Below, one piece after another: positions 1-64,000 of a stretch of DNA of 64,000 nucleotides. The stretch is from contig NC_089281.1 in NCBI RefSeq assembly GCF_963678975.1, forward strand, positions 6,535,277 to 6,599,276, in the 5' to 3' direction. The notes under the pieces are model-generated. The model was not told where the DNA came from. It ran no database searches and saw only the letters and a program-made list of their open reading frames with translations. A program made the translations under genes and the position numbers. Numbering within the stretch: position 1 is the first letter of the stretch; the number at the start of each line of letters is the position of its first letter. The stretch comes from Dysidea avara (Eukaryota > Porifera > Demospongiae > Dictyoceratida > Dysideidae).

Positions 1-1088
1 GCAACTTATGTATGTGTGTGCAACTTATGTATGTGTGTGCAACTTACGTATCTCCCCTTACATATTACTTACGCGCATGCTTGCACACAAACATGACACA
101 CCACAGACATACTCACACAAAAATCTATTGCGTGCATGATTAGTATGCACCCCTACCTCCTACATTTAGCACATCCACACAACACACACTAACACACAAG
201 CTCCCTCACACATACACAGACAAATACCACACAACTTATACGCATGCATGCACACCACATATACTTACCACACACACCACACATACATATACACCACTAC
301 GCATACACATACAGTATACAGCAGTTATGCACACACATGCACACACACACACACCCTCACATATACAGGTATAAAATATATACGTAGCACACATTATTCA
401 TGGGGACCCACACGTGTACATACATGGTGTTATGTAAACTATCTTATGATGGAACTGATCTGATAGCTAGTCCTAGGGCTATACTATACTGTATAACATT
501 GCTCAGTCCCTGTACTGCCTACAGTGATAGATTTCCTACCACTTAATGTTCTAAGGTATCACATATACCGAGAATGTGTACTCTATACCATAATGTAACT
601 GTGTATAGTGGTAGGTGTAGAGTGTGTGTGTGTGTGCGTGTGTGTGCGCGCGCGCGCACATGTGTATGCATGCATGCGTGCGTTGTGTCTGGCCGGTTTT
701 GCTATACGTAATGTGTAGAGTAATTTTGTATGCCTATAACACGCATGCATGTGCACACACACACACACACACACAAAGCAAAAAAAAGTGAAGCCTTTAG
801 CTGCCTTGCCAGCACAGTCAGTCACACCTAGTGAGGACACGTGTGTTACTCAGGTGCAGGACTAGTAACCTGCAGGAGGCTGTACCATGTCTCACAGGTG
901 AAGGTGTGGGCACTTGGAAGTCCCACCTGGAACCTTCACCCGTTATGTGCTTCATTAGTTAACAGAACTTAACACCAGGTACTCATTGATGTTACTGCTA
1001 GGTGGGCTGCTTCCCAGTTCCCCATTTTAACAGCTGGATAGACTGGAGCAATGCAAGTAAATAAGCTAACAACAAACATCTACGGCAT

Positions 1089-1128
<40 letters not shown>

Positions 1129-1159
1129 CACACTACACACACAACCATACACCACATAC
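1..1159. repeat. Intronic edge sequence rich in CA/TG microsatellites
   Basis: This is the left-edge part of an EML intron, continuing past the window. It holds CA-rich low-complexity DNA (about 180-360), a TG run near 620-660, an AC run near 752-775 and a pure AC run at about 1092-1126. I looked on the minus strand for the next expected EML exon (the WD repeat after the segment ending in VEK) and did not find it, so it lies outside the window. Open frames here are read-through of the dinucleotide repeats, not genes. Confidence 0.75.
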
Positions 1160-15974
<14,815 letters not shown>

Positions 15975-16156
15975 TTCGCCGCAAACACCCACGCACGTTG
16001 TAATTTCGCGGCCACCAGAATACCGAATAAAATTTTTACAAAATACTGATAGCCGGTATTTTATTTATAGACTAGGTGTTTTGATTGCTATTAACCTCGC
16101 TATCAACACATCGACAACAATAAAATTGTCGACCATCATAATCGCTCGCGTAATCG
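15975..16156. promoter_or_regulatory. Putative bidirectional promoter, EML / CNRIP1
   Basis: Only 182 bp separate the EML start codon (minus) from the CNRIP1 start codon (plus), so both promoters and 5' UTRs must lie here or overlap the genes. The segment is richer in CG dinucleotides than its surroundings. I see no convincing TATA box for either direction. Confidence 0.55.
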
Positions 16157-18117
16157 ATGGCGGTACAGTCGCAGTTTACGATCACTCTCCGCCTAGAAGA
16201 CAGCAAGACTGGTGAACCGGTGCACTTTAAGGTGGATGGAGGTCGTTTTAGTAAAGACCCGGAGTGCTCAAGAACTCTGAAGTTGAATAACACCATCAAG
16301 TACCAAGTGGCCGTGTTTGTTAACCCCAACGTTGAGCACATAAGGTGCGTTGTATGTACTGTACTACACACACAAATGTAGTGCAAACCAATGAGCTAAC
16401 TACTGAAGATGTGAACTTTGTCACATGCACTTTATAGCTTCCCTCCAACTAAGCTATCATGCACCCAGCAGGGTTTGTTGTATCCAACTGTTTTATCTAG
16501 TAACTTTACATGTGTAAGATGAGTGTATGTATCAACCGAAAATCGATTTTACGCACTTATTGTAATGTCTTATAGCCATACCTGCTAGTTATAGTTCGAT
16601 ATCTTCCTTCTTGGCTGAGATATTTCCATTCAAAAATTTTCTTCCCTAGTCACCCATGCAAATTTTACGAATGTCCCCACACTACAAGGTGATTTCTGTG
16701 GGAACGTCATTGGCATGCATTAATTGCTAGCGCCGAATCTGGGCACTAGAAATGATTTAGTATCTGTATTTCACCAGACCCTTACTTTATGCGAAGGGGC
16801 GGGCTAACTACAGCAGCCATTTCTATGTCTGTGACGTAATTTCGGATAAAACTCATAGCTACCAATTGACTATATTTCACAGTCACATGAGCTACTCTGT
16901 AACTACAACAACACATGTGTACTACATTGTAAACACCACACAATATGTAGAGCATGTGTATACACAGTAGTTGTGAATGTGAAGGATATTCAGTATCTGG
17001 GTGTGCAGAGCAATAGTATAAAATAAATGATACAATTAATTAGTTACAACTTTGAAATGACGTCACCATGAATTTATGTTAGGTGTGTCTTACTTAAGTA
17101 CAAATTGAAGACTAATCAATAATGTCATGGTTGTCACTTATTCCCTGTGGGAGCTTTTGAAAATTTTTAGTAATTTGTTTCTGAAAGTTTTTGTGTTTGT
17201 CACTTTTAAAAAGGTATTTATAAAATAGTCATGACCAGTTTTCATAGAGGTGTAAGTTATTTACATGGATGTTGTTTACTTTGCATAAACAACGTTAACA
17301 ACCCAATGTATGTGAAGTTCTTGAAATTTCGTATTCTAATGGACTGTTCTGTGAAAAGAGCTGTGTTTACATTGCACCATTAAGTTGAGCTGTAAACAGT
17401 TTCAGAATTGTATAACTTTGTAAATCCCTTTGTTATCATTATGACAACCTGCAGGGCGTATTATACTGGTCACTCCATCACACACTATTATAACACATTT
17501 ACTGCTCATTTCACCTCAAGTAACTACACTCCCATAAGCATTGTACGTATCACACAGCACGTCACACAAAAACAATAGAAGTGATCACACATGGATGTGA
17601 CCTAGCCAAGGTGTCCCCTGTACAGGTATCCAGTGGGGAATCTACGGATACAAAGGGACCAGTTTGCAGAGCTGAAACGATTCTTTATTTCAGATTTATT
17701 TTTGTTGGTATCATTTGATAGATTGATGTATTTGCTATAATCTTTTGTGCACATTTGTGTGTTCTCAGCATAAATTGTGATGTGATGTTTGTTTCTCATA
17801 GGAGCATTGTTCTTGGAACAGATGAACTTACTGCTGACAAAGAAAAACTAAAGGACAATGGAGAAATGGCATATGAGTTCTCTTGGATCACAACAGGCTA
17901 TGCTATAACTCCTAAGAGCAAGAGGAACATGTTGAAGGTTGGCTTCTTCTTTGAAAACAACACTGAAGTGTCTACACAGATGCAGTGTAAATTTTATAAT
18001 CTTGACTCAGCCTCTCATCTGAAGTGGGGCACTCCTATTGGTAAACTAGAGTTTGTTTGTAACTTTGATATTTCACAGGGACAGACACACACACCAACAG
18101 AAATTAGATTTAAATAA
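16157..18117 (+). CDS. CNRIP1: CB1 cannabinoid receptor-interacting protein 1 homologue
   Basis: Two exons, 16157-16344 and 17802-18117, give 167 aa (human CNRIP1 is 164 aa). The splice divides the arginine codon in HIR|SIVLG with GT-AG ends. Family landmarks in order: FTITLRLEDSKTGEPVHFKVDGGRF near the start (here residues 7-31, compare the VFYKVDGQRF block of vertebrates), the KYQVAVFVNP strand, the ITTGYAITPKSKR segment, and the C-terminal QCKFYN...KWGTPIGKLEFVC block matching the vertebrate WQVKFYN...QWGSPFSVIEYEC. In vertebrates the protein binds the C-terminal tail of the CB1 receptor and adopts a RhoGDI-like beta-sandwich. Cannabinoid receptors are thought to be chordate-specific, so its role here is unknown. 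An AATAAA signal overlaps the stop codon. Confidence 0.93.
16345..17801. other. CNRIP1 intron
   Basis: Single intron with GTGCGT donor and TTTCTCATAG acceptor. AT-rich; I see no gene or clear repeat inside it. Confidence 0.6.
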
Positions 18118-18118
18118 A
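18113..18118 (+). other. Polyadenylation signal AATAAA (CNRIP1)
   Basis: A canonical AATAAA hexamer that includes the CNRIP1 TAA stop codon, implying a very short 3' UTR. This fits the tight spacing to ZFYVE21, whose start codon is 297 bp downstream. Confidence 0.5.
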
Positions 18119-18413
18119 ATATCAGTGAACATTGTAATTACCATAGAGTGGGGTATATTATGTGCAACATCCAAAGTTTGCAAAATGAAAAATAGCTCAT
18201 AAAAATTTTTTTTTTTGCCACACCGTACATCCAAAAGAAATGCACAAAACTACGGAGAAATCGTTTATGTGATAAACACAGGATAAGCTGCTGCACACAA
18301 TCTTGGACCTCGCTATATGCGATATGTAAATTTTGCGAATGCTTTTTTTGCTTGCTTCCCACAATCAAACTGTGTGGTGGGTCACGTGCTATAAGTTGTT
18401 GGTTCCAAGAAGG

Positions 18414-19342
18414 ATGGCTACGTCCGATAAGAAAGTGCAGTACACGAAGTGGGGCTTGAAAATGGTTGGGACTAAATCCATCTTTGATTTGGATGAACCG
18501 CCGTGGCTCCCAGACGAAAAGGTTCGCCCAATACCCTTTGCGCGCGACCATAGTACCCTCTTTTGTAAACACGATAGGTTCGGAGGTGTCTAAATTGTAA
18601 CGAAGAGTTCACGACGCTTCTTAGAAGAAAAGTAAGAATTTTACAGTGTAATGACACACGTGACTGCGCATGCGTCCCTTTCAGCACCACTGTAGAAGAT
18701 GCGGGCAGGTATTTTGCGGTACTTGCGTCTCTAAATTGCCTGTGTACCGAATGGGCTTTGTTGACCCTCAATGTGTGTGTAAAAAGTGTGAAGCAACTTG
18801 CAAAGCTGAAGAAGACTTCTACGAACACCACTTGAAAGTTCTGTGTAAAGGTAATAATAGAATTTGTAGCCTTATATCTGGTATGCATGCTTATAATTAG
18901 CATTTCCATTTATCTACAGGTGCAAAGTTTTGTTTGTCAGATTCAAAAGATCCGGAACAAGCTTACGAGTGTTGCCTAAGTCCAGACCACCTGTAAGAAT
19001 GTTGCACATTAATGCATTATTTTTAGACCTCAATTGTATAGTGATATTTTAATATCAGATCATGAGCCAGTATCAATTAAAAGTATTCTCAAGATTAGAA
19101 TGATCACGGGTATTTTCTACCATGACTAAATTGTTTGTTAATTTGTCCTCAAAGGTGACTCTTCACAGCCACAGGATTCTCCAGCATTGGGATTCAACAA
19201 GAAAAGTGGCAGTCTAAAGAACATCAATGGGATGCATATCCAGTTTTCATTTGGACAAGAAGAAAAGGCAATGATGTTGATATGTTGTGCGAATAGCAAG
19301 AAACAGTCAGCAGATTGGTTGAGAGCTCTTAAAAAGGTTTGA
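18414..19342 (+). CDS. ZFYVE21: FYVE-type zinc finger protein, ZFYVE21 homologue
   Basis: Six exons: 18414-18521, 18578-18631, 18685-18850, 18920-18992, 19027-19109, 19155-19342. They total 223 aa (human ZFYVE21 is 234 aa). All junctions are GT-AG and in frame. The FYVE finger spans about residues 27-85: WLPD (the WxxD motif), RRCLNC, the signature RKHHCRRCG split by a 53-bp intron, FCGTC, and CVCKKC. These supply the zinc-binding cysteines and the basic PI3P-binding patch. The C-terminal half matches the PH-like lipid-binding domain of ZFYVE21 and ends in ADWLRALKKV. In vertebrates ZFYVE21 acts at endosomes and focal adhesions. Introns are 56, 53, 69, 34 and 45 bp. The start is the ATG directly before ATSDKKVQ; an in-frame ATG at 18333 exists but would add residues not expected in the family. 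Confidence 0.93.
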
Positions 19343-19588
19343 TAGTTATAACATGCATCCATACAGTTTACCTCTAATACTTTCAGGCACTAATGCTGTT
19401 AAGAGAATAATATGTAGTACTATATACTAGACTTTGTTTTATAATTGTGTTTCTGTTCAAATCTCTTGTAGTTATAAATATTTATGTAATTGTTTAATAT
19501 TTTATTGTAATTTTACATTGTAGCTACATTATAAATCTATATGTAACTGTTTATTTTATTTTACATAAGTGTATATTTGTAATTACGT
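19343..19588. other. Shared 3' region between ZFYVE21 and GCNA
   Basis: Convergent stop codons leave 246 bp for both 3' UTRs. The minus strand has a candidate AATAAA near 19500. No other feature is visible. Confidence 0.45.
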
Positions 19589-22500
19589 TCACAATGTTGA
19601 AGTTTGTTTATACATTAATGCCAGTTTGCTCATTACTTGTCCGTGCTGTGGTGTATCCTTTCTAACTGATGAATAATTCTCTTTAACAAACTGAGCAAAT
19701 GGTGACATTGTTTGCTGCCTGGGTGTTCCGTCAGCTTTTAATTTGGGTTGTAATTTTAAGTGACTAAATAGAAGAATATAATGAAATACATAAAATACAC
19801 AAATACCTTGTGCACAAGGGGCAATGTTGAGTTATTAAGTTTATTGACTTTGAGTGTCTCCCAATTCTATCCATTTACACAATAAAACTCCATACCACAA
19901 TTAACACTGGTGTACTCACGAGTAATCACACTTGGTACAGTGGTAAACATGTTTGGTGGGTATTTCATAATTGTGACAAGTAGTGATAACAGGTAGACCA
20001 GGTACGGCTTGACACACCTTCTGTGTCCTATAAAAAAAATGACAAGAATTCTTCAACACAGATGTATTTTGTATTTCAAACATTCCAATGCAGTTAGAAT
20101 AATTTAGAGGTAATGTCTTTTGCAGTGTTGGCAGGCCCTTAAAGATCTTGTATAGTAGTGTCTTGCTCAAGAAATTGGCTAGCATGCAGTCAAATACTCT
20201 AATAGAACATACACTGTAAAGCTAAAGTATAATTTTTACTGCTTACAGCAAATCACAACTTGTACCTCACTTACCATCTCTTCCATTCAGCTCCATGGCC
20301 ACATTTCATTCCATCAAATACCCAGGTGGCCGCATGACATAGTTCATGAATCAACACGTCTCGTAATCTCTCTACAATACAAAGTGTCCACCAAGTACAC
20401 ACACATATTATTGGTGTACCAAAATCTGTGCACACTTTAGTAGACAATTCAACTCTAGCTCTCCTTTCATTATTAACCCTGTAAGAATATTAGTGAATTA
20501 CACTATCAATAATAATTGGGAGCATACTCTGAATAATAACACAGTCCAGCTGTTTTTGTTAAATGAATGTTCCATGTGATCTCAAAATTAGATGGAAGCT
20601 TAAAGAAGAGATTTTGAAATAGTGTTAGGTGACACACAAAACATGCACACACACCTTGCTGTCAAACACACTGACATTGTAGAACATGAACAAATCTTGT
20701 GCCATCTTTTCCCTGAACTTCTTGAAGTTGACATTACTATATGATGCTTTCAGGCTGTCCATTATGGTGCCTGAAACAGAAGAATTATTAAACAGAAAGA
20801 TACTATAACACATACTTGGGGTGTAAAAATCAGTGACCTGTTTAGGCTTCTCTCTTGATACCGGCTGGTTACTAGATAAACAGAAAAACAGTGATATTAT
20901 GAAACACATAACTCTACGTACTACACAGGCTGTTTTCAAGTAGCAAATATTTGAGAGTGAACTCCAGAGGGTAGGCGTTTTTCAGTATACTATGTAGAAC
21001 ATGATAAATGCCTTGCAAGCCTCTTACCTTGAAACTAGCCTGACTTTATTATTAACCCAGTGTATAGAAAGAAGGTGTGGTACTACATTACATCATTTTT
21101 GCATAACGTAATCTGGATTTGCTTAGGGCAAAAGATGGGGAAAATCAATGCAGGGCAAATGTTTTCAAAGGGTTTCTGCAATACTGCATAAAGTAATCAC
21201 TACCCGAAATACAAACCTTGTAATCATACTTTATCAATACTCGAGATTTGCTGAAAAAGAATAATGGGGTGACTTAATTTTTTTGTACAGCTGGTTTATA
21301 AACGCGAAATTTAAATTACCTCCTAAAAACTTATTTTTACGTCTGAAAGGTAATTACTTTACTATGCCTGAATTTATTAATGGTTTTAGTCCTCAAACTG
21401 CCCATTTTTATTGTTGCTTTATTGATAAGTTCCAGTTGACATGGCATTTCTCTTGCCCCACAAAAGTGACTGGTAATTTGCACATGCAGCACATTTTTAT
21501 GACCACACCTCTTCATTAAACACATATATATTCTCACATTGATGAGATTTCACTTTCATCAGAAAACAGTTTTCTTGCTACATCAGTTCCATCAGAAATC
21601 TGGCTACTCTCATCTTCCTTGGCTTCCTCATCTAAATACTCGTTAGGTGAATCAGAAATAAAACAACTACTCTCTGCTTCATCATCTAAAAACTCTTCAG
21701 CTTCAATACAATCTTCAGTAATCATTACACGGGTAACACTGGAGAAAGTGTCAGTGTACGTTGAAACATATAAGCCACCTACAATAACTAACCTCTTTCT
21801 TCGAGAAAGCCTTCTTCTTGAGTGGACACTATTGGTAATTTCTTTAAACAAGCTCTTCTCCACATCTTAGCCAAATAGTATACAAGATGCATGTGTGCAC
21901 ACAAATTATACCTTCTTCAACATGTGAATTTGTGCTGATGTTTGACGAATCAATAGTGATTCTGTCAACTGAATGAGTTGTGGAACAGACATCACTAGGC
22001 TCTGTAAGACTGGGACTTCGCCTTTGCTTTGGTGTGCTATGTAATGTGCCAATAGGAGCCATCATGCAGCGCACACACACACACGCACGCACGCACACAC
22101 ACACAGGCATACCTCTTTGCAGCACTCTTAATCTCCATGATGACTAAAAGAAATTTCAAAAAAAAAAAAACCTCTGAAAACACAAACAAATTATTGCAAT
22201 GCCTTACACATTTCAAAAGTATCATCATTTGACGATTCTTCTTCACAATACAAGGAAGCCCAAGAGCTACAAGAAAATGAAACAGATTAGAATTTATACT
22301 CGTAGCACTATGTTCGTGTGTATGTGTGTAGTGTGTTCCACTGATACAGCAAAATACTGATCCGATACTAATAACCACCAGTGAATTTTACTGACAAGAG
22401 ATAATATTTAATTATAATTTTTTATTTGCTTGCACATTATATGTGTTAGTACTAGTGTTTCGGAGTTAGCTATGTATTAGAGTATTAAATACATTATATT

Positions 22501-22755
22501 ATGTAGTGACGGTTCCATTATACTTACGCAAAACAAATCCTGCACCTTTTTCGCTAGAAGTATACTATTCCCAACTGGTTAGGCTCAAAGTTTGATAGAA
22601 TAGCACTTATGATGATAATGATTGGTGTGAGTGATTATGGAATAGCTTAACAACAAATACCGAGACTCCAACAGATGCAAAATGAGCAAACACCTGCTAC
22701 AATTCAATACAAATCTGACTCAGTGGAACACTAGTGTGTATGTGTGTAGTTTTTG

Positions 22756-22787
<32 letters not shown>

Positions 22788-23822
22788 TGTGTGTGAACAT
22801 GCATGATAGCACAGCACATATGATAGCACACGTGTACATACTCCTCGTTTTTCCCAGCCTCATTCTTAACAGCCTTAGTCCCTGGCTCCACCTCAACAAC
22901 CACTACATCATTATCATCACTACTACTACTGACATTGCTCTTTTCATGATCTGACTCTACCACTACATCAGCAGAAGGTTCCCCAGCCTCATACTTAACA
23001 GCCTTAGTCCCTGGCTTCACCTCAATAACCACTACATCATTATCATCACTACTACTACTGACATTGCTCTTTTCATGATCCGACTCTACCACTCCATCAG
23101 CAGAGGGTTCCATTAATGATAACTGGTCTTCTTCCTTGCTGGTTGCCACTACCTCATAATCACTAGTAGTACTGGTTAACACTAGTTCACTGACTTGTTG
23201 TGTAATAGGGTCAACTATGAATAACAAAAAAAAACATAAGTTTGCTGGCCACAAAAAAATTGTGTTATTTTTAAATGTGCAGATATTGGAGATGTGTAAT
23301 GTGTCTCTAAGTGTATAAATCGTTCAATGTCTGATGACTAGTAAAATTATTAGCAAACACATTTTATTGTTGCAATGTTAGGCCATCATTATTACATTCC
23401 ATCACATAGTGCAGCAAAAACTAATGCAGGCGGGAGGTGACTAACTTGACTGCTCTATTTGAGTATATGGTTATAATCAAATTCAAAAAAGCCTGTAAAC
23501 CTGTTCATTTGCATACATGCAACAATTATCAGTACAAGAAACAAAATTAACAATGAAACATAAATCTCAAGTCATGAAATTATTAAATGAAATATTTTCC
23601 ACATTACACCCTTATAACACTTTTCCAGCCATTTATCATCCTAAAGTATACCAAACTAATGGACGAGACATAAACAATGAGCAGAGGGCTTGAGTAATTT
23701 AAAAGAATAACCTCTAGTTTGCATGATTGCTTTATTAGAGTATCTCGATCTTGAAAGCAAAGACTATGCTCCCTGTTGAACATGAGTGGACAGACTTCAA
23801 CCCTTTACTTACCCTCTGCCAT
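19589..23822 (-). CDS. GCNA: GCNA/ACRC homologue: acidic SprT-like metalloprotease
   Basis: Fifteen exons: 23822-23813 (tentative), 23214-22842, 22266-22208, 22143-22113, 22036-21912, 21865-21793, 21738-21538, 20871-20816, 20770-20655, 20598-20528, 20478-20420, 20371-20275, 20027-19920, 19866-19807, 19763-19589. They sum to exactly 538 codons (537 aa). Order: an acidic disordered N-terminus with two tandem 43-residue cassettes (about 39-81 and 82-124), each with a SUMO-interacting-like DDNDVVVIEV/DDNDVVVVEV core; a serine/acid-rich middle; then the SprT domain (YNVSVFDSK, FEITWN, TKTAGLCYY). The zinc protease motif is HELCH (H400, E401, H404) with a third ligand at H417 in CGHG. A zinc ribbon (TTCHNY, CTKC, CPLC) and a conserved C-terminal SPFAQFVKENY block follow. 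Known GCNA proteins protect germline genomes by acting on DNA-protein crosslinks. The four-residue first exon is the weakest part; all other exons are fixed by phase and homology. Confidence 0.9.
22075..22105. repeat. AC/ACGC microsatellite in GCNA intron
   Basis: An alternating AC and CGCA run lies just downstream of the short GCNA exon 22143-22113. A similar GTGC run is in the next intron (about 22755-22797). Both are intronic and explain cysteine/valine-rich spurious frames. Confidence 0.75.
22857..23114 (-). repeat. 129-bp tandem duplication inside GCNA exon 2
   Basis: Two adjacent, nearly identical 129-bp copies encode the 43-residue acidic cassette EPSAD..VVESDHEKSNVSSSSDDNDVVV (first residues shown in two parts: EPSAD, then VVESDHEKSNVSSSS). 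The copies differ at only a handful of sites, so the duplication is young. It is in frame and doubles a SUMO-interaction-like motif. Confidence 0.85.
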
Positions 23823-23939
23823 GTTTATATGTACTACTAAATATTTACCTCGACACTCGGTCATTCTGTGCCTTCCTCTATCATGAAATGATGCATTTAC
23901 GTGATCTATAATCAAATAATTAAAAATTGGTGCGTCTAC
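23823..23939. other. Short spacer upstream of GCNA
   Basis: 117 bp lie between the stop codon of the upstream minus-strand gene (23940) and the tentative GCNA start (23822). Upstream GCNA control elements must overlap that neighbour if the first exon is right. A copy of the dispersed palindromic motif lies downstream, at 23726-23750 within GCNA intron 1. Confidence 0.35.
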
Positions 23940-26062
23940 CTAAGGCCACTCCAACTTGATTTCCTGTTTCCCGTCCTGGTCAAACAAACTTTGGCGGCAA
24001 ATTCCATTACACATGGACACAGCTACACACGTTTTGTACATGTCTATTACACAGTGGATAATCCCTGCTACTACAGCTGCACCTGCAGCATCTAATGTGT
24101 GCTTGTGGCCATTCAGTTCAACATGAGGATTGCTTGACACGGGTGAGAAATAATCCTTGGCTGTATCCTCTTCATTAACTTGTAATATAGTCCAACTAAG
24201 AAAAGTTTTCCTGCAACATTTATCATAAATATGTCAGCACACTAGCTGGCGCAATGCTTTTCGTCATGTCTAATTAAGAATCCAGACTAAAATAATCATG
24301 TGATACTTAGAATACGTCAGTTTACAGAACAATGGAATTCTCTGGCTTGGCAAAAAAGCCATGCAGGCGGTGGACGGGAAACAGGAAATCAAGTTGGAGT
24401 GACCTAATCCATGTTAACTGCTACTACAGCCAGCTGCACCTGCAGCATCTAATGTGTGCTTGTGGCCATTCAGTTCAACACGAGGATTGCTTGACATGGG
24501 TGAGAAATAATCCAACCTCAAGAGTGAGATCTACTTTTTTCACTGTACGAGCCACCAATGACTGAAACAGTTTACCCAATCACATAGTTAATGCACCCAC
24601 ACTTAATGATTTTAAAAATTTTCTCGACAGTAGCTGGTCTACTTTATTGTATGATTATTAATTAGTTAATTATCTGTATAATATAAGTTTTTGCTATGTA
24701 ATTGCAAATTTGTTAAATTCTTTTTGTACAGATCAGGCTTTACAGGCTCCTTGAGCCTGTAACATATAACAAGACATAATATATCTTTTTTATATATTAT
24801 GAACTCTTGCTAATACTAATCCTTGGCTGTATCATCTTCATTAATTTGTAATATAGTCAAACTAAGAACAGTTTTCCTAGTCTCGCGTGGCCAGACCGCT
24901 TTTTTCCATATATTGGTTGGGGAAAAAAGGGTCTGGTGCAACTCCAATAGCTGTTTACTTCTGAGCCGTCCCCAGATTCCGGGGACGCTAATTGAATAAC
25001 ATTGGTCACAAAGGAGGTGCCATGACGTCAGTAAAACTATGAAGTATTCCTACACTCCTGCTCCGGTTGTGAGTCTTGTTACACGATGAGGATGAACTTT
25101 CAAGATGCTATAAAAGAGACATCGGAGCAAATTAGGATTCGTTTAAAGGATAAACAGATCTCGAGTTTACTTACTGATGTCATCGGCGCCTCCTTTGTGA
25201 CCAATGTTATTCAATTAGCGTCCCCGGAATCTGGGGACGGCTCAGAAGTAAACAGCTATTGGAGTTGCACCAGACCCTTTTTTCCCCACCTAATACACGG
25301 AAAAAAGCGGTCTGGCCACGCGAGACTACAGTTTTCCTGCAAAATATATTGTAAATATGTCAACACACTAGCTGGCGCAATGCATTTCTTCATGTCTAAT
25401 TAAGAATCCAGACTAAAATAATCATGTGATACTTAGAATACATCAGTTTACGGAATAATGGAATTTTCTGGTTTGGAAAAAAAGCCACGCAGGTGGTGGA
25501 CGGGAAACAGGAAATCAAGTTGGAGTGGCCTAGTGGCCTGATTCAGGAAGTAACGGGGATCATGGAATAAACAATGGTGGCCTAACAGGATAGTCTTGCA
25601 TGGAAGTTTGACAAAAAATACATAAGAACAACTATTTGTACATCTTTGTTTACTTGATATCACTTCTTCGACAGTCTGGGTGGAGCTAAACAGTTACTGG
25701 ATATAACATAAGAGACCCCAAAGAAATCATTACTCACATTTCTTTTGTATTTACCGGCTTCACCAGTTCTCTAAACTACGGGATCATTACGTACTTCAAA
25801 CGAATTATTATACCACTCTAGTCGTTACCAGTTGTGTCCAAAGCTCCGTTTTATCGATGACCTTAATGTATTCCAAGGACTCTAAGAACTTGATGATTTC
25901 GTATACTTCCTGTAGTAGGATAAATATCACATTCAATCCACAACTCAGCCTACTAAGACAGAAAATCGTAGCGGTCTCTGGATTGTTACACACTGGTCCA
26001 AGCGGTTTAGCAACTCGGATAAATCCGCTATAGAATGTAATAGTAGTAAACCACGTTGCCAT
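23940..26062 (-). CDS. Small unrecognised three-exon protein, last exon inside a TIR-bounded repeat
   Basis: Exons 26062-25829, 25775-25738 and 24210-23940 join in frame to 180 aa with good splice signals (GTAACG, GTGAGT donors; CCGTAG, TTGCAG acceptors). The N-terminal exon starts MATWFTTITFYSGF and contains a hydrophobic stretch around residues 40-52 followed by a helix-like EVYEIIKFLESLEYIKV. Exon 3 contains VELNGHKHTLDAAGAAVVAG. I do not recognise the family. The last ten or so codons (KQEIKLEWP and stop) fall inside a 33-bp inverted repeat that recurs at 24376-24408 and near 25500-25533, so the C-terminus appears to be exonised repeat or captured sequence. Partial broken copies of exon 3 lie in intron 2. 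It could be a real gene with an altered 3' end, or a decaying one. Confidence 0.45.
23942..24408. mobile_element. Segment bounded by 33-bp terminal inverted repeats carrying exon 3 of the preceding gene
   Basis: The left end (GGCCACTCCAACTTGATTTC and following) and the right end (its reverse complement, ending AAGTTGGAGTGACC) form near-perfect inverted repeats about 33 bp long, around 400 bp of sequence. The interior holds the third exon of the small minus-strand gene plus adjoining intron. A right-hand end of the same type is at about 25500-25533. I cannot see clear target-site duplications. Confidence 0.5.
24518..24790 (+). pseudogene. 3' end of a degenerate LINE (L2/CR1/Jockey-like)
   Basis: The plus strand encodes FFTVRATNDxNSLPNHIV, then NAPTLNDFKNFLD, then a stop. 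This is the typical C-terminal tail of non-LTR retrotransposon polyproteins (F..RV...WNSLP..VV.A.S...FK..LD). A TGA replaces the usual tryptophan codon, so it is dead. A short 3' UTR with CAGGCTTTACAGGCTCCTTG follows. Severely 5'-truncated, as usual for LINE insertions. Confidence 0.65.
24879..25327. mobile_element. MULE-like element with ~150-bp inverted repeats and 11-bp target-site duplication
   Basis: The left arm (from AGTCTCGCGTGGCCAGACCG) and right arm (ending in its reverse complement) match over about 150 bp with few differences. The spacer is about 149 bp. The 11-bp sequence ACAGTTTTCCT flanks it on both sides (24868-24878 and 25328-25338), and the parallel sequence at 24200-24215 shows the unoccupied site. 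Long TIRs with a 9-11 bp duplication suggest a Mutator-like non-autonomous element. The spacer has a codon-like stretch from an ATG at 25086 (MNFQDAIKETSEQIRIR...). Confidence 0.7.
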
Positions 26063-26099
26063 GTTCAAATAGCCATCAACTAACCGAAAGACATCTCGA

Positions 26100-28340
26100 C
26101 ACTCATCTTCTCACTCCGATTCACTCACTTCATGCGCTTCAAACCAACCCGCTTTTCAAATATATACATACTTCGTGAGTGGGCATGCGTGGCACGTGTA
26201 GATACATGTACAAGCAGGCAAGCAATCGTGTGGTGTGCTATAATTCGGACAAGAGTTTACGCCACGAATGTTCTAGATCATTCCAGGTATTAATAATTTT
26301 GGTCATGCGGTCTACGCACCTTATAAAAGGCACTGTGATGTATTTTATGCACATTATGTTTCGAATTGGAATTAAACAGTGCCAAGTCGCTACAGAATAT
26401 AAAGCTTCTATTAATATCAGGACCCACCAGGGCCTAGGCCTCGGCCTGGGCCCACTGGGCCAAACTGGTACGTGTTAAATTTATTGCTTCGCGTGTTTTG
26501 TCCCACAGTGAATTTGAAAGGGGTTTCCGAAACTGAGAAAATATGGCGTCATGAAGCATCGTCGTTACGGTAGCGAAAACTGAGTTAATGGCCACTACAT
26601 ACATACAAACATTAACGAGTAGTAAGAGCAGCATAATAAAATGCTTAAAGGTGAAATATTGTGTTTCAGCAATACTATTGTACGCATCACCTCTTACATA
26701 AGCAAAGCAAGGTCTCGGGTTTTAAATAAATAACGTTTATGCCAAATTTATGTTCAATTTGGTATTAACAATTGCACAAGTAGTGCCTGTTTTCTGTCAT
26801 TTTTAAACCAGGCGGTGCGCCTGGTTTACTGAAATTGTTTTCGTAAAAGTGTCTGTGTGTGCCTATCTATCTACCTATGTTTGTCCGTACGCACCCACGT
26901 GAGCAAAATCGTTTAATAACGATAAAAGCAGCTTTTACGTAAGTAGTAAAAGTGAAATGAAGTCTGTATTAAACTTCTGCACAGGTGAACTTTGCTCTGA
27001 GGTGGTTTCTTTTCGGCGGACTGAAATACGGGTGTGGTGACTTTCCTCAGACTACCTTCCCCCTTGAGGTTTTCAGGCATTTAGCAACTAAAAAACAACG
27101 GCGCAGGCCTCGTACACTGCCAGGAATAGCCTATCGCTTCGAGTTGAAAGGGGGCGTATCCCTTACGTACGCGAACGAAAATGAAGAGCAGCTTTGAGGC
27201 TTTGTCGAGAGAATTTGTGGGAAAAAACACGTTAGTCGCACTATAAAACAGTTCAGAAGATAGTTTTGTGCGTAATATGTTGGTAAAAGCGGTTTATTTA
27301 ACAAACGCTTCCTTAGCAGTGCATAGCAACGTAATTGAACGAATTACGAATATTTCATGAATTACGAAATACGAGAAATAGCTAATTATATTATTGCACA
27401 ACCCAAACTACCCTATTGTAAAGTAGTAATACATAGTTGGTTAATTCATAGTAGTATATACTGTCTATGGTTATTCCAGATGAGTTAGCTAGCTGCATGG
27501 CGCCTGGTTTTTAGAAGTAGCACAACATCAACTTGTTATATCAACAGTTTAACTACACACAGCAAAACAGTGCTGTATTAAAACAACACGGCTGAAAGTA
27601 TCCACCTTTCGCAAACAGTATTCCCTCCAATGCCCAACTGTTTCATTAAAGTTGTAGCTATTAAAGTCTTGCAAGTGAGAATCCAAAGTGCACGGAAGCT
27701 TCCTTTTAACTCGCACTTAGAAAATTTTATGTAATATCTCCTTTGATATCTGAGGTTACTAGCTAAATCCAATAGAAACCTGTGGTTACTAAATAGTAAC
27801 CTGTGGTCTCGCTGGCGGTTTGTTTACTACATTCATTAAACGAAAATCGGCAAAGCCAAAAATAAAATGCCCTTACTGTTAGCTTACTTTCTGGACAAGA
27901 CAGGCATCATTAGTGTTCAGCTAGGCAGCATTCAATACCAATATTCGGCACGGTGTGGCACTGACACAATAAGCTCGAAAGATAAGTCTTGATGCTAGCA
28001 CTCACTATTTGCTTCTTAATAGCTTACTTTCTGGACAAGACAAACGTCTTCCTAGCCCAGCATAGTAACTACTTGATACTGGCACTATATAGTCATGCAA
28101 CGCCTAATGAATGTCATGCCAGTACAGTGGTACTGACAAGATCAACTCAACTTAAGGATAAATCCCAATGCTAGCACCATGACACACAGTTTGCCACTTT
28201 CTCTCACTCTCTTAACCTAGGAAATTTTCTAAATCACTTAGAATGGGTCAACATTGGTTTCTACGCTATTTAGGGACCCGAGGACGATGTGGGCAAGGCT
28301 ACCCACAAACTTAATTACCGAAGCCACACCCATTCTAACT
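26100..28340. other. Intergenic region with diverged repeat
   Basis: No gene recognised. About 26820-27560 is homologous to the EML intron segment 9230-9720. A GC-rich patch near 26421-26462 contains short self-complementary blocks (GGCCTAGGCC and GGGCCCACTGGGCC). Near 27885-28160 a direct duplication repeats AGCTTACTTTCTGGACAAGA (27880s and 28020s) with matching flanks. Confidence 0.5.
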
Positions 28341-28350
28341 AATACATATT

Positions 28351-29460
28351 TTATAGTTATAACACACTTACAAGGGATGTGACAAAAATATACACATGAG
28401 CACCTGCAGGGCGCGAGTACATATATTTTTGTCATATCCCGAGTAATTGTATTATAACTGTTATATTCTACACCCCAGTAGATGAAATGATTATAGATAG
28501 CAAGTTGTAGTGAAACAGCACCAGTTGAGTAGACATCCTTGATGGATCAAACATTTTAGATTCTTTAGTGGTGCCACGCCCATCTACTCGCGATTAGTAA
28601 AGGAGACAAGAGTTATAGAGTCTAAAAGATCTGATCCATCAAGGGTTTCAAGTCTCTAATACTGACAAGCGCCTAGAATCATTCACCTGAGCAAGGAGGA
28701 TTTTCGATGAACTCTTGTCTCCTTCACTAATCGCGAGTAGATGGGCGTGGCACCGCTAAAGAATCTAAAATGTCTGATCCATCAAGGATGTCTACTCAAC
28801 CGGTATATATACACACTCACACCCTGCAGGGGGCTCGTGCATATATTTTTGTCATATCCCTTGTAAGCGTGTTATAATTATAAAATCTACCACACCTATG
28901 GTTGAGATCAAAAGCGCTGTGCTGTGGTATATAACTGATATACCACAGCAAACTGTGGTATATAACTGATATACCACAGCAAACTGTGGTATATAACTGA
29001 TATACCACAGCAAACTGTGGTATATAAGTGATATAACACACTTTGTGGCTACGCTTACCATATATGGTGTAGCTTCACACCATCTGCGAATCTTTATCTA
29101 AACGGTAAACAAGTCTCTAATAACAAATGCCTAAATCAACCAAGAATTATTCACCTGAGCAAGGAGAAGGATTTTTGATGAACTCTTGTCTCCACTCTCT
29201 AACCGCGAGTAGATGGGCGTGGTACCGCTGAAGGGTCTAAAACATCTGATCCATCAAAGATTTCTACTGATTTTGATCTTCAACAGGTGCTGTTTCACTA
29301 TAAATTGCTATCTATAATTGTACTGGGATGTAGAATATAACAGTTATAACACAATTACTCAGGAATCAGGATATGACAAAAATATATACACTCGCACTTG
29401 AGCCCTCATGCTCGTACGTATATTTTTGTCATATCCCTCGTAACCATGTTATAACTGTGG
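28351..29460. repeat. Nested fold-back element cluster
   Basis: Two palindromic MITE copies (about 28351-28466 and 29337-29460) share ends reading AGTTATAACAC and a stem around ATGACAAAAATATA / TATATTTTTGTCAT. A half copy lies at about 28830-28885. Between them, 28495-28620 is inverted relative to 28690-28800 and again to 29180-29300 (shared GCGAGTAGATGGGCGTGG and TCTGATCCATCAA blocks). This suggests repeated insertion or inversion of one family. Confidence 0.7.
28921..29040. repeat. Tandem array of a 31-bp, internally palindromic unit
   Basis: About four copies of a 31-bp unit. Each contains TGTGGTATATAACTGATATA followed by CCACA, so every unit can fold on itself. Located inside the fold-back cluster. 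Confidence 0.85.
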
Positions 29461-29949
29461 GTGATGTTGATGAACTGTGAAGTTTCAAACGACTGGTCTA
29501 TGCGATATTTCCATTCCTCTTTTTCACTGTGCTACCAGTAAGAGACATGGTCAATATGATCGATTACAATAAGTATGGTTAGACCATTAAGTGGCGCGTT
29601 GTGGTGCTTGGTCATTATTGTTGCAGAGGCCTGGCCAATCCTATCATACAGCTACAGGTATGGTGTCTACTAGCTAGTAACTACAATGCTGTAAAGTTTG
29701 AGGGAGAAATTTTTGCTGATTGCAAGGTTTTGGGGATAACATTTTATCCTTGAAATATTTAGGCTTCCATACATTAAATTTGGGTTTGTTTACAAATCTG
29801 CAAAAAAAAATTGTTAACATTGCTCAACCTTGAAATCCCTCCTCAAAATATTTAGGCTATACGCTACCTCTTACAACAACAGCGCAATCAAGTGCTTTAA
29901 ATAATTTTGTGATGTCTGCATATAGAAAGTGTTGATATGGAAATTAGCA

Positions 29950-30170
29950 CCTCAATATGATTTTGTTGCATGAAGAAGAAGATGACCAGTATATTGAAAG
30001 ATAAAAGGAAAGGCAGAGTGCAGAGGTCGGATACTCATCAGAACCCCAAAAGGCACATGATATAGGTGAGTTTGTTATTGTGCTGTAATATGGTGGTCAT
30101 AGAATATGACGTTTAGCCTCTTCTTGCTTGGAGATTGCGAACAAAACAGAAGACAAACAAGTAAATACCT
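29950..30170 (+). other. Possible upstream exon(s) of the unrecognised plus-strand gene
   Basis: An open stretch ending in ...YSSEPQKAHDI with donor ATATAG|GTGAGT at about 30066, and another ending ACAAACAA|GTAAAT near 30161, look like short exons. Phases to the first secure exon at 32022 could not be reconciled, so this is tentative. Confidence 0.25.
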
Positions 30171-30335
30171 TTAATATATACAATGGGGCCAAGGCTGCAT
30201 GATGACATATTGCAGTCATGTCAATTGTTAGTGGATGATGAGAAAAAAATACGAAGTTGTGAAAAATAAATCCCTATTTTGTTAAGCAGAAGACATGGAA
30301 TTTATAACAGACTTGTTGTATGCACACAAAACAAT

Positions 30336-30430
30336 GTGAATACAAATACATGAAATACAAATACATGAAATACAAATACATGAAATACAAATACATGAAA
30401 TACAAATACATGAAATACAAATACATGAAT
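30336..30430. repeat. 15-bp tandem repeat
   Basis: About six copies of TGAAATACAAATACA. Minus-strand reading gives a meaningless HVFVF repeat peptide; no gene is inferred. Confidence 0.9.
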
Positions 30431-32021
30431 ACACATTAAAATGATATGTGACTGGATCGTCGTAGATAATATTAAAATTACGAAATAAAATAAATAATTA
30501 ATGTTTGAGAAAACTACAACGCCTACAAAACTTGCGCTAACTGGGGTTTGGATCACCATTGAATAAAGGCACAAACATGTAATAATCGGGAGTTTTCATG
30601 GCAGTGGTTGAAACTTACACAACAATTTAGCACTGATCAGCAGATTAGCACATGATTTACATTCCAATCAGTGGGGATTCACTAAATTTCAGAGATCTGA
30701 TGTCATGACATCATTATCTTTATGATGTCATGATTTTTATATTATAAACAAATTTGATTACACAGCCTTAACACAGGTAGTGCACCCTCTACTACCTATG
30801 GAACCAGTTTTCATGATTCTAGTAGTCCAAAGCTAGGGTTTGGGTTAGCTTTAGCTAGTAAATTCCGAGAGTATATGCAGTTAGGTTTAGACGACCATAT
30901 TTTGGATTTAAATATCTCTAAAATTTAGGGTTTCAGCAGCCAGCAGTGATGGTACAGTTGTTAGGACTCTGGTGCATTGCAGAAAAGTGATGAGATCGAG
31001 CACAGAAATCTTTTTCTTTTTTCCCTGTCTTTTTGCAAGTTTAAGTTAAGTCACTAAAGGAATCAGATCTTCAAGATCTAGTCAATCCCCTGGTGCATTT
31101 CTGGAATAAATAGAGAGTCAAAGCGACGAGCCATCATCCATGAAAGTAGTTAGTTTCACTGGTGTGTGCTTCAGAGCCATTTGCCGTTTTGCAGGTGATC
31201 AAGGTGGCTTATAAAGTTGCCAGTGTTTCGCCTGCTTGTCAGGTGTTGGAGAGAGGGTGCATGTTGTAAGAAGGGTGGAAGTAAGTCAGTTGCATTGTAT
31301 AGTACTGTACAATCGAGATACTCTAATAGAGCAGTCACTTAACTGTGTAATAAAACACACTTAATTGCTAGTAAAAATTTAGCTCTCCATCCTATAAGCT
31401 AAGCTCTGTGTGTCCAGCTTGCAAACTTGCACAGATTGATATACTCTAATAGAGAAGTCACTTACTATAATATAGCAGTCAGTATTATACTAAGTATTGT
31501 TACATTTATTCTCTTGAACAGTATGGTAGCTACACACTGTATATGTCTTGTCCTGGTGTTGTTGGCACATGTACTTGGTTGTATGTGACACAGTCCTAGT
31601 AATAGATAAGAAGAATATAATAATGGTTCCTTTTGACTTCATACTCACTAGTGGATAGTGCTTGGCAATATAGTGAATATCTACAACATAGTATTGTGAT
31701 TTTTTTTTTTGTCGTGATATGATAGCTAGAATATATTGTGATAGAGTGCACAGGACCTACCCAGTACAATATGAGCTTGTAAAATGGTGTCTCCAATTTC
31801 ACCGAGTGTCATGCTGCACTAGTCTCACCACTTTTTCTCCACCACGGCACTTATCAAGTAAATTATCAATAGCAATTTTCACTTTTAAAGAGTTGGAGTT
31901 AGAAGAGTCGATTCACATGTGCAGTACACACATACACACTCCTTGTTTGTTTGTTTGTTTTTTCACCCATTAGTTTAAAATGTATGTTCTATAGCGTGTG
32001 ACTGTCTATGTAACCTTTTAG

Positions 32022-35000
32022 ATAAAGATGATAATACCCTGGAATCGATATGTCACGAGGAAAGGGGCATAATATATGATAATAACACAGTAATACACAG
32101 AGATGGTATAATAACAGATTATCGCCCCCAACCAACTATTTCTTCCAACCAGTTGCGCAAGTTTGTAGATGATTCACCAACACAAATTCCAGATAATATT
32201 GAGTCACCTTCAGATACCGATATTTTCAGCAATACGTTTTGTATACTAGTGATTCAGTGAAGTTATTAGTTGAAGGTACTACCATAGCAGATGCATGTAA
32301 AGCAGGCAGAAAATTAGAAAGTGTAAGTAAAAATCTTATTGTTTAAGAAAGTCTATTATTGTTGTGTATTTTCCTTTCTTTTAGCTACGATTTTGGCTAA
32401 TAATTGAAGTTACTACACCTTTAGTGCAGGAATCTCCAGACACCTATTATGAATTAGCAGATAGTGATGATGTTCGCCAACAGGTAACTACATGCTTGCT
32501 ATACTATATGATCAAATTTTAAATTCCCCAAGTTTACCTTGTACTTGATTGTTTACTGTTCATGTTACATGATTTGTGACAGCGAGCCTGCGTATGCTGC
32601 ATCAAAGGAAAGAGTGACACTAGACATGCCAAAACTGATTGCATGTCTGAAAAAAATATTCCTGGACTATCAATTGTTGAAAAGTCATGTGACCATTTTA
32701 CTTCATTTTCATCTATGCTCTGCCTGTTCCATATTAAGAACAGTATGAGAAGGGCCTTGCAATCAATCTCAGGGGCGGATCCAGAATTTTAAAAAGGGGG
32801 GTTCCACTTTGGAATTACAACTTCAGCCTAACTGTAAGTTGAAAACCAAAAAAAAAAAAAAAAGGTTATCACCTGCTGACAATAGATGCCCTCACCAACT
32901 ACATTTCCTTATTTATAACTGTACACATAGCTTGCTACACTGCTCCTCAAAAACTACCGTGACTGCTCTATTAGAGTATCTCGATTTGACTGCTCTATTA
33001 GAGTATCTCGAGTAAAAGAGGCTCTTTCAAAAGGGGGGTTCCATGGAACCCTTTGAACCCCCCCTGGATCCACACCTGAATCTACTTCAAATGTAGGTAG
33101 GGGCATGGTGCACAACTTACAGATGTTTCTTTTTACAAAGATGATAGCCAACACAAGTCATTGACATGCACCCATGAATCAATGCCTATACATGGTAGTG
33201 GTGATACCATCTAAGTTTAAAGGGAAAAGGTGTGATTTATTTTCCATACTGTGCTTAAGTGTGCTATATTTTCCATCAAGGTCTGCTTTATTTTTCCTTT
33301 GTATGGCAATGAAGCACACTTCGGGTGGATGTGATGCAACTTGTTGACGGCCACACTCACAAACAAACTGTCCATTACTCACATACACCATATTTGCATT
33401 CCTCAATTATTCTCCTTGTCCTCCTGTCCCACTACTAAGTGAATTCTGGATCTGACCAATCACAAATTGTCCGATAACTTGGCATTAATGGCTACAAATT
33501 AACCTTCTGTTAATCACGAGTAGGCACTAGTTTTCTCACTGCCATTGTGGCATTCCAGGTCATGATAAACTGCCTGAAACCCACGTAATCCAGAGAACTG
33601 GATTTAATTTAAAAAATGAATTGGAAGGAACCCGGCACACAATACTTTTGCCAATTTACATATGTGTTTCAAACAGGCATATCTCATGAAGCATTCATCC
33701 AATCTCTTAGAAAAACAGATTTATTAATTGGCAAAGAGTAAGCTATTTAACTGTGTATAAACTTTCAACATACAACAAGGAACTTGCCCACTATGATGCG
33801 CTGAATCATCCATTTTGCCTTCATATCATCATTGTGCTCGTCCAGAATTAATTTTAATCAATCATGTGATATCTATATATCAACTGATTTGCCATCATGT
33901 GAGTAGCAACATGACATCAAGAGAAAGTTGATAGGACAAAGTATGGTTGAGTTATGTCTTTTTGTACATTGTTATGTGAAGAAGGGATAGTTCTTTTGTT
34001 CTTTCAAAGTATAGCTGGGTTGGATGGACGCGACAAAGTATGGGACCATTTAAACCAAAATTTAATGGTGAGTAAGATGGTGTTTAGATAGCTTTAACCA
34101 TTGTTGTGATATGGAACTTTGTTTTTAAAGGCATGCATGCAATCCAGTTTACTGGATTATGTGTTTTCAGTGCTTACGTTTTCTAAAACAGCTGCAGGTT
34201 TAAGGGTTAAACGGTTTCTTTTTGATTTCAACTTTGGAGTCTGGAGCACTGCTTATGCTCGTGCATTATGGAAAATATAGCACTCGGGTGTGGTCTTGAG
34301 CCAAATATAGCGCTTGACTTCTCCTTGTACTAAATTTGTCTCTCGATGGACCACACCCTCATGCTATATTTTCCGTATAGCACTCACTGCAGTGCTTTAA
34401 CTAGTATATACAGAATAGAGGTTGCTGAATAACCCATGAAACAAGAAGGGATCACTGGAGTAAACCTACAAGGATCATGGTTACATCGAGTATATTCACA
34501 AATCCCTTGCTATTAGGACTTGGCTTATAAATTTAATTTAGTTAACACTACTGAGTCATAATAGTTAACACTACTGAGTTATAATAGTTAACACTACTGA
34601 GTCATAATAGTTAACACTACTGAGTTATAATAGTTAACACTACTGGGTTATAATAGTTAACACTACTGAGTTATAATAGTTAACACTACTGAGTTATAAT
34701 AGTTAACACTACTGAGTTATAATAGTTAACACTACTGAGTCATAATAGTTAACACTACTGAGTTATAATAGTTAACACTACTGAGTTATAATAGTTAACA
34801 CTACTGAGTTATAATAGGGATTTGTGGGTTTACTTGATGTTCCAGCAACCCTTTCTTGTTTTGTGAGTTTTTCATACTTTATATACTTTTTTCCCAAATC
34901 CAGTATGGATTAACTTGTTAGACACCTTAGTGTAATCAGAGTGAAAGATTATAGCCAGATTGTTAGATGTTTTGTAATCTGTACAAGTGTTTAGAAATTT

Positions 35001-38000
35001 GGGAATCACAAAAGAAAAAAGGCAGTGAAACAAGGGAGGTCATCTACACCTGCAGCTATAGCTACAAGTGGACATTTTAATCCCTACTTCAGCCTGTCAA
35101 TAGTATAGCTATGACTGAAGTAGGGATTAAATGTTAACTAGTATAGCTAGGTATAGCTGACTTCACTTGTTTCATTTTTTTTTTCTGTGATCCCTACTTA
35201 AATATAAAATTTCTAATTTTTCCTTACGCTTGTTTGTTTACTTTTTTTTGCAATAACATAATTCATTACCACCACATACTGCATCAAAAGAAAGAATGGT
35301 GCCAGACACGTTAATCATGCTACTGAATGTGTGCCCTAATTATCACTGATTAAAATGCGAAGTCACCATTCCACTCCTTTTTCAGCTGGTATACTACTAT
35401 GACCCCCTACTTGAGTTTACAATTACTAGTATTTGTTTGCTTGCTTTTTATAACACAATATAGTGATTGGTGAACCTGCACATACCGCATCACAGAATGG
35501 AGTGGTGCTGGATAGTCATATCATAAAACTGAACACATGCCCTGACTATGAATTAACAAAGTGGCTATTCCTCTTTGTGTTTAGCCTGTTACACATACAG
35601 TATTACAAACAAAGAACAGTACGAGAATCACCAATCCTAGGAAATTACAGGAGGTTTCTGTTTAGTCAGCACATGGAAGTCGTTACCCAATAATCAATAT
35701 ATCTATGCAGTAGAGGAGAAAGTAATGGGACACAAAACAGGAAGAGGTTAGTCCATGATGTATCCACTGTAACTGCTGCGATAGGCAATAAGCAGATATT
35801 ACAAATTGTATGTTTATATATTTATTATTAGCCATTAATTTGCCTCTTTGTGATCCCTACCATTAAGTACTATAAAGTACTTAGTGTTTTTTACTTGTTT
35901 CTTTCTTTAAGGTTTTGAATGAAGCAAAGAGACAGAACATTACAGATCCATCATTAAATTACACATTATCATTCATGTTTACCACTAATGGCAGCCGATG
36001 TTTAGTTCCTTGTGAACCAGATGCGGTTTTATTACCACCAGATGCAGATGTGGAAATTGTTGCTGTACCTGCTACTGCTGATGCTAGATTCTTTATAACA
36101 GTGAACATTGTAAGATGTTATATTTAGACAAGTAGAAGGGAAGCGAAGTTTTAAGTTGGATTAGGGGGATTAAAGTAATGAAACAAGAGAATAACAAAAA
36201 AGTGAAACAAGAGATGTTGCCTATACCCACAAGTATACTAATGGACATTTAATTGTATAACTATGAATGAATTAGGAGGATTAAATGTCTATTAGTATAA
36301 TATCTGAAACCTCTCTTGCTTTTTCACTCCTTTTTTCGCTATTCCCTTGTTTCATTACTTTTTTCTTTGATCCAACTTAAAATTTCTAATTCCCTTCTAC
36401 TTTTTTTATAACATAATTATGACTAATGAACCCATGCATACTGCAACAAAAGAAAAACTGTTTCTAGGCATGCCATAAAATTAATTTTGCGTCCAAGTGA
36501 GTGTCCCAACGATCAATTGCTGCAGTAGCCATTACGCTTCGTCTTCAGCTATGTTGCATCCATTTCACAGTGATTCAAATGAAGAATGGTACAAAAAGTG
36601 TCTCTGCAATTATTATGGAAATATGGGCAGGAAAGCATAGTACCCATCACCGCATCCACAGAAACCTACTACAAATCGACACCTTGCATAATTGCATTGT
36701 CAGCAAAAAGAACTGGGACAAGAGAGGACAAAGGTAAGTCCATGATTGGGTGTATTGTACGTACTGCGGTTAATTCAGTTTCAGTTAATTCAATTTTATA
36801 CAAAGGTATCTAAACTTCAATTTTGTGGTTTTAAAGTGAGGGCTCTGATACTCATGAAATGTCATACATGATACAGCCTGTACACAATGCTTTTCTAAAG
36901 AAGTAATTGTGTGTTTTGCTAGTTTTTGTGGTACCACTACTAGCCATATAATCCCGTCAAGGACACTTCTAGTAAAGTAGACTAAGGCACTAAGGTAAGT
37001 ACTCAACAGTGTAGGTTACTGAGGCACTGGAAGGCAAATACTGGAGGTATTTATCACAAGCCAAGGAGCCTAAGCAAAAATGTGTTCTAAAGTGAATGGG
37101 ACAAATACCCAGAAGGGCTTGATACTAACATAACTCAATCCACTGGATACAAGGCAAGCGCCCCACTCGGTGGTCAAACCAGGGAAGGCAGGGAATTGTT
37201 TTTATCTACTTTACTGGATGGCAAATATGAGGTGTTTACCATGAGCCAAGGAACTTTAGCGAAAATGTATTGCTAGAAATGTGCTGTGTAGAAAAACGAT
37301 CCTCACGTTGTGAAAATGACTAGTCAGTAATGCCTAGCTGCTCAACTATGTAAGTTCTACAAAGAAGAGAACTAACTGAACTAATACATTAAGAGTCTCA
37401 AATCCACAACGTGAAACTTCAGCTAGAATCAAAGAGAGGCTAATGCTTTGCATCAAAGGCATGTGTGGTCGGGGCTACATCATGATATTGCCCTAACCAA
37501 CCACAGGACAATATCATGATAGTGTTTTGTGGTCAGGGAAATTATATGATGTATAACCCTGATAGTGCAACCTCGGACTTGTCCTTTATATGGAGGTGTC
37601 TTTTGCAGAGGTTATTATAACTTAAAATTGATTTAGCAACAATAGTAGTTGGCTGGCCTATAACAATAAACTACCAGGTATTCACTACAAGGCTATACAC
37701 ACCACTTAGGAAGTGTGTACTAATATTTCATCAGACACATGACAGATAGCAGCTATTGCAGACTGACAATTAAGATAGGGGAGAAATATGCAGCTAAAAA
37801 TATTGCTTCTATCACATATCTAAATCTCTGTTTAAAACTTCATTTGAATGTTCCACAGCAGTCAGCTACTGACTCTAATAAATTGGTGATATCATGTGTT
37901 GTTTTTTGTAAATAGAATTGCTTGTAGCTACACAGTTGACTATAAGTTGTATGACATCTTAGCTCACACGAGATCACATGAGCTTAAAATTACACAGAGT

Positions 38001-40389
38001 GCTAAAGTGCTCTCCTTATAATGGCTAATTTTAATTTAGCTTAGCGTATGCCCAGACCTGGGCCTGGATTCTGGCTACCGTAGCCTCTGTCCACCTAGTG
38101 CCACCTTATGGCCATCCATGAACCACGATCTTGATGGGCTAAAGTAGAGACCAAATATGCACATAAGGTGATCTCCCTTGTTTTGCACTATTACAATTAG
38201 AGCTGAGCGATACTGCCATTTTAGTATCACGATCGATACTAAAGCCACTATTCACAATACTGAACAGTTCACGATACTAACAAACATGTCAATCATAGCT
38301 GGTGCTACATAGTGTATTCCTCAGTATTCCTGCAGGAAGTCTTTAAAAGTAGCATCAAACTAGCCACTGTCATCCTTGTTTACAGTAACAGTTATTGTAA
38401 CACATGCTTTGAAGTTATGTTATGGTGTTCACACCTCTCTGCAGGGGTAACCAGGTTATGACTTAAAGGATTCTTGAGCCTAATACAGCATAGCAAATGG
38501 ATTTTAATGACAATAATGTACAGGCATGGTATCACGATAGTTAATAACAAAATATCGCGATATCGATACTTTCAAAATATCGCGATATATCGCTAAAACG
38601 GTAGTATCGCTCAGCCCTAATTACAATCAACCTGCTCACTTCAACTGTATAAAGAGTGGTACAAAATTACAGCAAGTTCCATTTCATTCTTATGTGTTAG
38701 CCAACACTGAGGTCTACATAATTATGCGCTTCTGTTACACTTGTTTTTCCATTAAATCGTAATAATGGAGGGCACAACACACTGAATAGACAAAATGTAA
38801 GAAATATTTAATTGTAAAGCACCACCAAAGAAAATAATACACCAAAGAGAATAAAATGAGGCGGTAAAGGTACTTAAAATATAATGTGCACATTGGGCTT
38901 CCTTTAGATATGCATGTGTGTCCATTTAGTTTTATACAAGTAGGCTAGCCTTTCACAGACAACTTACCACTTTAATTCATTAACTACTATATGAAAAACT
39001 TATGTTTCGAATGTGACTACTACAGCTTTTCATTCTGCCCATTCATTAAACAATTATACCACTAAAGAAACATCAGTGATGCAGTGTAATTTTCAGCTGC
39101 AAGGAGACACTTTGACTTTATGAAATCATTTTATGCCAGCCTGAAATGGCATTAGACTATCTTCCTACCATAATTTTGAACTCTTGCAGGGTCACAGCCA
39201 TGCAGGATTTCTCAAGGTGATTCTACTTTGACGTGACAGGCGATCATAGCAGCTGGGGGCACAGACACACCTTAATATTTCATTTCTCCTAACTGATCTC
39301 AAATTAAATGTATACACAATTGACTCCAGTTAGCAATTGTATGTGTATCATAATTTCTGACTCGCAAATGTTATCACTTGAAATCTGGATTAATTATTAG
39401 TATTCGCCATTATAAGAGAAAGCCAAGAAACATTTATACTGACATACTGATGTAACCTTCTTCACAATGTTGGTATCATTATGCACACTTCTACTCAATA
39501 AAAAGATGTTAAAACTTTTTTTTACCATACTACTATGGCATCAAGAGTTACTCTTGGTGCCGGCATGCAACTATATTTATACTGCAGGTCACATGTGACT
39601 GCATGAATTTGGTGATTTTTGCTGAACTGATGTGCAAAGTTGTGGTTGTGATCTTAGCTTTGGTAGTGTTTCTTAGGCCACGGACTAAGAAAGTTTTGTA
39701 GATATACACTGCACATGCAGGAGGTTAACCATAGAGAACTAAACAAGATACAGTATACAAATTAGCACCATACAAACTAAAGCGTTAAAGTGAGTTGACA
39801 TACTTTCTTCTAATAAAGATATTGCCCCTCTCTTTTCTGCAAATACCGTAATTCGCTCTTTTTTTTCCCATATGCAAAAATTATACGAAAATTTCTTACA
39901 CAAAATTTTTTGCAAAAGATTGAGATACTCTAATAGAGCAGTCATTCACCTAAATCATACAAAAATATTTTTACACAAAAATTTTTATAAGAAAAAATTT
40001 TTGCTAAATAAAATAAGTGAGCCCTCATCTGCCAGCCTGCCAAACATTTTTTAATTGGCAAAGAGCCAGGGGGATTCATCCAAACCCCTCAAACCCCACT
40101 TAGTTACAGCCTTGTCTTGTTATTATTTCATCAATAAACCAAAAATAAGAACTTACGTAATGAGTTACATTAACACACTATGGCATTTAAATTGCAGATG
40201 ATAACAACACAGCACACTTCACTGCATTCTTACATTATATACACAATGAGTTTATAAAGCATAATAAGTATATTCATAAATAGTATACACTATGTACTAT
40301 GCATCCCATGTACATGTTAACGTGTTCGTTTATCTATCTAATAGGTGACAGAAGTGATGGCAATGAAGATGGTTCCTGTCAAACCATAA
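32022..40389 (+). CDS. Unrecognised multi-exon gene (5' end unresolved)
   Basis: Exons 32022-32164, 32230-32322, 32385-32483, 35912-36109 and probably 40345-40389 splice with GT-AG ends and consistent phases. The reading frame enters exon 32022 at phase 2, so at least one upstream exon is missing from the model. The readable product (about 190 aa) includes SICHEERGIIYDNN, YVLYTSDSVKLLVEGTTI, FWLIIEVTTPLV, then an acidic segment, and LPPDADVEIVAVPATADARF; it would end in TEVMAMKMVPVKP. There is no domain I can name. The two long introns (3.4 and 4.2 kb) are full of repeats. The first intron (65 bp) is optional in principle, since skipping it runs into a stop after about 20 codons. The last exon is inferred from phase 0 agreement only. 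Confidence 0.5.
32572..32756 (+). repeat. Partial copy of dispersed repeat module M
   Basis: Shares blocks (GAGCCTGCGTATGCTGCATC, AAAGAAAG-type, the TCATCTATGCTC block and AACAGTA) with copies near 35260, 35462, 36410, 43325 (inverted), 58915 and 63340. Diverged and truncated. Lies in an intron of the unrecognised gene. Confidence 0.55.
32770..33078. mobile_element. 309-bp MITE with 5-bp target-site duplication AATCT
   Basis: Ends read CAGGGGCGGATCCAGAATTT and, inverted, CCCCCCTGGATCCACACCTG. AATCT flanks both sides (32765-32769, 33079-33083). hAT-like terminal CAGGGGCG. The interior contains two 25-bp direct copies of the dispersed motif GACTGCTCTATTAGAGTATC (32961 and 32988). A sister element of 307 bp is at 59641. 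Confidence 0.7.
34240..34400. repeat. Imperfect inverted repeat / small MITE
   Basis: About 34266-34295 (ATGGAAAATATAGCACTCGG...) is inverted at 34349-34379 (CTATATTTTCCGTATAGC). No coding content. Confidence 0.55.
34541..34816. repeat. Tandem array, 12 copies of a 23-bp unit
   Basis: GTTAACACTACTGAG recurs at exact 23-bp spacing twelve times (first at 34541, last at 34794). Units differ mainly at one position (GAGTTATA versus GAGTCATA). Intronic to the unrecognised gene. Confidence 0.95.
34990..35400 (+). repeat. Two-module repeat copy: palindromic module P then module M
   Basis: Module P (about 34996-35235) is a large imperfect palindrome: GTGAAACAAGGGAGG and TTAATCCCTACTTCA recur inverted as GAAGTAGGGATTAA and a terminal ACTTGTTTCA. 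Module M starts at about 35258 with CATAATTCATTACC, CATACTGCATCAAAAGAAAG and runs to about 35400. The same P-then-M order occurs at 36125, 61947 and, inverted, 43325. Confidence 0.65.
35462..35790 (+). repeat. Dispersed repeat module M copy
   Basis: Begins GTGATTGGTGAACCTGCACA and contains ACAAAGAACAGTACGAGA and GGTTAGTCCATGATG, all diagnostic blocks of module M seen near 36410, 58915 and 63340. Not preceded by its own module P; adjoins the previous M copy. Confidence 0.6.
36125..36830 (+). repeat. Two-module repeat copy (P 36125-36405, M 36410-36830)
   Basis: P is palindromic: AGTAGAAGGGAAGCGAAG... at the left and CTAATTCCCTTCTAC at the right, with TTAAGTTGGATTA / TGATCCAACTTAA inside. M follows after 5 bp with ATGACTAATGAACCCATGCA and GACACCTTGCATAATTGC and ends near TAAGTCCATGATTGGGTG. 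Lies in the last long intron of the unrecognised gene. Confidence 0.7.
36831..38190. other. Intronic DNA, minor repeats
   Basis: A direct repeat of about 55 bp (near 37027 and 37214, sharing GGCAAATA and GAGCCAAGGA) and a hairpin near 37465-37540 (ATCATGATATTG / CAATATCATGAT). No gene recognised. Confidence 0.5.
38198..38619. mobile_element. 422-bp hAT-like MITE with 8-bp target-site duplication
   Basis: Terminal inverted repeats TAGAGCTGAGCGATACTGCC / GGTAGTATCGCTCAGCCCTA and the 8-bp direct flank ATTACAAT (38190-38197 and 38620-38627). An 8-bp duplication is characteristic of the hAT superfamily. No transposase, so non-autonomous. Confidence 0.85.
38628..40344. other. AT-rich intron sequence
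   Basis: No gene recognised. A copy of the dispersed motif GAGATACTCTAATAGAGCAG lies at about 39921-39942. Confidence 0.5.
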
Positions 40390-43314
40390 TGTCGAAATAT
40401 TATAGAACTTGTTTATTGTACATGTATTCACACACAAGTGGATTTTTACTAGGTTTTTGCATAGATGGTACTAGGTTGTTGTTTTTTTTCCCCACTGTGT
40501 GTACACGTTTGTGTATTACTAGTTTACATTAAGTACATTATGGTATACATTGGGGATGTAGAACGTGCTGTGTGGGACTTTGGGGCCTTACAAAATGAAC
40601 ATGTAGATACAATGCTCTGAAAAAGTGGTATATAATAGATACAGGATTTGGCAACAAAAGTATTAACACTTACAGGTGTTGCACAAATGGAATGCTGCAT
40701 ATAGCATTACCGTAATAAATTGAAGATGCTGCATACTTTGCGTGGACAATGGAAGGATAGAGGGGGGGGAAGGAAATGCATAATGGCACTTTTCTCTTAG
40801 AAAAGAATATATACAAAGACAGATTAGGGAGGGGGTAAGGGGACTGTAAGCATCTAGCCCAATCCCCATTTCCTATACACCAGTACTTGGCCATAATGTA
40901 ACCCAAAACCCTTTACATAGCTGTCAATTGCTTTCATATGCAAGCTTACATAGTTCCATTCTTAAGATTACATAATAGCTACATACTGTGCCAGAATGTA
41001 ATACATATACATAGCTCAATCCTCAAGGTACAATACATATCCAGCAGCTATATGATTTTGCTTGTGTGGTTAAATGTAAGATATATGAAGAGCAAGAGAT
41101 AGATAGAATAGATGCATACAGGTAAGTAGACATTGAAGAAAAAATTGAAAGCAGAATAATCAAGCTACATAAGCATATACTATTAAAATTGTAATGCTAT
41201 GACTACAAGGTGTATTATAAACCAAAGTAAGAGGAATTTTACCATTACATATATAGCACTGCATGAGCTTGATATTTCAAGGAAATAATTTTATATCAAA
41301 ATTTATTGCCTCAAAATCTCTTGCCGTTCAATGTGTGTACATCAAGTGCTGAGCACATATTGTACTTCACCAATGACATGATACCATGACTGATTTTGCA
41401 TCACTGTCACTCCTCTAAATTAATATAAATGTGAATATGTATAGTTGAGGTATGATCAATCCCTGAATCTATAAAATTGCCTACAAGTTGTTTTAGTAAT
41501 TGCCAGCAAAATCAGCATTATGATCATTAAATTAATGTATAAAGTATGAGAACCTATATGTTGCTTCAGTCATACCATAACCATTTTCAAAAAAACCCAT
41601 CTAATTTTATCATCATGCTTTGTCTTGCCCTGTACTTCCAACCAAAAGGTAACGGAAGAAATCCCACTCTTTAATTTTACACTTTTATGCAAGTATTATT
41701 TCCTCCATGCTTTGATATTACCGGTATATCGAATAAATGACACAGGTCCAGATCACTGCCTGATTGCTACACTTGATGCACACATGGATTGGAGTACATG
41801 CTTTATCTTTTCTATCATGCTTTTGCATATTGTAGGATCAGTAATGGGTGACTTTTAGCGTTGTACTATATAGTGCTATATCCCCCTAAAGTAGCCCTAG
41901 CTGGTGATGCATTAATTCTCCATCAGCCTCTACATGTGTATAAGTACGTACCATAATAAAAATACACACACATTGACTTATTAGTCAGGTAGTAAGACTG
42001 ACTTGGTTAATGAGATAAACTTATCCATGCTTGCAGGGCACTTCAATTGGCAATTTATTCCACCAGCAAGTGGAAATATTGCTGTCTAACCAGTGCATGT
42101 GTGTGATATATACCACTCCTCACTCAGCATGTCAGGATTATATGCATGCATGGCATGGGTTGTGCACTGTAGCTTCAAACTTGAACAAGCAGCACTATAG
42201 ATACCTGATACAGTGTTAGGTTGACTTTAGCCTTCTTGCAGGTCCGTAGTGTGATAGTGCTTAATAAAATGGATACTTGCACATGACACGAAAAAGTATT
42301 TATATCATTGTTACTATGACCTGACTTAAATAATGATGAATGATATCATGGCAGATTGGTGTATATACTAGTGAAGATTGTTTGGGTTGTGGGTGTATGG
42401 CCAGGCACCTATGGTATAATTTACAACAATCACATCATAAATACAATTGTCTAGTGCATGCATGAATAGTTAGTTAGTCCAGTGATTTCAAGTACACCAT
42501 GCATGCAGTCTCCTTCTCTATACTATGGCTGCAACCTATCTGGTGGCCTCATTGTTACACTGGAACGTGACTGGAAGTGCATTATTTAATTCCCCATTAG
42601 GTATTGCCAAAATGTATGATCTAAGGGGTTTCAGTTCATTGCCTGGTGCTGGGCAATCATTCCCTGTACTTATCCACACAGGTGAATCTGGAGATGATGA
42701 AACTGTCCTATGCAATTAGTTATATGTTTGTGTTTGAGCCTTCTTGTACTCCAGCCCTGTCTTTCTCCCTGAGCAGGTCTTTGTATTGCCACTCAGGGGT
42801 GGGCCACATGTAGGCTTATACTCTTGTGAATAGGAATATCAGTTTTCAGCTTTCTTCCATTCAGCAACTCTGTAGCACTGAATTGACATCATGGGAATCG
42901 GTGTTGCACAGAAGCAAAAGAGAATTCTGCAGGGTCAGCAGTATCTTTCAGAAACATTTTCATGATCCTCTCTCAACAAGACCATTACTTTTAGGACTGA
43001 CATATGAACTTTTATGTCATTGGATACAAATTGAGATCCATTGTCAGTCACAAAATACCGATGGTACTCTGTGTCAGGTAGAGGTTAGCTGAATGATTTC
43101 TGGATAGCGGGAGAAAGGTGGAGCTTTTCAAGAACAACAATATTGTACAGTACAGAAGGATCATGGAGGTAGTTACTGATACTTTCTCTCTCTCTCACAC
43201 ACACACACATACGCACACAAAAATGACCAGAAACCAGCACATTCATGGTGCCTTGGCAGTATTGGTTAGGTATAATCAAGCCTAAAAGTACTTTACTTAG
43301 TGAAATTTTCTATT
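40390..43314. other. Intergenic, no gene recognised
   Basis: AT-rich sequence. Short open frames near 41625, 42031, 42525 and 42826 have no splice context or family resemblance that I can support. No clear repeats except CA stretches near 43196-43219. Confidence 0.5.
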
Positions 43315-44012
43315 GCCAATTTACATACAAATGCTTTCAGACAAGCGTAACTCGATAATGTCTGAGGTTACGGGCTTGTTTTTTTACTGTTAGAGATGTC
43401 ACCTCAGTTCGCGACACGTGCCTTTTGGCGTACCACAGTATGTACAATGCACACATCATGCACTTGCCTTTGTCCTCCTTTGTGTCCCATCTCTTTTCAC
43501 TGACAGCACAAGGTGTCGATTCATAGTAGTGTCCCTGTGGCTATGCACATTTACAATGGGAATTGTCCATATTTTCCATAGTGACTGCATAAATTGATTG
43601 TGGATATGCTTTTTGTGCTATTCTTCATTTGTAACACTGTGTAACAGGCTGAACATGGCTGAAAACAAAGTGTAATTGCCACTTTACTTTTCAGTAATTG
43701 ATGGTTTGGGTATGCATCCAGACCAAAATTTATTATGTATAATGCCAGCCATTCTTTCTTTTGATGCGGTATGCATGGACTCACCAGTCATAAAAAAAAC
43801 AAGTACAAGGAAATTTTCAATTATCTAAGGGATTATAGAAATAAAAAAGGGTCCTACACCTGCAGGTATACTTACTAGTGGAGAATTTAATCCCTATGGC
43901 TATGACTGAGGTAGGGATTAAGTGTCCACTAGCATATCTGCGGGTGCAGGCAACCTCCCTTGTTTCACTGCCTTTTATTTCTATGGTCCTTAAAATTCCT
44001 TTCTCCTTGTAA
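43315..44012 (-). repeat. Inverted two-module repeat copy (M then P on plus strand)
   Basis: Read on the minus strand this is P (44012-43800) followed by M (about 43790-43325). Diagnostic blocks are TTCTTCATTTGTAACACTGT, CAACTGTAATTG-type, ATGCATGGACTC and, in P, TAATCCCTATGGCTATGACT with inverted GTAGGGATTAA. It confirms P and M are one composite unit, since order and orientation are preserved on inversion. Confidence 0.65.
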
Positions 44013-44712
44013 GGTTGTGGTACAATAAGTGGTTGTCAGCTATAGATAAAATCACCTTGGAATTTCTAACATGGTTGAATATGATCCTTCAACCTGGTGA
44101 ATCTTTTGCAGTAGGAAATGATTGCATGCTGCTTAAGCTACTTGGTAGGCTGCTTGCTACTCCAGCTCACATGAAACTCAATGGCTTTTGTTTAGACAGT
44201 ACAAAGGTTGAGGAAAGGGTTGGCGCTAGCTGAGTTCAAAGGTTATTTGAAGTGGCATGCCCTCAAAGGTTTAGCTGCTTCACAGCTATGATTCCTTTGG
44301 TAGCAATGATAGCTATAACTTCGTGGATGGCCTGACCATCAGATCTGGCCCTGGTCATATACTGACTCATGTTTCATTGTTGTGCATTTGTAACTGGCTA
44401 TAAAATTCAGGCACATTATTATGATGACATCCTTGGTGAAGTGGAGGGGGTAGCCAGATGAGAGGGGTAACAGATTATGGGGATGTCAGAATAGTAGTTG
44501 GTAACCTGCTTATTCAGCTGGAAAATATGCTACAACCTTTCTTTGATAACTCATCATGTTCTGGAGTGCTAAAACCTCCACCAGAAGTCGTTCAGTCACT
44601 ACTGGAAGACAAAATGTTGGAAGTATATACTACATACAAGGTATACAATATCTATGGATATGCATTTGAAGATTATGAAATCTCTGAAGCCTCGTCCCAG
44701 CCTTATCATTAA
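44013..44712 (+). pseudogene. Possible decayed coding sequence of unknown family
   Basis: After a good acceptor (CTTGTAAG) a frame runs LWYNKWLSAIDKITLEFLTW...LLGRLLATPAHMKL... to a stop at 44231. A shift of one frame continues LALAEFKGYLKWHALKGLAA, then stops. A further frame from 44458 reads GNLLIQLENMLQPFFDNSSC...PPPEVVQSLLEDKMLEVY. The composition is protein-like and the pieces lie in order, but no single frame or splice solution joins them. I do not recognise the family. Confidence 0.35.
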
Positions 44713-44752
44713 CATCCACACAGTATTTCAATGTATCAAAACAATTAGATTG

Positions 44753-46096
44753 TCATCTTTCTATTAAACTAAACACAGTGTCAATAAAACTATCACTTGT
44801 CATCTGTGGTGAATCATGAATCGTTTTATAGTCAACAATAGCTACATTATTAGTGCTTAGTTCCTTTTTTCTGCTCTTTAATTTAATTTTCCTCGGTCTG
44901 ACCCTACAATACCCATCATAAGAACGACTAGAATAATAACTTGATATTGATCTCCATTTATGGTGCATGCCGCCGCTTGTAGGTATAGCAGACTTTTCAA
45001 TATAATTTTCATTCTTCTTGGACAACTCTTTAGTCTCATTTTGAGAAGTTGTGGGGTAGTTGTTTGATGCTGACAGGCAAAAGTCCCTCATCCGTGACTC
45101 CATGAAGGTTGCATCCAGAGTAACACTCTCTACACACAACCAATGTAATATCACACATACACTGCACCATATGATACTAATTACCGCCAATATCATGTTG
45201 GCCTACTGCATAATTTCCCATGCTAGTACTCTGTAGGTGGCAGCATGTAAAAGCACTTGATAGTTTTAAACTATTACTTTTGCATCACTGTCGTTCCACG
45301 TAGCCAGTGTCTCTTGCAACTGTGAAAGATACTTCACATGGCACTGCAGAAAAGCCCTATGAAAATACACATGTCAAATGTATCATGCTTCTTTCTGAAT
45401 ATTATATACCATAATCTACTGATGGTAGCACACATCATTAAATAGAAGGGAACAAATAATCCTGGCATTAACTGGTATTGTTGGATCTCCCTGATATACA
45501 GCAATTACATCATAAAGCTTTAAGTCTCAGTATACCAAAAAGTATCTTCACAAAACGTCAACACTTTCTTCAACAGTACACAACATTGTGGTATCTGTTG
45601 GGTGAGTTCATAAACCACAGACTGAACCTTATCGTCATGGAGGTAGTTGGTGGCATTGATCCCTCCAAGATTAAACCTGTATCTGAAATGAATAACACAC
45701 AACATCAATGCATTTGGATGCATCATATAGACGACTGTAGTATCAGATTTTCAGCAACAGCTGTTGTGTATTTAATGACCTGCAGTATAGACAACAACAT
45801 CAATGAATAGTTTACTTTGCTAGTAATCTTTGAAGATTTTTTATCTTATCTGTTACATTAAACTTATGATACTTTTTGGTATCTTTGCTTATCTGTAATT
45901 GAAATCAGTGTAACGGAGTAACAACTCCGTATAGTCTGATTACCCGGACTAGTTTTTGAAATTGTTTTTCACGCCGATGTTGATTCTTATTCCTGTACAA
46001 CAGTCTAGAGAACACCTCCAGTTCTTGCGATATCGGACATCTCATTAAACTCTTCACTGCTTCGCCGGCTAAATCATAGAACACGCCTACTTCCAT
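44753..46096 (-). CDS. NEPRO: Nucleolus and neural progenitor protein (NEPRO) homologue
   Basis: Six exons, 46096-45944, 45892-45816, 45682-45536, 45490-45410, 45356-45278 and 45127-44753, give 303 aa with consistent phases. Evidence for NEPRO: the N-terminal FSRLLYRNKNQHRREKQFQK matches the LLY.N.N...+.K.F block; FNLGGI resembles the MNLEGS segment; the central CEDTFW.EIQQ...LMMCATISRLW matches the NEPRO_N core (CKTFLL...LVMVGLVSRLW); and the end DSFIDTVFSLIE resembles the vertebrate DDIDDIFALMG. The C-terminal half is basic (RPRKIKLKSRKKE). The protein is shorter than human NEPRO (567 aa). Vertebrate NEPRO is nucleolar and linked to RNase MRP and rRNA processing. The last acceptor (TAGAG before AGTGTTACT) was chosen to keep phase and is the least certain junction. 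The start is divergent from NKRF, 28 bp away. Confidence 0.8.
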
Positions 46097-46124
46097 TTGT
46101 AGCGCACCAAAATAATATTTTGCA
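46097..46124. promoter_or_regulatory. 28-bp divergent inter-start region, NEPRO / NKRF
   Basis: Only 28 bp separate the two opposing ATG codons, so the 5' UTRs or promoters of both genes must overlap each other's transcribed region. Contains TGTAGCGCACC and an AT-rich AATAATATTTT stretch. Confidence 0.6.
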
Positions 46125-47576
46125 ATGGACGACGAAGTTGATACAGCACGTGGCGCTACGGACAGGACGCCTCAGGTTATCAAAATGTACCCATGGGAGG
46201 CTAGGCACGAATGGATCGCCCGGATATCGTTTATAGAAGATCACACTCCGACGTACGGATTTGAGAGGGCGCTTAGTCTCTCTATGGTATGGGCCAACAT
46301 GAAATTCCTAGGATGTCGCTACCCCACAGCCACAGAACAGCTTGTAATGAACTACAACGTGCCAGAAACAGATAAAGGCAGGAAATTTCCAAAAAATGGT
46401 GTGTATGTGTTGAATACAGAAGATTTTCCTGATGGAGTGCCGTTGGGAGCTTTGTCAGTGGTAGCTGATGAAGAATCACATTTACTAGCAGATGAGGAGG
46501 ATAATGACAGTGATACATCAACACAAGTTAGTATGCTTATTTCTGATATTAGAGAAAAGGTTGAGACAGACAAGAAACAGGGTGACGTGAAACCAGCTAC
46601 TACCCCCGTTAGCCCAGAATTGTCAGATATATGTTACAAGCTTAGCCTGCCTGATGATTTGAACCAACAGGATCATCCAGTTTCTGTATTGGATGCCTCA
46701 TGTCAAAAAGCAAATTTGACCATCTCATATGCATTCAAGGAGCACGTTGATGAAACTACTAAGCGTCCCACTGTCATTGGTTACCAAGCAACAGTGTTAA
46801 TCAATGATGTGATTGTCGGTAAGGGTGACAGCTATTCAGCTAAGAAGGATGCAAAGAAGCATGCTTGCGAGGTTGTTATTGAACGTGTGAAGGACATCCA
46901 GAAGTCAACTGGATGTGCCCCTGCACCCAACCAATCTGAGCACATTGAGAAAAGTGAGATTATGCAAACTGGTGGGGTAGGAGACCAGGCAGCCATGTCT
47001 ACCGATGGAATAGGTGGAAAATTGTTACAGAAAATGGGTTGGGATAAGGACAGTACCAGTACTTCCCAGGCTTCTCAAGTGTTTGACTCTTATGGAAACC
47101 TTGGACGGAGTGGGTTGGGATTTGCACCACAAGAATCATCAGCGCTACGACAGAATGTTGAACAAAAACTGTATGAATTTGTGAACTCTGACAAAGATGA
47201 GTTAGTGTTTTCATCAGAGTTTTCCCTTGATGAGCGTAAACTGATCCATTCGTTGTGTGCTAAGTACAAACTCAGTCACAAATCTCATGGTAAAGGAGAT
47301 GAGAGAAAGTTGGTCATCCAGAAGAAAGCAAATGCACAGACAGACTCTGAAACAGCTAACCAAAAAAGTTACGGTCAACACTACGAATTTCACCACTCAT
47401 ACGACCAACAGTCAAACCCATCATCTCAGTATGGGAGGCAGGATGGAGGGAGATCAGCTATGCAAAGTAGCTTTTTTCAACCTGCAGTGAACAAGGCTGA
47501 TTCATCTAGGTCACATCCTTACCAGGGCTACAGGCAGCACCACTCACATCAGATATGGGAGGGGAAAAGATACTAA
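46125..47576 (+). CDS. NKRF: NF-kappa-B-repressing factor homologue (XTBD, dsRBD, G-patch, R3H)
   Basis: Intronless in this window, 483 aa. Domains in order: XRN2-binding XTBD at about residues 20-75 (LSMVWANMKFLGCRYP is the diagnostic core), an acidic linker, a double-stranded RNA-binding domain at about 197-255 (GYQATVLINDVIVGKGDSYS then AKKDAKKHA), a G-patch at about 291-335 (GIGGKLLQKMGW...GRSGLGF), and an R3H domain at about 345-400 (ERKLIHSLCAKYKL). The tail is Ser/Gln/His-rich. This architecture is specific to NKRF, which in human cells is a nucleolar partner of XRN2 and DHX15 in pre-rRNA processing. The NF-kappa-B role of the vertebrate protein cannot be assumed here. The stop is 84 bp before PRIM2. 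Confidence 0.95.
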   Translation: MDDEVDTARGATDRTPQVIKMYPWEARHEWIARISFIEDHTPTYGFERALSLSMVWANMKFLGCRYPTATEQLVMNYNVPETDKGRKFPKNGVYVLNTEDFPDGVPLGALSVVADEESHLLADEEDNDSDTSTQVSMLISDIREKVETDKKQGDVKPATTPVSPELSDICYKLSLPDDLNQQDHPVSVLDASCQKANLTISYAFKEHVDETTKRPTVIGYQATVLINDVIVGKGDSYSAKKDAKKHACEVVIERVKDIQKSTGCAPAPNQSEHIEKSEIMQTGGVGDQAAMSTDGIGGKLLQKMGWDKDSTSTSQASQVFDSYGNLGRSGLGFAPQESSALRQNVEQKLYEFVNSDKDELVFSSEFSLDERKLIHSLCAKYKLSHKSHGKGDERKLVIQKKANAQTDSETANQKSYGQHYEFHHSYDQQSNPSSQYGRQDGGRSAMQSSFFQPAVNKADSSRSHPYQGYRQHHSHQIWEGKRY

Positions 47577-47660
47577 AAGCAGTATCTTATTACGTGATTT
47601 TTTTTGATTACATAAGCACGGCACGTACGTATGCGTATTTGTAAATTTTGTTGAAATACA

Positions 47661-50347
47661 ATGAAATACGGATTAAATCCATTCAATGTTAAAAGTTTAA
47701 TTGTGGGTTTGAGATATTTGAAAATGTTTTACGAATCTGATTCGCTTCCAGCAGGGAGTGTGGACCTGGAATGCCTTTACCGTGGGTCGATGCTGCGCTC
47801 ACAACTACTCGTTACACTGTACACTTCAGCTATTGCTGAAAATCCGATGCTACAATCGTCTTTTTATGATGCAGGCGATATTGTTCAAGCCAGTTGTCAT
47901 GTTAGTAGGAAAGCGACCAGATTCCTAACCCAGTTTGAAAAGACTTGTAGTGAAAATGAACTAATGGATGTTAGTAGCCACTATTGTATGCGACTGGCGG
48001 CATGTGGCAGGAAAGATACAAAAGTCATGCTGTTGATAGCTGAGTGTCTTCTCTTCTCACTGAGGTACGCTAACATGGACCCCAGTGACATGACTCAGTT
48101 CCTTTTGAAGCACAAATCACAAGATCTATTTAAATACTTGCCTATAAACACCAAGGACACACTAGACACATTATCTAAGGCTATCTGTAAAAAGGAGAGT
48201 AGCTACACTGTGAAGGTCCCATGGACATATGCACTGGACCAAGTGTCTACTAGAAGTGTAGTATTGGATAATGGAGCTGCCCGTGTGCCTTGTACATATC
48301 TGCTAGAGGCCTGTGTGGACCAATACTTTACCACACTCCAAAGTGGCTTGGACTTTGCCAAGACTGCTTACAGCACAGGTACTGAATGTACAGTGGAATG
48401 TCTCTACAATTCAGACACTTGTCATTGATATTGCACATGCACACATTTTGAACCCTGAAATAAGTAATTGTATGTCATAGTTGGTACTGTTTGAGTAGTC
48501 TCACATGGCCAGACCACTTTTTTCTTTTGTGTTGGGGTAGGGAAAAAAAGAAACACAAAAGAAAAAAAGGAGTCTGGCCATGCGAGACTCCTGTTTGAGT
48601 GAGTGTTGTGAGGCTGGAGGTAATGCTAGAGGAGGTTGGTCACCCTATGACATTTGATTACCTAACGCAAGTATAGTCCCAGGTGTTTAACAGCTGGGAA
48701 AGCAGCACGTTGTACTGAGAGAGTATGTAAGGCTTGGAATATCAGCAAGTGTCAATGTTGAATTAGTTCAATTTCTTTGAGATCACGAGATGAATGACGC
48801 GTGACCAGGTAATGGCATTGACACGTGGAGCATATTTGTGAATACTAAAACTTGTGAACTGATCCTTTACAGTTAGTCACAACTGCATTTTCATGTATCG
48901 GTTCATGTCTGAAAAATTCCCTCCTCATGCTGTTTGTTATCTATTTCTACTAGTGGTAAGTGATGAAAGAATGGCAGAGTTGTTGCCACAAGTGACTCAC
49001 TGGTTGGAGGCTGGTTGTCAGTCTCATGGTAGCAGGGATCACAGCAGAAACACTCCAGCCTATCAGATAAGTGCAGAGGATGTCGACAAGATTAGTGTAA
49101 TGTTCCCACTGTGTATGAGGCGACTACACCGTACACTGAGACGAAAGCATCGACTGAATCATACATTCAGGGTGAGAATTAACTAAAGATGTACTACCAG
49201 AATTACTCTGTCAGCAGATTCAATATACACTGTTCTTGAAGTCTATTGGATTGGGAATGGAAGATGCCATAGAATTCTGGAAATCAGAATACTTAAAACC
49301 ACATTCTGATTGTCAGGTATATGTTGCCTTGTACTGTAGGTTATAACATGTCAACAATATTGGTAGTGTAGTGTTTTGTGCAACTTTACATAGTGAATAC
49401 ACATGCTTAAACTACTCTTTGCAAACATTAGTGTGGCATCTTTCTAATGCAACAGCTGACAATGAAAATGTTGATTAGAAGCCCCTTGAATCACCTTCCT
49501 TCGAAAGAAGGGACCAAAATCCTGAGACCACTGTAGCCAAAACTCGAGACCCTTTTATGGATACCCCTATTTACAAAGATGTACAACTGTCAGGATAACA
49601 TGTAAATTCACGTATGGTAGCATGGCTGTAGCATGCACGCACACACACACACACACTGCAGTCTACCTATATACACACTATCCCCTCCTACAGGCTGGTG
49701 GTTGCAGTCACAACTGGTCATCTGACAAACAGAGGTACACATACAGTATCAGACATCTCTATGGCAAAGAAGGCAGGATGGTGAACTACAGTGCACACAG
49801 TTGTCAAACATTACAAAATCAAGTGATAAATCCAACACACGAAGGAGGATGCCCCTTTAAGTTGTTACACTAAACAACCTCTCCATTTATTCACAACTTC
49901 ATCTTACAGGCATTCAGATAAAGAAAGCTTATATGCTACTCTCTATTCAGACAAACTAGCCACCAGTGACATAGAAGATATTGTACAGCTAGCTAGTTCA
50001 GGACAGTATAGTGCAGCATGTAAGTTACACCACACAGCAAGAGTGAACCTTGTTGTACAAGCAAATGACAAACCAACTGAGGTAATAAAACTTGGGAGTT
50101 GGCCGCCTATAAATTGTGTACACTATATGATTAGATACCATCATCTGTGATTCCCATTGAGTGTGAAGACAAAGACAACACAAAGTTAGCTGATTCTGAG
50201 GTATGTATATACCCTATTGATTTAAGTGACTTGATAAATTAGATTCAGCCAACTACAACTCCTGGTGCTGAGGAAGGTCCAAACCTATTTTTCAGTCCAG
50301 CCAAATACTTCAGTTCATTCGTGGATGAAATACCGAGCGATTCATGA
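47661..50347 (+). CDS. PRIM2: DNA primase large subunit
   Basis: Seven exons, 47661-48378, 48954-49171, 49215-49316, 49694-49860, 49910-50081, 50135-50200 and 50243-50347, give 515 aa (human 509). The subunit pairs with PRIM1 in DNA polymerase alpha-primase and carries a 4Fe-4S cluster. All four cluster cysteines are visible: C293 (FPLCMRRLH), C383 (SAHSCQTLQ), C399 (GGCPFKH) and C439 (SAACKLHH); spacings 90, 16 and 40 compare with 80, 17 and 40 in human. Other family blocks are VPWTYALDQVSTRSVVLDNG, SDERMAELLP, QYTLFLKSIGLGMEDAIEFW and YSIRHLYGKEGR. The N-terminal third is diverged. Intron 1 contains a 94-bp MITE. The stop is 17 bp from the convergent CRLS1 stop. Confidence 0.97.
48497..48590. 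mobile_element. 94-bp MITE related to the 24.9-kb MULE-like element, 10-bp TSD
   Basis: Ends AGTCTCACATGGCCAGACCA / TGGCCATGCGAGACT match the termini of the element at 24879-25327. The 10-bp CTGTTTGAGT flanks both sides (48487-48496, 48591-48600). Lies in PRIM2 intron 1. The interior is A-rich self-complementary sequence. Confidence 0.8.
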
Positions 50348-50358
50348 TAGCATTATAA

Positions 50359-50364
50359 AATAAA
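50359..50364 (+). other. Polyadenylation signal AATAAA (PRIM2) abutting CRLS1 stop
   Basis: AATAAA begins 12 bp after the PRIM2 stop and ends immediately next to the complement of the CRLS1 stop codon (50365-50367). The PRIM2 cleavage site must therefore fall inside the antisense of CRLS1 coding sequence. Confidence 0.6.
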
Positions 50365-52405
50365 TTATTTTTGGTGATTTGAATTTGGTGTGGTGTGGTC
50401 AATGTAAGTGAAGCCATTTTTCATCACTAGGTAACTCAGTCCGGATGCTATTGTCGATATACCTGTTATGTACCACATCGACTGGAGTAATGGATGACCC
50501 ACAAACTGGAACACAGGAGCACACATGGTGCCCCCAATTAGTGCCAACTGTAGAGCAGTATTTAACTGTAACAATAAACATTTGTTAAGGATATTTATAA
50601 ATTATCAAAATTTCCCACCTTGCCAAACGTTGAAGGAACAGCTTTGACAGTTGTCGTTTTAACATCCCAATAACGTTGCCAAGTTCTCTTAAAGAGGGAA
50701 AAAAGAACTCGAATTTTGTCGATCACTTAAAATTCTTACTGGGTGAGGCAAAGTGGTGTATCGCATATAAAATGTCATCAGAATCAATGCAGCATCCCTT
50801 CCCATAAATAGTACCGTTAATCCTACTATAGAAAATAACGTACATTTATGAAGAGGTGCTTAGAACACTTACAAGGGAGAAGGTTTGATACAGTTAGTGC
50901 CACACAGACAAAAGCCAGGAGACATTTGTCAGCTAATGGATCCAGTATTGTGCCAAAGTTGGATGCTTGGCTGGGAAACACACGAGCTATTAACCCATCC
51001 ACCTATAGAAAGTTGATAACACGCAACTACTATACAGAGTGCATTTTGTAACAGAAAAGTATTCATAATTGAATGTGGAGTACCACAGAATGGATTAATT
51101 GTATTACTGAATGTCATGGTCCCTTATATGTACGTGTGACTTCCAATAGTAGTAAAGTTGTGTATCTATCTAGAATTTATTATCCCTTTAATAAGCATGT
51201 AGCATGTACATGTATGCTGCAGTATTAGTCATTACTGCTACTTACCGTATACCTAGAAATTTTTGCTGAGCGTAATTTTCGTGGTTAGTAAAGCTACCAT
51301 GAAATTTGTAGCATGTGAAATTTTATGTGTGTCCTAGAAACCTCAACTCACCTTACTGATAAATTACTGGTGTGTGATACTGTTTGTTAGTCTGATGCAG
51401 CTACCCCTTCAATTAGATTTCCAATCAAAGGGGAGGCCATGCCAGACTAACTGTAGGCATATGTGGATTCCACATATGCTTACAAATAGTATCACACATA
51501 TGGGTGTGGCTCATGAAAGAAGCTAGCTTTCTGCAAGACTAGACTGTGTCTCATGCAGAGATTGCCACTACTTGGTTCAGATGCGCTTTAGCAATCTGTA
51601 TGACATTTGAAGTAAAAATCAATGACCCTTCGTAGCTATGTGGCTGAGAACAAATCTTCAAATCAAGCAACAGTGATCCGTGAAATTTAATACACAAAAA
51701 TCCTGGGCTAATGTGAAATTTAAAATGCAAAAATCCTGACAATGTACATAACCGTGAAAATTTCTGGGTGAAGTTGAGGTTAGTACTAGTACCCCAGATA
51801 AGGCTGTGAACATGTCTCATGGATGAAGGCGTATGCACTCAAATCCTACTTGAGCATCACCAATTAAGTACACATGCACATCACATGCACATTAGTCTTG
51901 CATAGCCAGTTCACTTATTGTGTTGGTTCCCACCCCCCACACAAAAAGGGAAAAAAGGTGGTCTGGCTATGTGAAACTAACTATACGCACATAGTACGTA
52001 CCACATCAGTGATTCCTGCTGCAGTGAACAAGACAAGTGCTGGCAAGTAGGCCTCATAGACAATCAAATACCCCAATACTGGTGATATAGCAATACGCAT
52101 CACTGACAGCAAGTTGGGAACAGTGAAGATGTTCTCCTGGAGAAAAAATATCACGTGATAACATGTGTGCAGTGCCCACATCACTTGCATGTCACCTTAA
52201 TTTCCAATTTGAATTTCGCATCATTGAAGTTTCTGGAATGTCGCATCAGTCTATGAGATTGTTTCCAAATTACACTATCTGACAGTCTAAGAATACCCTG
52301 GTTAACACTACAACGTTGTGCTTCTCCGGTGATCGTTCCATGAACAAAACGAACGTGCAACGAAGTGATTCCTCTCCATACTACGCGGCTCGTAGCAAGA
52401 TACAT
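50365..52405 (-). CDS. CRLS1: Cardiolipin synthase (CMP-forming)
   Basis: Six exons, 52405-52196, 52136-52002, 51002-50873, 50825-50740, 50687-50619 and 50565-50365, give 276 aa (human 301). It joins CDP-diacylglycerol and phosphatidylglycerol to make cardiolipin in the mitochondrial inner membrane. The first exon looks like a mitochondrial presequence: Arg/Ser-rich, few acids, starting MYLATSRVVWRG. The catalytic CDP-alcohol phosphatidyltransferase motif is complete and spans the exon 2/3 junction: D114, D117-G118, A121-R122, G132, D136, D140. Family blocks TVPNLLSVMRIAISPVLGYL, FYMRYTTLP and LNTALQLALI follow, with several hydrophobic membrane segments. The 999-bp intron 2 holds MITEs; the others are 47-59 bp except the 876-nt class seen there. 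CCDC97 lies 117 bp upstream on the same strand. Confidence 0.96.
51369..51500. repeat. Nested inverted repeats in CRLS1 intron 2
   Basis: TGTGATACTGTTTGTTAGTC at the left and ACAAATAGTATCACACA at the right are inverted. Inside, TTAGTCTGATGCAG / CAGACTAAC and CCTTTGATT-type pairs also fold. MITE-like, no coding content. Confidence 0.55.
51894..51978. mobile_element. 85-bp diverged member of the AGTCTC...GAGACT MITE family
   Basis: Ends AGTCTTGCATAGCCAG / GGTCTGGCTATGTGAAACT are diverged versions of the termini at 24879-25327 and 48497-48590. No clear target-site duplication, consistent with an older insertion. Lies in CRLS1 intron 2. Confidence 0.6.
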
Positions 52406-52522
52406 CACAAAAGCATGTTCCACACCAGGTATATTTATATAAATATACACATGGAATTTGATTTAATTTTAAATCCTTATAATGAATGGGTGGCGCATGC
52501 GTTAAAAAATTGAGAAATATTT

Positions 52523-53347
52523 TTAAGAAGGTTCCGTGGAAGGCTCTTCCGAATCAAAGTACTTTTCTTCTTCATCAATACATCTTTGTTCAATGCTATC
52601 AAACTCAACATTATTGTCAACTTTCGAGTAATCAAATTCTCTCTCCTCACCATTCAAAAATCTCAGCTGCATAACTCTGAGGAACTCTTGATGCAATATT
52701 CTTTTCTCTTTCTCAGTAATACTTGTATTGTCAGTAGAATCTTGTACATCATCATCATCATCTTCACTGCTTTCTTCTTCTTCACTGCTTTCTTCTTCTT
52801 CAACCATTTCTTCTTGCTCACGTTGCTGCTGTAACAATTCTTTTCTTCTTTCCACATCAGCTTTATGCAAAATTTTGGCAGAGAGTAAAATATCTGAGCA
52901 TTGTTGGTCTAATGCTGCATGTTCATCTGCTGTAAGGTATTGTCCAATGTAGTGCTCGTATAATAAAGGATCTCGTTGACGCATCTCTTTCTCACAAAAG
53001 TACACACCCTCATCCATAAGCCTTTTTAGGCATTCGAAGCGTCGGTTGCGTCTCACAACATTGCGAGATTTCTCAGTCATTTGTCTTTGCAATTCCCTCA
53101 AACGGTACGTTACTTCAAAGTCCTGTATCTTTTGAAAATATGACAAATGATGTTCCAACAAAAGCCCACCATACTTCATAAGAAATTTGGCTGGTGACTC
53201 ACTCAGTAGTTCTTGAAGGAACTCAAATTTTTCATTGTCAGTCAAATCAGGTTCGTCACGTTGTTGGTTCTTGATGATGGCGTCTGAAGCAATTATCCTC
53301 GCAAACATTTGCGCTGCCAGCGGCTCTATGTAAACAGAAGTGGCCAT
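52523..53347 (-). CDS. CCDC97: Coiled-coil domain-containing protein 97 homologue
   Basis: Single exon, 274 aa. Matches CCDC97 along its length: QQRDEPDLTDNEKFEFLQEL near residue 28, FLMKYGGLLLEHHLSYF, RNRRFECLKRLMDEGVYFCE, EMRQRDPLLYEHYIGQYLT, then LLQQQREQEE and an acidic tract (EEEESSEEEESSEDDDDD). The conserved C-terminal block is LRFLNGEEREFDYSKVDNN followed by DEEEKYFDSEEP. The family is nuclear and has been reported in association with the U2 snRNP SF3B complex; its exact role is not settled. The starts of CCDC97 and the LRR gene are divergent, and the stop is 117 bp before the CRLS1 start. Confidence 0.95.
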   Translation of the reverse strand: MATSVYIEPLAAQMFARIIASDAIIKNQQRDEPDLTDNEKFEFLQELLSESPAKFLMKYGGLLLEHHLSYFQKIQDFEVTYRLRELQRQMTEKSRNVVRRNRRFECLKRLMDEGVYFCEKEMRQRDPLLYEHYIGQYLTADEHAALDQQCSDILLSAKILHKADVERRKELLQQQREQEEMVEEEESSEEEESSEDDDDDVQDSTDNTSITEKEKRILHQEFLRVMQLRFLNGEEREFDYSKVDNNVEFDSIEQRCIDEEEKYFDSEEPSTEPS

Positions 53348-53540
53348 TTTGTGATCTATACAAAAGAAACTAGCTCGTATCTCATAGATTTATGAGTATA
53401 CCTTCCAAATCTGAAGCATTGCTGATCGGGCCTGAAGGGGCTTCACCTCGATTCAACAGAAACCCGGATTTTTCTGTATACCCAACTGTGATTAGAGGAA
53501 ACCGATACTCAACACTTTTCGACAGTTTGGTGATTAAATT
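53348..53540. promoter_or_regulatory. Divergent promoter region CCDC97 / LRR gene, with upstream ORF
   Basis: 193 bp separate the CCDC97 ATG (minus) and the proposed LRR-gene ATG at 53541 (plus). On the plus strand an ATG at 53392 opens a 50-codon frame (MSIPSKSEALLIG...) that ends with TGA at 53542-53544, overlapping the downstream ATG as ATGA. Confidence 0.5.
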
Positions 53541-54741
53541 ATGAAAAGAATGTACGAGGTAAGTATTTGTTGTACGCCTGTTAGCTTCTTAACATGAGGA
53601 CGGAAAGCAGCTTGTAAGCTAACCCAGTTCATGAAACATCTATGTAAAATTGCGTGACTTTTAATTCGTATGTTTATAATTTAACCCTGAAGGATTCTGA
53701 GACTACAGATAGAAGCGCAAATGATGAGAAAGAATTAGTAACTCCACCAGCTAGCAAGTATGGTGAAAAATTTGTGTTTGAAAAGAGCTATCCTTTGGTG
53801 ACAAGTGACCGTAAGACTTATGATAATTCTCAGTGGTATGTAATAAACTGTTTTTGTGTAGTTTGCAAACAACTACAACATGCAATTGATAATGTACGGA
53901 TACTTAGACTGAAGAATCTTAACTTGGGAGAATATCTTCCGGATGGCTTGCTTGAGGTTAGCCACAATTACAACACTTCAGTAGACCTTGTAATTTGTAT
54001 TGTGTAGTTCACGCCATCTTCATGTATTGAGGAATTGGATTTGAGCATGACCAGATTAAATATTTTACCAGCTAGTATTGGCAAGTTACAGTCTCTCAAA
54101 CGACTTTACTTGGATCACAATGGGTTGAAAACCCTTCCATTTTCTATCTCGCATTGTACATATCTTACATACCTTAGTGTAACTTTCAACAAATTTTCTT
54201 ACTTCCCTGGTGTACTGTTATCGTTGACTTGTTTAGCTGACCTTAGAAGACAGTCGAATCCAACACAACCATCCCTCTCACTTCTTGCTGGAGCAAGACC
54301 TTCCAATTATATACGTCGAACTAAATGTTCACCAAGTAAGAGTGATGTGAAGTCTACTGGTGAAGTACCCAGCTTAAGAGAGATGGTAATGCACACAGCT
54401 GTTTTGTCTAACATTGGCCGACCATATTGGAAAAATGAGTCAATACCTTACATGATTGTCCGACAGTTAGATTTAGCCCAGAATGACTACCTGATATGTG
54501 ATAGTTGTCACTGTGCTGTCCATAAGGATCAAAATGAAGGTGAGAAGACTACATACTGTGCGATTCCCAACATACAGCAGAGAATGCTAATATACTCTAA
54601 TAGAACACATGCATTAAAATAAGTGTAATAGGCTTAAAAGTGGACATCTTCTAATACTTAGTTGAAAGCCAGTATCCCTTGGTACATACACTGATAAAGA
54701 AAGATACTTGGTTACCTCAAGGTTATGAGAGACTGTACTGA
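53541..54741 (+). CDS. Leucine-rich repeat protein (LRRC58/LRRC28-like layout)
   Basis: Exons 53541-53558, 53693-53956, 54008-54539 and 54662-54741 give 297 aa with matching phases. Residues about 65-150 hold typical LRRs: LRLKNLNLGEYLPDGLLE, EELDLSMTRLNILPASIGKL, LKRLYLDHNGLKTLPFSISH, LTYLSVTFNKFSYFPGVLL. After a Ser/Thr-rich linker comes SLREMVMHTAVL and a C-terminal CDSCHCAVHK element followed by YPLVHTLIKKDTWLP. LRRs followed by a short SL.E..... segment and a CxxC element resemble the LRRC58/LRRC28 group, but I cannot assign an orthologue. The six-codon first exon (MKRMYE) is weak; the real start could be elsewhere. A GTATGT sequence at 53836 could be a donor, but splicing there breaks the frame, so the exon is read through. 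Confidence 0.75.
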
Positions 54742-56680
54742 GTTACATAAGTGTTAACCTGTGAGGAGGCAAAAGTCTATGAACACAAGGAGTCAGATTC
54801 TTCACCAAATTAATCCTCAGCGACATGGAGTTTGTTATATAATGTGAATCGTTTTTGTGTATGATAGTGGTCTTATATTATGTTGACAAACATTGGTTAC
54901 AGTAATGGTACAATGATGTCCTAGCTTCTGCAAAATACCGTTTCTTATGAAAAATACAATGTTAAAATTGTTGAGTTTGAGGTATTATAAGATGAATTAT
55001 CATACATGGCTAAAACGGTATATCTCTTGAGGGATACAGATATAAATTCAGTGCATATAGCATTGCCTTATTAGGTGATCTATTTCAAGAAGAAAAATAT
55101 TCACATTTAGTTGGGACCACAACTGGTTGAACGCATTACAATCGTGTCTTATAAACTTTCTAGTCACAGTGAATGGATCAAAGAGCTATACATTGGAGTG
55201 TACTGTTGTACCTTGTTTGCAATGCAGTTAAGTTGTACTTTTTGTATGCTTACTAGAAAGTTGTGCATTATTGTGCTTACAGAGCATTAATGCACAAGAG
55301 AGGTACATAAGTGACGAATTGATATTGAATACCATGTAGTGGTGTAGAGGTGGCAATTTTTTAATCTTTGTTGGGATCAAATCACATAATCATGATGTAT
55401 AATAAATGTTTTTATAGCCATAATGTTACGGAGGATTTATTAACAATGTGAGGAAGCAAAATGTGCACAGTATATATACCCTTGTTTATTCGAAACTGGA
55501 AATGGCTGAGTATTTGAGTACAGGTTTATGTTATAGCAGGAGTTTATAAGCGCCTTGCAGCGCTTATGAGCTCCTGGTTATAGTTAAAGCACTACCACAG
55601 GTATAATATAGAAAATGCAGTGTGAGGGGTATATTGAGAGGCTAATACAGAATGGGGCGAAGCCGAGTACTGTATTTTTTTATTTGCACACAAGCACGGG
55701 TTGTGCTTTTATGGGTTATATTTACTTTCTGGTCAGATTGTTCATCTTGAGTGCCCAAATCTTCAGTGATCAGAGCATCAGTAATCATTCATATAATCTA
55801 TTTCTAGTCATAGAACAAACTGGCTGGCTATTTTTAGTGATTTGTATAGTATTGTTTTCATGACACTCCTTACATTAGCCTATATTGTATTTACCCAATT
55901 ATCTGCATAACTGTACTGTATGACTCATCCAGTACAGATGTGTAGCTGTATGGAAAATACAGTACACGACGACACTTTGATCCTCCCACGCAAAGTATAA
56001 TAAAGTATTTCAACAATTCTCTATATAAATGTATGGGCTTCAGTTATCCAAACAATTCACTTAGCCATTTCCTGAGGGATTTGGATCACTCATTGCATGT
56101 GCAGTCTCATTGTGAGGCAGATAAGCGCACTTGTATGTGTGTAGGTAAGTATATCAATACTGTAAATATACAGTTACACTACTGTAAATATACAGTTACA
56201 CTATGGTGAAATTTGATGAGATGTAAATTATAGAACATTCTTGTTTGGTTAATAGCCATGCACCAGAGGAAGTCACTTTATATGGAACAGCTTCAAAACA
56301 AACCTTGTGTATACAGTGGAGCTTACATGGGCTCATTATATTTGATATTTAGATTGTACCTTCAATGTATTTTGTTGTGTCAAGGTGAAATTGATAACAT
56401 TTCTAATATTAAAAGAAAACAATGATGCCCGTTTCATTACATCATTCATACATACTATTTCATCACAGATAACAATAACATAGTTTTGCATCATTCATCA
56501 AGCCTTCTGGCATTTTCTGACTGTAGTCACAAACATGCATATTCTACTTCCACAATAATGTACTGTTATCATTCCTAATGTGAACAACATTTTGTGGTCT
56601 GTTAAGGAAGCCCGATGATGTTTACATTTTTGTCTTTACATGTAATGATTCCTAATAATAGGCTTTCCTCTGTACAGTGG
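54742..56680. other. Intergenic, repeats only
   Basis: No gene recognised. A 36-nt hairpin (GGAGTTTATAAGCGC / GCGCTTATGAGCTCC) lies at 55541-55576. A short direct repeat of TACTGTAAATATACAGTTACAC lies at about 56158-56203. Confidence 0.5.
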
Positions 56681-56759
56681 AACCTCGTAATGAGACAACT
56701 TTAAAACAGGCCTCAATAATAAAGTCTTATAATGTGGCCACTATAACGAAATGATCTTA

Positions 56760-56969
56760 CAGTGGAACCCCGATTATCCGAACACCGATTAACCGAACTC
56801 TCGATTATCCGAACACCAAATCTCAATTAGGGTATTTTGTCAAAAAGTGTATGCTTTATTAGAGTAGTTGAGCAAAGCTCTATATAAATGTATGGATGTT
56901 CAATCTTACGTACTTTCGATTATCCAAACACCCTTCCCCCAGTTAGTTCAGATAATCAAGGTTCCACTG
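56760..56969. mobile_element. 210-bp pogo/Tigger-like MITE flanked by TA
   Basis: Ends CAGTGGAACCCCGATTATCC / ATAATCAAGGTTCCACTG with TA on both sides (56758-56759, 56970-56971), typical of pogo-type Tc1/mariner elements. Internal subterminal repeats of GATTATCCGAACACC. A fragment of a related element with end CAGTGGAACCTCGTAATGAG lies just upstream at about 56688-56756. Confidence 0.8.
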
Positions 56970-56971
56970 TA

Positions 56972-58590
56972 TTTAAATGGTAGCTACTAGGTAAGGTTTC
57001 TCTGTAATTCACGTATGACTACATTAAGTCTATAATACTCAATTTTCAAACTAGACAAGTCTTATATTTTGACATGATACCTAATACAGCCCTGTGACAG
57101 CAAATACATATTAATTTGAAAATCTTAAGTGTTTTACTTTATGCAGGCCGTTACTTATATAGCAGCTACAAAGTTAATGCATGCATTTCCATGCCATATC
57201 CTGATTGTCCATTTCACTGTCATCATATTCCTTTACTACAACTTCTTGGTTTGCAATAGAAAGTCAACTTTAATACCTGTTTTGGCCAATCCTGAATTTG
57301 ATGCAAACCAAATTTAGACTTCTCTTTACCTGTGGGAGCTATACATTCCAAACTGCATAATCTGTAGTGGCTTTCTAGTGTTAAGTCTTCATTCATGTAA
57401 GAGATCTCCAAGGTCCAGTTAACATAGTTATAATCATTCACATGCAAAAATGCCACTCACATAGCTAATTATTTCATGCAAATTTCTGTTATTTTCATAG
57501 GAATATTTGTTGAATGGTTGCACGAAGAGTTTCTTGGGCTGAAGATGTTACCATTTCAAAGTTTTACTTGTTCCTCCACGTGCGCTGATGCTCTAGTGAA
57601 ACAACTCAAGCCAAAACAAGAGCACATCATGAAAGGAGCTAACTCACACAACAGTTATCAACTACGATTAAACTCTTCAGCAAAGTCAACAACTAAAACT
57701 TCATCATGCATCATTCAGTAGCTCAATTGTAATGATTAACTTTGTAATTATTTTTATAATATAGTGTGTTATATATTTATCATGTCATTCACTTGATTTG
57801 AAAGTATTCTACTACCACCTTGTGTGTGTTTCAATTATGTTGCCCTAAGTAACAGACTTAGTGATGTTAGTCAATGGTAATAGTGTGATAGAAGACTAAC
57901 CAGTGTGACCAAATCTTACTATGTTGTTCTATAGTCAGAATTTTGCTGCAGTTACTATTCCTGCCCACAAAGCCAAAGCAATCAAGATTCTGCAGATACA
58001 GAGGGATAGGTTAAACAGAAGGCAGGCCTGAAGACAGAATTCTGTTTAGTAGAAAACTTTGGCAGTATAAAACATTGGCAAATTTGGTGAAATCTCTGTA
58101 AACTTTCCGACATGCCAAAGTACATTAATTTTACAGTTGTCAATATATGCAAGCGTAGTGACATGTGAAGAAGCTCGATGATTTGCTAAAGTTTTATGCC
58201 ACCCAAGTTTCCTGCTATACAGTAGATAGTGCTAAATCTCTCTGATAATTTCATAATAAAGCATGAATAACATTATGTGCCCCCTAGATACCTGCATCTT
58301 ACGTTTAGACATTCACATAATGTAAAATTCAGGTTAGTACAGGGGAAACATTGTAAAATGTCATATCCCAGAACAATAGAATGATGGTCATTATTTGGGT
58401 ACCAATCTTAGCTTTACAGTGTGGTCTACAATACAATACATACAAATCAATTTATAGTAAAATATAGATCTTTGGCCTTTCATTGTGTCCATACCCTAAC
58501 AGATGAGGGTAAACTGTTCCATTGATCTTATTAGGAGCTTTGATCTGGGACCTCTTGTGAAATTTATTGTAATGTTTAATGGTGTTTTAG
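56972..58590. other. Intergenic, no gene recognised
   Basis: AT-rich sequence. Open frames near 57129, 57223 and 57476 show no family resemblance or splice support. Confidence 0.45.
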
Positions 58591-58602
58591 AATTTTAAAT
58601 GC

Positions 58603-58839
58603 CTACAATGAAGGGAATAAATCTTTAAGCTGCTCTTCATAGGGTAGGTTAGATAACTCAAGAACAAATTTAGTAGCATGATGCTGGATTTTCTTTATCA
58701 AATCAACATCTTTTGCATAGTAAAGATTCCAAGCTTGAATACGATGTTCAACATGTGGACATATAAGTTTTATAAAGGATGTTGAAGGATTCTTTTGATC
58801 AGTGCAAACATATATAGAAGTTGTATTTATTTGTTGCAA
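58603..58839 (-). pseudogene. LINE reverse transcriptase remnant
   Basis: The minus-strand peptide contains SFIKLICPHVEHRIQAWNLY, YAKDVDLIKKIQHHATKFV and LSNLPYEEQLKDL. This is the thumb region of CR1/L2/Jockey-type reverse transcriptases (consensus-like RP.LEY..Q.W.P...KDI..LE..Q+RATK......L.YEERL). It starts without a proper ORF upstream and ends early, so it is a dead fragment. Confidence 0.75.
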
Positions 58840-58854
58840 GACTCTGCATTGCTT

Positions 58855-59290
58855 TACAATAGGACTTCTTGTAGTGAAAGCTTAGTTGCAAATGTAGGGA
58901 AGCCATCATCATGAATCAACACCTCATGCTGTCAGCAAAGATAAATAGGATACAAAGGAGGACACAGGTAAGTCCATGAAGTATGCATTGTACATGACAA
59001 AGGCACCTGTTGGGCTGAGACAACACTGAACAGTGAAAAATCAAGCCTGTTGTTGAATTATACTTGTCTGAAAGCATTAGCTAGTCAGTCAGTCACTATT
59101 ATAATTTTTTTTATATTTCATAGCAACATTTTGGAAGCATTTCAGGTCATGCATACTGAGGGCACTTTGGGGCTTGGTTATACCAACTGTACTGCATGCC
59201 AAGGTGCCATGAAGGTATTATGAGGCTATGATATTTTTGGCCAGAAAAGCCAATCCTTCATGATCCCTAATATATATACAGTACTACTGA
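58855..59290 (+). repeat. Module M copy with its 3' tail
   Basis: Contains ACACCTCATGCTGTCAGCAA, GGACACAGGTAAGTCCATGA, ACACTGAACAGTGAAAAATC and a TAGTCAGTCAGTCA run, then a tail ending CATGATCCCTAATATATATA. The same order of blocks occurs at 63600-64000, defining the 3' limit of the repeat. Confidence 0.6.
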
Positions 59291-59385
59291 TATTGTCTTA
59301 ATCAGTTTCATCATCATGACATTCTTGTACTGAGGGAATTGATTAATTAGTTACATCTTCCTGAAAAACTTAGCTAAAGCTAATC

Positions 59386-59432
59386 TGGTCCACCCCTTTG
59401 ATTAGGAATTAATTCCTAATTGAAGGGGGTGG
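59386..59432. repeat. Strong hairpin
   Basis: CCACCCCTTTGATTAGGAAT / ATTCCTAATTGAAGGGGGTGG fold with almost no loop. Could be a very small MITE or a transcribed stem; nothing around it decides. Confidence 0.6.
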
Positions 59433-59640
59433 CCACATGTGCCAAAACCTCTGAAGCCTGATACTAGAGTGTGAAAATCAGCAGAGTTTGGCTCTCTAGA
59501 ACAGGCATAATATTATTGAAGATTGAATGAGCATGTTGAATAATCATATAAAGGTTCCCACTTCTGCTCTGAACTACATTTTATCACAGTTATTTGTTAT
59601 TGTTGCTGCTATATTAAGAGTTGGGAGACTTCACCAATTG

Positions 59641-59947
59641 CAGGGACGTACGCAGGAATTTTGAAAAGGGGTTTCCACTACAGCTAAGTGGCTGTTATAT
59701 TAGAGTATTTACCTGACTGCTCTATTAGAGTATCTCGATCTTTTCACCAAAATCATAATTCAGAACAATGCTATAAGTGTTACTATCATGTTGCAAACTA
59801 TTATTTAACTTAGCTAAATGTGTCCTGTTCCATGACAGATTTCAGATTCTGGAAACCTGAAGTCTCAATTTCTTAATGTTTCAAGTAGTGTGTAAAATCC
59901 AAAGGGGTTTCCTGAAACCCCTGGAAACCCCCCTCGGTACGCCCCTG
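59641..59947. mobile_element. 307-bp MITE with 5-bp target-site duplication AATTG
   Basis: Ends CAGGGACGTACGCAGGAATT / CCCCTCGGTACGCCCCTG, flanked by AATTG (59636-59640, 59948-59952). Sister of the 309-bp element at 32770-33078. The interior again carries copies of the dispersed CTCTATTAGAG motif (about 59716-59740, plus a variant at 59693). Confidence 0.7.
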
Positions 59948-59952
59948 AATTG

Positions 59953-61294
59953 AGGTGTTTTTCAGGGTGATTTTATGTCCCCTTTTATATGTTCAACCCT
60001 TTGCTACAATTAGCTACTGAACTTAATCATAGCCATAGGGCTGCAGTGTTATCTAGGATGTTTATTTACAGACCAGCTATAGAGCATCTGATTATCACAG
60101 CTTTTATCTAAGGCTCATTTGCAGTTGTCATCTTTTCTAATGGCTCGCCCTCTTTATCTGATATCAAAGAAACTGTTAGTAGCTAGCTGATTAACACTCA
60201 AGGTATGATGATCATCTGAACACTCTCTGTATGTTCAGTGTAAACTTAAAGACTGTGCTTGGAATCCGCTTGCTGTAAAACTTGCAAACTGACTTAGTTT
60301 TGCTTGGGTGTCACCTTTCCTCTATATCCTGCAAACTGCTTCTGATGAGTAAATCTCCAGCGATGGCATATTCAGTATGACGTGAAGTGCTCACTACACC
60401 ACAACTCATGTTTTGGGGCTTATCCACACAAGACCGTTTATGACAGTGTATGCTAGTGTGTCTCCTCAGGCATTGATGCCATCAATTACCATAACACCTT
60501 ACTGTCCTAACATTGCAGTGATTTACAATGAATCTACTGATGCAGTTGTCAGTTCTATTAGACTAAGCTGACAGAGCCAGACTGGCTTTATCCGATATTT
60601 GGAATCTGCAAGAGATCGCATGAAAGCAGATTACTTACAAATTTTAACTGGACAGATTAGGAACTCACTGTTACTATAATACCACCAAAATATTTGGCCA
60701 TCAGCTATCTATAATCATCCCTGTCCTCACTGACTGTGTAATTTCTAAGCCAGTTAGCTATATTCAACCAGCAAGTTACAGTATATCTCAAGCCTGAGCT
60801 ATCAGTCAGTGTAGAAAGCTTTAGTGAAGCTGCTGGGTATCTACTGTGCATTAGAATTGAAAGAGAACCATCATTAGTAATAAGATGATACATACAATAC
60901 ATTATTAGTCCTCGGTCTTGTGCGACCACAGTCAGATCAAGCAAAATGAGATCTTGTGCGGGCACGGCAAGGAATGTGTAGGTGTAAAAAAAAAAAAAAA
61001 GACGAACAACAGCAACAACAATAATTACAAGACAAAATTATTTTATTTATTCATCTATTTAAAATCGGAAGGGGTGGCATACCTCTAGAAGAAGAGGTGT
61101 CAGTTCCTAGTACGTGGTTGGTAGAAACATAGTCTATAGGACTTTTTTCGTCACGGTATCATATGATTGTTGTTGCCTGTTGTCTGTTCTTTTCTCTCTC
61201 TCTCTCTCGGTTACGAGTCCATCAACTCCTTGTTATTCTCACGTGCTAAAGCGCCCGTGCTAATGGCATTATTTGAAAATCAGGGTCACTAGCG
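59953..61294. other. Intergenic, no gene recognised
   Basis: An A-run at about 60987-61001 and a CT run at about 61194-61208. No convincing exon. The final 100 bp or so before 61295 contains several CG dinucleotides and could be a promoter. Confidence 0.4.
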
Positions 61295-61440
61295 ATGTTG
61301 CCAGGCTTCTCTACTATAGCCAGGTATACAGGCCTGGAGTCCCTTTATCGTCGATTCTTCACCACGGACAGCGAAATACCCAGGAAACGTACAAGAAATT
61401 CCCCAGAAGATGCCACAAAAAAGCCATTCGAGGTGAATAA
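61295..61440 (+). CDS. Candidate first exon of an unrecognised gene
   Basis: ATG at 61295 opens MLPGFSTIARYTGLESLYRR, then FFTTDSEIPRKRTRNSPEDA...KPFE, with a possible donor at GAG|GTGAAT near 61432. Basic, with a KR-rich stretch. A second coding-looking piece (SANTFAPTSTTDDSSK) lies at about 61497-61545. I cannot connect them in phase or name a family. Confidence 0.3.
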
Positions 61441-61946
61441 CTGTCGTGTATGCCGCATGCGCATTTGTCATGTAATATTTGTAGTTACCTGTAGTGAATC
61501 TGCGAACACATTCGCCCCTACCAGTACCACGGACGATAGTTCAAAAAGGTTATTCTACCTACATGCACCTATATATATGGTCATACCCTTACCCCGATCC
61601 CAGGGTCGTAAGTAGGGGACTCGTGATTCGACAAATTTTTTTGTGTCAAATTTCTTCCTAGAGGTTTGCTTGTTAAGTATATATATAATGATGTCTCTGT
61701 TATAAGTTTATGGTGAGTTCAAACTGATGAAGCTATAGGGTTGGCCTGAGGGGTCAGCAACAAAGTCTTGCATCTCAAAATTGCCTTAAGTCTCTGCTTA
61801 TCTAAGTATTGAGGACCCCTTGGGTTGGCCCTCCAACTAGCGTTACAACATTGTAAGTGGGTTGGGTCATCCAGGGTCGCATTTTGTTGAATCAAGGTTT
61901 CATCTGAACGTCCAGTGAATGAGATCACATGTGATCATATATACAA

Positions 61947-64000
61947 GTAGAAGGAAAAATTAGGAATTTTAAGCCGGATTAGAAAAGAACAAAAAAGCAG
62001 GGAAACAAGGGAACAGCTGGAAGTTGTGAAACAAGGAAGGTTTCCGGCTATCCTGCAGATATAATAGTGGACATCTAATCCCTATAGACTGAAAAGTAGG
62101 AATTAGATGTCCACTAGTATATCTGTAGCGTAAGCAATCAATTACCGACACCCTTATTACCACGGAACGTACCTTCCACTGTAAACATTCCTCAGGCACA
62201 AATTTTGACAGAGGTATTCCCCTAGATATCGTCCTTCTGTGCCTTAAGTTTGATGTCAATAGCTGCCTTCCCTGACCAGTAACAGACGAAAAGGTGCAGA
62301 GTCAAAATAACCGATTACCGGAACTCACATACACTTGTGTGCTTCAATTACCAGAACAATATCTAACTACCAACAAAAGGTTATTCCTAAAGCCATCAAA
62401 ATTTTGACAAAACTCCCACATAATTGTGAGTGCCTAACGGACACCCATGCAAAATTTTGGAACATCAGAATGCGTAATATAGGAGTTACGATTTTTAAAG
62501 TAAAAATGTATGCACAAATTGCTTGATAACTGAACACACAATGATAATTTAACAGTTCTACAGTAACAAATAGTGGAACAACAAGGTCCCAACCAATTCT
62601 AGATCATTCGCCATGCACTGTTCTTGATCTCTTGGTTTCAGATGTTTTTTAGGGATAGCATGGTAGCATACTTCATTTCCAGTGATGAAATTGAGTACCC
62701 ATGCTTAACAGTTGGCCTGATGGTAGAACACTATTCTGGACTATATTCTCACCAACCTGTGCCTTCACCACAGCCACCATGTCATCTATGAACATGCCAG
62801 TTCAACTGCCATGTTCGATGGTAGCTGTACCATGTTTATTCGTGGAAGTTTCATCGAATCCTGGCCTTCACTAAGGCTTGCCTTGTTTCTTTTATTGTTT
62901 GGTGACTAACATTGAAGAAGAAATCAACAGTAGAGGGGTCTACTCTCTCAAAGTGATGGAGAACAAATACCACAGATGGCACAGGGTAAACTCACATCCA
63001 AATGCAGCTCCAAACCTACAGTACAGAAGTCAAACAAACTGTCCATTCCTTTATCAGTAGAATTATAACCCTCAACAAACATAAAACAGTCTTTGTCAAC
63101 CATTCCACTTCTTTGTACCACGGAATTCCACTGTTTTTATTAGTAAAATGCCCGTTTGATAGGCATGTGTTTCCAGTAATTGAGTCAATCAGATAAATGA
63201 TTGCTTACGCTAGGTATAGGCAACCTCCCTTGTTTCACAACTTTCAGCTGTACCCTTGTTTCCTTACTTTTTTGTTCTTTGATCCCTAATCCAGCTTAAA
63301 ATTCCTAACTTTTCCTTCTACTTGTTTGTTTACTTTTTTAATACACAATTATGACTACTGAATCCACGTGTACCACATTAAAAGAAAGAATGGCACCAGG
63401 CATTCCATAAAATAATTTTGCATCTGAATGCACACCCCAATAATCAATTACACACTGAAAAGTGAGGTGGCTATTACACTTCATTTGTAGCTATGCTCCG
63501 CTCATTACACAGTGTTACAAACGAAGAACAGTACAAGAAACTTCTCTGCAATGAATCTAGTCACTACGGAAAATGTGGGCGAAAGGAATGACACAGCCAG
63601 AGGGAAGTCGTATTGCACTATCGCAAATCGACACCTTGCGTTGTTGGTGAAAAGAACTGGAACACAAAGAAGGACAAAGATAAGTCCATGATATTGATAC
63701 GTGCATTGTACGTACTGCGAAAAGGTAGGTCTCGGAACGAAGTGACATTGAACAGTGAAAAAAATCGAGCCCGTAGCCTTACCTATTGTCAAGTTATGCT
63801 TGGCTGAAGGCATCAGTTAGTTAGTTAGTTAGTCAGAATAAAATTCTATTAAATAGAAAATTTTTAAAATTCCGTAGAAACTGGGTTTAGGGTCACTCTG
63901 AAGCCATTTTTGGCCTTGGCTATGAAGAAGGAAATTTGAGGCTGGTTTTAGGGTGAGCAAGCCCAAAACTGCATGATCCCTAATATATAGTACTACCGTA
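61947..64000 (+). repeat. Two-module repeat with ~1-kb insertion in module P, then M and tail
   Basis: The left arm of P is at 61947-62140 (AAGTAGAAGGAAAAATTAGG...; GCGTAAGCAATC at its inner end) and the right arm at 63198-63330 (GATTGCTTACGC...CTTTTCCTTCTAC). About 1.06 kb of unrelated sequence lies between them. M follows at about 63340-63850 with GAATCCACGTGTACCACATT and GACACCTTGCGTTGTTGGTG, a GTTA run (63815-63833) and the tail through the window edge. This is the most complete M copy. Confidence 0.65.

Follow-up and report, generated by a model that had tools for sequence, protein, structure and literature searches.

Divergently arranged genes are well described in Amphimedon queenslandica, one of the closest systems for comparison with the locus analysed here. 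The genes reported there as head-to-head, their transcription start sites (TSSs) being within 1 kb, number 11,379 (Fernandez-Valverde and Degnan 2016, PMC4773876), with head-to-head regions representing 22.3% of all regions and 549 of them overlapping (PMC4773876), and head-to-head genes were described as being marked by H3K4me3 (PMC5429095). Counterparts of the two genes considered here are described in mammals. Full-length human NKRF possesses an N-terminal XTBD, a dsRBM, a G-patch and an R3H domain (PMC7054742; reviewed in PMC10511037), the XTBD having been overlooked in the annotation of the human gene (PMC7054742). The protein is nucleolar and binds XRN2 and DHX15 (PMC7054742, PMC10511037), both of which it is reported to bring to the pre-rRNA spacers (PMC10511037). 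NEPRO was identified as a subunit of RNase MRP in human and mouse and renamed RMP64 (PMC12390755, PMC13184271), and in human this enzyme cleaves site 2 of ITS1 (PMC12819141). The nucleolar or rRNA-processing roles which an earlier, sequence-only reading of this DNA had ascribed to human NKRF and NEPRO are to be found in print (PMC7054742, PMC12390755, PMC13184271, PMC10511037). In the literature passages retrieved, the two names were encountered together only in protein lists, and NKRF was not mentioned among the listed matches on sponge, Amphimedon and bidirectional promoter themes.

The locus lies in a window of 64 kb (C10:6535277-6599276), the whole stretch of DNA that was analysed, in a genome of 550.8 Mb comprising 108 contigs. 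Features of the window and of the control regions are collected in Table 1.

Table 1. Coordinates of features in the window (numbered from its first nucleotide) and of control features at proteasome genes (numbered within each locus)
Feature	Position	Strand	Remarks
NEPRO (RMP64)-like gene	44753..46096	-	six coding exons, 303 aa + stop ending at 44753
NEPRO-like exons	46096-45944, 45892-45816, 45682-45536, 45490-45410, 45356-45278, 45127-44753	-	GT-AG introns
28-bp spacer	46097..46124	.	between NEPRO ATG at 46096 (-) and NKRF ATG at 46125 (+)
NKRF-like gene	46125..47576	+	single ORF, one exon, 483 aa
CpG-rich patch, probable shared promoter region	45851..46425	.	spans both starts
CACGTG E-box/G-box	46147..46152	.	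inside first codons of NKRF
EML-type / CNRIP1 pair	15974 / 16157	- / +	gap 182 bp; HELP motif for EML
CCDC97 / LRR gene pair	53347 / 53392 or 53541	- / +	gap 44 or 193 bp; CCDC97 2e-40
Open frame antisense to NEPRO exon 3 and surroundings	45472-45810	+	112 codons
DNA primase large subunit-like gene	47661-50147	+	in tandem 3' of NKRF
Divergent neighbours of proteasome genes (Pfam)			MIIP 5.5e-17, MIT 9.1e-08, UQ_con 2.2e-08, Peptidase_M16 1.3e-11
CACGTG near proteasome starts	L042 1239, L034 1114-1278, L044 1435, L038 2016, L041 1888		

Identification of the NEPRO-like and NKRF-like genes

Manual joining of the six exons on the minus strand gave a coding sequence that contains no inner stop codon. 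Its protein matched the Pfam profile NEPRO_N (PF14780) with an E value of 2.1e-11 and 44.2 bits against a cut-off of 24.9, and also gave a weak match to RMP1 (0.0024) that lies below the Pfam cut-off. Among PDB sequences, chain M of 9uh7, the nucleolus and neural progenitor protein of human, was matched best (E 0.0021). Comparison of the spliced protein with the genome returned five matches, all of which were exons of its own locus. A search of the genome with the NEPRO Pfam profile gave no match, not even to the known copy, as the domain is split by introns.

The plus-strand protein was found to possess an XTBD (residues 23-76, E 5.1e-15) and an R3H domain (residues 343-400, E 2.2e-14), both above the Pfam cut-off. 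Between these sit a dsrm (residues 185-253) and a G-patch (residues 293-308), which scored below their Pfam cut-offs (20.7 bits against 23 and 18.9 bits against 22, respectively). The XTBD retains the two residues, Cys and Tyr, on which XRN2 binding is said to depend (PMC7054742); its LGC-Y stretch is shared with C. elegans PAXT-1 (alignment, E 0.026). The domain set is like that of human NKRF (PMC7054742), with the XTBD and its Cys and Tyr accompanied by R3H and by a candidate dsRBM and G-patch; dissimilarities are the length of the protein (483 aa, compared with 784 aa in human; PMC7054742) and the dsrm and G-patch scores below the Pfam cut-off. The N-terminal XTBD, missed in the human annotation, is present in the NKRF of the sampled animal. 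The Pfam matches to NEPRO_N, XTBD and R3H, together with the PDB match, bear out the identities that had been proposed for the two genes.

The NKRF-like protein had one match in the 550.8-Mb genome, namely itself, and a search of the whole genome for XTBD gave a single match (C10:6581467-6581631), which lies within this gene. A separate XTBD match of the CDKN2AIP type was not found in this search, which an intron-split copy could escape. No second copy of either NEPRO or NKRF was found in the genome with searches that were run exon by exon, a procedure that intron-split relatives of either gene could evade. No useful NCBIfam match was obtained for the NKRF-like protein, and no relative of it was found in a scan of viral_contigs.

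Start codons and the CpG-rich patch

The start codons of the two genes are separated by exactly 28 bp, and the positions and spacing previously given for them proved exact when checked with the ORF of NKRF and the rebuilt six-exon coding sequence of NEPRO. An in-frame TAA is situated four codons 5' of the NKRF ATG, within the spacer, and the NEPRO ATG is preceded at a distance of 26 codons by an in-frame TGA, the interval containing no further ATG in that frame. Owing to these upstream stops, the two ATGs are the first usable ones in the unspliced case; the only other upstream ATGs within 150 nt are one at 148 nt from the NKRF start and one at 98 nt from the NEPRO start. With ATGs 28 bp apart, unspliced leaders must sum to at most 28 nt, or else the transcripts overlap.

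Both starts are spanned by a single patch rich in CpG, whose 300-bp windows contain 14-20 CpG (observed/expected ratio (o/e) 0.82-1.27), compared with a mean of 4.5 CpG per 300 bp for the 64-kb window. In 200-bp windows from 45800 to 46400 the CpG o/e was 0.91-1.23, and in those of the 500 bp on either side of the patch it was 0.00-0.34; CpG is depleted across the window as a whole (o/e 0.41). No second CpG patch was found between 45.0 and 47.5 kb. One patch over both starts, with no other nearby, fits a single shared bidirectional promoter, and a spacer of 28 bp is too short for two separate core promoters outside coding regions. NEPRO and NKRF therefore probably share one promoter, as had been proposed from the sequence; this part of the proposal stands as probable, while the functional coupling that was attached to it does not (see below). 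A CpG patch is not special to this pair, since the same measure identified nine such patches in the window and 31 in 20 other regions of 10 kb, chosen at round coordinates.

The arrangement could also be produced by separate promoters, with one or both genes taking an untranslated 5' exon from a site within the other gene or on its far side, and the CpG patch mainly serving one of them. Candidate splice acceptors for this exist on both sides. Two AGs end 22 and 121 nt 5' of the NKRF ATG (within 170 nt) with a preceding pyrimidine fraction of 0.71, the nearer of them lying in the 28-bp spacer, and on the NEPRO side three AGs, with a pyrimidine fraction of 0.59, are situated 59-104 nt 5' of the ATG. 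The five acceptors of the NEPRO introns have fractions of 0.53-0.71. Furthermore, an N-terminal exon of NEPRO is conceivable, because the frame is open for 25 codons 5' of the ATG and the NEPRO_N match starts only at position 37. On the other hand, AGs with such pyrimidine content are frequent by chance, only one CpG patch is found near both starts, and the NKRF ATG already stands just 5' of the XTBD. Separate promoters are regarded as unlikely.

Divergent gene pairs elsewhere in the genome

Two more head-to-head pairs, EML/CNRIP1 and CCDC97/LRR, were identified in the window (Table 1). The starts of the EML/CNRIP1 pair were observed to lie over the patch of the window with the highest CpG count.

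As a control from outside the window the proteasome family was examined, for which 18 exon matches were assigned by our own grouping to ten genes, the names of the individual genes being presumed. Comparison of pairs was based on the seven of these ten with a readable start region, leaving out L035, L045 and L047. In four of the seven, the divergent neighbour matched a Pfam profile (Table 1); for the MIIP and Peptidase_M16 pairs this match lies in an ORF other than that of the assigned start codon, and we infer that the two ORFs join. Another two of the seven have a likely divergent neighbour in the form of open frames without Pfam support, one being a CCHC protein with an E value of 0.065, below the cut-off, and the other a frame that we take to be NUP93. 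In the one remaining start region no divergent neighbour was identified. Start-codon gaps for five of the six pairs were 60, 115, 213, 217 and 224 bp, in a control that is small and in which several start codons are putative. The partners of the proteasome genes are mostly unrelated to them in function, the exception being a ubiquitin-conjugating enzyme, with which a pathway is shared. The Brix family of ribosome biogenesis had four matches in the genome and was left out of the control.

The orientation and closeness of NEPRO and NKRF are thus not unusual for this genome. As with the bidirectional promoters of A. queenslandica (PMC4773876), the divergent starts lie well below 1 kb apart, the measure being start codons here and TSSs there. 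Further likenesses to that animal are a start region rich in CpG within a genome that is AT-rich, a G-box of the CACGTG type and an arrangement that is very common (PMC4773876). Differences are the size of the genome (551 Mb compared with 167 Mb), a spacing at the short end, and a pair that is known here from DNA alone (PMC4773876).

The best explanation of these results, and one held with reasonable confidence, is that NEPRO/NKRF is an ordinary divergent pair in a genome in which such pairs abound, the pairing of these two genes being most simply a coincidence. The single CpG-rich patch (45.85-46.4 kb), presumably poor in nucleosomes, would fire RNA polymerase II in both directions, giving a minus-strand transcript for the NEPRO/RMP64-like protein, a subunit of RNase MRP in human, and a plus-strand transcript for an NKRF-type adaptor of the exonuclease XRN2. 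The leaders would then total at most 28 nt, or each transcript would begin within the first exon of the other so that their 5' ends overlap, or splicing would bring in an untranslated exon from elsewhere. That two genes of rRNA processing came to be paired would be a coincidence of close gene packing. The counterpoint to coincidence is that the pair combines the shortest gap measured with two rRNA-processing factors as partners, which would be rare by chance for any one pair; the gap of 28 bp is the smallest among the pairs measured here, the next being 44 or 60 bp. The pair is one further clear case among the numerous head-to-head gene pairs that animal genomes contain.

Functional coupling and the CACGTG element

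A selected co-expression unit is another possible origin of the pairing. According to this explanation one promoter would coordinate NEPRO, the RNase MRP subunit on the endonuclease side, with NKRF, the XRN2 adaptor on the exonuclease side, while pre-rRNA is processed. It is in keeping with the described human roles, RMP64 acting within RNase MRP at site 2 of ITS1 and NKRF bringing XRN2 and DHX15 to the pre-rRNA spacers, and with the yeast genome, in which adjacent pairs of ribosome-biogenesis genes were reported to be enriched and tightly co-regulated (Arnone et al. 2012, PMC3500266). Such adjacency was also reported to be significant in C. elegans (6/106), P. falciparum (4/100) and T. thermophila (2/92) (PMC3500266). 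The locus resembles the yeast pairs in that two rRNA-processing genes stand side by side and divergent, and is unlike them in being a single pair read from its nucleotides, compared with pairs that are enriched and shown to be co-regulated (PMC3500266). Against this, the same source gives adjacent ribosome-biogenesis genes as 0/118 in human and 0/110 in fly, its authors considering the counts outside yeast to be underestimated (PMC3500266), and in the present genome mostly unrelated genes are paired in the same manner.

The CACGTG element was an additional point in favour of co-expression. This motif was described as an element of the holozoan ribosome-biogenesis (RiBi) regulon (Myc/E-box; PMC2570694), and it begins 22 nt past the A of the NKRF ATG. 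It falls within 600 bp of the 5' end of NKRF, the distance used to define the holozoan RiBi element, yet it is frequent in the controls. Its sequence, AGCACGTGGC, lacks the RiBi flanks MAACACGTGYG, a consensus that was defined in fly. CACGTG occurs in the window more often than expected (16 times compared with 7.1), and is present in 11 of the 31 CpG patches of the other regions and in five of the seven proteasome start regions (intervals of 361-673 bp, some ends of which are provisional; Table 1); it is absent from the two other head-to-head pairs of the window. Being common in CpG patches and at proteasome starts, the E-box at NKRF is not diagnostic, and its use as a mark of RiBi-specific control was dropped on these counts. 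It is perhaps a general promoter element of this genome.

The base rate of divergent pairs in the genome itself makes functional coupling unnecessary as an explanation, and the co-expression of two ribosome-biogenesis factors that the sequence-only reading had attached to the shared promoter is left unsupported, given that the genome has many divergent pairs whose partners are mostly unrelated and the E-box does not discriminate. A selected co-expression unit is thus judged unlikely. An ancient, selected NEPRO-NKRF pair, locking a subunit of RNase MRP to an adaptor of XRN2 so that the endonuclease and exonuclease arms of spacer removal are held in fixed proportion, is very improbable. Firing of the promoter in both directions and any co-expression of the two genes are putative. 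Only conservation in relatives would make the pairing more than ordinary, and in that case it would point to a coordinated supply of two nuclease systems of rRNA processing.

Neighbouring open reading frames

The open frame on the strand opposite NEPRO exon 3 and adjoining sequence (Table 1) carries no sign of being a gene. Downstream of NKRF, the first ATG of the primase-like ORF is situated 84 bp past the NKRF stop codon, and the Pfam profile DNA_primase_lrg was found to match three ORFs, two of them below the cut-off and one above it (3.7e-08).
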